Origin: Oscillatoriaceae cyanobacterium M7585_C2015_266
GTDB lineage: Bacteria; Cyanobacteriota; Cyanobacteriia; Cyanobacteriales; Oscillatoriaceae
DNA: 64,000 nt
Assembly (NCBI GenBank): GCA_015295835.1
Contig: DVEG01000026.1
Span: 62,001 to 126,000, forward strand
Direction of reading: 5' to 3'
Shown: piece after piece, positions 1 to 64,000 of the stretch
How the letters are laid out: every line of letters begins with the position of its first letter
How positions within the stretch are numbered: the first letter of the stretch is position 1
Program-made: the position numbers and the translations under genes
The notes under the pieces: generated by a model
Database searches by the model: none
What the model was told of the DNA's origin: nothing
What the model saw: the letters and a program-made list of their open reading frames with translations, nothing else

Positions 1-1
1 A

Positions 2-1969
2 GACTTGACGCGCATAGAAACCGGGCAAATGGAACTAATCCTAGAACCGGTGAATATTGCCACTGTGTGCGCTCGCGCCTACAAACAAGCCCTGCAACAC
101 TACTGCGCCCTGGAGGAAGAGCCGCCAACCCACGACGGCAACGGTAACGAGCCAGCAGACACCTGCACAACCAAAGTTCAATTCTCCCTAGAAATCGAAC
201 CAGGATTAGAAACCCTAATAGCCGACGAATTACGCCTGCGGCAAATGCTAGTCAATCTTCTATCCAATGCCCTCAAATTCACAGCAGCCGGAGGGAAGAT
301 TGGATTAAAGGTAAATCACTGGGAAGGCTGGATCGCCTTTACAGTCTGGGATAGCGGCATTGGCATTCCCGACGACAAACAGCACCTGATTTTTCAAAAA
401 TTCTCACAATTAGAAAATCCTCTCACCAGGCAATTTGAAGGAGCAGGTTTAGGATTGGTATTGACTCAGCGCCTCAGCCGAATGCACGGCGGCGATGTCA
501 CCTTTATTTCCAAGGAAAATCAAGGCAGTCAGTTTACCCTACTTTTGCCCCCTAGCCCCCCTCAATCAGATACTCTTTGGGAAGGAACAAACAAAAAACC
601 GCACCGGATCGTTTTAATCGTAGAAGCAGTGCCCCAGTTTATCGAAGCACTGAGTGAACAACTCATCGACTTAGGCTATCGGGTTTTAATTGCTCGTACC
701 GGTACGGAAGCCCTGGAAAAAGCCCGCCGCTTTAAGCCGCAGGTAATATTTATCAATCCTGTACTGCCTTTGTTATCAGGCTGGGATGTGCTGACGCTAC
801 TCAAAGCCGATGCTATAACCAGTCATATTCCCGTTATCGTCACGGCAACCCAAGCCGAAAAAGAACTCGCCCGTCAAAACCGCGCCGATGGTTTTTTAAG
901 TCTACCTGTGCAGCCTGAAGCTTTACAAGCTAAGTTAGCCAACCTGGAAGAGCCACCCCTAGTTAGGGCTGTTTCGCCAATTGTACTGCGCTTAAATGTC
1001 AGCTCTCACAAGCAGGAAGAAAATCGGAAAAAAGATAATATCAACAGCGCACAATCTGCTGAACTCTCTGAGCTGATGGCACAATTCAACAGTCTGCTAC
1101 ACCGCCATCACTACCGTGTTTTAGAGGCTGATGATTTAGAGGAAGCTGAACTTCTTGCCCGCGTTTGGCAGCCGAATGTCGTGTTGCTCAACAGTGTCGG
1201 CGGATTGAAAGCTCCTGTGTCTTTTTTCAAAAAGCTTAGTCAATATAGCAGTTTGGCATCTGTGCCCCTCGTCACTCTGGAAGAAGAAATCGCTCGCGCT
1301 GCTAATCAAGTTCGAGGGCTGTCGGTATTTTATGGCTTTTGGAAGCCAGGAAATAAAGCTGCTCCGTCTGCTTTGTTGCGAGTGCTACAAATTGCTACGG
1401 GTATGAATTGGAAACCTTCTATTCTTGTTGTAGATATCTCGACTTTGCCAGATTTATCGGAAGCTAAACCGAAAAATGAGTGGCTCTCGGCTTTGATACA
1501 GTATATCCAAACTGCTGGATTTAAAGGTATAGTGGGGCACTCTTGGGCAGAGGTTTGGCGGCTACTCCAGCGCCAAAGTGTTGATTTACTTTTGATTTGC
1601 TGGCAAGATGTGGTGCTAGATGCAAAGGTGGAGCAAGCGCTCGCTTCTTTGCAGCAACTATCTCCTAAACCTCCTATTATAGTGCTAATGCAGCAACGGG
1701 AAATTTCACAACCTGTCGGTAAGGAATCAGAAAATCAACATAGTCAATCTTTGAAAGCTCTACATTCTTCTTCAAATTCTCCTTCGGTGTCTGCCTGCCT
1801 GGAAGAAAAGCAAAATAAGTCTTTTTTGGGCTTTTCTTTTGAACAGGCTACTTCTAAAACTGAACGAATTTTGCTGGAAATTGCTACTTATATTTTACCT
1901 TATGATTTGTCAAAGGCTGATTTGATTGACAAAATTCGTCAATCTCTGGGAACTCGAGTTGAGTTATAA
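2..1969 (+). CDS. Hybrid histidine kinase, 5'-truncated by window edge, with degenerate receiver domains
   Basis: The reading frame is open to the window edge, and the first visible residues (DLTRIETGQMEL) match the end of a HisKA dimerisation helix, so the sensor part and phospho-accepting His lie upstream. A complete HATPase_c domain follows: N box NLLSNALKF near residue 85, G1 DSGIGIPDD near 116, F box FQKFSQ, G2 GAGLGLVLTQ. After it come three receiver-like segments, at about 200-310, 355-465 and 480-580. In the first, the acidic pair is EA (LIVEAVP), the acceptor Asp position reads INP and the usual KP is LP; the other two are further eroded. The family role is ATP-dependent autophosphorylation and signal relay. 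These receivers probably cannot be phosphorylated (inference). The input signal is unknown. Confidence 0.85.
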   Translation, partial: DLTRIETGQMELILEPVNIATVCARAYKQALQHYCALEEEPPTHDGNGNEPADTCTTKVQFSLEIEPGLETLIADELRLRQMLVNLLSNALKFTAAGGKIGLKVNHWEGWIAFTVWDSGIGIPDDKQHLIFQKFSQLENPLTRQFEGAGLGLVLTQRLSRMHGGDVTFISKENQGSQFTLLLPPSPPQSDTLWEGTNKKPHRIVLIVEAVPQFIEALSEQLIDLGYRVLIARTGTEALEKARRFKPQVIFINPVLPLLSGWDVLTLLKADAITSHIPVIVTATQAEKELARQNRADGFLSLPVQPEALQAKLANLEEPPLVRAVSPIVLRLNVSSHKQEENRKKDNINSAQSAELSELMAQFNSLLHRHHYRVLEADDLEEAELLARVWQPNVVLLNSVGGLKAPVSFFKKLSQYSSLASVPLVTLEEEIARAANQVRGLSVFYGFWKPGNKAAPSALLRVLQIATGMNWKPSILVVDISTLPDLSEAKPKNEWLSALIQYIQTAGFKGIVGHSWAEVWRLLQRQSVDLLLICWQDVVLDAKVEQALASLQQLSPKPPIIVLMQQREISQPVGKESENQHSQSLKALHSSSNSPSVSACLEEKQNKSFLGFSFEQATSKTERILLEIATYILPYDLSKADLIDKIRQSLGTRVEL

Positions 1970-1993
1970 AATTAAATAATATAGATAGAAATG

Positions 1994-3880
1994 TTACAGT
2001 CTAGCAAAGACTTGTTTTGAAACGCGCGCCAGCTGATAGGCTCCTGCTTTGGCTAGAATTTGGTATTCGTTGGGGTGTAATCCAGCGTCATCAAATTTAG
2101 AAGGATAACCCAAAATAAGAATAGAAGGAGGAGAGGGCTGAATGGCAAGATTTTTAATATAAGCGATCGCTAATCTTGACTGCCGGAAATATTTTACAGG
2201 TTTTTGTGTATAAAAAACTAAACTAGGTTTCTCAAATCCAATCATTATCAATTCTTCGCCTGGCTGTTTCACCTGCACAACAGTTTGAGCTAATTCTCGC
2301 AACGGCATCTGTCGCTGACTATCCATTAAAAAGGCTGCAGGCTGAATGGCAAAAATAAAAAATACCACAAATGCTACCAAGTTTACACCCCATAACCAGT
2401 GCGCTTTTCGCTGCACTAGAATAACTGATATCGATATGGCTGCCAGGGCTAAAATTAATCCGCCCACTGTCGGCAATCCTGAATTACGAATTGTTTCTGT
2501 TAAATTAGGCATCGTTGGATCTTTAATTTTACCAACCCAGCGATAACTGAAAAATAATCCAACAGCTAAGGCTGAAAATAGCCCTACGTTTACCCAACCA
2601 CTGGCAGAAAGGAGGAGAGAATTTTTACACTCTTTATTTACTATGCCATACTTAACAGAAAAATGCGAAGAAAATAATAAAGCCACAAGTAAAGCAGCGG
2701 CTGGCATTAAAGGCAAAACATAGCTAGGAAGTTTAGTGACAGCAATGGTAAAGAAAACAAAAATAGTGACAAACCAAAACAGAGCAAATAAACCAAGGTG
2801 ATTTGAGCGCGGTAGATTTTGCCAGAGAGAGCGCTTCCAAGGTTTTAAAGATGCGCTCGCTAACGGCAAATATATTGACCACGGGGCAAAGCCTATTGCT
2901 ACAACAATAAAATAAAAATACCAGGGAGCCCAGTGACGGTTAACCACACTGGTAAAACGTTCTATATTGTGATAACCAAAAAAAGTCTCGATATAAACTT
3001 GCCCATTAGCCAAAGTCACTAAAATAAACCAGGGAAGTGCGATCGCTAGTACAATAACACTCCCAATCAGAGGGCGCATTTCCCGCACAACTGACCAAAA
3101 ATTGCCGACATAAAGCAAAAAAGAACCAATAATCAACACTGGAAGAACAATTCCAACAGGACCTTTTGCCAAAATCGCTAGAGCAACCAAAACATAAAAG
3201 GCAAGATACCAAGGAGAAAGAAAGAATTTCTGGGCAAAAGCAGATTGTGTACCTTCCTCGGTAGTGGCATAACCGATAAAAAATGCTAACAGTGCTGAAC
3301 ACATACAGCTTGTAAGCAGCATATCAGAAACGCCGATACGCCCCCAGGCAATAGTTTCAGGATTCAAGGCAATAAGAGCGGAGCCGATAAAGGCGGCAAG
3401 CCAACGTTGGAAGTTGTTTGTCAGGGAGGGGAGGGTGTAGGAGGAGGAGGTTTGAGAATTATTATTATAAATAGAAAAGCCAAAATGCCGCAGAGTATAA
3501 AACCCCAAACAACAAAGAGCGCTCGCTGATAAAGCAGATGGCAGACGCACTGCCCATTCATTGACGCCGATTAGTTTGTAGCCTATAGCTATTAGCCAGT
3601 AAATTAAAGGCGGTTTATCAAAACGGGTTGCTTGATTAAAATAGGGTGTAATCCAGTCGCCAGTTACTGTCATCTGACGGGCTGCCTCAGCAAATAGAGG
3701 CTCTGTTTCGTCTACTAAACCGATGCTGCCTAGGTTCCACAAAAATGCAATCGCCCCAACGGCGAATAACCAAAAGACAGCAACCATCCAATCTATCGCC
3801 GGGTGCTTCTGGCAATATATGAACAAGTCAACCAGTAGGCGAGAATTTCTTAGCTTCATGCAGCCTCTTACGTCAGTCAA
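1994..3880 (-). CDS. ArnT/PMT-like membrane glycosyltransferase (GT39/GT83 type)
   Basis: This is a 628-residue polytopic membrane protein with about a dozen hydrophobic segments. Near the N-terminus is the first-loop signature of the ArnT/PMT superfamily: GLVDETEPLFAEAARQ followed by FDKPPLIYWL, in which the acidic residues are expected to bind metal and the lipid phosphate. Members transfer sugars from polyprenyl-phosphate donors to lipid or protein acceptors on the periplasmic side; the acceptor here cannot be read from sequence. A second ATG seven codons in (3859) is an equally good start. The gene converges on the upstream histidine kinase, leaving only 24 bp between stop codons, and diverges from ycf20. 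It is a complete gene of normal family length. Confidence 0.85.
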   Translation of the reverse strand: MTDVRGCMKLRNSRLLVDLFIYCQKHPAIDWMVAVFWLFAVGAIAFLWNLGSIGLVDETEPLFAEAARQMTVTGDWITPYFNQATRFDKPPLIYWLIAIGYKLIGVNEWAVRLPSALSASALCCLGFYTLRHFGFSIYNNNSQTSSSYTLPSLTNNFQRWLAAFIGSALIALNPETIAWGRIGVSDMLLTSCMCSALLAFFIGYATTEEGTQSAFAQKFFLSPWYLAFYVLVALAILAKGPVGIVLPVLIIGSFLLYVGNFWSVVREMRPLIGSVIVLAIALPWFILVTLANGQVYIETFFGYHNIERFTSVVNRHWAPWYFYFIVVAIGFAPWSIYLPLASASLKPWKRSLWQNLPRSNHLGLFALFWFVTIFVFFTIAVTKLPSYVLPLMPAAALLVALLFSSHFSVKYGIVNKECKNSLLLSASGWVNVGLFSALAVGLFFSYRWVGKIKDPTMPNLTETIRNSGLPTVGGLILALAAISISVILVQRKAHWLWGVNLVAFVVFFIFAIQPAAFLMDSQRQMPLRELAQTVVQVKQPGEELIMIGFEKPSLVFYTQKPVKYFRQSRLAIAYIKNLAIQPSPPSILILGYPSKFDDAGLHPNEYQILAKAGAYQLARVSKQVFARL

Positions 3881-4008
3881 CCTTAGCCAATATATCTCTT
3901 AAAATACTGACAGTCAAAAGTTTCTCGGAATTAACAGCTTACTTTGACTATAAAATCTATAAAATCGTATCAGGGCTTTGGTACCTGCCTCCTCGCCTTC
4001 TCCCTAAG

Positions 4009-4341
4009 ATGCAGAATACCCGTCTGAATAATTTAATTGATACAATTGGCGAGCGCTTTCAACAATGGTTGCGCAATCCTTGGCGGCGCACGTCGCTATT
4101 GATTATCAGTCTGTTGTTTGGATTTTTTCTGGGCACGGCAATCTCAACCGTAGCCGGGCAAAAAGCTAACCTGGATATTAGTGTAGCGGCAATATTAGTG
4201 GTGCTTACTGAAGGGGTGAGCTGGATTTTTTACGGCACCAATAAGCAGATTGCAAAATCTCTGTTAGGGCAAATCCTCAATTCCCTGAAAATAGGGCTAA
4301 CTTATAGTTTGTTTGTGGAAGCTCTGAAACTTGGCTCGTAA
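4009..4341 (+). CDS. ycf20: Ycf20-family (DUF565) membrane protein
   Basis: The 110-residue protein has the Ycf20/DUF565 pattern: a basic amphipathic start, a helix LLFGFFLGTAIST followed by VAGQ, then a second hydrophobic stretch with a conserved TEGVSWIFY and a C-terminal helix. Ycf20 is conserved in cyanobacteria and plastids. Plant and algal homologues have been linked to non-photochemical quenching, but the molecular activity is not known to me. It is probably a thylakoid membrane protein (inference). It sits 12 bp upstream of the glycerate kinase gene on the same strand, so the two may be cotranscribed. Confidence 0.8.
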   Translation: MQNTRLNNLIDTIGERFQQWLRNPWRRTSLLIISLLFGFFLGTAISTVAGQKANLDISVAAILVVLTEGVSWIFYGTNKQIAKSLLGQILNSLKIGLTYSLFVEALKLGS

Positions 4342-4353
4342 TTAACTAATTTT

Positions 4354-5394
4354 ATGTACCATGCCGTGGCTCAAATTCTAGAATTGTGGGAATCGGGGTA
4401 CTTATCAGCAGCTGATGCGTTGCCACAGTTGATAGCGCTGGAGCTTGAGGATGAGGAGCGAGCACGGGCTTTTGGCATTCTGCCAGCAACAGTTGCAGAG
4501 TCATTGCAAGAGCGGGGACGTTTGTTTGAAGCGATCGCTCCCAAGTTGGAAAAGCGCTTTAGCCGTGAAACCCTATGGAAATTTTGGCTGCCACTGGGTT
4601 TATCGCTTGCGGCATCTCGTCGTCAATTAAAACATCCTCTGATTCAGGGAATATTAGGCTGCCAGGGAACAGGTAAGACAACTTTAGCGGCAGTATTGAA
4701 GTTGATTTTAGCAGAGTTGGGGTTCTGTGCGGTAGGGTTGTCGCTAGATGACTTATATAAAACTTATCGCGAGCGCCAGCTTCTTGCACAAGAAGATCCA
4801 CGATTGATTTGGCGGGGACCCCCTGGCACTCACGATGTTGATTTGGGTATAGAGGTATTGGAAAAGTTACGTCATCCCGACGGTAAACCGATTGCTCTTC
4901 CTCGTTTTGATAAGTCAGCTTGCAATGGTGCAGGTGACAGAAGCGAGCCAGAAATTATCGAAAACGCCGATATTGTTTTATTTGAGGGTTGGTTTGTTGG
5001 AGTGCGCCCGATTTCACCTGCTGCTTTCGACACTGCACCTGCGCCGATTATAACTGCTGATGAGCGTCAGTTGGCCCGCGATATGAATGTAAAGTTATAT
5101 GATTATTTGCCTCTGTGGCAGCGTTTAGATCGGTTGATGGTGCTTTATCCTGTAGATTATCGTCTTTCGTTGCTGTGGCGTAAACAGGCTGAGCAGGAGA
5201 TGCGGGCGGCTGGTAAATCTGGGATGAGTGATACAGAAATTGAACAATTTGTAAATTATTTCTGGAAGGCATTACATCCAGAATTGTTTATTAAACCACT
5301 TGTGGAGAAGGGAGAGGGGGTGGATTTAGTGGTAGAGATTAAAAGCGATCGCTCGGTGGGTGCTATTTACCAACCGGGAAATTTTCGGCGTTGA
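4354..5394 (+). CDS. glyK: D-glycerate 3-kinase, plant/cyanobacterial GLYK type
   Basis: The 346-residue protein has a P-loop GCQGTGKTTL at about residue 103, followed by SLDDLYKTYRER and GPPGTHDVDLG, all characteristic of the plant-type D-glycerate 3-kinase (P-loop kinase fold). The enzyme phosphorylates D-glycerate to 3-phosphoglycerate, the last step of photorespiratory carbon recovery, in the cytosol. LFEGWFVG, later in the protein, fits the Walker B region of phosphoribulokinase/uridine-kinase-like folds. The ATG at 4354 lies 12 bp after ycf20. A HIP1 octamer lies inside the gene at 4531-4538 and another at 5345-5352. It is unrelated to the bacterial GlxK and GckA glycerate kinases. Confidence 0.85.
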   Translation: MYHAVAQILELWESGYLSAADALPQLIALELEDEERARAFGILPATVAESLQERGRLFEAIAPKLEKRFSRETLWKFWLPLGLSLAASRRQLKHPLIQGILGCQGTGKTTLAAVLKLILAELGFCAVGLSLDDLYKTYRERQLLAQEDPRLIWRGPPGTHDVDLGIEVLEKLRHPDGKPIALPRFDKSACNGAGDRSEPEIIENADIVLFEGWFVGVRPISPAAFDTAPAPIITADERQLARDMNVKLYDYLPLWQRLDRLMVLYPVDYRLSLLWRKQAEQEMRAAGKSGMSDTEIEQFVNYFWKALHPELFIKPLVEKGEGVDLVVEIKSDRSVGAIYQPGNFRR

Positions 5395-5430
5395 TTTTTA
5401 CGATTCTACTAGAGTGGGGCAAAGCTGTTT

Positions 5431-5634
5431 ATGGAAAAAACCGAAGATTTTATTAAATTAGATCAGTTTTTGAAGTATGTCGGCATAGCTCAGACGGGCG
5501 GGCAAGCTAAACTAATTATTCAGGATGGGAAAGTTAAAGTTAATGGAGTAATCGAAACACGTAGGGGGCGAAAATTAGTAACAGGCGATCGTGTAACCGT
5601 AGGGCAGCAAACATTTCGAGTGCAGTTTGAATAA
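5431..5634 (+). CDS. Small S4-domain RNA-binding protein (YaaA/RlbA-like)
   Basis: The 67-residue protein is almost entirely one S4 domain: IKLDQFLKYVGIAQTGGQAK, then IIQDGKVKVNGVIETRRGRKLVTGDRV, which is the RNA-binding alpha-L motif with the usual RxGRKL/GD turn. Stand-alone S4 proteins of this size (YaaA, RlbA, YbcJ) bind RNA and are often connected with ribosomes, but no defined reaction is known. The gene follows glycerate kinase by 36 bp on the same strand and ends in a run of TAA stop codons within an AT-rich microsatellite. Confidence 0.85.
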   Translation: MEKTEDFIKLDQFLKYVGIAQTGGQAKLIIQDGKVKVNGVIETRRGRKLVTGDRVTVGQQTFRVQFE

Positions 5635-5667
5635 TAATAATAATAAATAATAATATAATAAATAAAC
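5630..5667. repeat. AT-rich trinucleotide microsatellite (ATA/TAA)n
   Basis: A run of AATAAT/TAATAA units, slightly interrupted, spans the stop of the S4 gene and reaches the end of the converging glycosyltransferase-like gene. It holds several in-frame stops and is likely to vary in length between strains. Confidence 0.8.
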
Positions 5668-6773
5668 TAAGAAGAAAAATAATTAATTACAGCTTGAGCG
5701 ATCGCTTCATTACCATCTGTTGCTAAAGTAGTCGCTCGCAGTGGAGGTTGTGGCTCTCGACGTAGGAAATCCCAATTTCCCTCAAAAAATTCTGCCGACG
5801 TAATAATTTGATGATAAGAATAATTTTGAATACCTTCTAGCAATAAGGGCGCTTCCGCGAAGTCTTCTCGCGTCAATGATACAATCGGAACCCCTAAACG
5901 TGTAGCTTCTGCAAAAGTGCTATATCCAGGTTTAGAAATGACTCTCCCGCAGACTGGCATGAAGTCAACGGGGCGTAAATGCCAATGCGGTGAATTAATC
6001 ACAGATGAATCTTCAATAATTTTGATCAGGTTAGGTAAATCTGGCGCTTTTTTGTCAAAAGTTATAAATTGCCAATCGGGAAAGTTTAAGATATTTTCAT
6101 AAGGAATTTCTGCCAAACCTAAACCGCCAAATGTAAGCAGTACGGTTTTTTCTTTGGGAGCAGTAATTTTCCATTTATCTTTTAAATCTGTTTCATTATA
6201 ACGGGGTGTTCCGCCAGTTAATCCAACATCTGTTATATTAGGAAATGCTGACATTGGTTCGTGAAAAGGCAAGCGGAATAAGCGATCGCACTGACTGAAG
6301 CATTCGCTAATCCAATCCGCTATTTCCATAAATTCTCCCCCCCAGGCTCGATAGATGAAATCCCAGCCAAAGTTACTCATCATCCAACAGGGAATCCCTG
6401 CAGTCTTAGCAATTAGTGCGGCCAGGGGCGGAATATCTGCTAAAATTAAACCGACGCGATTTAAATGCAAGAAATTAACCTCGCTGGCAATAATATAATT
6501 TTGACGCTTGCGTATTTCTTTTAATTTTTCTAGAGTCGCTACTTTATCCATTGTCAAACTGTCACTTTGAATCACTCCCACATCATACGCCCGCTGACGC
6601 AGGATAAAGTCGCCTGGAATATATCCCTCTAACAGCCAGCGCCCAGCTGTAGTTGTCAAAATCAATAATATCTCTGGATTCATTTGTTGAATTGCAGCGG
6701 CAACACAAGCAGCCCGCACAGCATGACCGAAACCATGGTTAGTGATAGCGATATACAAAATCGGTCGAGACAC
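5667..6773 (-). CDS. GT-B/MurG-like glycosyltransferase family protein
   Basis: The 368-residue protein starts with a glycine-rich turn, AITNHGFGHAVRAACVA, typical of the first Rossmann domain of MurG-like transferases. The C-terminal half has VISKPGYSTFAEATRLGVP followed by REDF, matching the nucleotide-sugar-binding GxxT/E loop of GT-B enzymes. The same fold forms the N-terminal part of plant L-arabinokinase; no kinase domain is attached here. Donor and acceptor cannot be deduced. It precedes the C-DES-like gene's end by 26 bp on the same strand, so the two may form an operon with the lyase first. Confidence 0.65.
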   Translation of the reverse strand: MSRPILYIAITNHGFGHAVRAACVAAAIQQMNPEILLILTTTAGRWLLEGYIPGDFILRQRAYDVGVIQSDSLTMDKVATLEKLKEIRKRQNYIIASEVNFLHLNRVGLILADIPPLAALIAKTAGIPCWMMSNFGWDFIYRAWGGEFMEIADWISECFSQCDRLFRLPFHEPMSAFPNITDVGLTGGTPRYNETDLKDKWKITAPKEKTVLLTFGGLGLAEIPYENILNFPDWQFITFDKKAPDLPNLIKIIEDSSVINSPHWHLRPVDFMPVCGRVISKPGYSTFAEATRLGVPIVSLTREDFAEAPLLLEGIQNYSYHQIITSAEFFEGNWDFLRREPQPPLRATTLATDGNEAIAQAVINYFSS

Positions 6774-6799
6774 GTGTGTTTTATCCTTCCTTTCAAGTA

Positions 6800-7987
6800 T
6801 TATAATATGAACTCGGTAATTGCTGCAACTAATTTTTCAATTTCTGATTCTAAACTAAAATAGTGAACACAGGCTCGCACACAGTCTGGCGAGAGAATCG
6901 TTCGCACCATAATGCCTTGATTTTCTAAAAATTTTACCAGTTCGCGGTGAGAACCATTAGCGAGTTTAAACGAAACCAAACCAGATTCTGGAGGGGAATT
7001 TTTCAAACAGATTACTCCGGGAAGATGACTGAGTTTTTCCCAGAGATAGCGACTGAGTTGCAAAATGCGTTGATATCTTTCTTCTGCAGTTCCCCACTGA
7101 TGGTGCAAGGCGATCGCAGTTCGCAAACCAGCGTAAAGCGGATACGCTGAAGTAGCAATTTCGAACCGTCGCGCGTCTGGCTGCGTGAAAATTTTTCCTT
7201 CTGAATTTACTGAAATGCCGCGCCATCCGATAAAAGTAGGATGCAAACTTTCTAAAGCATTAGGAGCAACATATAACCCGCCAACACCTTCTGGCCCACA
7301 CCACCATTTGTGTCCAGTAAATGCGTAAAAATCCGCTCCCAATTCCGTTAAATTCAATGGCAAAACGCCTACAGATTGGGCAGCATCGACTAGAATTCTC
7401 ACGGGTTTGCCCCAAGTGGAATGACTGTGGCAGACTTGCACAATTTCAGCCAGGGGCAATACTTCTCCGGTATTCCACAAAACATGACTGAGCACCACGA
7501 GACGGGTATTCGAGCGCAGATATTGAAGAATTAGATCTATGGGATTGCCTTGATTTAAGGTGTTAATTAGTGGGCAGACAGTGACTTCTATATCATAGCG
7601 CTGCTGTAGCTCCTGCACCGCTGCAACGACGCCGTGATGTTCGCAGTCGGTGAGTAGTAGGTGATCCCCTGGTTGCCAATCTATCCCCCATAGGGCTATA
7701 TTACAGCCGACGGTGGTGTTTTCGGTGAGGGTGATGTTGGTAGCGCTCACGCCTAATTCGGCGGCAATTAATGCTCGCGTTTGCTGTGCTTCTTCTACTA
7801 CCCAGTTATTGGCTTGTGTGGAAAATGGCCCGATTTCTTGTATCCGCTGGAAACTTTGGCTAATAGCTTCTAGTGCAGCGTAGGGTAATGGCCCTTGTCC
7901 CCCGTAGTTTAAATATACTTTATTTACTAAGGCTGGAAATTGCTCTCGATGGCGCTCGCGGCTGTATTCTCTTGATTTTGAGGACAT
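6800..7987 (-). CDS. PLP-dependent cystine C-S lyase-like enzyme (C-DES family, aminotransferase class V fold)
   Basis: The sequence follows the cyanobacterial C-DES (cystine lyase) family closely as I remember it: NKVYLNYGGQGPLP near the start, TLTENTTVGCNIALWG, LLTDCEHHGVVA, SHVLWNTGEVLPLAEI, VDAAQSVGVLPL, and FTGHKWWCGPEGVGGLY with the PLP-binding lysine. C-DES splits cystine into pyruvate, ammonia and cysteine persulfide and can supply sulfane sulfur for iron-sulfur assembly. The related isopenicillin-N-epimerase and cysteine-desulfurase branches are alternatives. I chose the ATG at 7987; the frame opens at a TTG five codons earlier. The length of about 395 residues is normal. It probably acts in the cytosol. 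Confidence 0.75.
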   Translation of the reverse strand: MSSKSREYSRERHREQFPALVNKVYLNYGGQGPLPYAALEAISQSFQRIQEIGPFSTQANNWVVEEAQQTRALIAAELGVSATNITLTENTTVGCNIALWGIDWQPGDHLLLTDCEHHGVVAAVQELQQRYDIEVTVCPLINTLNQGNPIDLILQYLRSNTRLVVLSHVLWNTGEVLPLAEIVQVCHSHSTWGKPVRILVDAAQSVGVLPLNLTELGADFYAFTGHKWWCGPEGVGGLYVAPNALESLHPTFIGWRGISVNSEGKIFTQPDARRFEIATSAYPLYAGLRTAIALHHQWGTAEERYQRILQLSRYLWEKLSHLPGVICLKNSPPESGLVSFKLANGSHRELVKFLENQGIMVRTILSPDCVRACVHYFSLESEIEKLVAAITEFIL

Positions 7988-8130
7988 GCCTATTTTTGAC
8001 AAAATTTACGCTTAGGTTTAGTTTAACTTAATTGGATTTTTTTGTATATGCCGGGATTTGGGGATTGGGAGCTTTTGGATTTAAGAAGTAAGGTTTTTGG
8101 AAATTACTTTCTATTTGTTAGTTTAAAGTC

Positions 8131-9576
8131 ATGCTGCTGACTACCGAGCTTTTATTTTACTATCAGCGCTGTCAACGACGGACTTTTCTAGATGTTTTTG
8201 CTAATCCCTATGAGCGCGCTCGCCCAAGTGACTTTCTTGTCAAGCTGCAACAAGATATCTGGGCTTACAAGCAAGCCATTGTTGCCGCCCAAGGATACTC
8301 GCAGCCAAATTATACCAAAGATGATTGGCTGGCTGGCGCTAAAGCTACTCTAGAATTAATGCAGCAAGGAGCAGAACGGATTTATCAGGGAGTGCTTTTG
8401 GCAGAAGGGCTAGAAAATGTTTCTCTTGTCGGTACTCCTGATTTGTTAGTGAAAGAATCGGGAACCTCCTGTTTTGGCGATTGGATGTATTTTCCCCTTG
8501 ATATTAAGCTTGGTAAACGACCTAAACTTGATTATCAACTTATAGTCGCTTATCATGCTTTGTTGTTGGCATTCCTCCAGGGAGTTTTGCCCTCTAAGGC
8601 GCTGCTACTTTTGCGGGATAAGGGGGAATATAGTGTTAATCTGTCGCAGCGGGTACCAGAAGTAAAAAAATTGGCAAGCGCTTGTATTCAAATGCTTAAA
8701 GAGCAGCGTGAGCCAGAGGTGTTTATTTCTCGCCACCCTTGTAGTCTCTGTCACTGGTATAGCAGTTGTTACGCTCTTGCTAAATCTGAGCGACATATTT
8801 CTCTATTGCCTGGAGTTACCGCTAATCGTTACACTCTTTTGCGAAAACTTAATCTTACTACTATTGAAGCTCTTGCTGCTGCCGATCCTACTAAGTTAGA
8901 AATCTATCCAGAGTTTGCTAATAAAGGAGCGCAGCAGTTGGTGTTGCAAGCACGAGCTTTTTTGGAAAATCGAGCGCTCGCTACTCCCGAAGCATTTTGT
9001 TTATCTGTCAATGATTTACCTGTGTCGTCTGTGGAGTTGTATTTTGATATCGAAGCCGAACCCGAATTGAACCTTAATTACCTCTACGGTGTTTTAGTCG
9101 TTGACAGGCAAAATAATACGGAAAAATTTTACCCGTTTTTAGCAGAAAAACCAGAAGATGAAAAGGTGGCTTGGGAGCAATTTTTACAGTTTGTTTGTCA
9201 ATACCCACTCGCACCTATTTTTCATTTTTGCGAGTACGAAGTGCAGACGGTTAAGCGGTTAGCAAAACGCTATTATACGCCCTCGCATTGGTGGAAACCG
9301 GTATTAAAGCGGTTTACAGATGTACACGCCCTAGTCACCCGCTCGGTTGTCATGCCAGTGGAAAGTTACGCCCTCAAATCTTTAGCGCGCTGGATGGGCT
9401 TTGAGTGGCGCAATTTCAATGCAGACGGTGCTCAGTGTGTTATTTGGTATGAGCGTTGGTTAGCTACAAGCGATCGCTCTTTTCTAGAACTCATTTTGCG
9501 TTATAATGAAGACGACTGCCGCGCTACTTATATCGTCAAAGATTGGTTGTATAATTTTTTGAAAACCATGCAATAA
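8131..9576 (+). CDS. TM0106-family RecB-like putative nuclease
   Basis: This 481-residue protein has two parts. The N-terminal half is RecB/Cas4-like: a lone Cys in YQRCQRRTF, a PD-(D/E)XK-type core (VGTPDLLV, then PLDIKLGKRP), and a late Cys cluster CSLCHWYSSC. Together these give the four cysteines expected of an iron-sulfur RecB-family nuclease. A helix-hairpin-helix-like linker follows (LPGVTANRYTLLRKLNLTT). The C-terminal half is an RNase H/DnaQ-like domain beginning LYFDIEAEPE and ending with YNEDDCRATY. The family is called putative nuclease; its physiological substrate is not established. No helicase partner is adjacent. The start at 8131 lies in a clear non-coding gap and no other start fits better. 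Confidence 0.8.
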   Translation: MLLTTELLFYYQRCQRRTFLDVFANPYERARPSDFLVKLQQDIWAYKQAIVAAQGYSQPNYTKDDWLAGAKATLELMQQGAERIYQGVLLAEGLENVSLVGTPDLLVKESGTSCFGDWMYFPLDIKLGKRPKLDYQLIVAYHALLLAFLQGVLPSKALLLLRDKGEYSVNLSQRVPEVKKLASACIQMLKEQREPEVFISRHPCSLCHWYSSCYALAKSERHISLLPGVTANRYTLLRKLNLTTIEALAAADPTKLEIYPEFANKGAQQLVLQARAFLENRALATPEAFCLSVNDLPVSSVELYFDIEAEPELNLNYLYGVLVVDRQNNTEKFYPFLAEKPEDEKVAWEQFLQFVCQYPLAPIFHFCEYEVQTVKRLAKRYYTPSHWWKPVLKRFTDVHALVTRSVVMPVESYALKSLARWMGFEWRNFNADGAQCVIWYERWLATSDRSFLELILRYNEDDCRATYIVKDWLYNFLKTMQ

Positions 9577-9650
9577 CTAAAAGAATAACTACAAGCGCTC
9601 GCTCCCGTTCCATTTGCTAAAATAAAAAGTATTGCACATAATCTGACACT

Positions 9651-11738
9651 ATGCCATATTCTAAAAAACCTCTAACTTACCCAGAAAGTCACAAAGTCGA
9701 GCAAGTCGATGACTATCACGGTATAAAAGTACCCGATCCCTATCGCTGGTTAGAAAATCTAGAATCAGAAGAAACAAAAGCTTGGATTGAAGCGCAAAAC
9801 CAAGTCACCTTTAGCTTTCTTAGTGAAATACCAGCGCGAGAACAAATCAAGCAGCGACTGACAAAACTCTGGGATTACGAAAAATATAGCATTCCTTTCA
9901 AAGAAGGAAACCGTTACTTTTATTATAAAAATGACGGCTTGCAAAATCAAAGTGTACTGTACACTTTAACATCTCTCGATGACGAACCTAGAGTTTTACT
10001 CGATCCAAATTTACTTTCGGAAGACGGTACCGTTGCCCTGACAGGAATTGCTATCAGCAAAGACGGGAAATTATTAGCTTACGGTATATCAAAATCCGGT
10101 TCTGACTGGCAAGAGTGGAAAGTGCGCGATATTGAAACCGGAGAAGACTTAAGCGATCACTTGCAGTGGATAAAATTTTCTGGCGCTTCGTGGACACATG
10201 ATTCACAAGGTTTCTTTTATAGTCGTTATGACGAACCGAATGAAGCTACTCAGTTTGAAGACGTTAATTACTACCAAAAATTATTCTATCATCGTTTAGG
10301 AACTCCGCAATCGGAAGATATACTGATTTATCACAGAGCTGAGCAAAAAGAATGGGGGTTTTCCGGCTCGGTTACAGAAGATGGCAGATATCTAATTATA
10401 TCAGTTTGGCGAGGAACAGATACAAAAAATCTTGTCTTTTACAAAGACTTAACAGAGCCGAATGGAAAAGTAGTAGAATTAATTAGCTTCTTTGAGGCAA
10501 AATATAGTTTCATAGATAATGACGGCTCGGTTTTCTGGTTTCAGACAGATTTAGATGCACCGCGCGGGCGAGTGATTGCAATTGATACAAAAAACCCAGA
10601 ACGCGAGCGCTGGCAAGAAATTATCCCCCAAGCGGCTGAAACCCTCGAAGGAGTCGGTTTACTTAACAATCAATTTGTAACTGCTTATCTCAAAGACGCC
10701 CACACTCAAATTAAAATCTTCGATCTCAGCGGTTCTTTTATAAAGGAAATAGAACTTCCGGGTATTGGCTCGGTAGATGGATTCAGCGGTAAACGCTACG
10801 ATACAGAAACTTTCTACAGCTTTACTAGCTTCACTACGCCAACAACTATCTACCGCTACGATATGGTGACGGGAGAAAGCACTATCTTCCGTCAGCCAAA
10901 GGTAGATTTCAATCCTGAAGATTACGAAACAAAACAAATTTTCTACAACAGCAAAGATGGCACCCGCGTGCCTATGTTTATCACCCACAAAAAGGGAATT
11001 AAACTAGATGGAAATAACCCTACTTATCTTTATGGCTACGGTGGCTTTAATGTATCTCTGACACCGAGTTTCTCAGTGAGTGTGTTAGTATGGATGGAGT
11101 TAGGCGGAGTTTATGCGATGCCAAACCTGCGCGGCGGCGGCGAGTATGGCGAAGAGTGGCACCAAGCGGGAATGAAACAAAACAAGCAAAACGTATTTGA
11201 TGATTTTATCGCGGCGGCTGAGTGGTTGATTGATAATAAATATACGTCACCAGAAAAATTAGCGATTGGCGGGGGAAGTAATGGGGGATTATTAGTTGCT
11301 GCCTGCATGATTCAGCGCCCCGATTTGTTTGCTGCAGCACTGCCGGCGGTGGGAGTTATGGATATGTTGCGCTTCCACAAATTTACCATTGGTTGGGCTT
11401 GGTGTTCTGAATACGGTAATCCTGACGATCCGGAAGATTTTAAAACTCTTTATGCTTATTCGCCTTTGCATAATCTTAAACCTGGTACGGCTTATCCGGC
11501 AACAATGATTACAACTGCCGAACGTGATGATCGCGTTATTCCCGCTCATAGTTTTAAGTTTGCGGCGGCTTTGCAAGCAGCTCATGCCGGAGATAATCCA
11601 GTTTTGATTCGGATTGAAACAAAGGCAGGGCACGGTGCTGGCAAGCCTACTGCTAAGATTATTGAGGAAGCAGCAGATAAGTGGGCGTTTTTGGTGCGAG
11701 CGCTCGATATCGAAGTGCCCGTATCTAACGAATCTTAG
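9651..11738 (+). CDS. Prolyl oligopeptidase family serine peptidase (S9A)
   Basis: The 695-residue protein begins with the conserved DDYHGIKVPDPYRWLE of S9A peptidases. A beta-propeller region follows (about residues 70-400), then an alpha/beta-hydrolase domain. The nucleophile is Ser543 in GGGSNGGLL, the acid lies in ERDDRVIP, and the His is 661 in KAGHGAGK. Family members cleave after proline in short peptides, usually in the cytoplasm. No signal peptide is visible. The length matches the family. A strong hairpin terminator follows within 15 bp of the stop. Confidence 0.93.
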   Translation: MPYSKKPLTYPESHKVEQVDDYHGIKVPDPYRWLENLESEETKAWIEAQNQVTFSFLSEIPAREQIKQRLTKLWDYEKYSIPFKEGNRYFYYKNDGLQNQSVLYTLTSLDDEPRVLLDPNLLSEDGTVALTGIAISKDGKLLAYGISKSGSDWQEWKVRDIETGEDLSDHLQWIKFSGASWTHDSQGFFYSRYDEPNEATQFEDVNYYQKLFYHRLGTPQSEDILIYHRAEQKEWGFSGSVTEDGRYLIISVWRGTDTKNLVFYKDLTEPNGKVVELISFFEAKYSFIDNDGSVFWFQTDLDAPRGRVIAIDTKNPERERWQEIIPQAAETLEGVGLLNNQFVTAYLKDAHTQIKIFDLSGSFIKEIELPGIGSVDGFSGKRYDTETFYSFTSFTTPTTIYRYDMVTGESTIFRQPKVDFNPEDYETKQIFYNSKDGTRVPMFITHKKGIKLDGNNPTYLYGYGGFNVSLTPSFSVSVLVWMELGGVYAMPNLRGGGEYGEEWHQAGMKQNKQNVFDDFIAAAEWLIDNKYTSPEKLAIGGGSNGGLLVAACMIQRPDLFAAALPAVGVMDMLRFHKFTIGWAWCSEYGNPDDPEDFKTLYAYSPLHNLKPGTAYPATMITTAERDDRVIPAHSFKFAAALQAAHAGDNPVLIRIETKAGHGAGKPTAKIIEEAADKWAFLVRALDIEVPVSNES

Positions 11739-11749
11739 AAAAATTCAGG

Positions 11750-11780
11750 AACCCGGTTTTTTGAAGAAACCGGGTTTATC
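11750..11780 (+). terminator. Hairpin terminator after prolyl oligopeptidase; copy of a dispersed repeat
   Basis: AACCCGGTTT (11750-11759) pairs perfectly with AAACCGGGTT (11767-11776) around a 7-nt loop and is followed by T-rich sequence. A diverged copy of the same hairpin lies at 24249-24278. Confidence 0.7.
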
Positions 11781-11786
11781 TGGAGA

Positions 11787-12152
11787 TTACTCAACCGTTA
11801 AATTTACATTTTCTTGGCAGAAATTAACGAGAGCTGCTCCCCCCGCCACCGACTCATCTTCAAACCCTACTGTGATTGCCCAATTGCAGCCAGTATTATT
11901 ATTTGATTCATCCCAGACTAAGGTTACTGTTTCTCCTGGTTCAATTTTACTATTTTGTAATTCAAATGTTCCTATAGATTCACCGCTCTCAGCATCAGCA
12001 GCCGCCACAACGACAAGAGCTTGACTTGTTTTATTTGTCAATGTAAACTTGTACTGTTCTGGTTTTTGTCCTGAATCTTGCGCGATTAGGAAGTTTCCCG
12101 ATTTATCAGCTAACTCATAGGCATTGCCAGCCAGAGAAAATTTAAAAAGGTG
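11787..12152 (-). pseudogene. Headless small ORF, possibly decayed hypothetical protein gene
   Basis: On the minus strand the frame is open for about 121 codons between a TGA at 12153-12155 and a stop at 11787. It reads like a genuine protein: near the start KFSLAGNAYELADKSG, then QKPEQYKFTLTNKTSQ, later a Gly/Asp-rich beta-like C-terminus with FELQNSKIEPGETVTL. No ATG or GTG exists before the coding-like sequence begins; the only usual start is an internal TTG at 12041 that would remove 37 coding-like codons. Either translation starts at a rare codon or the 5' end has been lost. I do not recognise the family. The gene converges on prolyl oligopeptidase. Confidence 0.5.
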
Positions 12153-12468
12153 TCAATAGGTAAAAAGAATCATAGATGTTTCCTTGCACTATTCCAAAAG
12201 CACACGGAAGAGCTCACAGAAAAAACAGATTTACTATCACACCTGATGCCAAATTTTGATATCTAGATTGTGTAACCCCTGGACCCCAAAACCCATGAAG
12301 CTTATCACCACATAATGGCCGCTTCTAGAAGAAAGCGTAACATAAATTTGTTAAAAAAAATAAATGGTTATTTCATAGAAAAAATATAAATTTTAAGGAA
12401 CAATTTCTGGGATTATTACGTCACCATAAGATAAGATTGTCTATCATATAAATTCTCCGGAGTAGATT
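12153..12468. other. Intergenic, 316 bp, no gene seen
   Basis: AT-rich sequence with several A-runs. It should hold the promoter of the FHA gene to the right; no clear -35/-10 pair, hairpin terminator or repeat is apparent. A short open stretch near 12200-12255 is too short to call. Confidence 0.5.
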
Positions 12469-12810
12469 GTGATTACTCTTACCTTGGTGCATCGCATTCC
12501 ACATCTTCCCTGTCAAAGCTGGACATTTAACGACAGTTCGGTGATTCGCGTCGGGCGGGCGAGCGACAATGACGTGATTGTGCACAGCGCTGTCGTATCT
12601 CGCCACCACCTAGAGTTAAGGCGCTGGGGTTGTAAGTGGAAAATTATCAATTTGGGGAGTAACGGTACTTATATAGACGAGCGCTCGATAAAAGAAGCAT
12701 TTCTAACAAACAATACAGTTGTGCGTTTGGCCAGGTCTGGGCCTCAGTTGCAAATATCGATGGAAGCGACGCAGTTTAAGAATTTATCAAAAGTTCCACT
12801 AACAGTCTGA
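12469..12810 (+). CDS. FHA-domain protein
   Basis: The 113-residue protein is a single forkhead-associated domain: IRVGRASDNDV around residues 26-36, SRHHLELR around 44-51 and NLGSNGTYIDERSI around 61-74. These include the conserved Gly-Arg, Ser-x-x-His and Asn-Gly that bind phosphothreonine peptides. Translation appears to start at GTG 12469, preceded by a CTCCGGAG stretch that can serve as ribosome binding site. No kinase or phosphatase gene is adjacent, so the partner is unknown. The 3' end overlaps the converging FAD oxidoreductase by 12 bp. Confidence 0.85.
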   Translation: MITLTLVHRIPHLPCQSWTFNDSSVIRVGRASDNDVIVHSAVVSRHHLELRRWGCKWKIINLGSNGTYIDERSIKEAFLTNNTVVRLARSGPQLQISMEATQFKNLSKVPLTV

Positions 12811-13914
12811 TAACCCAGCCAGAATGCAAGAGCGAATTTCCAAGGCTGTTGCCGGTGCAAGCAACACACCATTGCGGTAATGAGCTGTAGCTAAAAGCAC
12901 ATTGCGGAAACCGGGTAAATAACCGATAATCGGAGCTGGTTGTCTTTCGGGGCGAGGGCGCAATCCCGACCAAGTTTTTACCACCGTTGCACTTGCTAAA
13001 GGGGGGCAAAAAGCGATCGCCTGTTGCCAAACCGCCTCAAGTAAAGCAGGATTAGCGACTAACTCCCCACTATCGTTAGGAAACTCTACCGTAGCACCCA
13101 CCCAATAATCCCCACCACCCACAGGGGCGATGTGGACGTCATTGCCACTAATTACCGGCTGAAAATCAGGATTACCAATAGGATGTGGCAGTCGCAGTTG
13201 CAATCCTTGACCTAAAACTGGTCGAATATCAACTGGTTGTGAAAGAGCAGAGGTGAGCGCTAAAGAACCCAATCCAGCCGCGACAACCAACCAATCGACC
13301 TCAATAGTTCCCGATGTAGTGTGAATCTGACGGCAAGTGCGTTGAGAGGAGGCATCCGGTGCAGTCGATTCCACCTTGTCAACGCTAACGCCAAATTGAA
13401 AAATGGCGCCTTGACGTTTGGCGGCGTCAACCAAAGCACGGGTGAGAACAGTTGGATCGAGTTGGCGATCGCGAGGAGAATAAATACCCGCCGCCACATT
13501 CTCCACATTCAGGTGAGGGCAAGCATATTTAACTTTCTCCGCCTCCCAGATTTCTAATTCATAGCCTTGGGAGCGGCGGATTGCTGCCAGACTTTGCCAG
13601 CGGGGCAGCTCTTCGGCTTGAAAGCAGAGCATCAAGATTCCCTGGCGGTTGAATGGGATTGTTCGTTGCGTAAGGGCTTCTAATTCGGGAATAAGAGTTT
13701 CGTAGCGTTCTAAGCTAGTTTTGCGCAGCTGCCAATTTCTGCCCTTAACTTTTTGACTGACGGCGCCGACGAGAATGCCGAGGGAAGCAGAAGTTGCGCC
13801 AGCAGCCGGGGCTTGTTTTTCCAGTACAGTGACTTGTAGCCCAGGAACGAGGCTGAGTTCATAGGCGATCGCTGCTCCCACGACACCGCAGCCAATTACC
13901 GCAACTTTACTCAT
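12799..13914 (-). CDS. FAD-dependent oxidoreductase (DAO/glycine-oxidase-like)
   Basis: The 371-residue protein has an N-terminal dinucleotide-binding loop VAVIGCGVVGAAIAYEL, an ELEKQ-like acidic strand end (VLEKQAPAAGATSASLG), and a C-terminal flavin-contact segment TWSGLRPRPERQPAPIIGY with HYRNGVLLAPATA. This is the D-amino-acid oxidase/glycine oxidase (ThiO/DadA) superfamily. In cyanobacteria a ThiO-type enzyme supplies iminoglycine for thiamine thiazole, but no thi gene is next to it, so the substrate stays open. It is cytosolic, with no signal peptide. It overlaps the 3' end of the FHA gene by 12 bp. Confidence 0.8.
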   Translation of the reverse strand: MSKVAVIGCGVVGAAIAYELSLVPGLQVTVLEKQAPAAGATSASLGILVGAVSQKVKGRNWQLRKTSLERYETLIPELEALTQRTIPFNRQGILMLCFQAEELPRWQSLAAIRRSQGYELEIWEAEKVKYACPHLNVENVAAGIYSPRDRQLDPTVLTRALVDAAKRQGAIFQFGVSVDKVESTAPDASSQRTCRQIHTTSGTIEVDWLVVAAGLGSLALTSALSQPVDIRPVLGQGLQLRLPHPIGNPDFQPVISGNDVHIAPVGGGDYWVGATVEFPNDSGELVANPALLEAVWQQAIAFCPPLASATVVKTWSGLRPRPERQPAPIIGYLPGFRNVLLATAHYRNGVLLAPATALEIRSCILAGLSDC

Positions 13915-14030
13915 TGTATTATCTGGTTTAGATTTTATAGCAATCTTGCATAAGCGGCAACGAGCGGAGAGGGCAGTTCTTGGCTACCTGCTGCTCGCCG
14001 CTCGAACTTTTGTTGAAAATCTAAAATATA

Positions 14031-14489
14031 CTAAGCTTTCGGAACCATCTGTAAGAATGCGTCAATATCCTTCAAGGCTTCCCGGTAATTATTGAAAGCT
14101 GTTTCGTAATCCCCGACTTGAGCTGCTTTGTCTAGCGCCTCCAAGTGTGTAAATACTTCTTTAGCAATTTTACGTGACTGTGCCTGATCTTTTGGCAGCA
14201 GATTACGGCTGAGGTAGGCCATATCTTGCCGCAGGGTTCCCAAGGGACCGTGGATAAACATATTAACATACACCCAATTGCGTTCTTTGATCAACGGTTC
14301 GAGTTCCGAGGTGATGCGCTCGCGAGCTTTGAGAATTGGGGGTACGTATTTTTGCTGAATTTGCTCAATCTGAGCTGGTGTATAAGTTGACGTTTTTGGC
14401 GCCGCTGCCAGGTTACTAAAACTAACCGTAAACGTTGCCAACACTGCTAGGAAGAATGCCAAAATAGACCTTTGACGTAAGATTCCCAT
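14031..14489 (-). CDS. psbQ: Photosystem II protein PsbQ (CyanoQ)
   Basis: The 152-residue protein has a Sec-type N-terminal signal with an Ala-rich cleavage region (SNLAAAPK), then the four-helix PsbQ domain: QIEQIQQKYVPPILKAR, RNWVYVNMFIHGPLG and a long helix to the end (DIDAFLQMVPKA). CyanoQ is an extrinsic lumenal subunit that stabilises the oxygen-evolving side of photosystem II. In Synechocystis it is a lipoprotein, as I recall. Here the whole protein contains no cysteine, so there is no lipobox. The gene is monocistronic by position. Confidence 0.9.
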   Translation of the reverse strand: MGILRQRSILAFFLAVLATFTVSFSNLAAAPKTSTYTPAQIEQIQQKYVPPILKARERITSELEPLIKERNWVYVNMFIHGPLGTLRQDMAYLSRNLLPKDQAQSRKIAKEVFTHLEALDKAAQVGDYETAFNNYREALKDIDAFLQMVPKA

Positions 14490-14577
14490 AATTTAAAGCC
14501 ATTTGCTCAAAATTAGTTCTGTCAACAAAATATATCAAGATACTGCAACATTTTCCCTGCCTGTAGTATATTTGCTC

Positions 14578-14622
14578 TATCAAAAAGCAAATGGAAAAAG
14601 TGTTTCACTTTTTGTATCTGCT
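14578..14622 (-). terminator. Hairpin with AAAAAGTG/CACTTTTT stem
   Basis: A perfect 8-bp inverted repeat around a 3-nt loop, extended by a looser AAAGCA/TGCTTT outer stem. It lies between the end of the hypothetical gene at 14768 and psbQ. It is likely a terminator for the former and could function in either direction. Confidence 0.5.
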
Positions 14623-14640
14623 TTCTCACTTATCGTTAGA

Positions 14641-14664
14641 GACGGGGGTATTGAGAATAGCCCC
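14641..14664. other. GC-rich inverted repeat
   Basis: CGGGGGTATT and AATAGCCCCCG form a near-perfect stem with one bulge around a GAG loop, 150 bp upstream of psbQ. There is no T-run, so it looks structural or regulatory rather than a terminator. Confidence 0.4.
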
Positions 14665-14767
14665 CGCTCGACTAGGGCAAGGGATACCATCACTGGCTGA
14701 GCTTGACGATTAGAGCTTATCTAATAGCGATCGCTATCTTACCCCCAATCCCATGCCCTCTTGACCT

Positions 14768-15286
14768 TTAAAATATTCTAAATCTGCGCTCACTGTCATT
14801 GTTAATTGTGCCATTAATACCAATCGCACTGCAAGATCCTATCCAAGTTTCACGAGATTGAGGATGCACAAGCGTGAAATTGGAACCATTAAAATTGCCG
14901 CTGACTGGCTGAATAGTATTATTTTGAGCGGAATTGATTTGCTCTGCTGACCAGTTCCCATTATTTTGAACTTGAATATTTTGAAATATCCCCTGACTGA
15001 TAACTTGATTGTTTTTTTGAAGCAATACCCAAGATAGAGTTTTTCCGGGACGAATGTAATTACTGCACGGCAGTGCTTGTTGCGCGAACAGGAAAAAGCG
15101 TTTTTGAGTTATGGAAGTGGCTGAGGCAGCGCTAATTATTAAAATAACTAGCCAGCCAAAGGCTGTCAGTGAAAGCAGGGTGTTAAGCCTACTGCAAGCA
15201 GCAAATTTAGCCCTTGCTCTCCCGAAGGCCATTATAGGGCAAGTAATCACTGCGAAATTTTGACTTAAATTTGTGAAACCCTTCAT
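14768..15286 (-). CDS. Hypothetical protein with N-terminal membrane segment
   Basis: The open frame codes for up to 172 residues. I do not recognise the family. A hydrophobic stretch at about residues 37-57 (TAFGWLVILIISAASA) could be a signal anchor, followed by a polar, Asn/Gln-rich, probably extracytoplasmic part with two spaced cysteines (LPCSNY and GSCSAIG). An internal ATG at about 15232 (MAFGRARAKF) is an alternative start that gives a shorter, basic N-terminus before the hydrophobic segment. Its layout resembles minor pilin-like or secreted proteins, but no diagnostic motif is present. It lies between psbQ and petA on the same strand, with terminators on both sides. Confidence 0.55.
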   Translation of the reverse strand: MKGFTNLSQNFAVITCPIMAFGRARAKFAACSRLNTLLSLTAFGWLVILIISAASATSITQKRFFLFAQQALPCSNYIRPGKTLSWVLLQKNNQVISQGIFQNIQVQNNGNWSAEQINSAQNNTIQPVSGNFNGSNFTLVHPQSRETWIGSCSAIGINGTINNDSERRFRIF

Positions 15287-15422
15287 ATTTCTTTACCTTT
15301 TTAAATTTATAAACTTTGACACATCTGTTTTAATTTTAGCGCTGTCAAAATAATAAAAAGCTGAGTCCGACTGGCAAATAAATTACTTTCTTAAAATTTG
15401 GGCTCCTACTAAAAACAGCTAC

Positions 15423-15452
15423 AAAAAAAAGAGGGTAATCCCCCTTTTTTTT
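15423..15452 (-). terminator. Rho-independent terminator of petC-petA
   Basis: Read on the minus strand, a GGGGG-ATTA-CCCTC hairpin flanked by A8 and T8 begins 24 bp after the petA stop. It is probably bidirectional. Confidence 0.8.
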
Positions 15453-15475
15453 GCTACAAAAAATTCAGATAAAAA

Positions 15476-16465
15476 TTAGAAATTCATCTCTGCCGCTTGA
15501 ACTTTTTCGACTTGTTTTTTCTTGAGAATCAACAAAATTTGAGACAGAGAAACAATGGCGAAGAAAGCAAGCAGCCCTTTAATCCGAGCCGGGCTTTGCA
15601 AGACTATTTCTACATCTTTTTGACCAAAACCCCCTACATTCGGATTATTAGTTAGAGCAGCCCCAGCAGCAATTTCTTGTCCTTCAGAAACAATCAATTC
15701 GGGACCGGGGGGAATAGAATCGACAACGGTTTCGCCATTAGCGGTTTGAATAGTGACTTCATAGCCGCCCTCTTCCAACTGGCTAATTTTCGTCACCGTA
15801 CCGGCAGCAGAAGCGTTGTAAACAGCGTTATTGCTCTTGTTACCAGTAGGATAAATTTGACCACGCCCGCGATTGCCGCCAACATGAATAGAATATTTGC
15901 CGTAGTGGATATTTTTATCCGTTTCGGGGTTGGGAGAAAGAACGGGGAAAACAATTTCTTGGTATTGTTCGCCTGGTAGAGGACCGACAAGAATAATGTT
16001 TTCCTTGTCTTCACTGTAGGGTTGGAAATACACACCCTCGACTTTTTCCTTCATTTCTTCAGGAATTCGGTCTTCAGGTGCGATTTTGAAGCCTTCTGGC
16101 AGCATTAATACGGCACCGACATTTAGGGGACCTTTACTGCCGTCGCCTAAGACTTGTTGAGTGCCTTTTTCGTAAGGAATTTTGACAACTGCTTCAAATA
16201 CCGTGTCTGGTAAAACTGCTTGGGGAACTTCTATTTGGGTGGGTTTAGAGCCGAGGTGACAGTTGGCGCAGACAATCCGCCCGGTTGGTTCTCGAGGGGT
16301 TTCAGGGGCAGTTTGTTGTGCCCAGAAAGGATAGGCTGCAGCCGACTGGGGTGCGACGAAGTCACTGCCGAGGAAAAGAGTTATTGTTGCTATGCCGAGC
16401 AGGATACTTTTGATAACTGCCTTGTAGCTGTTGTGGAATATAACGGACAAAGAGAATTTCTTCAT
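15476..16465 (-). CDS. petA: Cytochrome f of the cytochrome b6f complex
   Basis: The precursor is about 329 residues: a signal peptide ending [11 protein letters not shown], where the mature N-terminal Tyr supplies the axial haem ligand; the c-type haem site CANCH; a long lumenal domain with [11 protein letters not shown]; and one C-terminal membrane helix ending [15 protein letters not shown]. Cytochrome f passes electrons from the Rieske centre to plastocyanin or cytochrome c6. The frame is open back to 16561, but the ATG at 16465 gives the usual precursor length and signal peptide. Upstream ATGs give a non-hydrophobic extension. It follows petC in the conserved petC-petA operon. Confidence 0.95.
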
Positions 16466-16564
16466 CTGCAATTGGAATATTTCAGAAATAAAGGTCAAAT
16501 CAACATAGTGTTGAGTGTGGAGGTTGAATTTTTTCATCACTTCACGCTCAACACTCGACACTGA

Positions 16565-17104
16565 TTAAGCCCACCAAGGATCTTCGCCGGTGCGAAAGTC
16601 TGTTTCGGTCCACGGCGTTAAAGTGACTTTGTCGTCTACCACTTCTACATGAACGAGGGCCAAAGATAGAGGAGCAGGCCCGCGCACCACTTTGCCGGTG
16701 GTGTCGTACTGGGAGCCGTGGCAAGGACATATGAATTTATTCTCGCTAGCATTCCAGGGAACGACGCAGCCCAGGTGGGTGCATACGGCATTTATCCCGT
16801 AGTTGGCAATTGAGGATTCGCTCTCTACTACGATGTAGGTGGGATCGCCTTTTAGCCCCTGGGCTAAGACGCGCTCGCCTACTTTGTGGCTAGCCAAAAA
16901 CTTGCTGAGACTGATGTCATTACCGAGGGCATCTTTAGCGGTGACGCCTCCACTGCTTCCGCCTTTGGATGGCGGGATGAAATATTTGACTACTGGATAC
17001 AGGGCACCCAGTGCTGTACCGGTGACTGCACCAAAAGCGAGAAAGTTGAGAAATTGACGACGCCCCATATCGGGTACATCTGCTGAGCCAGAGATTTGAG
17101 CCAT
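16565..17104 (-). CDS. petC: Cytochrome b6f Rieske iron-sulfur subunit
   Basis: The 179-residue protein has an N-terminal [16 protein letters not shown] segment (twin-Arg-like basic pair before a hydrophobic anchor), a Gly/Ser hinge (PSKGGSSGG), and the [2Fe-2S] cluster motifs CTHLGC and CPCHGS, with two Cys and two His as ligands. It receives electrons from plastoquinol and passes them to cytochrome f. The RR pair suits Tat export, and tatC lies 2.6 kb away. It is followed by petA and is divergent from the DUF3067 gene. The ATG at 17104 is preceded by a short AGG. Confidence 0.95.
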
Positions 17105-17303
17105 GACCTGTGCTGCTTTATGTGTTAAGTTATTTATCTAATCCCACCACGAGTCTATTTGGTTATACAGGCTACTCGGTAGTGGGTATGATAATTGCCT
17201 TAATATTTCACTTTACAGCCTTTCTGAGAGCTTTATTGCTTTTTTTTAAGCTGCTCGGAAATTATGAACAAATGTAAATAAATCTCAGGAATCGGGAAAA
17301 GCT

Positions 17304-17621
17304 ATGACTGGCAATGATTTGCGTCAGATGCTGTTGGCAAAATGGGGACGCTCCTATGACATCCAACTACGGCGGATTCATGGTAAGATTTTTATGCAAG
17401 TAATGTGGAAGTACCTTGAGCAAGCTTCTTTCCCAATGACGGAGGCTTCTTATGAAGCACATCTAAATGCGATCGCCAACTATCTGCACGCTTGGGGAAG
17501 TGTAGAACAAGTGCAAGAGTACATCTACCAAACCCGCGAGCGCCCCCGCCTCGGTAAGGCAGTCAGCATTCCCCTAAACTTGGGTGAGCGCGCTTCTGAA
17601 TGGCTAATTGACAATCCTTAA
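17304..17621 (+). CDS. DUF3067 protein
   Basis: The 105-residue soluble protein carries the DUF3067 pattern: MTGNDLRQMLLAKWGRSYD, RRIHGKIFMQVMWKYLEQ and GKAVSIPLNLGERASEWL. The family is restricted to oxygenic phototrophs as far as I know and is frequently divergent from petC, as here, with a shared 199-bp promoter region. A role in electron-transport assembly or regulation would be guilt by association only. The ATG at 17304 follows a GGGAAAAG stretch. Confidence 0.75.
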   Translation: MTGNDLRQMLLAKWGRSYDIQLRRIHGKIFMQVMWKYLEQASFPMTEASYEAHLNAIANYLHAWGSVEQVQEYIYQTRERPRLGKAVSIPLNLGERASEWLIDNP

Positions 17622-17856
17622 GCGCTCTATTTTTAGGGAGTTGACTGCTAATTTTTTCTCTCTACTAAAAAAATACAATTTTTTCACAAAAAAAAATGAG
17701 AGTTCTCAATACCCCAACAGTAAAAATACTATCCCCTGCGCCCGCGAGCCCCGACTTGCTTGCCTAAAGCTAGCTAAGGTTAGAGCGGTAGTAATAAAAT
17801 TGTATGTAAATTAAGATAATATCTACGTGTTTTTCCGGCTAGAGTCGCTCCCTTGT

Positions 17857-18969
17857 TTAGCGATTCTGGCTCGGATAATAACCCAGCATTGGCAAAGTTA
17901 CACTGAAAGTTGTGCCTACCCCGACTTCACTTTCAACAGAAATACTGCCGTTATAGATTTCCAGAGCTCGCTTGACAATCGCTAAACCTATTCCCGTACC
18001 GTCAGATGTGGAAGCATTGTTAGCCCGATGGAAAAGTTCAAATAAGTGTTCCCGATCCTCTGGAGGAATGCCGATCCCTTCATCTTTTATACGGAAAACA
18101 ATCTCGTTATTAGAGCCACTGAGTTCTAAATAAATTGAGGTACCTTCTGGAGAATATTTGACTGCATTTAGCAGCAAATTTAGTAATATTTGTCTCAACA
18201 GTGTGCGATCTGCTGCTACGGTAGCGTAGGGGCAAGTGTCAGTAAATATAAGTTGTTTATTGGTTTTAGTTACTGTTTGAACGTCTTGCCAAACTTCCTG
18301 GCAAAAAACTGGCAAATCTAAAGGTACTGGTTTGAGTTTTACTTTTTCTGCTTCTGCTTTGCTAATAGTTAGAAAGCCTTCGCTCAATTCTGTCATGTTT
18401 TTGACAGCTTGGGCTATTTTATCAAAATATTTATGTCGAGCCTCTGGCGTCATTTTTTGACTGTGCAGCTTCAGCAAGCTATTGGCGGCAGCAATCACAG
18501 TCAGAGCAGCTCTCAACTCGTGAGATACCATGGAAACAAAATGATCTTTTAGTTGTTTTTCTTTTTGCAGAGCTTCTTTTAACGCTGCTTCAGCATGTTT
18601 GCGATCGCTAATATCTGCTACCGTGCCTTCATATCCTATCAATTCTCCTATGGGATCATAAATAGGGCGGATGTTTTCGCAAATCCATATAATACTGCCA
18701 TCCGCCCTATAAACCTGAGACTCAAATTGATAGACACATTTTTGCTCCTTTAACAATTCGATCAACTCTTCATGTCTTCTTGGATCAACATACATCTGAG
18801 CCTTTATATTTTCACTTGTTGCAATTAATTGTTCGGGATTTTCATAACCATAAATCCGAGCTACTTGCAAATTCGCTATCAAAAATTTCCCTTTTGCTGT
18901 TGCTTGAAATATTCCTATAAGGGCGTTTTCAAACAATTGTCTATAGGGCTCTTCAATTTGGTTAGTCAT
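17857..18969 (-). CDS. PAS-domain sensor histidine kinase
   Basis: About 370 residues. A PAS domain starts right away (YRQLFENALIGIFQAT) with its PAC segment (YEGTVADISDRK) ending near residue 125. HisKA follows with the phospho-accepting His in SMVSHELRAALTV near residue 150. HATPase_c has NLLLNAVKYSPEG, DEGIGIPPED, LFELFHRAN and DGTGIGLAIV, all intact. There is no membrane segment, so the kinase is cytosolic and senses through PAS. The frame opens earlier at a GTG (19059), but the ATG at 18969 begins at the conserved domain and has an AAGG upstream. No response regulator is adjacent (orphan kinase). Confidence 0.85.
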   Translation of the reverse strand: MTNQIEEPYRQLFENALIGIFQATAKGKFLIANLQVARIYGYENPEQLIATSENIKAQMYVDPRRHEELIELLKEQKCVYQFESQVYRADGSIIWICENIRPIYDPIGELIGYEGTVADISDRKHAEAALKEALQKEKQLKDHFVSMVSHELRAALTVIAAANSLLKLHSQKMTPEARHKYFDKIAQAVKNMTELSEGFLTISKAEAEKVKLKPVPLDLPVFCQEVWQDVQTVTKTNKQLIFTDTCPYATVAADRTLLRQILLNLLLNAVKYSPEGTSIYLELSGSNNEIVFRIKDEGIGIPPEDREHLFELFHRANNASTSDGTGIGLAIVKRALEIYNGSISVESEVGVGTTFSVTLPMLGYYPSQNR

Positions 18970-19737
18970 TTGTTGCGCCTTGCCATTATTGTCATATAAA
19001 CTGTATGGACAATTTGCATATGTAGGCAAAACTTTTACTTCTATACACATTGTATACACACTCCATGAATTAGTTTGTATGTAAGTAATTTTTCAGGCCC
19101 CATGTTTTAGCGGGAACGGCTCCTTTACTATGAATAAAATAAGAAATAGAAATAGTAAACTGATCTAAACACCACAGTTTTTTTATGAAAATTATCAGTA
19201 GCCACCAAGCCAGTCATTAAATTCTATTAAAATTTTTGTAAATTTCGCAATCATCTGCTCTCGTAACCGGCTTAAAAATGCCTTCTTAATGATAGCATTT
19301 AAAGCAGCGATCGCTTTCTTAGCTGCTCTCAAATAGCAAGCGTGCTCTGCACTTCATTCAACTTTATTAAACTTTTTAATAGTTTTTTCTCGCAGTTTAC
19401 AAACCCATGCGTTAAGAGTTTTAAATATTTCTACGAGAAAAGCAATTTATTGATGAATTCAAGAGTGTTAATTGCGCATAGATGCCTGTCATCTATACTA
19501 CAGTAATTCGATATTTAAATTTGTATTCCCAATTACAAACAATTAACAATTTTAAAAGTATTGCGATTTAATGCAATTTTAACATTTGACAGTGTATAAA
19601 GCGTCATATGTAGGGTATACTAACTCATTGGGCGGAGGAAAAACACTGTTTTTAATGTTTTGCGCTCTACACTCAGCCTACCCAATGGGCAAGCCACAAG
19701 CAAGAGCGCTGTACTGAATTTGCACCACCTTCGATTC
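18970..19737. other. Intergenic, about 770 bp, no gene seen
   Basis: AT-rich and stop-rich in all frames. It has a HIP1 octamer near 19308 and an interrupted inverted repeat near 19627-19686, CATTGGG paired with CCCAATG, enclosing an inner AAAAACA/TGTTTTT hairpin. It could hold a small RNA, but no promoter is convincing. Confidence 0.45.
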
Positions 19738-20601
19738 TCAGCGCCCTAGTAGCCTAACCAAACCAATCCCTCCAAAGTACAGCCCAATAACTGCACCAGC
19801 CAACAAACATTGGGTTAGGGGATCAGTAGAAGGGGTGAGAATAGCTCCTAAAATAGCCGCTCCCAGTAAAACGTAGCGCCAGCCAGACAGCATTTGTTTG
19901 GATGAAATAATTCCTAAGAAGCCAAGCAACATTTGAATAATAGGAATTTGAAATGCCAAGCCAGTGCTAAAAAGCAATAGCAAAACAAATTCAAAATAAC
20001 GATCAATCGACCACAACTGATCGACGACTCCCGCACCGTAGCTAATGAAAAAATTCAAGGCAGCGGGGATCAACACTAAATAAGCAAATACCAGCCCGCC
20101 TAAAAATAGAATGCTTGAGCCCAGCACAACTGGTCCTAGTAAGCGGCGTTCCCGGCGAGTAAGTCCGGGTAATACAAACATGATAACCTGGTAAAGAACA
20201 AAAGGACTGGCTACCAGCAAGCCACTGTAGCCTGCCACCTTCAAAGAGACAAAGAAATATTCTCCCGGAGCCAATTGTAGAAATTTAACGCCCCGCGCCG
20301 GTATTTCCAGCAGTTGGACAATTGGCTTGACAGCGAAAAAGCAGGCAACAATACCGCAAAAAATGGCAATCAAGGAATAAAAAATCCGCTGCCGCAATTC
20401 TTCCAAGTGTTCAAACAAAGACATCTCAACGTCATTGGGGATTTCGTCGAGATAGTCGGTGCCGGTATCTGGCTGGTGAGCGAGCGCTTCCTGACACGAG
20501 GAAGGTGAGGGAGCGATACTCAGATTTGGTTGGAGAGGGCTTTCTCCATAACTGTCTGAATTCCGCTCTTGTGCAGTCTCCAATTCTGAAGGAGGCATCA
20601 T
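19738..20601 (-). CDS. tatC: Twin-arginine translocase subunit TatC
   Basis: The 287-residue protein has six membrane helices and the conserved TatC N-terminal motif [15 protein letters not shown] after a polar extension of about 60 residues. Later signatures are [11 protein letters not shown] and [11 protein letters not shown], both diagnostic. TatC is the signal-peptide receptor of the Tat pathway, which exports folded cofactor-bearing proteins such as the Rieske subunit across thylakoid and plasma membranes. Two adjacent ATGs (20601 and 20598) could start it. tatA is not in the window. Confidence 0.93.
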
Positions 20602-20698
20602 GCGTTAGCTTCACTACAATATCTGTTAAACATTCTATCCAGGCTGGGAGGGATAGCGTAGGATATCTAGCTTTTGTGAGCGAAAAATCACCAAAGGT

Positions 20699-21559
20699 TT
20701 ATTTCTGCGCCAGCGGCAAGCCCCAATACTGAATCCGTTCCTGTAGCCAACCCTCATCCTGCCAACGAGCGAGCGCCTCATTCAGAAGCAAATGTAAGTC
20801 TTTGTGCTGCAATCCCTTTGGCATCACAACACAGAGCGGTTCTAGTGAGAGCATTATCGGTAAAATATGATAATCGGGATATTCCTGCACCCATCCGGCA
20901 AGGACGCTGGCATCAGCCGCAAATGCACCAGCTTTACCTTTTTCCAGGAGCGCTCGCCCTTCTTCGTAAGAAGAAGCCCCAATCAGCTCGGCATTGGGTA
21001 AAAAATATTTGACATGGGCGATAGTATCTGAATTATTTAAAACAGCGAGCGGCTTTTTGCCCACCTCTTCCAACCGCTGGAGCGACTTATCTTTGGTTAC
21101 GAAACTGGTGCCGTCTATATAATAGGGAATACTGAAATGAACTATTCGTCCTCGGTTTTCCGTCGCTGTCACCCTGGCAATTGTCATGTCAACCTTCCCT
21201 TTTAAGACGACAGCGAGTCGCTCTTGATTTGCCACTGGCTTGAATTCAACCGCATCGGACTTGCCCAGAAATTCTGTAGCCAAGCGGCGAGCGATATCAA
21301 TTTCTAATCCTTGCAGGTTACCAGAGGCATCTCGAAAAGCTAGGGGGCGTAAATTATCTTTCACCGCTACAATCAGGCGCCCTCGCTTGATGATCGCCCT
21401 CATTTCTGCCGCCACAGCTGGTGTAGTCACTAATTGGGTTTCCAGATATCCCAGGGCAAGGGATAAACAAAGGGCGATCGCCAATAGCATTCCTAAACGA
21501 GTAATTCTGCCCACAAGCTGATCCGAATTACAACAAAATTTTTGTTGGCTCAGCCACAC
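20699..21559 (-). CDS. Amino-acid-type ABC transporter substrate-binding protein
   Basis: The 286-residue protein is a family-3 periplasmic binding protein: KRGRLIVAVKDNLRPLAFRD, GLEIDIARRLA, VDMTIARVTATENRGRIVHFS and a C-terminal LNEALARWQDEGW. A hydrophobic export signal is present (LLAIALCLSLALGYL). The frame starts at GTG 21559; an ATG at 21493 that begins the signal peptide directly is a good alternative. Binding proteins of this type deliver polar amino acids to a permease and ATPase; no permease or ATPase gene is next to it. It lies between tatC and rplT on the same strand. Confidence 0.8.
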   Translation of the reverse strand: MWLSQQKFCCNSDQLVGRITRLGMLLAIALCLSLALGYLETQLVTTPAVAAEMRAIIKRGRLIVAVKDNLRPLAFRDASGNLQGLEIDIARRLATEFLGKSDAVEFKPVANQERLAVVLKGKVDMTIARVTATENRGRIVHFSIPYYIDGTSFVTKDKSLQRLEEVGKKPLAVLNNSDTIAHVKYFLPNAELIGASSYEEGRALLEKGKAGAFAADASVLAGWVQEYPDYHILPIMLSLEPLCVVMPKGLQHKDLHLLLNEALARWQDEGWLQERIQYWGLPLAQK

Positions 21560-21632
21560 CTGTCAGTTAGGGCACTCCCTTGTCAACCACCCCTTCCGAC
21601 AGGTTGAGAGCAGAGCATCAGTTTCAGCACTT

Positions 21633-21986
21633 CTATTTAGCTTGGCTTGCCAATTCCACTACTTTGTCGAAGCTTGCTGGATCGAGTACAGCCAATTGAG
21701 CCAGCATCTTGCGATTGAGTTGGATATTAGCCTTTTTCAATTTGTTGATTAGCTGACTATAGCTCATGCCTTGCTGACGGGCTGCTGCATTAATGCGAAC
21801 AATCCATAGACGGCGAAAGTCGCGTTTGCGTCTTTTGCGATCGCGATAGGCGTTGCGCAGCGCCTTCATCACCTGCTGATTAGCTGTGCGGAAGAGTTTC
21901 GAGTGAGCCCCTCGAAATCCCTTAGCCAATTTAAGAATTTTCTTACGGCGTTTGCGGGCTACATTCCCGCGTTTTACCCTCGTCAT
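21633..21986 (-). CDS. rplT: 50S ribosomal protein L20
   Basis: The 117-residue basic protein is L20 throughout: [19 protein letters not shown] at the start, then [21 protein letters not shown] and ILADLAV-like [10 protein letters not shown] near the end. L20 binds 23S rRNA early in large-subunit assembly. It follows rpmI by 19 bp in the usual rpmI-rplT order; infC is not next to them. Confidence 0.96.
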
Positions 21987-22005
21987 AGCTTACTTTCCTT
22001 ATCCT

Positions 22006-22203
22006 TTACAAATAGGGCAGCATCAAATGTACATTTTTCGCATCGTGTTCGTTCACGACTGCCATTTTGGAAAGATTACGCTTGCGCCTTGAGCTTTTGT
22101 GCTGCAACAAGTGATTCTTAAAAGCTTTGCGGTGCATAATTTTGCCACTACCGGTAGCTTTAAAACGCTTAGCAGCTGCTTTGCGAGTTTTCAGTTTGGG
22201 CAT
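22006..22203 (-). CDS. rpmI: 50S ribosomal protein L35
   Basis: The 65-residue basic protein has the L35 signature: [30 protein letters not shown] and SSRRKRNL. It is the first gene of the rpmI-rplT operon. Its promoter should lie in the roughly 80 bp between it and the grxD terminator. Confidence 0.95.
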
Positions 22204-22280
22204 GGATTATCTTTTATTGGACACAATCAACAATCATATCACGAATTTGCCTGTTTTGCATAGCGCTTCGTACACGGGGC

Positions 22281-22329
22281 CAAAAAATTAAAATCCCCAA
22301 TTCGTGGCCAGGGGATGCACGAGTTGGGG
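22281..22329 (-). terminator. Rho-independent terminator after grxD
   Basis: On the minus strand CCCCAACTCGTG (22318-22329 on the plus strand reads as its complement) pairs with CACGAATTGGGG over 12 positions with one G-T pair, followed by a T-rich tail. It begins 11 bp after the grxD stop. Confidence 0.85.
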
Positions 22330-22339
22330 AAATAAAAAA

Positions 22340-22663
22340 TTAAGAGGCCAGGGCCACTTCCAGCATCTCCTGCAATTCGCCCTTTTGATAGAGTTCGATC
22401 ATAATATCGGAACCGCCCACAAACTCCCCATTAATATAAACTTGAGGGATTGTCGGCCAGTTAGAATATTCTTTGATTCCCTGACGAAGTTCCCAGTCAT
22501 CCAGAACATTGACTGTTTCGTAGGGAACTCCCATTGCGTTGAGAATTTGTACGACATTATTTGAAAAACCGCACTGGGGCATCAGTTTTGTGCCCTTCAT
22601 AAATACTAAGATTTTGTTTTGTTTTACCAAATTGTCAATACGTTCTTTCAGTTCTGGGCTCAT
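22340..22663 (-). CDS. grxD: Monothiol glutaredoxin, CGFS type
   Basis: The 107-residue thioredoxin-fold protein has the active site [16 protein letters not shown] and downstream [20 protein letters not shown], the hallmarks of Grx4-type monothiol glutaredoxins. These bind a [2Fe-2S] cluster together with glutathione and hand clusters on or form heterodimers with BolA proteins. A bolA gene lies 113 bp upstream on the same strand, which strengthens the assignment. Confidence 0.93.
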
Positions 22664-22776
22664 AGTTCTGTTGTGACTGGATTGCTTATTTTCTGTAAAC
22701 TATCTGCCAGAGACTGTTCGCCTCTACGGCATCTTGCTACTGGCTCTTCTATTTGATTAGTGTATCCCTGTTTATT

Positions 22777-23031
22777 TTAGACGGATTGACTGGCTGCTAT
22801 CCAGTCTTGGGGCGTGTAAGTCTTCAGGGCAAGTGCATGGATGGCGTTTGTAGACATAGCTTCTTGGACGGCAGCATACACCATTTGGTGTTGCTGCACC
22901 AGTCTTTTGCCTTCAAACTGAGGCGAGATAACTGTTACCTCGAAGTGTTCGCCATCGTTGCTGTTCACTTGTACTTGGGCGTTTGGCAATTTAGCCTCGA
23001 TCATTGCCTTGACTTGCTCAGGGCTTACCAT
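22777..23031 (-). CDS. bolA: BolA-family protein
   Basis: From the ATG at 23031 the protein is 84 residues: VSPEQVKAMIEAKLPNAQV, NDGEHFEVTVISPQFEGK, RLVQQHQMVYAAVQEAM, IHALALKTYTP. This is the standard BolA fold with the conserved H in HQ and IHAL. BolA proteins pair with CGFS glutaredoxins and coordinate a shared cluster. The frame opens 17 codons earlier at a TTG, but the family begins at the ATG. It is upstream of grxD in a likely two-gene unit. Confidence 0.9.
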   Translation of the reverse strand: MVSPEQVKAMIEAKLPNAQVQVNSNDGEHFEVTVISPQFEGKRLVQQHQMVYAAVQEAMSTNAIHALALKTYTPQDWIAASQSV

Positions 23032-23368
23032 TTTGTTTGTTTCAGTCTCTAATAAGGATTCAATTATTCGAGGGAATACCAACTAATATAGTATAGCAAT
23101 TATCAGCATTTTAATACATTGGCGACAAATAAAAATATTTGTTAGTTATTGACATTTATTTCAAATGGGAAAATAATAAAACTACAGGCTGTTTACTCCC
23201 AACCTATAACAGTTATCAATCACCTATTAGCCGGCAAAAAAGTGAAATATTATTTTTTTTAGCTCTGATAAAATAAGATAAGAAAAAGAGACAAAGGCTA
23301 GTGCTTACATTATAAAATGACAACAACTAGCCAGAGAGAGTTGAGAGGTAACACAGACATTGACGTAA
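23032..23368. other. Intergenic, 337 bp, no gene seen
   Basis: AT-rich with runs of T and A. It should contain the bolA promoter; nothing else is supported. Confidence 0.5.
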
Positions 23369-24070
23369 TTATTTTTCAAGCGAAGAAGAGCGCTCAGAAG
23401 CGGAGGGTTGCGCTCGCGAAGAATCAGACGAAGAGCCACTACGAGCTCTAGGATAAGGAGAATCGACAAAGCCCAGCTCAAACAACTGCTGATAAGCTTT
23501 TTTTCCCAAATCCCGCGTAGGCTGTTGAGAGCGAATAATTTGAACCAAAAGCGGCACAGCTAATTCAGGCTGATTTTGAGCACGATGCACAAGAGCCAAT
23601 TGATAAGTAGCTTGATCCCGCATCTGAGCAGTTTCAAGAGCTTGGCGGCGGAGGCTATCAGCAATTCGATTATCAATGCCTGCAAAACTAGCGCTCAAAT
23701 CTTGATAAAAATTAGACAACTGATTAAAAACTTGGCGTGCCTCCTGAAGTTTAGAAATCGCTAGAGTGTAATTTTGGGAGGAAATTGCATTTTCAGCTTC
23801 TTGCATCAAACGCTTTCCTCCCTGCACGCTGAGAATGCTGTTATTAATAATAATCGAACGGATTTCTTCAGGAGCCTGTGGCTGTGCAGTTTTTTCTTCC
23901 GAACCCGGAGACTCTGGAGGTTGGTTATCAGCGGGTAGATTTGGCGTTTGAGCCTTAGTTATTGCCGGTAAGAGTACGGCCAAAGTTGCCACAATCGGTA
24001 GCAGCGACTTTAAAGTTAGGGAGTAAACAGATTTAGAGAGCATGGAATAATTGGGGGTGCTTTGTGACAT
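23369..24070 (-). CDS. Secreted helical-repeat (TPR-like) hypothetical protein
   Basis: The 233-residue protein has an N-terminal export signal (SLLPIVATLAVLLPAITKAQT), a Pro/Glu-rich spacer, then alpha-helical, TPR-like sequence from about residue 80 to 200 (AENAISSQNYTLAISKLQEAR; QATYQLALVHRAQNQPELAV), and a low-complexity Ser/Arg tail. It probably resides in the periplasm or lumen. No enzymatic motif is visible. TPR-like repeats generally mediate protein contacts. Its 5' neighbour is an IS200/IS605 relic, so its regulatory region may have been altered. Confidence 0.65.
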   Translation of the reverse strand: MSQSTPNYSMLSKSVYSLTLKSLLPIVATLAVLLPAITKAQTPNLPADNQPPESPGSEEKTAQPQAPEEIRSIIINNSILSVQGGKRLMQEAENAISSQNYTLAISKLQEARQVFNQLSNFYQDLSASFAGIDNRIADSLRRQALETAQMRDQATYQLALVHRAQNQPELAVPLLVQIIRSQQPTRDLGKKAYQQLFELGFVDSPYPRARSGSSSDSSRAQPSASERSSSLEK

Positions 24071-24094
24071 AATCTCACGCTAACCAGGCGGTAT

Positions 24095-24235
24095 AGCGTC
24101 AGCTTCTCGCCCTTAAGGAACGAGATTCCTGCTACTACGAAAAGCCGCGTCCAAGCGCGTCTACACAGGCTGAGTAATTTCTAAGCCTGCATAGGCAGAC
24201 ACCGCAAGCCCGGCATTGTTGCATCTAGTATACCG
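24095..24235 (-). mobile_element. IS200/IS605-type relic: tnpB 3' end plus right-end hairpin
   Basis: On the minus strand the translation NNAGLAVSAYAGLEITQP resembles the NILxAGLAVSACG tail of cyanobacterial TnpB proteins. A stop follows, then coding-like RLDAAFRSSRNLVP, then a hairpin TCTCG/CGAGA around CCCTTAAGGAA (24105-24125). This is the usual arrangement at the right end of IS605-group elements. Only about 140 bp survive; the rest of tnpB and any tnpA are absent. Confidence 0.55.
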
Positions 24236-24248
24236 CAATTCCGGGAAA

Positions 24249-24278
24249 AACCCAGTTTCTTCAAAAAACCGGATTTTT
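24249..24278. repeat. Diverged copy of dispersed AACCCGGTTTC hairpin
   Basis: AACCCAGTTT, a short A-rich loop and AAACCGGATT reproduce the inverted repeat at 11750-11776 with two stem mismatches. It is not directly downstream of an intact gene here. Confidence 0.5.
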
Positions 24279-24498
24279 CATAAGGTTGTAGCGGCAGTAC
24301 CATTGCAAGGAGCTTTGATAAATAAGAGCCATACAAACTGGTAAGCGAGCTGAAGCTTATAGTTTGGATTAGTAAGAAGTGGATAACAAGCAGAAAATAA
24401 ACATTTGTTTATCACTAAGTTCCGGAACTGGGTGTTACAAAGCAAAAAACGTGTTTTGTTAAAAAACAATTTTATTTACTAGCACTAGGAGCATTCAT

Positions 24499-26613
24499 AT
24501 GGCCAATTTTGTAAACTTTTCCACTCCGTCTGAGAAAGATTCCTCCGGTATTGGCGTGCCAGAGGAGAGCATAGGATTTATCTTACAAAGGGGGGGTGAG
24601 GAATTAGCCTTAGAAAAAACTAGCGATCGCTTTACACTTCGCCCTGCCGGAGACATTTGTGATTGGGAGAAAATCATCCCAGCACAGTGGTTGGGGAGAG
24701 TGCCGCGAGTGATGCTAGAGGAATTCAGAACAAAACCAGAGGAGCTGGAAGCGGCGATGGAGGCAGCAAGGCGCTCCCCAGAAGTAGCCTTTGTCAGCCA
24801 TGTTTACCGTGTTAAGAATAATCCTGAACTGCTCGTTTACTTAACAAATGAGGTGACGGTTCAATTTAGTGAAGAAGTGGGATTAAAAGTGCAAGAGGCG
24901 ATCGCTTACGAATTCCGACTACGCCTTGTAAGAGAAGTTCCCGGCATTGCCAACACTTACATTTTCCAACTCAGCGAGCAAGCCATAGAAAATCCAGTCA
25001 AAATTGCCAATCGGCTGACTAGCCGCCCAGAAATATTAACTGCCGAACCCAATATCGTTGTTCAAACCTCACCTTACTACCGCCCCCGCGATCCCCTCTA
25101 TTCCAAACAATGGTATCTGTACAATTCCGGCGGCCAAGACTTAGCGCCCGGTTCTCATATTGACATAGAGAAAGCCTGGGACATTACCCGGGGAGTGCGT
25201 TCCGTCGTCGTAGCGATTATAGACGATTCCGTCGATCTTAACCATCCAGATTTTCAAGGCATAGGTAAAATCGTTGCCCCAAAAGACTTCAAAGAAAAAG
25301 ACTTTTTACCCCTTCCCGGCGAATCCGAAGACAACCACGGTACCAGTTGCGCGGGCATTGCCGTCGCCGAAGAAAATGGTATTGGTATAGTCGGCGTAGC
25401 CCCCGGTTGTGCCTTAATGCCTATACGCACCACCGGCTTTTTAGATGACGAATCCATAGAGGAGATGTTTGCGTGGGCGATGGAAAAAGGAGCCTCCGTT
25501 ATTTCCTGCAGTTGGGGGCCATCTGCTATATATTTTCCCCTATCCCTACGGCAGAGCGCTGCCATTCACCGCGCCGCCACCGAAGGGCGCAACGGCAAAG
25601 GTTGCGTCATCGTTTTCGCAGCTGGCAATGCCAATCGCCCTACCACTGGTACCATCAACGAACGCAATTGGCCCAATAATATTTTATCCGGCCCTACTAA
25701 ATGGCTGGGCGGCTTCACCGTTCATCCCGACGTCATAGTCGTTTCTTCTTGTACCAGTTTGAATAAAAAAGCCGCTTACAGCAATTGGGGACCAACAATC
25801 TCGGTTTGCGCCCCCAGCAACAACGCCCCGCCTGGGATATGGCTGCAGGAAACAGGCTTTATCAGCACTGGGCCAGAAGTCAAAGCTTTTCTCGCAGGAG
25901 TTGGTATATTCACTACTGATCGCCTTGGTGTTGACGGATACGAAGCAGGAGATTTTACCGCTTATTTTGGTGGCACCTCTAGTGCTGCGCCGATAGTTGC
26001 TGGAGTGGCGGCATTAGTTTTGTCAGTAAATCCAGATTTAACAGCTCAGGAAGTTAAGCAAATTTTACAAAGAACTGCCGATAAAATAATCGATCGCGAC
26101 CCTGATCCCCAACTGGGGCTTACTTTGGGAACATACGATGCTAATGGTTTTTCCCAATGGTTTGGTTACGGCAAAGTTAATGCCTATAAGGCGGTATTAG
26201 CAGCTCAACAACAACTTACTGCCTCACCTCCGAGAGTTTCCAAATATTTACAAGGGCGAAATGACAGTAAAATAGAAATTCCTGACGACAATCCTCAGGG
26301 AGGAGGCAGTGCTATTCGTGTAAACGATGCCGATACCGTCAAAGATATTCGCGTCAGCGTCGATATCGAACACAATTTTTTAGGTGATTTAGAAATTTAT
26401 CTAGTCGCGCCCAGTGGTAAAAGTGTCTTGTTACAAGGGCGCACTCTCGGTTGCAATAAGAGGTTGCAAGTTACTTATTCCCTGCAACAGACACCAGCGC
26501 TTAGGTTGTTACTCGGAGAATCGACGAAAGGGCTTTGGCAGCTCCGGGTTGTTGACTGTGCCCCAGAGGATATCGGTAGGCTGAATAGTTGGGAATTAAC
26601 TTTAAGTGTTTAG
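24499..26613 (+). CDS. Subtilisin-like serine protease with C-terminal P domain (PrcA-like)
   Basis: The 704-residue protein has a mixed N-terminal region of about 190 residues, then an S8 catalytic domain. The triad is Asp242 (VVVAIIDDS), His280 (EDNHGTSCAG) and Ser494 (GGTSSAAP). The last 130 residues form a kexin-type P/proprotein-convertase domain (VDIEHNFLGDLEIYLVAPSG). The order resembles the calcium-dependent protease PrcA of heterocystous cyanobacteria. No Sec signal is visible, which agrees with an intracellular protease. RBS AGGAG lies 8 nt before the ATG. It converges on plsC with 7 bp between stops. Confidence 0.87.
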   Translation: MANFVNFSTPSEKDSSGIGVPEESIGFILQRGGEELALEKTSDRFTLRPAGDICDWEKIIPAQWLGRVPRVMLEEFRTKPEELEAAMEAARRSPEVAFVSHVYRVKNNPELLVYLTNEVTVQFSEEVGLKVQEAIAYEFRLRLVREVPGIANTYIFQLSEQAIENPVKIANRLTSRPEILTAEPNIVVQTSPYYRPRDPLYSKQWYLYNSGGQDLAPGSHIDIEKAWDITRGVRSVVVAIIDDSVDLNHPDFQGIGKIVAPKDFKEKDFLPLPGESEDNHGTSCAGIAVAEENGIGIVGVAPGCALMPIRTTGFLDDESIEEMFAWAMEKGASVISCSWGPSAIYFPLSLRQSAAIHRAATEGRNGKGCVIVFAAGNANRPTTGTINERNWPNNILSGPTKWLGGFTVHPDVIVVSSCTSLNKKAAYSNWGPTISVCAPSNNAPPGIWLQETGFISTGPEVKAFLAGVGIFTTDRLGVDGYEAGDFTAYFGGTSSAAPIVAGVAALVLSVNPDLTAQEVKQILQRTADKIIDRDPDPQLGLTLGTYDANGFSQWFGYGKVNAYKAVLAAQQQLTASPPRVSKYLQGRNDSKIEIPDDNPQGGGSAIRVNDADTVKDIRVSVDIEHNFLGDLEIYLVAPSGKSVLLQGRTLGCNKRLQVTYSLQQTPALRLLLGESTKGLWQLRVVDCAPEDIGRLNSWELTLSV

Positions 26614-26620
26614 GGGGTAT

Positions 26621-27337
26621 TTAGATTACCTGCTCGTCTAAATTTTTGAGAATTTTTTGCAAATCTTCGGTAAGCTTTTGAGCGCTTTGCTTGATGTTTT
26701 CTTTGCAATAAGAAGCTACCGACAGGGGAGAACCGATGCGTATTGTTAAATTACAACCCCAACGGGGTATGAGCTGACTATAGCGAATGCTGATAGGGAC
26801 AATTTTAACGCCTAAACCGGGCTGTATGGATTCTGCTTGCAGAGCAAGGCGTGCAAGCCCTGGTTTGAGTGGATGCAGTTTGCCATCTTGAAAGATACCA
26901 CCTTCGGGAAAGATAACTAACATCTGACGCTCTCGCAGGAGTTCGATGCCGTGACGCAGGGTAGCGATCGCTGGATGTCTAATATTTACGGCAAACCCTC
27001 CCAACCTGCGGATAAACCAGCCTTGCACTCCTTTGACTTCATCAGCTGTCACCATATATCGCAAATCTCGCCCCGTAACATACCGCCCAGTTGCGTAAGA
27101 TATGACGATCGCATCCCAGCGGGAGCGGTGAGTGGGCGCTATAATTACAGGACCATCTTTTGGCAGGTTTTCTTGTCCGCTTATCTCTATACGACCAAAA
27201 TACAATGGCAATACTATGAAGTGCGCTAGCGGATAAAGCAAGCCCATCAACCAAGGAGAAACTTGAGACTGAACCGTTGCCGCCTTGGCAGATTCGACGG
27301 TTACTAGAGAATTTTCTGATGAATTTAGCTGCATCAT
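26621..27337 (-). CDS. plsC: 1-acyl-sn-glycerol-3-phosphate acyltransferase
   Basis: The 238-residue protein has the acyltransferase motif I IAPTHRSRWDAIV (HX4D), motif II around YMVTADEVKG, motif III FPEGGIFQDGKLHPLKPG and a late proline motif IVPISIRY. PlsC adds the second acyl chain to lysophosphatidic acid, giving phosphatidic acid, which CdsA (end of this window) then activates. A hydrophobic segment near residues 30-50 anchors it at the membrane. The exact acyl acceptor within the PlsC family cannot be fixed by sequence alone. Confidence 0.85.
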   Translation of the reverse strand: MMQLNSSENSLVTVESAKAATVQSQVSPWLMGLLYPLAHFIVLPLYFGRIEISGQENLPKDGPVIIAPTHRSRWDAIVISYATGRYVTGRDLRYMVTADEVKGVQGWFIRRLGGFAVNIRHPAIATLRHGIELLRERQMLVIFPEGGIFQDGKLHPLKPGLARLALQAESIQPGLGVKIVPISIRYSQLIPRWGCNLTIRIGSPLSVASYCKENIKQSAQKLTEDLQKILKNLDEQVI

Positions 27338-27525
27338 TGCAGTATCATTTACGCTTGCTAAAAAGTCTTGTGGGTATTCGCCCAGGCTTAACTTTAAAGT
27401 AATCTAACTTATTTAAGCTTTTATCGATGCCAAGGACACTTTTTTCATTGTCACCAATTTTTCTTCCTGCATAGGTAGAAAGCCAATCGTTCCTGGAAAA
27501 TCAGCTATAGAAATAGGAAATAATC

Positions 27526-28023
27526 CTATATTTCATTTTTACTTTTTGCTTGCCGACGTTTCTCAAACCAAGATTGCAATTGTTGGCGACAGGCAGCCTC
27601 ACAGATTCCCCCGATTACAGAAACTCGGTGATTTGAGCAAGCGCTTTCTGGAATATTAGCTACTGTTCTAATTGCGCCAGTTTTAGGATCATCTGCGCCA
27701 TAAACCAGTAATCCTAGACGAGCTTGGATAATCGCACCGGCACACATAGGGCAAGGTTCTAGTGTGACATATAGAGTGCAGTTATTGAGGTGCCAGTTTT
27801 GTAAAGTACGTGCTGCTTGTCTGAGGGCGATAATTTCGGCATGGGCAGTAGGATCTTTATCGCGTTCTTTACGGTTTTCTGCTTCGGCGATCGCAATTCC
27901 TTTTGCAGAAATTATAACTGCTCCTACAGGTATTTCACCTGCTTCTCCGGCAGCCCGTGCCAGTTCTAAAGCTCTGTTCATCCAGCGTTTGTGTATAAGA
28001 TAGCCTGGTGCGTTAATCGTCAT
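27526..28023 (-). CDS. tadA: tRNA adenosine(34) deaminase
   Basis: About 165 residues with a complete cytidine-deaminase-like zinc site: THAEIIALRQAAR (His ligand and catalytic Glu) and EPCPMCAGAIIQAR (two Cys ligands). The segment GADDPKTGA is typical of TadA. The enzyme converts A34 of tRNA-Arg(ACG) to inosine. The ATG at 28023 is preferred. A strong GGAGG lies about 25 nt further upstream, and an in-frame GTG at 28053 overlaps it, so the true start is uncertain. The C-terminal tail is longer than in E. coli TadA. Confidence 0.9.
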   Translation of the reverse strand: MTINAPGYLIHKRWMNRALELARAAGEAGEIPVGAVIISAKGIAIAEAENRKERDKDPTAHAEIIALRQAARTLQNWHLNNCTLYVTLEPCPMCAGAIIQARLGLLVYGADDPKTGAIRTVANIPESACSNHRVSVIGGICEAACRQQLQSWFEKRRQAKSKNEI

Positions 28024-28087
28024 ATTAATTTTTCTACAAAAATAAATTTTCACCTCCTTTTTGCTTATAGAGCAACTGATTTTATTT

Positions 28088-28402
28088 TTAAACTTGCGGC
28101 TGAGACAGTAGTTTTTCTAATTCCCCCTGTGCATTTAATTTGTAGAGTTCATCGCACCCACCCACATGACGGTTGTTAATAAAAATCTGTGGCACAGTTC
28201 TACGCCCGTTAGCACGTTCAGCCATTTTTGCTCTAGCTGCCTCATCACCATCAATTTTATATTCTGTATACTTTACTCCTTTCCACCACAGCAACAACTT
28301 AGCTCGGATACAGTAGGGGCAAGTTTGCCAGGTATATATTTCTACATTAGCTTTGACACGTTCTGGATGCCTTCCCAAAAGCCGATTAATAAAATTCAGC
28401 AT
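28088..28402 (-). CDS. grxC: Dithiol glutaredoxin 3
   Basis: The 104-residue protein has a thioredoxin fold with active site TCPYCIRAK near residue 31, the cis-Pro segment RTVPQIFINNRHVGGCDEL, and a 15-residue N-terminal extension. GrxC reduces disulfides and glutathione mixed disulfides in the cytosol. It lies 64 bp upstream of tadA on the same strand. Confidence 0.92.
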   Translation of the reverse strand: MLNFINRLLGRHPERVKANVEIYTWQTCPYCIRAKLLLWWKGVKYTEYKIDGDEAARAKMAERANGRRTVPQIFINNRHVGGCDELYKLNAQGELEKLLSQPQV

Positions 28403-28554
28403 ATTTTTCTGTGTGATATTTTTAACTCAAGTGTTTACTAACAGGAGTAGGTATTGAAAATACCATGTAAATTATATAATATATTTTTATGGATTATAGG
28501 TTGAGTAAATTCCCAGCTTTTACCCAACCCAAAAATGAGTAGAAAATTACTCTT

Positions 28555-29220
28555 CTAATAAATGCTTTCCGATTGAGACTGGTTGACTTCGCGAGGTACT
28601 TTAGTTTTAGCCTTAGCTTTAGCGGCACTGCGTTTGAGGGCTTGCAAGCGTTTTTCATATCGCTCTCGCAGCCGTTTTTTAGGAGTTTGTTCGATTAGAG
28701 TTTTGAGGGCGCTGCCCAAACTTTTGTAGGCATTGGGGAGGGAATATCCGAAACGAGTAGCAAGTGCGATCGCTTTTTCGTCAGCTTCAATTTCCTCCTG
28801 TAGTAGTTTATCACTGTTATTTTTCTGATATAGCCGATAGCCAGCCACCCCACACAATGCCAAAGCTAAGAGAAGGAGTAAACCGTCTTGCACCCAGAGT
28901 TCGCCAACAGCACCACCCAGACCTATAGCCAGAGCTGCCATTTCCCATCCTTCTTTGGGGATAGTGTCATTTTGAATTCTGGCCACTTCGTGCCAAAACA
29001 GTAGGTTGCGCTGGTCGAGGGCCAATTGTTCCCAGCGAACAAGGTCTATTTGGATTTCCACCTGATCCTTACCAATTTCTTCGCATCGGATTAAGAGGGG
29101 GTTAACTTCGGTGGTTTTTTCAACCATTACCCAACTTTGCAATTCCGGCGGCAGCAAGCCTTTTAGGCGCCGGAGTTCGTTCATTTCGGCTTTAGCAGTA
29201 GAGGTTGCATAGGATGTCAT
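28555..29220 (-). CDS. DUF3318 membrane protein
   Basis: From the ATG at 29220 the protein is about 221 residues. It has a soluble N-terminal part (ELRRLKGLLPPELQSWVMV; RNLLFWHEVARIQND), two adjacent hydrophobic helices in the middle (about residues 95-135, LLLLLALALCGVAGYRLYQ), an acidic helix and a Lys/Ala-rich C-terminal tail. This layout matches cyanobacterial DUF3318 proteins as I remember them. The N-terminal HExxR-like element lacks a recognisable complete protease motif. The function is unknown. Confidence 0.65.
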   Translation of the reverse strand: MTSYATSTAKAEMNELRRLKGLLPPELQSWVMVEKTTEVNPLLIRCEEIGKDQVEIQIDLVRWEQLALDQRNLLFWHEVARIQNDTIPKEGWEMAALAIGLGGAVGELWVQDGLLLLLALALCGVAGYRLYQKNNSDKLLQEEIEADEKAIALATRFGYSLPNAYKSLGSALKTLIEQTPKKRLRERYEKRLQALKRSAAKAKAKTKVPREVNQSQSESIY

Positions 29221-29559
29221 AGACAACAGCCCCAAGAGGTTCCAAGTACAATAAAAGTTTTTTCCTTAAAGTATTGTAAAACTTCACCGATTTTCTTGTG
29301 GGCTGGATAATTATGCCCAATCGTGAGCGGGGGGTATTCTGGAAGACGACTGCTACCTGCTGGGGTAATTCTGCTAAGGAGCAAGGAGAGATTGCCCTCG
29401 TCGTGGGTTGGCGAGGGATTGAGGGATGAGATGTTGCAGCTTATAACATACTGATTTGGAATTGTCACTGATTGCGATCGCTTTCTTGGCTTATCTGGAT
29501 CGTCAATTTTTTCAAAATAGATCACACACCTGAAGTTTGAACTAAAGGAAGATCTATTT
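29221..29559. other. Intergenic, 339 bp, no gene seen
   Basis: This is the divergent promoter region between the DUF3318 gene and the small ORF at 29560. An open frame on the minus strand here has low-complexity composition and no family likeness, so it is not called. Confidence 0.4.
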
Positions 29560-29793
29560 GTGCAAATCCTATTAAGTTTGCTACCTAGTATTATGAATAC
29601 CCTCAGTTACAATTTACGTCACGACTCTGCTGACACCACAGCTCATTCGCTTGCGATTCTGAGTGGGGATAATATTTATCTTGTTTCTGGCAACGGGGAT
29701 GTTAAGTTTATTCCTAGCCAGTTATTTGCCAATCTAAAGAAGATGCTTCCTTTAGAGGAATATAGGTTCTGGGGCTATTTGGAGATTGCCTAA
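29560..29793 (+). CDS. Small hypothetical protein
   Basis: Up to 77 residues from GTG 29560, which follows an AAAGGAAG ribosome-binding stretch; an ATG at 29593 would give 66. The sequence has the regular alternation of a small alpha/beta protein (AILSGDNIYLVSGNGDVKFIP, then LKKMLPLEEYRFWGYLEIA). I do not recognise a family. Good initiation signals and absence of a competing frame support it, but it is short and isolated. Confidence 0.5.
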   Translation: MQILLSLLPSIMNTLSYNLRHDSADTTAHSLAILSGDNIYLVSGNGDVKFIPSQLFANLKKMLPLEEYRFWGYLEIA

Positions 29794-30034
29794 GCTTATA
29801 TGCGAGCGCAACATTTATCCAGGCTACCTTATCAATTAGAATACAAAATTATATTTTCTTAATTTTTTATTTATTATAGTAGTAGCGTGTTACTGAAAAT
29901 TTTTTGATTCTGGAAATAAAATCAAGTCTCCTCTCCTCACCTATACTCAAGGAGGGGGGTGGTATTCCAGGGGAAATAGGGAAGGGGAGAAGACTGACTA
30001 ATGTTTTTTTTTCGTCGTGACCCTAGTTTAAGAG

Positions 30035-30544
30035 TTAGATATTCTGTTCACTCAATTCGCGGGTCATGTGGTCAAAAGGTTCATCTAGCCAGGTACCGAA
30101 TGGAATCCCTGCTGCTGCCACTTGTTCTTTTACGAGATTCTTGAGAATATTGATACCGATAACGGTTGGGCCAATGGGAACGCCTAAAGAATTGTAGGTT
30201 TCCCGCAATCCTTGCAAGACGCGTTCGTCGAGTACATCGTTGCTACCCGCCACCAGTGCATAGCTAGCATAGCGCAGGTAGTAGTCCATATCTCGCAGAC
30301 AGGCGGCGTAGCGACGAGTAGTGTAGGCATTGCCGCCGGGACGAATCAGTTCTGGAAGTTCGGCAAATAGTTGCGAGCCGGCTTTTTTTACCAAAGCAGC
30401 AGCATTAGCATTGATCACTGCTGCTGCCTGAACCCGGGCAGTACCAGTTTGAAAATAGGATTTTAAGTTATCGAGCGCGTCGCGATCTAGATAGCGACCC
30501 GCGACATCATAATTTCTTATCAGGCTTGTGATTGCGTCCCGCAT
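30035..30544 (-). CDS. apcF: Allophycocyanin beta-18 subunit (phycobilisome core)
   Basis: The 169-residue phycobiliprotein begins MRDAITSLIRNYDVAGRYLDRD. It carries the chromophore Cys in RRYAACLRDMDYYLRYASY and ends FDHMTRELSEQ. Sequence and length fit ApcF (beta-18) better than ApcB (161 residues). ApcF replaces one beta subunit in the core trimer that contains the ApcE linker and helps pass excitation energy to the reaction centres. As is common, it stands apart from the apcAB operon. It is divergent from glnA across 498 bp. Confidence 0.88.
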   Translation of the reverse strand: MRDAITSLIRNYDVAGRYLDRDALDNLKSYFQTGTARVQAAAVINANAAALVKKAGSQLFAELPELIRPGGNAYTTRRYAACLRDMDYYLRYASYALVAGSNDVLDERVLQGLRETYNSLGVPIGPTVIGINILKNLVKEQVAAAGIPFGTWLDEPFDHMTRELSEQNI

Positions 30545-31042
30545 TAAATTTTTCTCCCAACAATCTCAAAGATAGTTTGTGACTTACTCAACAAAGCTGA
30601 TCGCATTCTTTTTTAACAGCTTGCCCTTGAATTACTGACGGCCCATGTGCCAGCTATAATGCCAGTTTTTCTGGGCATCAGGTAATTTGTCTAAAGTAGT
30701 CTACTACAAACTGATCCCCAAAAACATAGAGGATGGTAAATTTCAGAACAGCCAGTTGTTTTATGGCGATTGTCAAGAAACGATCGCTTAGCGAAAAAGG
30801 GACAACTCGACTACAAACTAGTTTTAGCCGAGGGCAGAGAAAGTCAGGGAGAGTGAAACTGAGGCATTCCTTAAACTTTTCTCTATTTGAGTTAAATCGA
30901 GAGTGTGATTAGATACTTGCAGAAGTGATCAAAGACGCCAAAAAAATGTATTTTGAAATACGCAATCCTGCAGAGTGAAATAGGATGAGTCACTGTAGGA
31001 CAGCGGCGCTCGCTTACTAACAAAGGAGACAAGGAGTCATTC
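30545..31042. promoter_or_regulatory. apcF-glnA divergent regulatory region
   Basis: 498 bp with no gene. The right end carries the NtcA-type glnA promoter at 30948-30986. A possible second plus-strand promoter, TTACTG-17 nt-TATAAT, ends at 30660. The ribosome binding site of glnA is AAAGGAG/AAGGAG at about 31022-31037. No glutamine-riboswitch-like leader was seen in the short leader. Confidence 0.6.
30948..30986 (+). promoter_or_regulatory. NtcA-activated glnA promoter
   Basis: GTATTTTGAAATAC at 30948-30961 is a perfect palindrome that fits the NtcA consensus GTA-N8-TAC. A -10-like TAGGAT (TAN3T) begins 19 nt later at 30981, slightly closer than the usual about 22 nt. NtcA with 2-oxoglutarate would activate glnA under nitrogen limitation (established for cyanobacterial glnA). 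Confidence 0.8.
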
Positions 31043-32470
31043 ATGCCCCAGACCCCACAAGAAGTCTTGCAGATGATCCAAGAGCAAGACATCAAAATCA
31101 TCGACCTCAAGTTCATCGACATGCCTGGAACCTGGCAACACTGCTCGTTTTATCGCGATTTAATCAACGAGAGTGTATTCACAGAAGGTTTAGCCTTCGA
31201 CGGTTCCAGCATTCGGGGTTGGAAAGCCATCAACGAATCTGACATGGCAATGGTGCCCGATCCAACGACAGCTTGGATCGACCCCTTCATGTCCGAGAAA
31301 ACCCTGAGCATGATTTGCAGTATCAAAGAACCTCGCACGGGTGAATGGTACAGCCGTTGCCCGCGCACTATTGCTCAGAAAGCCGTTGACTATCTAATTT
31401 CCACCGGCATTGGGGACGTGGCGTTTTTTGGTCCAGAAGCCGAGTTCTTTATCTTTGACAGCGTTCGCTTTGATCAGACAGAAAACCAGGCTTTCTACTA
31501 TGTAGACTCAGTAGAAGGACGGTGGAATTCCGGCAAAGAAGGTACGGAAACCAATCCGAACTTGGGTTACAAACCCCGCTACAAAGAAGGTTACTTCCCT
31601 GTTTCCCCAACCGATAGCCTGCAAGATCTGCGCACGGAAATGCTGCTGACAATGGCAGAATGCGGGGTTCCAATTGAAAAACACCACCACGAAGTGGCCA
31701 CAGGTGGGCAAAACGAGCTGGGCATTCGCTTCTCAACTTTGGTGAAGGCAGCCGACTATCTGATGACTTATAAGTACGTCATCAAAAACGTCGCCAAGAA
31801 ACACGGCAAAACCGTTACCTTCATGCCCAAGCCGCTATTTAACGACAACGGCTCAGGAATGCATACCCACCAGTCTATCTGGAAAGACGGTCAACCCCTC
31901 TTCTACGGCGACGGCTATGCTAATCTAAGCAAGATAGCGCTGCACTATATCGGCGGCTTGCTCAAGCACGCACCTGCATTGCTAGCCTTCACTAACCCCA
32001 CCACTAACTCCTATAAACGGTTAGTGCCTGGGTTTGAAGCGCCAGTAAACCTCGCCTACTCTCAAGGTAACCGTTCTGCCTCGATTCGCATTCCCATCAC
32101 TGGTAACAATCCCAAGGCGAAACGTCTGGAGTTCCGCTGCCCCGATGCCACTTGCAACCCCTATCTAGCGTTTGCAGCAATGCTGTGTGCAGGCATCGAT
32201 GGCATCAAGAACGAGATTGACCCTGGTGAACCGCTAGATGTGGATATCTACGATCTCAGCCCCGAAGAACTGGCAAAGATACCTTCTACCCCCGGTTCTC
32301 TTCTCGATGCCCTCAAGGCTCTGGAAGCAGATCACGACTTCCTGCTCGCAGGTGGGGTGTTTACGGAAGATTTCATCAACACCTGGATCGAGTACAAGTT
32401 GGACAACGAAGTTAACCCGATGCGGCTGCGGCCACATCCCTATGAGTTTGCTCTCTACTACGATGCTTGA
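31043..32470 (+). CDS. glnA: Glutamine synthetase type I
   Basis: The 475-residue protein is a standard [26 protein letters not shown] (Mg ligands), [15 protein letters not shown]-like motif, the ATP-binding segment [12 protein letters not shown], and NRSASIRIP near the glutamate site. IYDLSPEE includes the tyrosine corresponding to the enterobacterial adenylylation site, though cyanobacterial enzymes are controlled by small inactivating factors instead (known from the family; gifA/gifB are not seen here). It assimilates ammonium in the cytosol as a dodecamer. Strong RBS, NtcA promoter upstream, terminator downstream. Confidence 0.97.
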
Positions 32471-32499
32471 TCTGAGCTGACATTTTTTAATATCTTGAA

Positions 32500-32528
32500 G
32501 ACGCTACCCCCTGGGTAGCGTTTTTTTT
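32500..32528 (+). terminator. Rho-independent terminator of glnA
   Basis: ACGCTACCC and GGGTAGCGT form a 9-bp stem with a CCT loop, followed by eight T. It starts 30 bp after the glnA stop. Confidence 0.92.
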
Positions 32529-32649
32529 GTCCCTGTGCTAGCTCGGCATCAATAGATTTAAATTTGGTACTTTTCTACCCGCAGGAAGGTAAGTATTACT
32601 TTTTTTAGTTACAATACTTTACAAAACAGTCGTAAGATCTAGCAATTCT

Positions 32650-33720
32650 ATGTCTGATACGTTAACTAAACTAGCCTATCAGGGTTTTCAGCAGGGCAAA
32701 AGTATCTTTGGGCTTACTCATAAAAACTTAAGTTCGAACTTGAAGAAGTTGCTATACCCCGAACTTGAAAAACAAGTCAAAACTCTCGCACCAGCAGTGT
32801 TACAAAAACTACAGGAAAGAATGGAGCGACTGCTGGAAGTAGACTGGCAAGATGCTGAGCAGGGGGTTTATCCTACTAGTATACTATTTGACAACCCTTG
32901 GGAAGATTTTTTTCTGTACTATCCTGTAGTATGGATAGATCTTTTCCAAATATGGGAGCGGTTGAAAAACAAAAAATATCAGGAATTTTCCCCAGATATC
33001 GAAACGGAAAAATATCCCAAATATTACCTGCAAAATTTCCATTACCAAACTAATGGCTATTTGAGTGATTTGTCAGCCAATCTCTATGATTTGCAGGTAG
33101 AAATTCTTTTCAATGGCACAGCCGATCCAATGCGGCGGCGGAGCTTGGCTCCCCTAATTAACGGATTGAAAATTTTTAGCGACACTCCTCCATATCAAAT
33201 TCGAGTTCTTGATGTAGCATGCGGCACAGGAAGAACTTTAAAATTTATCCGCTACGCTCTGCCAAAAGCATCGCTTTTTGGCACGGATATGTCACCGGCT
33301 TATTTACGCAAGGCTAATCAACTTTTGTCGCAAATTCCAGGAGAGTTGCCGCAACTGACGCAGGCTAATGCAGAAAATTTGCCTTATCTAGATAATTATT
33401 TTCATGCCGTTACTTCTGTTTTTCTTTTCCACGAATTACCTGCACCTGTTCGCCAACGGGTAATTGAGGAATGTTTCCGCGTGACAAAACCTGGAGGGGT
33501 ATTTGTTATCTGTGATTCTATGCAGATGGATGATTCTCCTGAATTTATGCCTCTGATGGAAAATTTTCCAGTGCTGTTTCACGAACCGTTTTATCGACAC
33601 TACACTACAGATAATTTGCAAGAACGTTTAGAAAAGGCTGGCTTTGTAAATATTACTACAGAAGTATATTTTGTGAGCAAGTATTGGGTGGCTCACAAAC
33701 CATTGGAAAAAGAGGGATAG
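32650..33720 (+). CDS. Class I SAM-dependent methyltransferase
   Basis: The 356-residue protein has an all-alpha N-terminal region of about 170 residues and a Rossmann methyltransferase core: motif I VLDVACGTGRTL at about 188, an acidic strand end (FGTDMSPAYLR), LPQLTQANAENLPY and FHELPAPVRQRVI, then RVTKPGGVFVICDS. This is the UbiE/Methyltransf_11 type. The long N-terminal extension is not typical of UbiE itself. The substrate is unknown; lipid or quinone-like acceptors are possible but only by fold. It is monocistronic by position. Confidence 0.78.
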   Translation: MSDTLTKLAYQGFQQGKSIFGLTHKNLSSNLKKLLYPELEKQVKTLAPAVLQKLQERMERLLEVDWQDAEQGVYPTSILFDNPWEDFFLYYPVVWIDLFQIWERLKNKKYQEFSPDIETEKYPKYYLQNFHYQTNGYLSDLSANLYDLQVEILFNGTADPMRRRSLAPLINGLKIFSDTPPYQIRVLDVACGTGRTLKFIRYALPKASLFGTDMSPAYLRKANQLLSQIPGELPQLTQANAENLPYLDNYFHAVTSVFLFHELPAPVRQRVIEECFRVTKPGGVFVICDSMQMDDSPEFMPLMENFPVLFHEPFYRHYTTDNLQERLEKAGFVNITTEVYFVSKYWVAHKPLEKEG

Positions 33721-33888
33721 ATTGGGATTTTTAGGCGCGATTTGTCGATCGCGCCCTTCAAAGATATGTATAATTTTACCAAATTAATACGAAAAATATA
33801 AATATGCGATCGCAACAATACTGCCTTCCCCTCCTAATCGATAAAATAGAGTTACTCTAAACCCCAAGGCAACGGAATTCAAACCTCT

Positions 33889-34377
33889 ATGACTATTCCA
33901 GAAACTCTATCCGAGCCAATCCTATCAACTACTACCACTGAAGATATAGAAACCCTCGATCACGTTCAGGAAATCGAAGCAGTTATCGGTAGTTTAGCTG
34001 TAGACCAAAAAGTAATGGTTGGGCACAGCGACGAGGGCTATCTTTGGAAATTCAAATACGGTAGCGTTGAAGTATTTGTACAGCTCACCGGTATCAACGA
34101 TGAGGATACCTTAACAGTTTGGTCATTTGTACTACCCCTGCCTGCCAAAAATGAAGCACAGCTGTTTCGCAAACTCTTAGAAATGAACTGGCTGACAACA
34201 TTTGAAGCCCGTTTCGGTATTGTTGACGATCATGTCGTCATTTTATCCACCCGAACTGTGGCTGAGCTCTCCCCAGGAGAAATCTCCAGAGCTATTACTA
34301 TAGTTGCCACCCTTGCCGATGAAAATGACGAAGCCCTGCGGGCAGAATTCGGAGAATCCAAACTCAATAATGGGTAA
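33889..34377 (+). CDS. YbjN-domain protein
   Basis: The 162-residue acidic protein resembles the YbjN/type-III-chaperone-like fold: a central region of alternating strands (VEVFVQLTGINDEDTLTVWSFV), a helix LFRKLLEMNWLTTFEARFGI, then VVILSTRTVAELSPGEISRAI. YbjN proteins are thought to act as chaperones or regulators; no catalytic residues are present. The stop lies one base before the next gene's ATG, so translation of the two may be coupled. Confidence 0.6.
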   Translation: MTIPETLSEPILSTTTTEDIETLDHVQEIEAVIGSLAVDQKVMVGHSDEGYLWKFKYGSVEVFVQLTGINDEDTLTVWSFVLPLPAKNEAQLFRKLLEMNWLTTFEARFGIVDDHVVILSTRTVAELSPGEISRAITIVATLADENDEALRAEFGESKLNNG

Positions 34378-34378
34378 A

Positions 34379-35146
34379 ATGTCCAATTATTGGCGTTTAA
34401 TCCCTTTACTAGAAGCACCCGCGCAAATTCAAATGGCGATAGATCGCTGGTTGTTAGAGCAACATTGTGCGGGTTTGCACTCCCCTGTATTAAGGTTTTA
34501 TACTTGGTCGCCAGCAGCAATTTCTCTCGGCTATAATCAGCAACGCTGGCCTAATTTTTGGCAACAATTGCACTGGCAAGGGGTACCTATGGATTTGGTG
34601 CGACGTCCAACTGGTGGACGCGCGGTACTTCACCAAGGAGATTTAACTTATACAGTGGTGATGTCGGGGCTGAGGGGTAAGCGCTTGGAAATTTACAAAA
34701 CTATTTGCGAATTTCTAATTAAAGGTTGGCAACGGTTGGGAATAGAATTATACTACGGTTCGGCAAAAAGAAATTACATTCACAATCCAAATTGTTTCGG
34801 TACGGCAACTGCTGCTGATTTAGTTACTTCTAATGGGATCAAATTAATTGGCAGTGCTCAATTGATTCGGGATGGCGCAATTTTGCAACATGGCTCAATG
34901 CCGCTACAGCAAGATGCAGAATTATTTTATCATGTATTCGGCACGCCTTTGCAAGCGCTCGCCTTACCTCTATCCGCAACAGGGAATGCTCTATTTCAAA
35001 TGGTTGCCCAAACACTAACCTTAGCAGCTGCAGATTGTTTCAGGGTTGAATTAGTAGAGCAACCTTTTTCAGAATCAGAGTGGCAAGAAATATTAAAAAT
35101 CGCCTCAATTAACTGCCCTTGCCCATCTCCTCAGCAGTATCTTTAG
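34379..35146 (+). CDS. Lipoate/biotin protein ligase family protein
   Basis: About 255 residues with the LplA/LipM core: AIDRWLLEQHC, LRFYTWSPAAISLGY, the substrate-binding RRPTGGRAVLHQGDLTY near residue 78, and a later KLIGSAQLIRDGAILQHGS with the conserved lysine. Enzymes of this fold attach lipoyl or octanoyl groups to lipoyl domains of dehydrogenase complexes. Ligase versus octanoyl-transferase activity cannot be settled by eye. I chose the ATG at 34379; an ATG at 34370 overlaps the upstream stop. Its 3' end overlaps the converging site-2 protease gene by 38 bp. Confidence 0.8.
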   Translation: MSNYWRLIPLLEAPAQIQMAIDRWLLEQHCAGLHSPVLRFYTWSPAAISLGYNQQRWPNFWQQLHWQGVPMDLVRRPTGGRAVLHQGDLTYTVVMSGLRGKRLEIYKTICEFLIKGWQRLGIELYYGSAKRNYIHNPNCFGTATAADLVTSNGIKLIGSAQLIRDGAILQHGSMPLQQDAELFYHVFGTPLQALALPLSATGNALFQMVAQTLTLAAADCFRVELVEQPFSESEWQEILKIASINCPCPSPQQYL

Positions 35147-36329
35147 CAATCATTGCCAGTTGGAAATTTTTTGGATAACTCCCCTCTTGTTTGATGCGAT
35201 TAATTTCTGATTCGGGAATTATCAAATTCATCTTTTTGGCTACTGCTCGAACAAGATCGCCACGATCAATCACACCGGCAACTGCTCCTGCTGGCGATAA
35301 TACTGTAATCCAAGGGAGTTGATGAATTTCTAAAAGATTAATCACTTCAATTAGTGGGGTTTTTTCTTCAACTTTAATAATATCACTGAAAGGTCGGATT
35401 ATGTTGTGCAGTGTTAGGCTTTCCCAAAGACTACGTTCAACAAAACGGATGTCGTCAGTAAACAGCATTCCCCGATAGCGCCCCTGAGAAGCAGCATAGT
35501 AGGGTTTCGATGACGCGGTGTCGGCAAGTAAATACTCGTCGGCAAAACGACGCAGTGTCATGTCGGCATCGATAATGCGAAATTCTCGCGTCATGGCATC
35601 GGCAGCTGTTAATTCTAATAGGGATTGCTGTAAGTCGGCAAGGCGATTATAGGCGCTGGCATTGCGCAGACAAAACCAGCCAAGTAGGGTTATCCAAAAA
35701 CCTCCAGTACTTTGACTGCCGGAAAAGAAGATGGTTGTAAGCCCTAAGGTAATGGCGAGCATTGCTAGTGTTTTTCCAGTAATTGCTGCCCAACGAACCC
35801 CGGCAAGGCGCGAACTTGTTAGTTTCCATATGATTGCTTTTACTATTTGCCCTCCATCTAAGGGTAAGCCGGGAATCATGTTAAATAAGGCTAAGACGAG
35901 GTTGATTCTCCCTAAATCTAAAAATGCTTCCTGCGCTAAAGTACTGGCTGGTAATATTTTTGCGATCGCATCAAGTAAAAAGAATAAACTAATACTAACA
36001 ATAGGTCCAGCAATCGCCACCTGAAATGCTAATCCGGGGGTTTTCGATTCTTGCTCAAGGGAGGCAATTCCTCCAAATAAAAATAGGGTGATAGAATTTA
36101 CCTTAATCCCCTGCGCTTGTGCTACTAAACTGTGCCCTAGCTCGTGCAGCAATACTGAAACAAACAATAGCAGCGTCATTGTCAATCCTGCTCCCCAAGC
36201 GACGATGGCTCCCCATTGCGCGTAATTTTCGCGATTGACGATAGTCAACAGCACGACTACAACAAACCACGAGGAATCCAAAAATAAGGGTATTCCAAAC
36301 AGGGAGCCTATTCGCCAACTTGACTGCAT
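35109..36329 (-). CDS. Site-2-type zinc metalloprotease (M50, SpoIVFB-like) with CBS domains
   Basis: The 406-residue membrane protein has the zinc site LLHELGHSLVA (HExxH) near residue 65 and the third-ligand motif NMIPGLPLDGGQIV near 155. A C-terminal cytoplasmic part from about 245 contains a pair of CBS-like segments (ELTAADAMTREFRIIDADMT; VIDRGDLVRAVAK). Such intramembrane proteases release membrane-bound factors or regulators; CBS domains bind adenine nucleotides in many proteins. The target is unknown. At its 3' end it overlaps the converging ligase gene by 38 bp. Confidence 0.87.
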   Translation of the reverse strand: MQSSWRIGSLFGIPLFLDSSWFVVVVLLTIVNRENYAQWGAIVAWGAGLTMTLLLFVSVLLHELGHSLVAQAQGIKVNSITLFLFGGIASLEQESKTPGLAFQVAIAGPIVSISLFFLLDAIAKILPASTLAQEAFLDLGRINLVLALFNMIPGLPLDGGQIVKAIIWKLTSSRLAGVRWAAITGKTLAMLAITLGLTTIFFSGSQSTGGFWITLLGWFCLRNASAYNRLADLQQSLLELTAADAMTREFRIIDADMTLRRFADEYLLADTASSKPYYAASQGRYRGMLFTDDIRFVERSLWESLTLHNIIRPFSDIIKVEEKTPLIEVINLLEIHQLPWITVLSPAGAVAGVIDRGDLVRAVAKKMNLIIPESEINRIKQEGSYPKNFQLAMIAKDTAEEMGKGS

Positions 36330-36448
36330 GATATTTTCCTTTATTATTGCAAATATTTAATAGATGCAAGAATTTTTGCTTATCTTAATTCTACTAAGTA
36401 AGGGAGTCGCTAGAAACTGGATAGTTATCACCAAGGGGAAAGGAGGCG

Positions 36449-37660
36449 ATGACGATGACTAAAGATTGGAAAAGCCGTCTTGCAAATGTCTGGAGTGGGG
36501 CAACCCAGATGTTGGGGCAGTGGTTTAGCGTCAGTGATGAGCAGGTGGCAGAGATATTGGCAAAGGTTCGTGCACAATTGCCTACTACTGAAGCTCTGCT
36601 TATTGGTAAGCCCCAAGCTGGGAAAAGTTCGCTCGTGCGGGGGCTGACGGGGGTTTCGGCTGCAATTGTTGGGCAGGGTTTCCGCCCCCATACTCAACAC
36701 ACTGAAAGATATGCCTATCCTTCTGGAGATTTGCCTCTACTGATTTTTACTGATACAGTTGGTTTGGGAGATGTTAACCAAGATACAAAAGCAATTATTC
36801 AGGAATTAGCAAAAAATTTGCAACCAGAAAATCGCCGTGCCAAAATTATCATTTTAACAGTTAAAATTAATGATTTTGCTACAGAAAGTTTACGGGAAAT
36901 TGTCAAAGAGTTGCGTTCGCAGTATGCGAATATTCCCTGTTTATTGGTAGTGACTTGTTTACACGAAGTCTATCCGCCTGGTACAGATAATCATCCGGCT
37001 TATCCACCAGATTTTGAAACGGTGAAAAGAGCATTTACAGCTATTTTAGAACAATTTACTGGTTTGTGCGAGCGCGCGGTATTGGTTGATTTTACCTTAG
37101 AAGAAGACGGTTACAATCCGGTATTTTACGGATTAGAAGCACTAAGAGATGCGTTGGCAGAATTGTTGCCAGAAGCAGAAGCGAGGGCGATTTATCAGTT
37201 ACTGGATGAGGGGGCAAGCGAAAAATTGGGCAATCTATATCGAGATGTCGGGCGCCGTTATATTCTAGCATTTGCGATAATGGCAGCGGGTTTAGCAGCA
37301 GTGCCTTTACCTTTTACAACAATGCCAGTGCTGACGGCACTGCAAGTATCACTGGTAGGGCTATTAGGAAAATTATATGGGCAGGTGCTGACTCCCTCGC
37401 AAGCAGGGGGAATTGTTAGTGCAATCGCTGGTGGTTTTCTTGCACAGGCAATCGGGCGAGAATTGGTGAAATTTATTCCGGGATTGGGAAGTGCGCTCGC
37501 TGCTTCTTGGGCTGCTGCTTATACTTGGGCGCTAGGAGAAGGAGCCTGTATTTATTTCGGGGATTTAATGGGAGGTAAAAAGCCCGATCCCGAAAAAATT
37601 AAGGCTGCTATGCGTGCTGCTTTTCAAGAAGCACAAGAACGTTTTAAAAAACTTAAATAA
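36449..37660 (+). CDS. P-loop GTPase fused to a DUF697-like membrane domain
   Basis: The 403-residue protein has an N-terminal GTPase domain: G1 GKPQAGKSSLVRG near residue 53, a plausible switch Thr in RPHTQHT, and G3 FTDTVGLGD. The canonical NKxD G4 is missing; the equivalent strand reads VVTCLHEVY. The C-terminal third has two hydrophobic hairpins (ILAFAIMAAGLAAVPLPFTTMPV; GGIVSAIAGGFLAQAIG) as in DUF697/YcjF-type proteins, then a basic amphipathic tail. It is likely a membrane-associated stress GTPase (inference). RBS GGAGG immediately precedes the ATG. Confidence 0.75.
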   Translation: MTMTKDWKSRLANVWSGATQMLGQWFSVSDEQVAEILAKVRAQLPTTEALLIGKPQAGKSSLVRGLTGVSAAIVGQGFRPHTQHTERYAYPSGDLPLLIFTDTVGLGDVNQDTKAIIQELAKNLQPENRRAKIIILTVKINDFATESLREIVKELRSQYANIPCLLVVTCLHEVYPPGTDNHPAYPPDFETVKRAFTAILEQFTGLCERAVLVDFTLEEDGYNPVFYGLEALRDALAELLPEAEARAIYQLLDEGASEKLGNLYRDVGRRYILAFAIMAAGLAAVPLPFTTMPVLTALQVSLVGLLGKLYGQVLTPSQAGGIVSAIAGGFLAQAIGRELVKFIPGLGSALAASWAAAYTWALGEGACIYFGDLMGGKKPDPEKIKAAMRAAFQEAQERFKKLK

Positions 37661-37753
37661 TATTTTAATAAATAATCTTCCCACTAATTGTTAACGATAT
37701 TTTCCTGATTTTATCATCTGCTGGTGACAATTAAGGTATATTTTTATTATTTT

Positions 37754-40700
37754 TTAATAATTGCAAACTTGCAATTTTTTCTTTTCTTGTGGATGGGCGA
37801 TAAAATAATCTTGTAACCAAGCACAACCTCTTGTAAGTAATTCTTCTAATCCTCCTCCTATTTGCCCGATTTTCCATATGCGAGCGGTGCCGTCTGCTGA
37901 GGCGCTAACGAGTAAGTCGCCAGTGGGATTAAAACTAACGCTCCATACCCACTCATCAGAGCCTTTAAATTGTGCGAGTTCGTTACCTGCTAAATCCCAA
38001 ACTCGCGCGGTTCCATCTCCGGAAGCGCTGGCTATGCGCTCGCCTTTTGGGGAAAAACTGACGTCAAATACTGCTCCCTGATGCCCTTTAAATTCTGCTA
38101 GTTGTTTTCCTGATAAATCCCACAGTCTTACTGTGCCGTCTTCTGCAGATGTTGCGATCGCATTTCCCTGGGGGCTGAAACTAGCGCTCCATACACTCCC
38201 CTGATGCCCTTTTAATACTGCTAATTCTTTCCCCGATAAATCCCACAGTCGCGCTGTGCCATCATATGAAGTAGTGACAATTTTATCTCCTTTGGGGCTA
38301 AAACTGACGTCAACTACCATATTCTGATGCCCTTTGAATTCTGTTAATACTTTTCCCAATAAATCCCACAATCGTGCTGTGCCGTCTTCGGAAGCGGTTG
38401 CTATTTTATCTCCTTTTGGGCTGAAACTGACGCCGATTACCCAACCTTTATGCCCCTTGAATTCTGCAATTTGTTTTCCTTTTAAATCCCAAAGCCTTGC
38501 TGTTTTATCGGCAGAAGCTGTTACTATGCGATCGCTTTTAGGGCTAAAACTAATACTTCTCACCCAGCCTTGATGCCCTCTGAATTGTACGAGTTGTTTA
38601 CCCGACAAATCCCATAGTCGTGCCGTGCCGTCATAAGAAGCGGTTGCTATTTTATCTCCTTTTGGGCTAAAACTGACGCTCAATACTAAATTTGAATGCC
38701 CTGTCAATGTTGCAACTTCTTGCCCATACAAATCCCAAATTCGTGCAGTGCCATCTGCTGAGGCGGTGGCGAGAGTTTTGCCATTAGGGCTAAAACTAAT
38801 ACTGCCGACGCTGCCGTGATGCCCGGTGAATATTGCTAGCAAGTTTCCTGATAAATCCCACAGTCGAGCTGTGCTATCGAGTGCAGCGGTTGCAATATGG
38901 TTATTTTTCGGGCTAAAATTAACTGCAATTACGCCTGCTTTATGCCCTTTTAATGTTGCTATCCGCTTTCCGGATAATTCCCATATTGCTGCTGTGCCGT
39001 CTGTAGAGGCAGTAGCAAGATATTTGTTATCGGGGCTAAAACTGACGCTCCATACCCAGCCTTGATGCCCTTTAAATTGCGCTCGCTCTTTTCCGGATAA
39101 ATCCCATAATCGTGCTGTTTCATCTGCAGATGCTGTTGCTATTTTATCTCCTTTTGGGCTGAAGGCGATACCGATTACTTTTTCTGTATGCCCTTTTAAT
39201 TCTTTTCGTAATTTCCCTGAGCTCTCCCATATTCTGGCTATACGATCATCACAAGCTGTGGCAAGTAGTTTTCCGTCGGGGCTAAAATTTACACTTCCGA
39301 CGCTTGCTGGATGTTGAAATTTTGCTAATTCTTTTCCGGATAAATCCCACATTCGCGCTGTTTTATCAGCACTTCCTGTGGCAATGCGATCGCTTTCTGG
39401 GCTGAATGCTACACTCCAGATAGTATCCTGATGCCCACTAATTTTTCCGATTTCTCTACCGGATAAATCCCACAGTCTTACTGTGCCGTCATATGATGCT
39501 GTTGCTATTTTATCTCCTTTTGGGCTGAAAGATACACTTGTCAGCCCGCTTTCGTGCCCATTTAATTGATTTCTTTCTCGAATCGAATTCAGGATTACTC
39601 GCAATGCTTTTTGAGGACTATTTGTCTGATATTTCGCACCTTCTGGCATTAGTTTTTGCCAAGATTCTCCTGCCTGTATTGCTTCTTTTAATGCTTCTAT
39701 TTGTTTAAAACCAGCTTCAAATTCTCGCAAAGCATTAGCAGCTAATTGTTCTATTTTTGTTGCTTGCTTTGCAGCTTTAAATTGTCTGTTTGCTTGCGCT
39801 GCTATAGTGGCAGCAAATGCTGCTATTCCTAAACATACTGTTAGAATTGCATAGCCGGCGCGAATCGTTAGTTTAGCTTTCTGTTGTGCTTGAGATAAGG
39901 TATAATTTGCTTCTGCTAATATAAGTGATGCTTCTTTTTCTGCTGAGAGCTCTATTTGTAAATCTCGTTTTGCTAATTCTTGGCTGGCTGCTAAAAATTG
40001 ATAGTCGTCATCGCTTAAACTTTTTACTGCTGCCCAAGCCTGTGCTTTTTGTAATTCTTGCCCGCGTAATAAGCAGGATTCGTCGCAGCGGTTGGAATTT
40101 AACCATTTGGCGATCGCTTCCGCATATGGGCGTATTGTTGCTAATGCTTCTTCTACCCAATCAGAATTAAAAACTTCCTGATAAATGCGGTTGTAAACTT
40201 TTAATTTTCCTTCTTGTTTTACTACTAATCCTGAAAGTCTTAATTCTATTTGCTCCGGGCTATTGTCTGCAGGAATTTCTCCCTTTTGTAATATTTCTTT
40301 ATATAATCCTAATAATCTACCTGAGCTTTGTTCATTTCTCAATAGGCGATCGCGAATTGTTTTGAGATGCTCTGGTTCATCCTGTGTCTGCCAATTCTCT
40401 ATTATACATGTTTTTACCAACTCGGCAATATTGGGATTCCTGCTCCTAGCCTTTTCTACCACCAATTTGCATAATTTTTGCGTCAAAAACGGTTGCCCAC
40501 CTGTCCATTGTAAAATTTCAGTTAAAATTTCTTCTGGTTTATCTACGATTTCAGCCAATCCTGCTGTTAAAGATAACTTAGCTTCTTCCAATTTAAACCC
40601 ATTTAATTCTATGGAGCGCCCAATATTAAACGGTGTTCGTTTTAAATCCGACATTAAATCACTGGGAGCAGCTACTCCCAACAAGCAAAACGTCAGGCGT

Positions 40701-41215
40701 TTGTAGTCGGGATTTTCTGCCCTCCGGTTATAACAAGCGCGAATAAACGCAAAAAAGTCATCTTTAAAGGGAAGTTTTATAATACTGTCTATTTCATCTA
40801 GAAAAATTACCAAATTTTCGGGAAATTCTGGTAGCAGCACTGTATCGATAAATTCGCCTAAGCGATTCAGGGGTGAAACTGATGCCCGCTCACGCCACCA
40901 ATTTTTAAAATCTACTTTTCTAATCAGGCTGAATCCCCGTAACAATTCAGAAACGATACCGCCATACCACTCTTCAGCGCTGACGTGGCTGCCGATGCGA
41001 GTTAAATCGATAGATGCACATTTCAGCCCTTCATTTCTCAGTTTTTTAATTGTTTGTACCCGTAAGCTAGATTTTCCCATTTGGCGGGAATTCAAAACGT
41101 AGCAAAATTCGCCATTTTTTAATCCTTCGTAAAGTTCGTAATCTGCTTGACGAGTTACATAGGTAGGGTGTTGGTATTCTAGACTTCCCCCTACTTGATA
41201 TTGGTAATTTCGCAT
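37754..41215 (-). CDS. AAA-like ATPase with membrane helix and 14 WD40 repeats (cassette 1, second gene)
   Basis: About 1,153 residues. The N-terminal AAA-like domain has Walker [15 protein letters not shown] near residue 48 and Walker B NLVIFLDEIDSI, followed by [14 protein letters not shown] and a winged-helix-like region. A linker with a predicted membrane helix (AGYAILTVCLGIAAFAATIAA, about residues 450-475) leads to exactly 14 WD40 repeats of about 41 residues ([13 protein letters not shown]...ARLWDLSG), enough for two seven-bladed propellers. The tail ends RGCAWLQDYFIAHPQ. The frame opens at a TTG (41236) that overlaps the preceding stop; ATG 41215 is preferred, with GAGGAG upstream. 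It is probably cotranslated with its ATPase partner. Known relatives are described only as AAA-like domain proteins. Confidence 0.85.
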   Translation of the reverse strand: MRNYQYQVGGSLEYQHPTYVTRQADYELYEGLKNGEFCYVLNSRQMGKSSLRVQTIKKLRNEGLKCASIDLTRIGSHVSAEEWYGGIVSELLRGFSLIRKVDFKNWWRERASVSPLNRLGEFIDTVLLPEFPENLVIFLDEIDSIIKLPFKDDFFAFIRACYNRRAENPDYKRLTFCLLGVAAPSDLMSDLKRTPFNIGRSIELNGFKLEEAKLSLTAGLAEIVDKPEEILTEILQWTGGQPFLTQKLCKLVVEKARSRNPNIAELVKTCIIENWQTQDEPEHLKTIRDRLLRNEQSSGRLLGLYKEILQKGEIPADNSPEQIELRLSGLVVKQEGKLKVYNRIYQEVFNSDWVEEALATIRPYAEAIAKWLNSNRCDESCLLRGQELQKAQAWAAVKSLSDDDYQFLAASQELAKRDLQIELSAEKEASLILAEANYTLSQAQQKAKLTIRAGYAILTVCLGIAAFAATIAAQANRQFKAAKQATKIEQLAANALREFEAGFKQIEALKEAIQAGESWQKLMPEGAKYQTNSPQKALRVILNSIRERNQLNGHESGLTSVSFSPKGDKIATASYDGTVRLWDLSGREIGKISGHQDTIWSVAFSPESDRIATGSADKTARMWDLSGKELAKFQHPASVGSVNFSPDGKLLATACDDRIARIWESSGKLRKELKGHTEKVIGIAFSPKGDKIATASADETARLWDLSGKERAQFKGHQGWVWSVSFSPDNKYLATASTDGTAAIWELSGKRIATLKGHKAGVIAVNFSPKNNHIATAALDSTARLWDLSGNLLAIFTGHHGSVGSISFSPNGKTLATASADGTARIWDLYGQEVATLTGHSNLVLSVSFSPKGDKIATASYDGTARLWDLSGKQLVQFRGHQGWVRSISFSPKSDRIVTASADKTARLWDLKGKQIAEFKGHKGWVIGVSFSPKGDKIATASEDGTARLWDLLGKVLTEFKGHQNMVVDVSFSPKGDKIVTTSYDGTARLWDLSGKELAVLKGHQGSVWSASFSPQGNAIATSAEDGTVRLWDLSGKQLAEFKGHQGAVFDVSFSPKGERIASASGDGTARVWDLAGNELAQFKGSDEWVWSVSFNPTGDLLVSASADGTARIWKIGQIGGGLEELLTRGCAWLQDYFIAHPQEKKKLQVCNY
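37855..39575 (-). repeat. Tandem 123-bp WD40-coding repeats (14 units), cassette 1
   Basis: Each unit encodes GH...[26 protein letters not shown]. The period is 41 codons with little length variation, and many units share long identical DNA segments, consistent with recent duplication or gene conversion. Confidence 0.9.
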
Positions 41216-41232
41216 AAATTGTAATTGACTCC

Positions 41233-42585
41233 TCAACTTTCTTGCCCTAAGCGAGCGCGAAAATATTGTCGATATAATTCACATCTTGGAATACAGCGAT
41301 CGCCTTGACGCTTAATCAAACCCATGCTATATAATTTATAGGCTATCATTGTTTCTATTCGCACTGGCTCTTTTGTACTCACTATTTCTTTTAAAGCAGC
41401 TTCTAATTGGGGATGTTTTTTCAAAGTTTCCAAATGACGACGCAAATGATCCCCGTAAATTCCTGCATCTGTCGGTGCATCTCGCAGTAATTCTTCTAAC
41501 GTCACATCCCGACGGGCAAGGTGATAGAGTGCCAGCCGCACTAAATAGGGGTGCCCTCCCACCATTTCCATGATAGCAGAAACTAAATTATGCCGTTTTT
41601 TATCCGATTCGCACTCTAATTTATGCCGACATGCTAAATTTTCCACTTGCTCTTGAGTAAATTCGCTCAATTCCACCCGTAAGCCAACATTAAAGGGGGA
41701 TTGATTTATATCTAATTTAACATATTCTTCTGTAGAATAGGCTACTACAATTCGCAGTTGTTCCCAGATTTCTACAGTTTTAGCTTCCTCATGCCAACTG
41801 CGGAGCATAGGTAGAAATTCTTTAGCGATTTCAGGATATTGAAAAACGCGATCGAGTTCGTCAAGCGCTAAAACAAAGGGAGCATTAAGTTTTTCTAGCA
41901 GGTGGGCTTCAAAATATGTCGTACAACTAACAATACTACCTCGGTTTTCATCCCAATAATCATCTAAGTGTGAAGCTAATTTTAATTTTTGGGTAACATA
42001 GGAACAGAACCAGCGCAAAAATTTATCGAGGGTACTAAAGACAGCTTTTTCGGCTTGCAGCAGGTTCAGGCGCACAGCGCGATCGCCTTGTTTTTTGCGG
42101 GCGGCAAGAATGCGATTTAATAGAGAAGTTTTGCCCATTTGTTTTGGGGCTTTAATACAAATTAGAGCTCCTGGGAAAGCGAGCGCGTCATAACAATCTG
42201 CTTCTGCTGGGTTGCGCTCCACATAAAATGGAGAATTCAGCGACACAGGACCTTCTGGAAATTCTAACCTTACTTCCGACTGCGGAATTATTTTATTATC
42301 ACTGACAATATTTTTGCTGACTCGCCATTTCCGCTCTAACGCCGTGCGAAAGTTAGTTTTGCTCACTTCTTCAGAAAGAGCTTTCGACAGCAAATTCCAG
42401 AAATTGGGGCCAGCCGTTCTCTGCAGATAACTTGCCGTCCGATTCACGGAGGCAGCCATTTCTTCATAAGTCTGATTTTCCCAGGCTGCTTGCAAAATCT
42501 TGATTTCCAAATCGCTCAGGTGCCTGCCTTTGAGAGCAAAAACTGCCTCATCCGCTGTGTTAAGTGCTTGTTCAAAACTTATCAT
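41233..42585 (-). CDS. HTH + AAA-like ATPase (cassette 1, first gene)
   Basis: The 450-residue protein has three parts. Residues 1-85 form an HTH-like domain (LSDLEIKILQAAWENQTYEEMA, then [18 protein letters not shown]) like that found at the N-terminus of vWA-MoxR-associated and related cyanobacterial signalling ATPases. An AAA-like ATPase has Walker [15 protein letters not shown] and Walker B PFVLALDELDRVF, then [19 protein letters not shown]-terminal winged-helix-like end reads AYKLYSMGLIKRQGD...YRQYFRARLG. It contains no effector domain. The downstream AAA-WD40 gene starts at or within 20 bp of the stop, so the two products probably work together. Confidence 0.82.
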   Translation of the reverse strand: MISFEQALNTADEAVFALKGRHLSDLEIKILQAAWENQTYEEMAASVNRTASYLQRTAGPNFWNLLSKALSEEVSKTNFRTALERKWRVSKNIVSDNKIIPQSEVRLEFPEGPVSLNSPFYVERNPAEADCYDALAFPGALICIKAPKQMGKTSLLNRILAARKKQGDRAVRLNLLQAEKAVFSTLDKFLRWFCSYVTQKLKLASHLDDYWDENRGSIVSCTTYFEAHLLEKLNAPFVLALDELDRVFQYPEIAKEFLPMLRSWHEEAKTVEIWEQLRIVVAYSTEEYVKLDINQSPFNVGLRVELSEFTQEQVENLACRHKLECESDKKRHNLVSAIMEMVGGHPYLVRLALYHLARRDVTLEELLRDAPTDAGIYGDHLRRHLETLKKHPQLEAALKEIVSTKEPVRIETMIAYKLYSMGLIKRQGDRCIPRCELYRQYFRARLGQES

Positions 42586-43094
42586 ATCACATAAGTTATT
42601 AAACTTAAGTTAATTATCCCCTTTAGGGGGCTAGAGATATTGATACAGCTTAAAGTTATAGAAAGATGGTATAACCCATAGCTGCAACCATTTTTTATCC
42701 CGATAATACCAGGTTCATTCGTCACTTGTATTGCTAACGACTGTTAGCACCTATAGTAAGGATGTAATATCATAGTATTAAAAAGTATTTTTGTCAAGTA
42801 TTTGTATGCCAATTGTAAAAAATCGCCTCAGCAGTCATATCGACGCCGCCGGCTCTAAGAGCGATTAAGGGTTAGAGACGCAGAAAGTCGCACAGAAATT
42901 TCAAAAATTTTCTGATTTTCCGCTGGTGCAGTAGAATAACTGTCTGTTATTGTCATATTTTCCTTGATAGGGGATTGCAAAATATACATATAGGCGACAC
43001 TACTGAAAGAGAGCCTCTAATTTTCCTGCGAGTAAGGTTATGACATGATGCGAGTGCGCTACCAACTTTTTACACAATTCACTATCTGGAGGGT
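42586..43094. promoter_or_regulatory. Divergent intergenic region between cassette 1 and the 120-aa gene
   Basis: 509 bp without a gene. It includes a perfect hairpin GCTAAC-GACT-GTTAGC near 42734-42749 and a second small one, AATAAC/GTTATT, near 42940. It presumably contains the promoters of both flanking genes; no clear operator match is known to me. Confidence 0.45.
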
Positions 43095-43097
43095 GTG

Positions 43098-43457
43098 ATG
43101 TTCTACTTAATCTTGCATGATCAAAATAATATGAAAAACATTTTCCCAGAAGGGGTGCCGACGTTTAGCTCAGTGCCTGATGACTTTATCGAAACTTATA
43201 ACGAATTTGGAGAATTAGATAATATTCAACCGGCGTTTCGCGTCAATATGGAAGGCTTAACCGAGCAGCAGGAGCTAAAACTATTCAACCTATACGCATC
43301 TGAAATGGATGATCCAAGTTATGTCAAAGGGTGTTTTCGACTATTGCAAAAAGGCTGGATAAGAATTCCAGCGGATGAGGTAAAAGCGGTTGTATGGCGC
43401 GAAGGAGAAAAAGTTGTTTTACTACCTTACGAAAAAGATACAGCACTAGCTTATTAG
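43098..43457 (+). CDS. Hypothetical 120-aa protein between the two ATPase/WD40 cassettes
   Basis: The 119-120-residue acidic soluble protein starts MFYLILHDQNNMKNIFPEG and ends with VVWREGEKVVLLPYEKD. GGAGG lies just before the ATG at 43098; an overlapping GTG at 43095 is less likely. There are no signal peptide, membrane helix or cysteine clusters, and I do not recognise the family. It is the only gene on the opposite strand between two paralogous minus-strand cassettes. It could be a separate cargo gene or a regulator or effector of the cassettes; position is the only evidence. Confidence 0.65.
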   Translation: MFYLILHDQNNMKNIFPEGVPTFSSVPDDFIETYNEFGELDNIQPAFRVNMEGLTEQQELKLFNLYASEMDDPSYVKGCFRLLQKGWIRIPADEVKAVVWREGEKVVLLPYEKDTALAY

Positions 43458-43509
43458 AGTGTGTAGTGTAGAGTGGGGGGAGAGGCAGAAACTTTCTTAC
43501 TCTACAATT

Positions 43510-46500
43510 CTACTGGCAAAATCCCAATTTTTCTCGTGCTTGAGGATGATTAGCTAAATAATCCTGCAACCATTCACACCCTTTAGAAAGTAATTCGTCT
43601 AAACTTCTACCCAAGCGCCCCACTTGCCATAGGCGCGCTGTATTGTCGGAAGAAGCGGTAGCCAGTATATTACCTTCGGGGTTAAAATTGACACTCCAAA
43701 CTGGTGCTTGATGCCCTTTAAATAGGGCAAGTTGATTTCCCTGTAAATCCCACAGCCGCGCTGTGCAGTCTGTAGAGGAAGTGGCTATTAAATCTCCATT
43801 CGGATTAAAACTAACTCCCAAGACTGCGCCTTGATGCCCTTTAAATTCTGTCAGGGAGTTGCCGTATAAATCCCAAAGCCGTGTTGAGCCGTCATCAGAA
43901 GCTGTGACAAGGGTTTTGCTATCTGGGCTAAAACTTAAACTCCAGACTAAACCCTGATGCCCTTGGAATTCTCTAATTAAGTTGCCTTCAATATCCCACA
44001 ATCGGGTAATGCAATCATCTGATGCGGTTGCTATATATTCGCCGTTGGGGCTGAAGGTAATTTTAGAGACTTTGCCTTTTTGTTTTTTTAATTCTCCAAT
44101 TTTATTGCCGTTTAAATCCCAAAGCCAGGCATGGGAGTCGGCGCTGGCGGTGGCAATGCGATCCCCTTTAGGGCTAAAACAGGTACTAATAACCCAGTTG
44201 CTGTGCCCTTTAAATTGAACAAGTTCATTGCCTGATAAATCCCACAATCGCGCTAAAGAATCTTCGCCGCCGGTGAGTAAAAAATTGCCGTCGGGGCTGA
44301 AACTGACGCTATTAACCCAGCCTCGATGGTTTTTCAGTTGCAATAATTCGTTTCCCTGCAAATCCCACAATCGCGCTGTGCCGTCAAATGAACAAGATGC
44401 AACTAGTTTTCCATCAGGGCTGAAACTGACAAAGAGCACCATTGCCTCATGCCCTTTGAATATTGTGATTTGGTTGACGTATAAATTCCACAATCGCGCT
44501 GTGCCGTCGGAAAGTGCTGTGGCGAGGTATTTACCATTACGGCTAAAATTGACACTGACGACGGTGCCTTGATGCCCTCGGAATTCGTCTATTTGCTTTC
44601 CGTTTAAATCCCATAGTCTTGCGGTGCCGTCGCCGGATGCGGTAGCGATTTGATTGCCGTCGGCGTTGAAACAGACGCTCCACACCCAGGCTTGATGCCC
44701 CCAAAATTGAGCAAGTTGTTTGCCGTTTAAATCCCACAGGCGGGCAGTGCTGTCTACGGATGCGGTAGCGAGTGCATCGCCTTTGGGGTTGAAACAGACG
44801 TTTAATATCCAGCTTTTGTGTTCTTTTATTTCTAAAATAATGTTTCCGAATAAATCCCAGATTTTGGCAGTATTGTCTTCACCACCTGTTGCGATTGCAT
44901 TTCCCTGGGGGCTAAAACTTACGCTTAATACTCGCCCCTGATGCCCTCGCATTTCAGCTATTTGTTTCCCTGACAAATCCCACACTCTTGCTGTTGTATC
45001 TTCTGATGCTGTGGCTATTTTATCTCCTTTTGGGCTGAAACAAACGCTACTTACCCAAGCCTTGTGCCCGATAAATTCTGTAATTAGTTTTCCTGATAAA
45101 TCCCACAGTCGTGCTGTGCTGTCTTCTGATGCTGTTGCGAGATATTTCCCGTCGGGGCTGAAACAAATGCAACGTACTTTTCCTTTATGCCCGATAAATT
45201 CTGTAATTAGTTTTCCTGATAAATCCCACAGTCTTGCTGTGCCGTCTTCTGATGCTGTTGCGAGATATTTGCTGTCGGGGCTGAAACAAACGCTATTCAC
45301 TGCGCCTCGATGCCCGGTAAATTGATTTTTTTCTCGTATTTTTTCGAGTATCACTTGTAGGGCTATTAGTGGGCTGGTGGCGGTATAATCTTCTATCGAT
45401 GTGTTATTTTTTTGCCAATTTTTTAATGCTATCCCTGCTTCCATTGCTAAAAGTAGGGCTTGGATTTCTCTCCCTTCTACTTCAAACATTCGTAGTGCTT
45501 GTACGCCTGCTCTTTCTATTTTTGTTCCTTCTTTTGCTGCTTCTAGTAGTTTTTCTGCTTTTTGTTTGGCTTCTGCTAAAATTTTTTTGGCTTGTCTTTC
45601 TGCTTCTAAATCTTTCTGTATTTGTTCCCAAGCTGCTTGTTGGCTGGCTGCTAGAAAATCGTCGTCTTCTACGCTGAGACTTTTGCCGACTTTCCAAAGC
45701 AATGCTTCTTGTAGGGCTTGCCCTCGCAACAGACGCGATGAATCTTGACGGTTAGAAGCTAACCAGGCTGCGATCGCTTGACTGTAGGGTCTCATATTTG
45801 CTAATGTTTTTTCTACCCATTTTTTATTAAATATTTCTTCATAAATCCGATTGTATACTTTTAATTTCCCCTGATTATTCACTACTAAAACAGAAAGCCG
45901 TAATTGCATTTGCTCGTTACTGTTATCGGCTGAGATTTCTCCAAATTGCAAAATTTGCTGATAAATTCCCAACAATCGACTTGCTTGCTGTTCGTTGCTT
46001 AACAAGCGATCGCGAATTGTTTTCAAATGTTCCGGCTCATCATTTGCTTCCCAATTTTCTATTATATACTTTTTTACTACCTCCCCCACGTTCGGATAGT
46101 AATTATTTTCTTTATCTACTACTAACTTACACAGCTTTTGAGTTAAAAATGGCTGCCCCCCTGTCCAACTTAATATTTCTTTTAAAACCCTTTCAGGATT
46201 TTTAAATTTTTCCAATCCCTTAAGTAAAGATAGTTTAGCTTCCTCAAATTTAAAACCGCTTAACTCAATAGCATAACCTATATTAAAAGGTGTGCGCCTT
46301 TTATCAGCGATTAAATCCCCCGGCGTAGCTACTCCTAAAAGACAAAAAGTCAGGCGCTGGTAGTCAGGATTACTTGCTCGCTGGTTGTAACAAGCCCTAA
46401 TAAATGCAAAAAAATCATCTGTAGGAAAATTTAAACTCAAAACGCTATCAATTTCATCGATAAAAATAACAATTTTTTGGCAAATTTGCCCCAGCAAAAC

Positions 46501-46869
46501 TGTTTCAATAAATTCCCGAAACCGCCGCAAAGGGGAAAGCCAGTTGCGCTCGCGCCACCACCTCCCCAAATCCACCTTTAAATCAAAATCAAACGTCAAA
46601 CTTCGCAACATATTAGCATACCACTGTTCGGCAGTTACCTGTTGAATATCATCCATAGAAATATCAATTGCCGAACAAGCAATTCCTTCTTCTTTAAGGC
46701 GCCGCATTACCTGCACCCGCAAGCTAGACTTTCCTGACTGACGAGAATTTAAAACATAACAAAACTTTCCCGCTTTCAGCCCTTGATAAAGTTCTTCATC
46801 TGCCTGACGACGTACATAACTGCGGGCATTTTCCGGCAGAGTACCCGAAAATACATAATCTTCCATCAT
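43510..46869 (-). CDS. AAA-like ATPase with 14 WD40 repeats, no membrane helix (cassette 2, second gene)
   Basis: The 1,119-residue paralogue of the 37754-41215 product. Walker A is [14 protein letters not shown], Walker [14 protein letters not shown], followed by [14 protein letters not shown]. The linker is a charged Lys/Ala/Glu-rich coiled-coil-like stretch ([19 protein letters not shown]) in place of the membrane helix seen in cassette 1. Fourteen WD40 repeats follow from about residue 516, then the shared tail [16 protein letters not shown]. The ATG overlaps the stop of the preceding gene in ATGA, indicating translational coupling. It is likely cytosolic, unlike the cassette 1 protein (inference). 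Confidence 0.87.
43615..45330 (-). repeat. Tandem 123-bp WD40-coding repeats (14 units), cassette 2
   Basis: The same 41-codon unit as in cassette 1. The two 5'-most units (starting near 45188 and 45065 on the plus strand, exactly 123 bp apart) are almost identical in DNA. Confidence 0.9.
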
Positions 46870-48263
46870 TCACCTAATCTTTCGGCAAAATATAATCGAT
46901 ATAAATCGTAACGAGGTGTTACCTCATTATCATGTAGTTGCACCAAACCCATGCTATATAATTTAAAAGCTTGATCTGAAGAAATTTTTACAGGTTTGTT
47001 AGCGAGAACGACTTGTCGAAATACCGCCGCTAATTGTGGGTGCTGCTGGAGATTCCATAAGTGCTGACGCAAGTGATCACTAAAAGGACCTGCTTCTGTG
47101 GGAGAGATTTGCAAAAGTTCCTCCAGGGTGATATTTTGACGTTCTAAGTAATCTAGTGCCCTGCGTACGAGATAGGGGTGACCCCCAATCACAGATGCCA
47201 ATTGTTCAACTTGTTTATTTGTTAATTCTAAACCGTGACGACGTGCAAAATCTTGCACTTGTTTTGGGGTAAAATCAGGAAGGGAAACAATTGTACCCAC
47301 ATTGGCGAGGGGGGAGTGATTGATATCGAGAGAGCTATAAACTTCGGTAGAATGCACCACGACTAAGCGGAGTCGTTTCCAAATTTCGCCTCGCCATCCG
47401 CTGTGTCTTGCCATATCGTACCAAGCGCGCAGCAAGCGACAAAAATCTCCGGCGATCGCTTGGTGTTCAAATACCCAATCGACTTTATCTAAAGCTAATA
47501 CCAAAGGGCTACTGCATTCAGCAAGTAAGTATTTTTCAAAATAGACCGTAGTATTATTATTACAGCCGAATATATCGTCCCAATAGTCTGCTAATCTATT
47601 AGGCAATCCCAGGAGTTGACCGACACTAGCACAAAACCACTGTAAAAATTTTCGCAAGTCTGTAAAGACTGTGCTATCTGCTAGTTCTAAACTCAAAGTA
47701 GCAGTATAATAATCTTGTTTTCTGGCGCGCTCAACAATGCGAGCGAGCAATGAAGTTTTACCCATTTGCTGAGGGGCTTTGATACGAATTAACGCCCCCG
47801 GCTGTAATATCGCTTTATAGCAATCTAATTCGATTGGCGGGCGCTCAATATAATAGGGAGAATTGAGCGGCACTGGGCTATCTGGCAACTTAACTTCTTT
47901 AGACTCCAGTTCTTTAACAAGGCGCGATTCACCTCTAAATCGTTTTACCTCGTGCCAACGCCTTTCCAATGTTGTGCGCAAGTTTGTTTTACTGACTTCT
48001 TCCCCCAACGCTTCGTAAAGCAACCGCCACAGTTTCGGACCTGCAGTTCGTTGCAAATAATTTGCAGTATACTTAGTAGATACTGCCATCTGTTCATAAG
48101 TCTGATTTTGCCATGTTCCCCGAAGAATAACCATCTCTACATCGGTTAGATGTCTTGCTGTCTTGGCATATACTGCTTCATCTGCTACTTGGAGGGCTTC
48201 TTCTAGATTTATGCTTTTTTCTTGCATAGAGTCTATTTCAGAGGCTGGCGGAAGATTGCACAT
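46866..48263 (-). CDS. HTH + AAA-like ATPase with altered Walker B (cassette 2, first gene)
   Basis: The 465-residue paralogue of the 41233-42585 product. The HTH-like part reads [22 protein letters not shown]...[18 protein letters not shown]; Walker [15 protein letters not shown]; then [19 protein letters not shown] and the winged-helix-like C-terminus ([14 protein letters not shown]). Walker B reads [13 protein letters not shown]: the expected Glu is Lys260 (codon at 47484-47486), which should impair ATP hydrolysis but not necessarily binding. An ATG at 48227 aligns best with the paralogue's start, so the first 12 residues are doubtful. It shares ATGA with the next gene. Confidence 0.83.
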
Positions 48264-48716
48264 CTGATAGTATTATTTAGTATTATATCGACACCGTAGA
48301 ACTCTATTTCCTAAACCCTTTTTGAGAGAGTATTCTCACTTAAAAAAGAAATACTCACTTTTGTTTGCCACCAACTGCCTGCTTCTAAAACTTAGACGAA
48401 ATTCGGAGAATCAGGTTGAAATAATTCTTGCCTGCCTCTACCCGGAAATGGGAAGCAAAAAAAGGATTCTACACTAATGGAGGTATATCCGGGGGCGCTT
48501 GCCAGAAAAAAGGGAAAAGGGAGAAAGCCAAGACAATATAAGAGTTTCGGATGCTTCCTGAAAGAGGTAGGAAGCTATACTCTCGTTCTATGTCTCCAGA
48601 AAAAATAGGGAGAAAATAATACTTTTTTATCCTGAGCTATCCAACCTCCGCTCGTAAGTCGCAAAAAGTAGAGTAGCAGGAGCAGAAGCGATTGAGATTG
48701 CGGAGGTTCATATAAA
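48264..48716. other. Intergenic, 453 bp, divergent promoter region
   Basis: Upstream of cassette 2 on the minus strand and of the TPR-like gene on the plus strand. Purine-rich (GGGAAAAGGGAGAAAG near 48513) with no open frame of note and no recognised operator. Confidence 0.4.
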
Positions 48717-49478
48717 GTGTCCAAATCCTGTCCCATTAACCAAACAGCCGTGAAACCACCCGACATAGTATATGCCGCTCAAAAACTAATAGACTCTAAT
48801 TTACTGACAATGCTGCCAAATTTAGCCAAAGTAATGGCTGAGATTGGGCAAGAAGATGCAGCGTTGTCATTGCGGCGACTGGCTGCCACCTTTGCGGCTG
48901 AGGGGGATAGCTATTTGCAAACCACACTTTCTTTTTTAATAGATATATTGCAGGCAACTTTTGAGAGCAAAGGTAACCCCGAAACAGTATATCCGCTTTT
49001 ACTAGAAAATGTAGAGCTGCTGGAACCTCATCTAGTATATATCTTACGTCACTGGGCAATGATGAGCTTCTGCGTGGTTTCACCGCAGGAATCGACAATA
49101 ATCGCAGGGGTGCTAGTAGATTTCGGCGGGTTGATTTGGGCATTTCCTGAGGGCGAGCGCGATATAAATATAGAAATAGCGATCGCATGTTGTGAGATGG
49201 CGCTACGGATATACAACCGTATCGAACATCCCCAGGAATGGGCGAGTACAGAGAATAACTTAGCGCTTGCTTACAGCTATCGCTGCATAGGATCACCTGT
49301 TGAGAATATCCGTAGAGCTTATATACACTATTACCGAGGCAAACAAATCTTTCAACGACAGAGCTTTCCCCAAGAATGGACACCAATTTCTTTCCCCGCA
49401 ATTTGCCCCGAACTCAGCAAGACAATTGCAGATTTAGAGCGCTCGCTTACCGCCACTGATTCTAGTACCACACCCTAA
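48717..49478 (+). CDS. TPR-like hypothetical protein
   Basis: The 253-residue protein starts at GTG 48717, with GGAGG 10 nt upstream. It is mainly alpha-helical. Residues about 160-220 (ACCEMALRIYNRIEHPQEWASTENNLALAYSYRCIG) match the TPR variety with PxxWAxxxNNLAxAYxxR that in cyanobacteria usually occurs in long arrays attached to CHAT or kinase domains. Only one or two such units are present and no catalytic domain is attached, so it may be a small stand-alone adaptor or a remnant. It is immediately next to the AAA/WD40 cassettes but divergent from them. Confidence 0.6.
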   Translation: MSKSCPINQTAVKPPDIVYAAQKLIDSNLLTMLPNLAKVMAEIGQEDAALSLRRLAATFAAEGDSYLQTTLSFLIDILQATFESKGNPETVYPLLLENVELLEPHLVYILRHWAMMSFCVVSPQESTIIAGVLVDFGGLIWAFPEGERDINIEIAIACCEMALRIYNRIEHPQEWASTENNLALAYSYRCIGSPVENIRRAYIHYYRGKQIFQRQSFPQEWTPISFPAICPELSKTIADLERSLTATDSSTTP

Positions 49479-49518
49479 TCCCCCAATCTCCTCTCCAAAA
49501 AAAACAAAAAACCCAGCT

Positions 49519-50871
49519 CTACCGTTTCAAAGTTTCAACCGTCAACACCTGTGGCGGAGTCGCATCTGGAGGATAAACAAAGTCAACTGCCACCAAACGA
49601 CGACTACCAGGTGGCAAATTTAACTGCACTAGCGGCTCTCCTTGCTGCCCCCGCCGTTGTACGAGATGAAAATAGCGAGTTCGGGGTATTCCCCAATCAT
49701 CGTTATAGCTAATGCGAACCGTACCGCGAAAGAAAACCTGCTGAGGCGGAGGAGCGAAAAAGCGCAGCCCTGGTTGAGAAAGCTGATCTTCCTTAATAGG
49801 CGTCTGAATAGCAATAGTAACAGTTTGCGGTTGAGGAGTTGGATTACTTAGAGGCAGAGTAAGATTATATTCGATCGCATAATTACCGTGAGCCTGATAA
49901 GCAGTATCTGGATAGCGAACCAACATCGGCGCACTTTGCACCTGATTAGTGCCCAGAGTGCCCCGCACCAGAGTACTCAAACCATAAGAAAACGCTTCTC
50001 CTGGTTGGGGAATAGTAAGATCGAAACTGCCAGGGCGATCGACCAATTGAGCCTTCCAGACAGAGCCTCGCGCCACCCCTGCAACACGCCCATAAATAAA
50101 ATTGCTAACAGCATCAAGAGGCGTAGGAGTTTTATCGCGTGGCGTTGATAAATCCCCTGTTTCCAGCAACTGCTGCCATTCTTCCAGAGTTGGGGCGCGT
50201 TCAGAGCCATCAGGATTTTGCTTAGCAAACATTGCCAAACTAGCCATATAAACTTTACCATTACTGCGCAACCGCATGATAGTAGAACGCCCATTCAGCG
50301 GTGGCGTCAGCTCACGCACCGGGATAGGAAGATTCATCAACATTTGACTATTTCCCGGCGGAATCAGCAATTGCGCAGGCCATTCTGCTTGCGTCAGCCC
50401 CCGCAGAATATCATTAGTTGCCCGACTCCCTGGGCCAGCATAAACCCTACCATCGGGATTTTCTACCATCGCTGGTAACTCGATAAACGGTGCATCCGGT
50501 TGCGAGAGATAGCTTACTGCCTGCAAAATATCTAATTTCACAGGCACTCTACCTGGATTGTGAACAATCACCCCTAAATAGAGAGTCTGCAAATTTTCTG
50601 GTGGTTCGGCTTTGGCAACGTGGTGAGCGAATAAATCAAATCGTCCGGAAAAAGGAAAATTGAGGTGAGCTGCTGGGAATTTTTTCCCTTCTGGAGGAAA
50701 AGTAGAGAGTAAAATTCCTTCTTTGAGTACCAGTTCTGGGCTGTTGCTGTTAAACATCGGTACTGCGTCGAGTTGCCCCGGTAATGGACGCACTTCCTGA
50801 GGTTTGACGATTTCTTGGGGTGGATTTGGTGTTGCCTGAATAAGAAAAAGAGTTGACAAAAAAGGTAGCAT
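49519..50871 (-). CDS. DUF3370 family protein
   Basis: The 450-residue protein has a short hydrophobic start (LPFLSTLFLIQATPNPPQE), suggesting export, and an all-beta body with conserved-looking segments QEVRPLPGQLDAVPMFNSNSP and TLYLGVIVHNPGRVPVKLD, then GPGSRATNDIL. The end reads PLVQLNLPPGSRRLVAVDFVYPPDATPPQVLTVET. This corresponds to DUF3370, a cyanobacterial family of unknown function, probably periplasmic or on the outer surface. The length is normal and the gene seems intact. Confidence 0.7.
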   Translation of the reverse strand: MLPFLSTLFLIQATPNPPQEIVKPQEVRPLPGQLDAVPMFNSNSPELVLKEGILLSTFPPEGKKFPAAHLNFPFSGRFDLFAHHVAKAEPPENLQTLYLGVIVHNPGRVPVKLDILQAVSYLSQPDAPFIELPAMVENPDGRVYAGPGSRATNDILRGLTQAEWPAQLLIPPGNSQMLMNLPIPVRELTPPLNGRSTIMRLRSNGKVYMASLAMFAKQNPDGSERAPTLEEWQQLLETGDLSTPRDKTPTPLDAVSNFIYGRVAGVARGSVWKAQLVDRPGSFDLTIPQPGEAFSYGLSTLVRGTLGTNQVQSAPMLVRYPDTAYQAHGNYAIEYNLTLPLSNPTPQPQTVTIAIQTPIKEDQLSQPGLRFFAPPPQQVFFRGTVRISYNDDWGIPRTRYFHLVQRRGQQGEPLVQLNLPPGSRRLVAVDFVYPPDATPPQVLTVETLKR

Positions 50872-50940
50872 ATGTTACCGCAACTGAAAACTACAGAATT
50901 AACAAATTAAAGCATATAATTGCCTTTCAATTTTATCCCT

Positions 50941-51075
50941 TTACCTCTGGGAAAACCATTTTTGTAATGTCTGTTTTAATTCCTGAAAGGCTGCGTATTC
51001 ACACCTTTTGAAAGACACTTTTACGACTAATTCTTTTAACAATGCAGCCGAGGGCGGATTTACGTAAAACATCAT
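50941..51075 (-). pseudogene. C-terminal remnant of the partner gene of a decayed ATPase system
   Basis: The minus-strand frame from ATGATG at 51070-51075 reads PPSAALLKELVVKVSFKRC, then EYAAFQELKQTLQKWFSQR and stop. This looks like the C-terminus of the same protein family whose N-terminus is at 51183-51410. A coding-like stretch in another frame just upstream (about 51075-51140) indicates a frameshift. No start of its own is likely to be used. Confidence 0.5.
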
Positions 51076-51182
51076 CGATGATTTCCTTCAAATGCCGGTG
51101 CTCTGGTAGCCTAATTTTTATGTTTTGCAATTGCGCGATTTTCCTGTTTTTACCAAGACATTATAAAACTTTGAATTTATTT

Positions 51183-51410
51183 TTAAATATAAGAGTATAA
51201 TGCATAGCGATACTGGCTTTTAAATATGCTTAAAAAATTACTAGCTTCTTGATAAACTCCCGGAGCTCTATAAGGATGTGAATAGACATCAAGTTCTTTC
51301 TTGCTGACAAGCTGGCGAATCCCTAAAGCTTGATAGAGAACTTCTAGCAAAGTTTCTATTACGGTTTTCTGTTGAAAATCTGCTACTAACACTATTAATT
51401 CTTTTTTCAT
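51183..51410 (-). pseudogene. N-terminal fragment of a cyanobacterial MKKELIVLVAD-type protein
   Basis: 75 codons starting MKKELIVLVADFQQKTVIETLLE and continuing ALGIRQLVSKKELDVYSHPYRAPGVYQEASNF..., then stopping abruptly after KSQYRYAL. As I remember it, the family continues with an acidic LVMFDxEG-type segment and is about 200 residues or more. The segment between GIR and DVY also looks expanded. Both signs point to truncation. Intact relatives tend to sit downstream of AAA ATPases, and an ATPase remnant lies just upstream here. Confidence 0.6.
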
Positions 51411-51429
51411 CCCAATACTCCGGCAGCAT

Positions 51430-51763
51430 AAAGGGTTGTTAGAGTGTAGTAGATTCTACCTCAGGAGCGTTGTGCAACCAGAGGTTTTCGCCTGCGCTCG
51501 CCTGCTTCCCCATTCTCTTGCGATGCCTTTTAGGCACTTTTAACTCAATCGCCAAGGATAACCCCGATGCCGATTGATTAAAAATTAATTGCTCAACCCT
51601 AGTCGCGTGGTTGGATTTTGAAAATTAATGCCACAACATCGAGAAAAGAACTTTTGCCGGAAGCGTTAGGGCCAATTATAACTTGAAACGGCTGTAAATA
51701 CGCCAGCTCTACTTTTCTACTCTTGGCGATTAAAAAAGCTCGAACATCACTGCCCGAGCCAAT
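51430..51763 (-). pseudogene. Fragments of an AAA/SMC-like ATPase gene
   Basis: The frame 51763-51599 reads VRAFLIAKSRKVELAYLQPF followed by QVIIGPNASGKSSFLDVVAL and IFKIQPRD, then stop: an N-terminal strand plus a perfect Walker A of overcoming-lysogenisation/RecF-like ATPases. No start codon precedes it within the open frame. In a second frame (51590-51430) the sequence SLAIELKVPKRHRKRMGKQA and SAGENLWLHN is also coding-like. Most of the ATPase middle is therefore deleted. The order ATPase then partner suggests a former two-gene operon. Confidence 0.6.
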
Positions 51764-51824
51764 TCAATTCAAGTAAGATTATGCAGCTTGCTTTGTACGC
51801 AACACTACTGCTATAACTTAGTGC

Positions 51825-52130
51825 TTAGTAGCGACGACTTGAGAAGCCCTCATGGCGACGACGACTACCGCCACCGCTGGGACGCTCTTCCCGGGGTTTC
51901 GCCTTGTTCACCTTCATGTCGCGACCCATCCATTCAGCGCCATCAAGCGCTTCAATGGCAGCAATTTCTTCAGCTTCAGTGGACATTTCCACAAAACCAA
52001 AGCCGCGCATGCGCCCGGTTTCACGGTCAACGGGAATTTGCACCCGCTTGACTGTCCCATATTCTGCAAAAACTGCCTTGAGATCGTCTTGGGTGACTTC
52101 GTAAGAAAGATTACCAACGTAAATGGACAT
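51825..52130 (-). CDS. rbp: RRM-type RNA-binding protein (Rbp)
   Basis: The 101-residue protein is one RNA-recognition motif: RNP2 SIYVGNLSYEV at the N-terminus and RNP1 MRGFGFVEM near residue 43, then a short Gly/Arg-rich tail (PSGGGSRRRHEGFSSRRY). Cyanobacterial Rbp proteins of this size bind RNA, are often cold-induced and affect mRNA stability and localisation (known family). The A/T-rich 5' region to the right could be the regulated leader. The glycine tail is shorter than in RbpA-type members. Confidence 0.92.
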   Translation of the reverse strand: MSIYVGNLSYEVTQDDLKAVFAEYGTVKRVQIPVDRETGRMRGFGFVEMSTEAEEIAAIEALDGAEWMGRDMKVNKAKPREERPSGGGSRRRHEGFSSRRY

Positions 52131-52583
52131 TGACTGTCTCCAATATCAAACGGAAGGACGTAGAGATTGCTACTTCGGAGACAAGCCTGTCGAGACTATA
52201 AGCAAAAAGCCAGTCATTGAGAACAAACGCTGACACCGAAATACCTCTAATTATGTATGCTAGCACTAGCTTACGGTTTTGTCACTTTTTTAAAAAAATT
52301 TTATATTCAGGCTGCTCAGCATGGGGAAAGGGCGCGATTACTACTTTTCTGGTAGTTGTTGCCTCTCTCCTAGGGATTATTAGCAAAACTTATAAAATTT
52401 CTGGGGTTAAAGTTGCATTTTTATTGCAAAAAGTTGCGCTCGCACATCTCCGGATTTTTAAAAACATAGGCAGAAAGTGAAATATATCAAAAATATCGAT
52501 TTTCTGGAAAATCGGGAGATTAATTCGGGGGTATTTTATCCAATTTTCCAGATACTAATCAAACCTTAAAAAACAGTTAACCT
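52131..52583. other. Intergenic, 453 bp, promoter region of rbp and the SLH gene
   Basis: Divergent spacer. An 87-codon open frame on the plus strand (52217-52480) has no family resemblance and unusual composition, so it is not called. No terminator or known repeat seen. Confidence 0.4.
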
Positions 52584-54611
52584 ATGGTAGCGACTCCGAT
52601 TCGATTTATTGACATTCAAAATCACTGGGCACGCCCGTTTATAGAAGGTTTAGCTAAACGCGGCATAGTCAGCGGCTTCCCCGATGGAACCTTTAAACCT
52701 CAAGACAGCATGACTAGAGCGCAATTTGCCGCGATTCTCGTTAAAGCTTTTAAAAAAGCTAGCAAGCGTCAAAGTATGCGCTTTAGCGATGTTCCTGCTA
52801 ACCACTGGGCAGCCACAGCTATTCAAAAGGCTTATGAAACTGAATTTTTATCCGGCTATCCCGATAAAACTTTCCGCCCTGAGCAAAATATTCCCAGAGT
52901 ACAAGTGCTAGTTTCTTTAGTAAATGGCTTGGGAATTACTTCCAATAGCACGGTAACAAAAGCAGCCCTGTCAGAATTATATCAAGATGCGGCACAGATT
53001 CCAGATTACGCAACAGACGAAATAGCGATCGCCACTATTGCCGGGATGGTAATAAACTATCCCAACATCAAATACCTCAAACCAAATCAAAACGCAACTC
53101 GCGCCGAAGTAGCCGCCTTTATCTATCAAGCCCTCGTTTATCTAGGGCAAGTTCCTAACATTCCCTTCGACTACATCGTTGTACCGCCGCAAACCGTCAC
53201 ACCAACACCCACACCCACACCCACACCCACACCCACACCCACACCACCAGCGATTACTCACAAACGAGAATTCCGTGGCGTTTACGCTGCAGTTATAAAC
53301 GGAGACTGGCCATCTAAATCAGGACTTTCGGCAGAAAAACAAAAAGCCGAATTGATTCAAATTCTCGAGCGCTTGCAAGCCCTAAATATAAATGCCCTAA
53401 TTTTACAGGTACGCTCAGAAGGCGATGCCATGTATGCTTCAGAATTAGAACCCTGGAGCGCCGGGCTTACAGGCACGCAGGGAGTAAATCCCGGTTACGA
53501 TCCTTTGGAATTTGCGATCGCAGAATGTCACAAACGCAACATCGAATTACACGCTTGGTTCAACCTCTACCGCGCCAAAATTTCCAGTAAAACCGTTCCC
53601 GTCAGCCCGCATATTGCCGTCACCAATCCAGAATTTGTTTACCAATACGGCACACAACTTTGGATGGACCCCGGGGCAAAAGTTGTTCAAGATAGAGCTT
53701 ATAATGTTATATTAGATGTTGTCCGCCGCTATGATGTAGACGGCATTCACATCTACGACTCTTTCTATCCCTATCCTATCAAAGATCAGCTTTTCCCCGA
53801 CAGCAAAACCTATCAATCATATCTTGCTTCTGGCGGCAAATTAAGCCTATCTGACTGGCGGCGAGAAAATATCAATCAAATCATTCAGCGCATTTACAAC
53901 GGCATTCGCTCAGTCAAGCCGCATGTCAAATTTGGCATTAGCCCGTTTGGAATTTACCGCCCTGGGCAGCCGCCACAAATTAAAGGCTTAGATGCCTATA
54001 ATGATATTTATGCCGACTCTAAGAAATGGCTTGAACAAGGTTGGGTAGATTATCTGGCTCCACAACTTTTCTGGCGTATTGAGCAAACTGCTCAAAGTTA
54101 TCCCGTCTTGCTCAAGTGGTGGACAGAAAATAATCCGAAACGTAAACATATTTACGCGGGTAATACACTAAATCAACTAGATGGCACCAACTGGAAAGTT
54201 GAGGAAATCGTCAAACAAGTTGAAGCTACTCGTGCTCTTGCTAGTCAAAATGCCCTCGGCAATATCTTCTACACCGTCAAATCAATAATGGAAAACCGTC
54301 AGGGAATTGCTGACAGCTTGAAAACAATTTATCCAACGCCGGCACTTGTTCCGACAATGCCAAATCTAGATTCAACGCCGCCTGCCATACCGACAGGATT
54401 CACTCAGAAAGATGGGCAATTAAGTTGGAATGCCGGTGGAAGTGATGTTCGTTCTTGGACGATTTACAAACAGAATAACAATACTTGGAAACTATTGCAA
54501 GTGTTGCCATCTTCGACAACTTCAATTAAACTCGATTCGGGAACTTATGGAGTGTGTGCTGTCGATCGCATGGCTAATGAAAGTGCAGCAGCAGTTGTTA
54601 CGGTAAAATAA
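52584..54611 (+). CDS. SLH-domain protein with family-10-like glycoside hydrolase (GHL10/DUF187)
   Basis: The 675-residue protein has, at the N-terminus, three S-layer-homology segments (FIDIQNHWARPFIEGLAKRG; FSDVPANHWAATAIQKAYE; a third to about residue 185), a Pro-Thr linker (about 208-222), a GHL10 catalytic-like barrel from REFRGVYAAVINGDWPS through NALILQVRSEGDAMY, WFNLYRAK, VDGIHIYDSFYPYP and GISPFGIYRPGQPP to YLAPQLFWRI, and a C-terminal beta domain of about 75 residues. SLH domains bind cell-wall polymers; GHL10 members are putative glycoside hydrolases. No signal peptide precedes the first SLH domain, and a TAA sits two codons upstream of the ATG. Confidence 0.87.
   Translation: MVATPIRFIDIQNHWARPFIEGLAKRGIVSGFPDGTFKPQDSMTRAQFAAILVKAFKKASKRQSMRFSDVPANHWAATAIQKAYETEFLSGYPDKTFRPEQNIPRVQVLVSLVNGLGITSNSTVTKAALSELYQDAAQIPDYATDEIAIATIAGMVINYPNIKYLKPNQNATRAEVAAFIYQALVYLGQVPNIPFDYIVVPPQTVTPTPTPTPTPTPTPTPPAITHKREFRGVYAAVINGDWPSKSGLSAEKQKAELIQILERLQALNINALILQVRSEGDAMYASELEPWSAGLTGTQGVNPGYDPLEFAIAECHKRNIELHAWFNLYRAKISSKTVPVSPHIAVTNPEFVYQYGTQLWMDPGAKVVQDRAYNVILDVVRRYDVDGIHIYDSFYPYPIKDQLFPDSKTYQSYLASGGKLSLSDWRRENINQIIQRIYNGIRSVKPHVKFGISPFGIYRPGQPPQIKGLDAYNDIYADSKKWLEQGWVDYLAPQLFWRIEQTAQSYPVLLKWWTENNPKRKHIYAGNTLNQLDGTNWKVEEIVKQVEATRALASQNALGNIFYTVKSIMENRQGIADSLKTIYPTPALVPTMPNLDSTPPAIPTGFTQKDGQLSWNAGGSDVRSWTIYKQNNNTWKLLQVLPSSTTSIKLDSGTYGVCAVDRMANESAAAVVTVK
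53205..53247 (+). repeat. CCCACA hexanucleotide minisatellite
   Basis: About seven tandem copies of CCCACA/ACACCC encode the alternating Pro-Thr linker between SLH and hydrolase domains. Copy number is likely to vary between strains. Confidence 0.9.
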
Positions 54612-54678
54612 GCGACGAAACACTAAATAAAATCTGGGGGTATCTGGGGGAAAACTGCTCCCCCTATTTTATTGCCTT

Positions 54679-55068
54679 TTAAATAACGGCGATACACTCA
54701 ATTTCTACTAGCACATCTTTAGGAAGGCGAGAAACTTCTATTGTAGAACGGGCTGGAGCTTCTTTTTCCTCAAAATATCGAGAATAAACAGCATTCATCG
54801 CTGCAAAATCATTCATATTTTTTAAGAATACTGTAGTTTTGACAACATTTTGAAATGTCGCACCGGCTTCGGCAAGGATGGCTTGAATATTTGCCATAAC
54901 TTGCTCTGTTTGTTTGGTGATGTCGTCTTTGTAAACAATTTCATTGCTGCGCGGATCTAGTGCAATCTGACCTGCTATAAAAATCATAGTGCCCGTAGCA
55001 GCGATCGCTTGATTATATGGCCCAACCGGAGTCGGAGCTTGTTCAGTACGGATAATTTTTTTAGTCAT
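54679..55068 (-). CDS. ridA: RidA-family enamine/imine deaminase
   Basis: About 129 residues from the ATG at 55068: [52 protein letters not shown], and [20 protein letters not shown] with the conserved Arg that contacts the substrate carboxylate. RidA hydrolyses reactive 2-aminoacrylate-type intermediates to ketoacids in the cytosol. An ATG four codons earlier is the alternative start. It lies downstream of the phosphonate-type transporter genes on the same strand but 120 bp away. Confidence 0.92.
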
Positions 55069-55200
55069 TGATGTGATCATTTTAAAATTGGCAGTCGGCG
55101 TATTTAGCTAAAAGTCTTTCAACTTCGATTATCTGCCTCGAAATTATCAATCATTTATTTTACCACTGCAGGAAGACGGGGAATTAATGAACACGAAACG

Positions 55201-55992
55201 CTACATCTTTTCCAATCGCTGGCGCAATTTACTACTAATAGCATCAATCACCGTCACCACCACCAACAATACCAGCATCACCGTAGTTGCTTTTGTACGC
55301 TCGAATCCGTCAATATAGGTTTTTAATTGAAAGCCGATGCCGCCAGCGCCGACAACGCCCAACACTGAGGCGGCGCGGATATTGTACTCGAACATATATA
55401 AGGTATATCCCAATCCTAGGGGCAGCACTTGCGGGAAAATGCCATATTGGGCAATCTGTATCCAAGAAGCCCCGCTTACTTGCAAAGCCTCTATCGAACG
55501 CGGATCGACGGCTTCGATCGCTTCTTGATAAAATTTAGCAAGATATCCAATTGTGTAGATTCCCACTGCTAAGGTGCCCGCGGGTGCTCCTAAGCCAATT
55601 ACGGCGACAAAAATTAATCCCAAAACAATCGAAGGCACCGCTCGCACGGCGTTTTGCAGAAAATTCGCAATAAACTGCAACCAACGTGGCGCTAAATTGC
55701 GAGCACTCAAAATGGCGATGGGTAAAGAAAGTACTGCTCCGATAGTTGTTCCCCATATTGACATTTGGATAGTTTCAAATAAAGCTTTTACCGCTACATC
55801 CAAAACTTCCAAATTGGGAGGCCAAAAATCTAATAGGAAGACTTTTAAGTAATGTAATCCATCTTTAAACATTACTTGCTGGATTTTCAGCCCTTGAAAA
55901 GCCCAGGCATATACTAGCAAGACGCATAAAAATATGCCAAAACGACTAAACCAGGGGTAGCGCATCCACCAAATTGCTATTTCTTTTTTCAT
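55201..55992 (-). CDS. phnE: Phosphonate-type ABC transporter permease
   Basis: The 263-residue protein has about six membrane segments and a binding-protein-dependent permease loop, IEALQVSGASWIQIAQYGIFPQVLP (EAA-type motif), that docks with the ATPase. VPSIVLGLIFVAVIGLGAPAGTLAVGIYTIGYLAKFYQEAIE precedes it as in PhnE proteins. It is the last gene of a minus-strand phnD-phnC-phnE unit; the gap after phnC is 23 bp. Phosphonate, phosphite or phosphate-ester uptake is the expected class. Substrate preference cannot be told by eye. Confidence 0.87.
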   Translation of the reverse strand: MKKEIAIWWMRYPWFSRFGIFLCVLLVYAWAFQGLKIQQVMFKDGLHYLKVFLLDFWPPNLEVLDVAVKALFETIQMSIWGTTIGAVLSLPIAILSARNLAPRWLQFIANFLQNAVRAVPSIVLGLIFVAVIGLGAPAGTLAVGIYTIGYLAKFYQEAIEAVDPRSIEALQVSGASWIQIAQYGIFPQVLPLGLGYTLYMFEYNIRAASVLGVVGAGGIGFQLKTYIDGFERTKATTVMLVLLVVVTVIDAISSKLRQRLEKM

Positions 55993-56015
55993 TTTTTACA
56001 AATAGGGTAAAAAAA

Positions 56016-56750
56016 TCAAACAGAAACTTGAGATAATTTAGTAAATTTACTAGGTAAATCTCGACAAGCGCCATCATAAACTAGGCAACCAGCATCGAGG
56101 ATAAGAGCGCGTTCGGCATAAGCGCTGGCAGCTTCCAAATCGTGCAAAACTGTTATAATTGTCATGCCGCGAGCGCGGTGTAGTTGTGCGAAAATTTCCA
56201 TAACTTGCTGGGCAGCCATGACATCCAAGCCGGCAATGGGTTCGTCAGCAAGGAGGATTTGGGGAGATTGGATGAGTGCGCGAGCGATCGCAACTCGCTG
56301 CTGTTGACCGCCGCTAAGTTGAGCAGTTTTTTGATAAGCTTGCTCTTTTAACCCTAATTGTGCTAATAGCTCTAGTGCCATACAGCGATCGCTCTGACTG
56401 AAACCCCATAAAGTTTGCCATGGTGACAGTACCCCCAAACGTCCACACAGCACGTTATCCAGCGCTGAAAGTTGCCGCACTAACCCCCCTCCTTGAAATA
56501 TCAAGCCAATATGGCGGCGAATGTGCGGTAGGGTGCGGGGGGTTAATAGTATGTCATTAATGCGAATTTCTCCAGAGTGCAGTGGTACTAATCCGACGAG
56601 CGCTCGCAGTAACGTAGACTTTCCCGCTCCATTCAGCCCCAGCAGTGCCACAAATTCGCCCTGGCAAATTTTACAATTAATGCCGTTGAGAATGGGGCGA
56701 TTTAGCGTAGTATTGTATGGCGTTTTTAGATTTTTGCATTCAATAGTCAT
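56016..56750 (-). CDS. phnC: Phosphonate-type ABC transporter ATP-binding protein
   Basis: The 244-residue ABC ATPase is complete: Walker A GLNGAGKSTLLRAL near residue 38, Q-loop LIFQGGGLVRQ, signature LSGGQQQRVAIARAL, Walker B ILLADEPIAGLD and the H-loop TVLHDLEAA. It energises uptake together with the adjacent permease and binding protein. The HIP1 and GCGAGCGC octamers are both present in the gene. The ATG is 91 bp after the end of phnD. Confidence 0.9.
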   Translation of the reverse strand: MTIECKNLKTPYNTTLNRPILNGINCKICQGEFVALLGLNGAGKSTLLRALVGLVPLHSGEIRINDILLTPRTLPHIRRHIGLIFQGGGLVRQLSALDNVLCGRLGVLSPWQTLWGFSQSDRCMALELLAQLGLKEQAYQKTAQLSGGQQQRVAIARALIQSPQILLADEPIAGLDVMAAQQVMEIFAQLHRARGMTIITVLHDLEAASAYAERALILDAGCLVYDGACRDLPSKFTKLSQVSV

Positions 56751-56841
56751 GGTGAATGGGGGACTGGGAATTAGGTAGTGAGGGGATGAGTAATCGGTAA
56801 TTGCTAATTATTACCGATTACTTCTTAATATTGATTAGCTT

Positions 56842-57804
56842 TTAAGGCTGGATTCTGGCGCGTTGCATAGCTTGACGCATAGGCGCTAGGTGGCTGTCGT
56901 GATTAACTTTTACCAGGCTGGTTGAATTGTAAAGGGCACGCAGCAGCCCATTATTAGCACTGTCGTTTAATTTCAGGAGCGCGTTAACGATTTTGTCGCG
57001 CATGGCAGCAGGCACATCATCGTCGATGACGATACCGTGTGCTGGTACACCGGGAAATTCTTGTAGCACGCGCAATTGCTCGGCTTCTTGAGCGGTAATC
57101 CAAGGGGGATTAAGGGCGTATTCTGAGACGGCAGCAACATCTGCCTGCCCTCTGAGTACTGCTTGCAGGGCACTGCTATAACCGTCGCCGTAGGTGACTT
57201 GGCTAAAGAAATTCTCTAGGCGATCGGGGCCATCTATTAATCCTGCGCCAACAAATTCACCAATGGGGATGATGAATCCTGAACCTGAGGTGCGGGAGGC
57301 AAATGCTATTCTTTTGCCTTTTAATTGTTGGAGGGTTTGCTTTTTCGAGCCTTGAGGGCGTAGGGGGCTATCTTTGCGTACTACCAGAACGGAATTATAG
57401 GTATGTCCGCCGGAATAATCGGGGCGCACTTCTGCCAAAACTAGCCTAGCTCCGGCTAATTGCTCTGCTTTTAGGGCGGGGCGGCTGCTGAGGAAAGCGA
57501 CATCGGCGCGATTGGCTCTGAGGGCTTCTACTGCTGCGGTTTCATCGGCAACAACGGCATCGACTGGGATTCCTATTTGTTTTGAGAGGAACTGTGCTAC
57601 TGCGTTGGCTTTGTTTTGCAAGTCTACGGAGTCTCGTCTGGTAGGAAATACTATTGTTAAGCGTGTGAGGGTGTTTTGAGCGCTCGCTCTCTGGTGATGA
57701 TCTTGTCTTGGGTTTGAGGTGGCGAGCGCTTCTTGCCGCCCAGACACACTGAGCATTCCACCCAGCAACAGTATTAGGGCACTCGCACTCAGTAATTTAT
57801 GCAT
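56842..57804 (-). CDS. phnD: Phosphonate-type ABC transporter substrate-binding protein
   Basis: From the ATG at 57804 the precursor is about 320 residues with a clean signal peptide (HKLLSASALILLLGGMLSVSG). The body is a PhnD-type family: LTIVFPTRRDSVDLQNKANAVAQ, EALRANRADVAFLSSRPAL, GKRIAFASRTSGSGFIIPIG, QVTYGDGYSSALQAVLRGQADVAAVSEYAL. It is the first gene of the phnD-C-E unit. No Pho-box direct repeats could be recognised in the very AT-rich 212 bp upstream. No phosphonate-degrading or phosphite-oxidising gene (C-P lyase, phnX, ptxD) lies in the window. Confidence 0.87.
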   Translation of the reverse strand: MHKLLSASALILLLGGMLSVSGRQEALATSNPRQDHHQRASAQNTLTRLTIVFPTRRDSVDLQNKANAVAQFLSKQIGIPVDAVVADETAAVEALRANRADVAFLSSRPALKAEQLAGARLVLAEVRPDYSGGHTYNSVLVVRKDSPLRPQGSKKQTLQQLKGKRIAFASRTSGSGFIIPIGEFVGAGLIDGPDRLENFFSQVTYGDGYSSALQAVLRGQADVAAVSEYALNPPWITAQEAEQLRVLQEFPGVPAHGIVIDDDVPAAMRDKIVNALLKLNDSANNGLLRALYNSTSLVKVNHDSHLAPMRQAMQRARIQP

Positions 57805-58016
57805 AACTTTCTCTTGTTCTCGATTAGCGTGTCTCTTCACTAATTTGACAATTTATCTCAATAACGTTATTTTAAATTATTATATTTTGCTAATTTTTTT
57901 CAATAAAAATTTTAAAAAGTATAAAGTGCATAATAAAAATATAAAAATTAATATATAATGCAGGGATAGAAGGGATTGTTTAATATTTCGATTAAGCAAT
58001 TTAAATGTAATGCAAA

Positions 58017-58448
58017 TTATCTCAAGAGAGGGCGGATACCATAATGACGATAGCGCCAATAATCGCGAAGGATGTGGGCGTGGTCAAAGCATAAGTCTGT
58101 GGGGACGCGCCAAGGTTCAAAGATACCGATTGCCTTAGCATCGTCAGCGGCGGTTGGGGAGCCGGTGGCGGTAGCGATAAAAACGACACTGAGGGTATGC
58201 TGACGTGGATCGCGATCGGGGGCTGAATAAACATAGAATTGTTCTATTAGCTCCACCGACAAACCAGTTTCCTCCTCAGCTTCGCGCCGGGCTGCTACTT
58301 CTACAGCTTCACCATAATCGACAAAACCGCCGGGAATTGCCCAGCCGTGAGGGGGATTGCGACGTTCGATTAGGACAATAGGACGGTGGGGGCGATCGAT
58401 CAGTTCGATAATGATATCGACGGTGGGGATAGGATTGCGGTAAGTCAT
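58017..58448 (-). CDS. NUDIX hydrolase
   Basis: About 143 residues from the ATG at 58448: [22 protein letters not shown], the Nudix box [24 protein letters not shown] (written in part: G-x5-E-x7-REAEEETG), and a C-terminal [17 protein letters not shown]. Such enzymes hydrolyse nucleoside-diphosphate derivatives; the ADP-ribose-pyrophosphatase branch is plausible but not proven. The frame continues upstream for another 42 codons with no family resemblance, so the shorter form is preferred. Confidence 0.85.
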
Positions 58449-58740
58449 CGGGTTTTTATAGTTGAGATTATTGAAGTGAAATGGAAATAGAGATTTTAAC
58501 AATTTTTCACATTTCACAAAAACAGCCCCCAGGCGGGGAAAGAATCTGCTAAACAGCTTCATCGTAGAAATCATTAATAAATATCCAACAAAAATAGCTT
58601 CTTTGAAATAAAACCATCAAAGATTCTGCAAGGGTATTGCCAGCGCGGAGCTTGGTGGTATGGGAAATTGCGGTAGGTGTGATACAATGACTACAATTGT
58701 TTGACTTACAGTGATAATCATACGCAGTAGTTAGACAACC

Positions 58741-58875
58741 AGGCTCGTACTCTGATGAGTTTCTGCCTGTGGAGGCTTAGTCATTAGACAGCCGTCGAAG
58801 CAGGAAATTCCAGTTGTGAGGTTGTGAGCCACCCACTGTACCGTAAGCCCAGTGTGGTAGGATGTCACAAAATCA
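58741..58875 (+). mobile_element. IS200/IS605-type relic (tnpB 3' end) just upstream of malQ
   Basis: In one frame GSYSDEFLPVEA runs to a stop; in another, TAVEAGNSSCEVVSHPLYRK follows. This is how cyanobacterial TnpB C-termini end (acidic, then EAGNS). The imperfect inverted repeat CCCACTG/CAGTGTGG at 58831-58857 resembles a terminal hairpin. No longer tnpB sequence exists to the left, so this is a scar with at least one frameshift. Confidence 0.5.
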
Positions 58876-58931
58876 AAAGTCGTGTTGTTGTAATAGCGAC
58901 TCACCTTCGATCTACTTTATTTAGGTTTTCC

Positions 58932-60416
58932 ATGCCCTACAGAGCAAGCGGTATATTGCTTCACCCTACATCTTTTCCCAGCCCCTTTGGAATTGGCGAC
59001 TTAGGACAGGAGGCTTATAATTTCATTGATTGGCTGGCGAAAAGTGGCCAAAAACTTTGGCAAGTCTTACCCCTAGGGCCAACAGGGTTTGGCAATTCCC
59101 CTTACATGTCTTACTCCTCGATGGCGGGCAATCCGCTGCTAATTAGCCCAGAAAAACTACGGGAAAATGGATTGCTGACGGAGGAGGATTTGGCTAATCC
59201 GCCGAAATTTCCTGAAGAAAGTGTAGATTTTGAACGCGTTACTATATATAAAATGGACTTGCTCGGCAAAGCTTACGAGAAGTTCAAAACCAAGCCGCAA
59301 GATGAATTTGAAGAATTCTGCAAGCAGAAAGCCGAATGGCTGAATGATTACGCTATATTTATGGCCGTGAGAAAGGCGAATCGGGGTCAAATTTGGAATA
59401 ACTGGAAACCGGCTTTAGCCAAACATGAACCCGAAGCCATCCAAGCTTGCGAGTTATTTCTGGATGCGGAAATTAATTTCCAGAAATATCTGCAATTTGA
59501 ATTTTTCCGCCAGTGGAAAGCACTTAAACAATATGCCAATGAACGCGGGATCGAAATAATCGGCGATATTCCTATCTATGTTTCTCATGACAGCTCTGAT
59601 GTTTGGAGCTATCCTAAAGCTTTCTGTGTGCACCCACGCACCGGTAATCCAACGTTAATCGCAGGGGTACCGCCGGATTACTTTAGCTCCACTGGTCAAC
59701 TTTGGGGAAATCCAGTTTATAATTGGTTCCAACTGAAGCGGGAAAATTATCAATGGTGGGTAAAGCGCTTTCAGGGATTGTTGGATTTGGTAGACTGGAT
59801 TCGTATAGACCACTTTCGGGGATTTGAATCGTTTTGGGCAGTAAAATACGGGCTGCCTACTGCTGAAAAAGGCAAGTGGATTCGGGGGCCGGGAGCGGAT
59901 TTTTTTGAGGTGATTGAGAAAGAATTAGGTAGCTTGAAAATTATTGCAGAAGATTTGGGTGTGATTACGCCAGAAGTGGAAGCGCTACGCGATCGCTTTA
60001 ATTTTCCAGGCATGAAAATTTTGCAGTTTGCTTTCGGTTCGGGAGCAGGTAATCCCTATTTGCCGCATAATTATCCGCGTAATTGTGTGGTTTATACTGG
60101 AACTCACGATAATGATACGACTGTAGGCTGGTTTAATCGTCTCTCTGAGTCAGAAAAAAATACAATTCGCAATTATTTGGGCGGTATGGCTTCTGAAGAA
60201 ATTAATTGGGCTTTAATTCGATTGGCTTTGTTTTCAGTTGCCGATTGGGCGATTATTCCTTTACAGGATATTTTGGGATTGGGAAGCAAAGCACGGATGA
60301 ATACACCAGGCTGCCCTGAAGGAAATTGGGCTTGGCGCTATAAGCCAGGTGCTTTAACTGATGAGCTCAGTTGGCGGTTGCTTACTCTGACGGGAACTTA
60401 CGGGCGCTGCAATTAA
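58932..60416 (+). CDS. malQ: 4-alpha-glucanotransferase (amylomaltase)
   Basis: The 494-residue protein is a GH77 enzyme: PYRASGILLHPTSFPSPFGIGDLG, WQVLPLGPTGFGNSPYMS, IEIIGDIPIYVSHDSSDVW, DWIRIDHFRGFESFWAV (catalytic Asp region), IIAEDLGVITPEVEALRD (acid/base Glu region) and VYTGTHDNDTTVGW. It transfers maltosyl units between glucans during glycogen turnover. The frame stays open to GTG 58824, but the first 36 codons derive from the IS relic; ATG 58932 begins the conserved protein. A terminator follows. Confidence 0.95.
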   Translation: MPYRASGILLHPTSFPSPFGIGDLGQEAYNFIDWLAKSGQKLWQVLPLGPTGFGNSPYMSYSSMAGNPLLISPEKLRENGLLTEEDLANPPKFPEESVDFERVTIYKMDLLGKAYEKFKTKPQDEFEEFCKQKAEWLNDYAIFMAVRKANRGQIWNNWKPALAKHEPEAIQACELFLDAEINFQKYLQFEFFRQWKALKQYANERGIEIIGDIPIYVSHDSSDVWSYPKAFCVHPRTGNPTLIAGVPPDYFSSTGQLWGNPVYNWFQLKRENYQWWVKRFQGLLDLVDWIRIDHFRGFESFWAVKYGLPTAEKGKWIRGPGADFFEVIEKELGSLKIIAEDLGVITPEVEALRDRFNFPGMKILQFAFGSGAGNPYLPHNYPRNCVVYTGTHDNDTTVGWFNRLSESEKNTIRNYLGGMASEEINWALIRLALFSVADWAIIPLQDILGLGSKARMNTPGCPEGNWAWRYKPGALTDELSWRLLTLTGTYGRCN

Positions 60417-60460
60417 GACGTTTTTTATTTTAAACAAAACAGAAGAGAAGTATGTCGAGG

Positions 60461-60490
60461 AACCCGAAAAGAAAAAATCGGGTTTTTCGG
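60461..60490 (+). terminator. Rho-independent terminator of malQ
   Basis: AACCCGA pairs with TCGGGTT around a 10-nt A-rich loop and runs into TTTT, 45 bp after the malQ stop. Confidence 0.75.
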
Positions 60491-60523
60491 CTTAAAACTT
60501 TTACCGAGCGAGCGCTAAAGGTT

Positions 60524-60553
60524 AAGAAAAAAACAGAGGCTAGTTTCCTCTGT
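60524..60553 (-). terminator. Rho-independent terminator of the rluB-rodZ unit
   Basis: On the minus strand ACAGAGG and CCTCTGT form a perfect 7-bp stem with a 7-nt loop followed by a T-run, 28 bp after the stop of the RodZ-like gene. Confidence 0.8.
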
Positions 60554-60580
60554 CTATTTTATCAGTAAAAAATATTAGGA

Positions 60581-61390
60581 TTAGGATTTGGGAGATGGTG
60601 CTTTAACAGTGACTTCTTCCACTTGTCCAGGCTCACCCATTTGTTTGGCTGTGCCGTCATTAATAGCCATCATTACACCTCCGGCATTGCCAGCGCGCAC
60701 TATTAACTGTTCTTTTGCTTCCCATGTCCGCTGAGTGCCTTCAGGTAATTCTCCTTCAAATTGGATTTTCCCGTCTGCGATAATTTGAATCCAAGATTGT
60801 GCTTTTAAAGTTAAACCTACTCGTACGGTACGATTGCTGTGAACAGTAGTGGTGGCGGTTGACGAGCTAATAGGTTTAGAGCTGGCGATTTGGCTGCTTT
60901 TAGATTGAGTTTCTGCCGGCACTGAAATGTTAGGATTAGTGTGCTCGCTTCCCAGATTGTGCGCTTGTGTGGCGGTGCGGTTGAGCATGTATGACAGCCC
61001 GTTTACTGCAAATATTACCAACAAAACATACATTGCGTAAAGATGAATTGGTCGCAATTGCAGTGATGATAAACCTATCCAGGAAAGCTTAATTAAGCGC
61101 ATTTGGTTTTCAATTGGATACTCGGCAGCCAAAGCTGCCCCATCCAACCCCAGCGCGTCAGCATAACGGCGAATAAATCCTTGAACGTAAACAGGTTCTG
61201 GTAGTTGTTCTACCTTACCTTCCTCAAGAGCTTGCAGCAGTTTGTATCGAATTTTTGTATAGATTGCCACTTCCTCTAGAGAAATCTCTAATTCTTCTCG
61301 TACCTGACGCAACTTAGCTCCAATAATTGGGAGTTTTTCAGCGCGTTCTTGGTCATAATTGCGTATAGCTATATTTTTATTCTTGTTCAT
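60581..61390 (-). CDS. RodZ-like HTH membrane protein
   Basis: The 269-residue protein has an N-terminal helix-turn-helix of the RodZ/XRE type ([29 protein letters not shown]...[17 protein letters not shown]), one membrane helix near residues 112-135 ([19 protein letters not shown]), a Ser/Thr-rich spacer and a C-terminal DUF4115 beta domain ([29 protein letters not shown]). RodZ connects MreB to the envelope in rod-shaped bacteria. Here the neighbour is rluB, not mreB. It starts inside the upstream stop (ATGA), so it is translationally coupled. Confidence 0.82.
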
Positions 61391-62178
61391 AAGTAGTGCT
61401 CCTCAATCTCTGCTGGCACATTGACTGATATTTTCTGGATTTGAGTTTTTAATAATTTCAGTTCAAAGTCTTTCAGGTGGCGATACTGACCGCTAGACAA
61501 TTTTGGTTCTCCTGGCAATTGGAGTAAAATTGGGCCAATCGCTGTACGGTGTAGTCTAATCACCGGATATCCTAACTGCTCTGCAACCTTTCTTATTTGT
61601 CGATTTCTACCTTCTTTAAGAATCACTTCTAAAAGCGTTTGTTTGCCTGGATTTTCTCGAAGAACGCGGACTTTTGCCGGCAGTGTTTTTCTGCCGTTTA
61701 AGATAACGCCATTGCGCCATTCCTGCAAAATTTTTTCTGTAGGATTGCCTTTAACCCAAACTTGATAGGTTTTAGGGATACAATGACGGGGATGAGTGAG
61801 GGCGAAAGTCAGCGCCCCGTCGTTGGTGAGCAGCAATGCTCCTGTTGATTCTGCGTCTAAACGTCCGATTGGGTGGATGCCTTGATTGTGGCGCAAAGAC
61901 TGGGGCAGTAAGTCCAGAACAGTCGGGCGTCCCTGTGGATCGTAACAGGTGCTTACCACCCCGGCTGGTTTGTTTAGCAGCAAATAAATTAATTGCGGGC
62001 GGTGGCTGGAGATGGGAACGCCATCGATTTCTAGGCGATCGCGTTCTGGATCTGCTTTTTGTCCCAGATGCACCACTTGGCCATTTAACCGCACTCGTCC
62101 GTCAAGGATCATTTGTTCGGCTTGACGGCGGGAGGCGATACCCCACTGAGAGAGGATTTTTTGTAGTCGTTCCTCCAT
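61387..62178 (-). CDS. rluB: 23S/16S rRNA pseudouridine synthase, RsuA/RluB family
   Basis: The 263-residue protein has an N-terminal S4 domain ([31 protein letters not shown]), then [25 protein letters not shown] and the catalytic Asp in [17 protein letters not shown], and [25 protein letters not shown]. This is the RsuA/RluB/RluE/RluF branch. RluB is the likeliest member in cyanobacteria, but the target position is inferred. It is upstream of, and coupled to, the RodZ-like gene. Confidence 0.85.
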
Positions 62179-62269
62179 ACTCGGACGGATTGATATACTT
62201 CTGAATCGATTTTCCCCTACAGACTATGTACAAATATTACAAGAGAGCTGTTTAAAGGATGTCACGGTT

Positions 62270-62404
62270 GTGCAAATGCGGTTTTCTCTGCTGCGTTGCT
62301 ACTTGTGGATGCTCAACGCAATCGTTTCCTTTCTATTTAGAGTGGCAATTGAGAGGCGTTTGCGGCTCGGGCTCGAAAACAGGAGTATATTTATTATTTT
62401 GTGA
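62270..62404 (+). CDS. Candidate small membrane protein, 44 aa
   Basis: GTG 62270 (or ATG 62276) opens a 42-44-codon frame preceded by AAGGA at a good distance. It codes for a hydrophobic segment (LLRCYLWMLNAIVSFLFRV) followed by an Arg-rich end (AIERRLRLGLENRS). It lies in the short gap before the DUF2993 gene, ending 29 bp before its ATG. There is no family evidence; it could equally be a leader region. Confidence 0.3.
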   Translation: MQMRFSLLRCYLWMLNAIVSFLFRVAIERRLRLGLENRSIFIIL

Positions 62405-62432
62405 CTAAATCGCGCCGTTGAGCTGATTTGTT

Positions 62433-63221
62433 ATGAAAATTGATTTTGATTCGGTTGTGAATTTGCCGACACCCCGTCTACATGGGGAGGATTTAGATAG
62501 TGCTGATACAACTAAGGTTGCCGAGAGCCGCTTGATAAGTTCGATTCTCTCTCCGGCGGTGCGACTGTTCTTGCGCTCGCAACTCAAGAAAGTTGAAGAA
62601 TTGCAGGTGAAAATCGATGGGGGCGATCGACAAATTCTACGCGGTACGCTCCCTCGTGTTTCTCTGCTGGCAAAGGGAGCCGTATATAAAGATCTGCACC
62701 TGACGCAAGTGGAAATTGTCGCTACCGATATTCAGGTAAATATTGGTGAAATTGTCAGAGGTAAACCTCTGCGTTTGCTGCATCCGTTCCCTATTACCGG
62801 AGAGTTGCTCCTGCAACAAGCAGATTTTAATGCTTCTATTACATCTTTACTACTAAACAATGCCCTAGTTGAATTTTTACTGCCATTGCTCTCTTCGGCA
62901 TCTGTTGCCTGCTCATTTGCCTCTCTTGCTGCCCGCTTATACCCTGCGCAGATAGTTTTTGAAGAGAATAGCTTCACCTTGATGGCCACCTTGGTTGAAA
63001 ATACAGACAAGCAAATTTCTTTTGTTATACGCGCTGGCTTGCAGGTTTTCGGCGGACGAGAATTACATTTTGTCAATCCTGAATTGCAAGTTTCGCAAGG
63101 CACGATTATTTCTAATTTGCATAACTTTAAACTGGATTTAGGGCCAGAAGTTGAGCTCCAAGAACTGAAGTTGAGTCCGGGACAATTGTTGTGTCGGGGA
63201 AAAGTTATTGTTATTCCCTAA
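62433..63221 (+). CDS. DUF2993 (LmeA-like) protein
   Basis: The 262-residue protein follows the DUF2993 pattern: SSILSPAVRLFLRSQLKKVEELQVKIDGGDRQILRGTLPRVSLLAKGAVYKDLHLTQVEI in its first half (quoted in part), then GKPLRLLHPFPITGELLLQQADFN and FNLDLGPEV-like FKLDLGPEVELQELKL near the end. The family is beta-rich and related to mycobacterial LmeA, which binds phospholipids. No signal peptide is visible here. It converges on cdsA with 18 bp between stops. Confidence 0.7.
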   Translation: MKIDFDSVVNLPTPRLHGEDLDSADTTKVAESRLISSILSPAVRLFLRSQLKKVEELQVKIDGGDRQILRGTLPRVSLLAKGAVYKDLHLTQVEIVATDIQVNIGEIVRGKPLRLLHPFPITGELLLQQADFNASITSLLLNNALVEFLLPLLSSASVACSFASLAARLYPAQIVFEENSFTLMATLVENTDKQISFVIRAGLQVFGGRELHFVNPELQVSQGTIISNLHNFKLDLGPEVELQELKLSPGQLLCRGKVIVIP

Positions 63222-63239
63222 TTCGACAATTTTTCTTAG

Positions 63240-64000
63240 TTAATGTCGCAATAGGGGCAAAAGTAGGGTGGTAAAATAATAAACTAGAGGAGCTGTAAAA
63301 ACGTAACTATCAGCGCGATCTAATATACCGCCATGACCGGGGATCAGTTGGCCAGAATCTTTGACCCCGGCGTCTCGTTTCATCATCGATTCGGTGAGAT
63401 CACCGAGGAGGCTGGCAATGCCGATGGTCAATCCTAAGGCACTGCCGGTTATTTGCCAGTATGGCCAATCTAAATACCACGCCCCTAGTACGCCGGATGC
63501 TAAACTACCTGCAACTCCAAATATGGCTCCTTCGACTGTTTTTTTGGGGCTAATTTCGGAGAGGCGAGTGCGCCCGAAAAATTTGCCAAAGGTGTATGCA
63601 CCAATGTCGGCTGTCCAGATACATATGAAGGCTAATAGAGTAACGAGTAAGCCTTCTGGCATGGTTTTGAGGTTTGGCCAGGTTTTGGGCCAGAATCCGC
63701 CCAGGGGTAGGTTACTGTATTCGGCTGAGCCGAGGGATCGCAGTCTCACCCAGTAGCTTGGCAGGTAACCACCGTAAAATAATCCCAAAATTGATGCGGA
63801 AATATCGGCAATGGTGGCAAGTTTCGGTTGAAATAGCAGGTAAAAGCATATAAGTGTGCCGGCGAGCGGTAAGACGGCATCAGCTAAGGAAGATGATACT
63901 GTTGCGATCGCTAATAATATTTGGGAAACAACTATGGTTGTTTTGGCTGCTGGTGCAATGCCTGTAGCTCGAACTAGCTGGAAATACTCCAACTGTCCTA
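63240..64000 (-). CDS. cdsA: Phosphatidate cytidylyltransferase, 5' end cut by window edge
   Basis: The frame is open to the window end, where the codons read GQLEYFQLVRA, which is internal sequence of cyanobacterial CdsA, so about 40 N-terminal residues are missing. Hydrophobic helices alternate with TFGKFFGRTRLSEISPKKTVEGA. The CDP-alcohol signature SLLGDLTESMMKRDAGVKDS and IPGHGGILDRADSYVFTAP complete the family. CdsA makes CDP-diacylglycerol from phosphatidic acid and CTP at the membrane, the step following PlsC in phospholipid synthesis. Confidence 0.93.
   Translation of the reverse strand, partial: GQLEYFQLVRATGIAPAAKTTIVVSQILLAIATVSSSLADAVLPLAGTLICFYLLFQPKLATIADISASILGLFYGGYLPSYWVRLRSLGSAEYSNLPLGGFWPKTWPNLKTMPEGLLVTLLAFICIWTADIGAYTFGKFFGRTRLSEISPKKTVEGAIFGVAGSLASGVLGAWYLDWPYWQITGSALGLTIGIASLLGDLTESMMKRDAGVKDSGQLIPGHGGILDRADSYVFTAPLVYYFTTLLLPLLRH

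What the first reader, a model, noticed from the sequence alone, without database searches (positions are those of the whole stretch)
50941..51763. Decayed two-gene ATPase/partner system next to the WD40 locus
Four coding-like fragments in order on the minus strand: a RecF/OLD-like ATPase start with perfect Walker A (GPNASGKSSF), a later fragment of probably the same protein, then the N-terminus (MKKELIVLVAD) and C-terminus (LKQTLQKWF) of a second protein. ATPase-plus-partner pairs of this form resemble accessory defence genes. Its decay near an active-looking ATPase locus suggests an accessory region with turnover.
Basis: partly seen in the sequence, partly recalled or inferred. Interest (0 to 1): 0.58.

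Follow-up and report, generated by a model that had tools for sequence, protein, structure and literature searches.

The report
Wreck of a two-gene phage-defence operon
A cyanobacterium carries the broken remains of a two-gene operon, an ATPase plus a small nuclease-like partner, whose intact relatives elsewhere probably defend bacteria against viruses; the remains themselves are an ordinary dead gene pair.

Summary
Window 50953-51697 (minus strand) holds the remains of a two-gene operon. Intact versions occur in other cyanobacteria with all fragments in the same order: an ATPase of about 420 aa, then a partner of about 205 aa, sharing a 4-nt ATGA overlap that the window still keeps. NCBIfam names the intact proteins MAD3 and MAD4 of the methylation-associated defence system (MADS). 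But the window and its closest relatives are not MADS. No other MADS gene tested is in the window, and a tree of 77 intact pairs separates the MADS copies from the free-standing or Hma-linked pairs, where the window's relatives sit. An AlphaFold model of the partner best matches the Toprim nuclease domain of OLD proteins, so the pair probably works like a split OLD nuclease (as PARIS does). The copy here is dead: about 280 ATPase residues are deleted, the frame is broken, and the partner has lost its centre and an invariant Asp. Decay looks recent, and the own genome shows no intact copy. Close relatives lack the pair at this site. The relic is ordinary. The widespread free-standing MAD3-MAD4-like lineage, labelled MADS in databases, is the modestly interesting part.

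The parts
51737..51760 (-). intrinsic-terminator-like hairpin after the RRM gene; marks the upstream edge of the relic
   Evidence: 10-pair stem plus T-run (expected number in shuffles 1.6, 3 found in the region); a 28-nt stretch covering it aligns with the same intergenic space in G004 and G001 (E 0.006 and 0.02)
51623..51697 (-). ATPase (MAD3-like) fragment 1: residues 20-44 with intact Walker A (51673-51644)
   Evidence: 84% identity to Paraprochloron ATPase, 88% to G497; HMM NF047739 E=1.6e-6
51445..51615 (-). ATPase fragment 2: residues 64-134 in another frame, with 14 residues missing inside it
   Evidence: 45% identity over 71 aligned columns, linked E=1e-20
51410..51445 (-). ATPase fragment 3: last 12 residues (TLTTLYAAGVLG); about residues 135-417 are deleted before it
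   Evidence: 9 of 12 identical to the Gomphosphaeria C-terminus, 10 of 12 to G497; stop overlaps the partner start
51407..51410 (-). ATGA stop/start overlap of the two genes
   Evidence: sequence; the same 4-nt overlap in 35 of 78 measurable intact pairs
51183..51410 (-). partner (MAD4-like) fragment 1: residues 1-69, then read-through into a premature stop; invariant Asp47 is Ala
   Evidence: 62% identity over 69 aa to the Gomphosphaeria partner, E=1e-23 in the region; HMM NF047734 E=6.8e-13; 75-aa ORF; D47 invariant in 22 of 22
50953..51057 (-). partner fragment 2: residues 166-200 (C-terminus) in another frame; the centre (about residues 70-165) is deleted or unrecognisable
   Evidence: 59-65% identity over 34 aa; HMM NF047734 model 170-206, E=4.8e-6
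51825..52130 (-). upstream neighbour: RRM RNA-binding protein, intact
   Evidence: Pfam RRM_1 E=3e-22
49519..50871 (-). downstream neighbour: DUF3370 protein, intact
   Evidence: Pfam DUF3370 E=3e-212

Best explanation
The region is the recently decayed remnant of a free-standing two-gene operon encoding an OLD-type ABC ATPase (MAD3 homologue) and a Toprim-fold partner (MAD4 homologue). Shown: homology, gene order, overlap, deletions, frame breaks, loss of an invariant residue, no second copy found in the genome, and pair absent at this site in the seven same-family genomes examined. Inferred for the intact relatives: the ATPase senses infection and holds or licenses the Toprim subunit, which cuts nucleic acid and stops the phage, as in split OLD systems such as PARIS. 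Inferred here: the pair was gained in this lineage between the RRM gene and the DUF3370 gene and then lost by deletions and frame breaks, so it does nothing now.
For: Intact operons in same-order genomes. NCBIfam MAD3 506 and 497 bits (cut-off 420) and MAD4 234 and 253 bits (cut-off 160) on two intact pairs. HMM hits on the window's own fragments. AlphaFold model of the partner (pLDDT 93.4) best matches the OLD C-terminal Toprim region (6nk8 Z 10.7 over 179 residues; other OLD chains Z 9.3-9.9; next unrelated chain 7.9). The ATPase resembles Thermus OLD by sequence (6p74, E=5e-13). Private differences of the window copy still sit mostly at third codon positions (15/15/34; chance P=9e-4), so most divergence predates the decay. 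Same-family genomes: 4 of 7 keep the RRM gene next to DUF3370, and 0 of 7 show any MAD3/MAD4 remnant in the interval.
Against: No experiment shows anti-phage activity of a free-standing pair. Foldseek alone gave no significant structural match (no hit at E<=0.001); the OLD match rests on VIA-align. The own assembly is in 35 contigs and 98.5% complete, so a copy elsewhere could be missed. Gain against repeated loss at this site is not resolved, because the family sample is 7 genomes.
Confidence: 0.9

Rival explanations
1. It is the remnant of a complete MADS system of which only MAD3 and MAD4 pieces survive.
For: NCBIfam labels the intact relatives as MADS equivalogs. Real MADS loci exist in cyanobacteria: Anabaena lutea L080, L089, L032, L033, L168.
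Against: The fragments match free-standing pairs far better than MADS copies: summed fragment bits 245 and 231 for the best free pairs against at most 112 for the 8 MADS pairs. tblastn of MAD2 and MAD5-8 finds nothing in the 64 kb window at E<=1e-5. MAD2 in the own genome reaches 35.7 bits against a cut-off of 720; MAD7 gave no hit, but its control did not ring. The space between the neighbours is 953 nt.
Confidence: 0.04
2. The breaks are assembly or sequencing errors in a living gene pair.
For: The assembly is a draft of 35 contigs, and single frame breaks can be errors.
Against: The pieces have shrunk from about 1.9 kb in relatives to about 0.75 kb, with several separate deletions, about five frame switches and a substituted invariant Asp, inside a 275 kb contig.
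Confidence: 0.02
3. The partner's 75-aa N-terminal ORF, or another short piece, is kept as a working small protein (for example an immunity or regulatory peptide).
For: The ORF keeps 62% identity over 69 aa to Gomphosphaeria and an open frame.
Against: It lacks the centre and C-terminus of the fold, and invariant Asp47 is Ala. No relative of this truncated form was found; its codon pattern is equally explained by recent decay.
Confidence: 0.04

Closest known systems
MAD3-MAD4 of MADS (methylation-associated defence system)
   Same: Same two protein families, same order, 4-nt overlap in many; intact relatives exceed NCBIfam equivalog cut-offs.
   Different: No MAD2 methyltransferase or MAD5-8 next to the window copy or its nearest relatives; separate branch of the tree, split supported at 100.
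TOPRIM-linked OLD-ABC dyads embedded in Hma/BREX-related systems (PMC12839542, passages read); PADLOC HEC-01
   Same: ATPase plus Toprim partner as an add-on module; 7 of 76 non-MADS loci here carry HmaB and/or HmaC neighbours; PADLOC HEC-01A is the best PADLOC ATPase model, 157.8 bits.
   Different: The window copy and its nearest relatives stand between unrelated genes, with no Hma genes; HEC-01B matches the partner only weakly (12 of 22 members at E<=0.01).
PARIS (AriA/AriB), OLD class 4
   Same: ATPase and Toprim encoded by two adjacent genes (PMC10568477 and PMC12796447, passages).
   Different: The partner matches no Pfam family and no AriB model; the ATPase match to the AriA models is at the level of the generic AAA_21 model.
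OLD proteins (class 1, e.g. Thermus scotoductus 6p74, Burkholderia 6nk8)
   Same: ATPase related by sequence (E=5e-13); partner fold like the C-terminal Toprim region (Z up to 10.7).
   Different: One polypeptide in OLD class 1, two here.

Membership tests
MADS | MAD3-type ATPase and MAD4-type partner | tested here: met
   Intact relatives over cut-off; window fragments hit by both HMMs, below cut-off because truncated
MADS | MAD2 DNA methyltransferase and MAD5-8 in the same locus | tested here: not met
   None in the window at E<=1e-5; own genome MAD2 35.7 bits against 720; MAD7 none, but that control did not ring. MAD1 was not searched.
MADS | MAD3/MAD4 sequences inside the MADS branch | tested here: not met
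   Nearest intact relatives L035/L036 fall outside the 10-row branch that holds all 8 MADS pairs; split 100 SH-aLRT (quick tree); fragments rank free pairs first
PARIS | AriB-type Toprim effector | tested here: not met
   No AriB or Pfam match for the partner at E<=1, none among 22 members at E<=0.01 in PADLOC
OLD superfamily, split ATPase + Toprim | OLD-like ATPase | tested here: met
   PDB sequence match 6p74 OLD E=5e-13; Pfam AAA_21/AAA_15 over cut-off
OLD superfamily, split ATPase + Toprim | Toprim-fold partner | tested here: met
   Five OLD entries fill ranks 1 and 3-6 at Z 9.3-10.7; catalytic residues were not superposed; Foldseek alone not significant
OLD superfamily, split ATPase + Toprim | nuclease activity controlled by the ATPase | not testable with these tools
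   needs biochemistry
HEC-01 (PADLOC candidate) | HEC-01A ATPase plus HEC-01B partner | tested here: inconclusive
   HEC-01A best PADLOC hit, HEC-01B weak
Septu/PtuA retron effector | PtuA equivalog ATPase | tested here: not met
   45 bits against a cut-off of 500

The most novel reading that the evidence does not exclude
MAD3-MAD4 is at root an autonomous, horizontally moving two-gene split-OLD defence module found across many bacterial phyla. It was captured into MADS in one lineage and into Hma-type systems separately, and it is gained and lost quickly in cyanobacteria. Database labels that call every copy a MADS component would then be wrong for most of them.
Probability: 0.45. Interest if true: 0.5.

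Novelty: new member of a known kind. Interest (0 to 1): 0.3.

Why it matters
The relic itself only adds one dead copy. What it led to is more useful: proteins that NCBIfam names as MADS parts occur mostly without MADS in the loci examined here, on their own branch, which makes a simple two-gene system worth testing by itself and would correct an over-wide annotation. Broken copies in several cyanobacterial genomes fit the view that such defence modules turn over quickly.

Tried and rejected
DNA search in the own genome gave only the region itself and a 23-nt exact match in contig C23, with no MAD3/MAD4 gene around it among ORFs of 120 aa or more; treated as chance.

DNA hits in G008 (it lies in an ABC transporter gene with a P-loop) and G041 (locus L014 fetched, its ORFs not examined) were not followed as homologues of the pair.

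Pfam gave no family for the partner. Foldseek alone gave no significant structure. The HPD Pfam hit to a partner fragment (E=0.0017, below cut-off) was rejected as chance.

Rooting the ATPase tree with two HEC-01-like ATPases failed because their branches are very long, so the direction of capture between free-standing and MADS forms is not shown.

Frequencies of free-standing against MADS copies are biased, because the query was of the free type and only the best 80 of 114 confirmed loci were kept; they are not prevalence.

The phage collection gave no match and the plasmid collection one, in Piscinibacter (31% identity), so mobility by known plasmids or phages is not supported.

A search for short repeats gave no pair that would mark ends of a mobile element around the relic.

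Papers: the MADS paper (Maestri 2024) is not held and is cited from recall and from a reference list. Searches for MAD3/MAD4, HEC-01 and Hma-embedded returned nothing relevant.

Full report
What is there. Searching 60 related genomes with this DNA gave matches in 5, two of which hold an intact operon: G033 and G023, identified by the genome-contig scan as Gomphosphaeria aponina and Ca. Paraprochloron terpiosi. A third cyanobacterial free pair, in G497, came from the order search.

Fragment map. Against the intact proteins the window keeps ATPase residues 20-44 (51697-51623), 64-134 (51615-51445, with 14 residues missing inside) and the last 12 residues (51445-51410); then the partner residues 1-69 (51410-51198) and 166-200 (51057-50953). 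The intervening ATPase stretch of about 280 residues and the partner's centre are gone. A weak piece (51106-51026) may be partner residues 146-175 (E 0.45). The stop of gene 1 and start of gene 2 still overlap as ATGA. The bases upstream of residue 20 run straight into a terminator-like hairpin of the RRM gene. The whole has shrunk from about 1.9 kb in relatives to about 0.75 kb.

Identity. The intact ATPase scores 506 and 497 bits with NCBIfam MAD3 (cut-off 420) and the partner 234 and 253 with MAD4 (cut-off 160) in two genomes. The same HMMs run on the own genome hit the window fragments. No other MAD4 match was found in the own genome; the two further MAD3 matches there are weak hits inside frames of 1233 and 997 residues, far below the cut-off.

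Fold of the partner. An AlphaFold model from 22 aligned partners has mean pLDDT 93.4 and pTM 0.87. Foldseek alone found nothing at E<=0.001. VIA-align ranked the Burkholderia OLD C-terminal region first (Z 10.7, 179 residues, rmsd 4.4); four further OLD entries scored 9.3-9.9, one Pyrococcus protein of unknown function 10.5, and the next unrelated chain 7.9. Invariant in 22 of 22 partners are, among others, Asp10, Asp47, Asp73, Glu109 and Glu111. These are plausible metal ligands by analogy with Toprim; that step is inference. The window copy has Ala at position 47.

Not MADS. A genome-contig scan with four partners gave 80 loci (best 80 of 114 confirmed). All 80 have a MAD3 match beside MAD4; 6 of 80 also carry MAD2 and MAD5-8. 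With the six cyanobacterial loci fetched by place and two duplicates left out, there are 84 loci: 8 MADS and 76 not. Of those 76, 46 have at least 3 kb and 35 at least 8 kb on both sides. In a tree of 77 of these 84 pairs (7 dropped for length), one branch with support 100 separates all 8 MADS pairs plus L077 and L087 from the other 67. The window fragments score best with Paraprochloron and Gomphosphaeria (245 and 231 bits summed), while the 8 MADS pairs reach at most 112. Seven of the 76 loci (L049, L097, L098, L104, L108, L110, L117) carry members of two neighbour clusters whose tested members match HmaB or HmaC, so the module is also linked to Hma, in line with the TOPRIM-linked OLD-ABC dyads described in PMC12839542 (passages).

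How it probably works. In PARIS the ATPase holds the Toprim subunit and releases it on infection, and the Toprim subunit then cuts tRNAs; that paper lists MADS among systems pairing an OLD-type ATPase with Toprim (PMC12409363, passages). I infer the same logic for intact MAD3-MAD4-like pairs at perhaps 0.6. No activity is expected of the relic.

Age and turnover. At the 174 codons aligned in three copies, differences private to the window fall 15, 15 and 34 on codon positions 1, 2 and 3 (P=9e-4 against one third), similar to the intact Paraprochloron (18, 12, 26) and Gomphosphaeria (24, 14, 30). So most divergence built up under selection and the decay is recent. In the seven same-family genomes (G001-G007), four have the RRM gene beside DUF3370 with a shorter gap and three do not; none shows a remnant in the interval at E<=1. 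Other damaged cyanobacterial copies: a partner split in two frames plus a Walker A Gly-to-Arg change in G087, a split partner in a MADS locus of G369, a second truncated ATPase in Paraprochloron, and a C-terminal partner remnant in G059. Single frame breaks in drafts may be errors. In two samples of 388 genomes each (class and order, each containing the own genome), 9 and 9 matched the MAD4 HMM, 3 and 4 over the cut-off.

Verdict. The broader point, that this module is mostly free-standing in the loci seen here and forms a lineage apart from MADS, is worth a follow-up.

Noticed in passing
window 55201-57840 and L169 2019-4851: A three-gene ABC transporter block (phosphonate-type; phn names are from recall) lies about 3.4 kb upstream of the relic on the same strand; in G497 homologues of the same three genes (61-75% identity) lie directly upstream of the intact pair. 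May be coincidence.
   Followed up: partly
window 37754-48263: Two tandem copies of an AAA_35 gene followed by a WD40-repeat gene of about 1100 aa, a recent-looking duplication of an AAA-WD40 unit.
   Followed up: no
L035 10504-13719: In Paraprochloron the intact pair is followed by a second, truncated ATPase copy and by another ATPase plus a possible partner gene on the opposite strand, i.e. a small cluster of ATPase-partner modules.
   Followed up: partly
L034 8148-10013 and L033 9423-10044: Partners in G087 and G369 are both broken near residues 150-170; real decay, assembly error, or frameshifting was not resolved.
   Followed up: partly
L149, L150, L153 upstream of DUF3370: Where the RRM gene is missing in three same-family genomes, the interval instead holds one or two other ORFs of 203-278 aa that look like Uma2-type proteins (recalled, not searched), so this interval is variable.
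   Followed up: no
L077 and L087: These two pairs sit inside the MADS branch of the tree but show no MAD2 or MAD5-8 in the DNA held; possible free-standing derivatives of MADS or cut loci.
   Followed up: no
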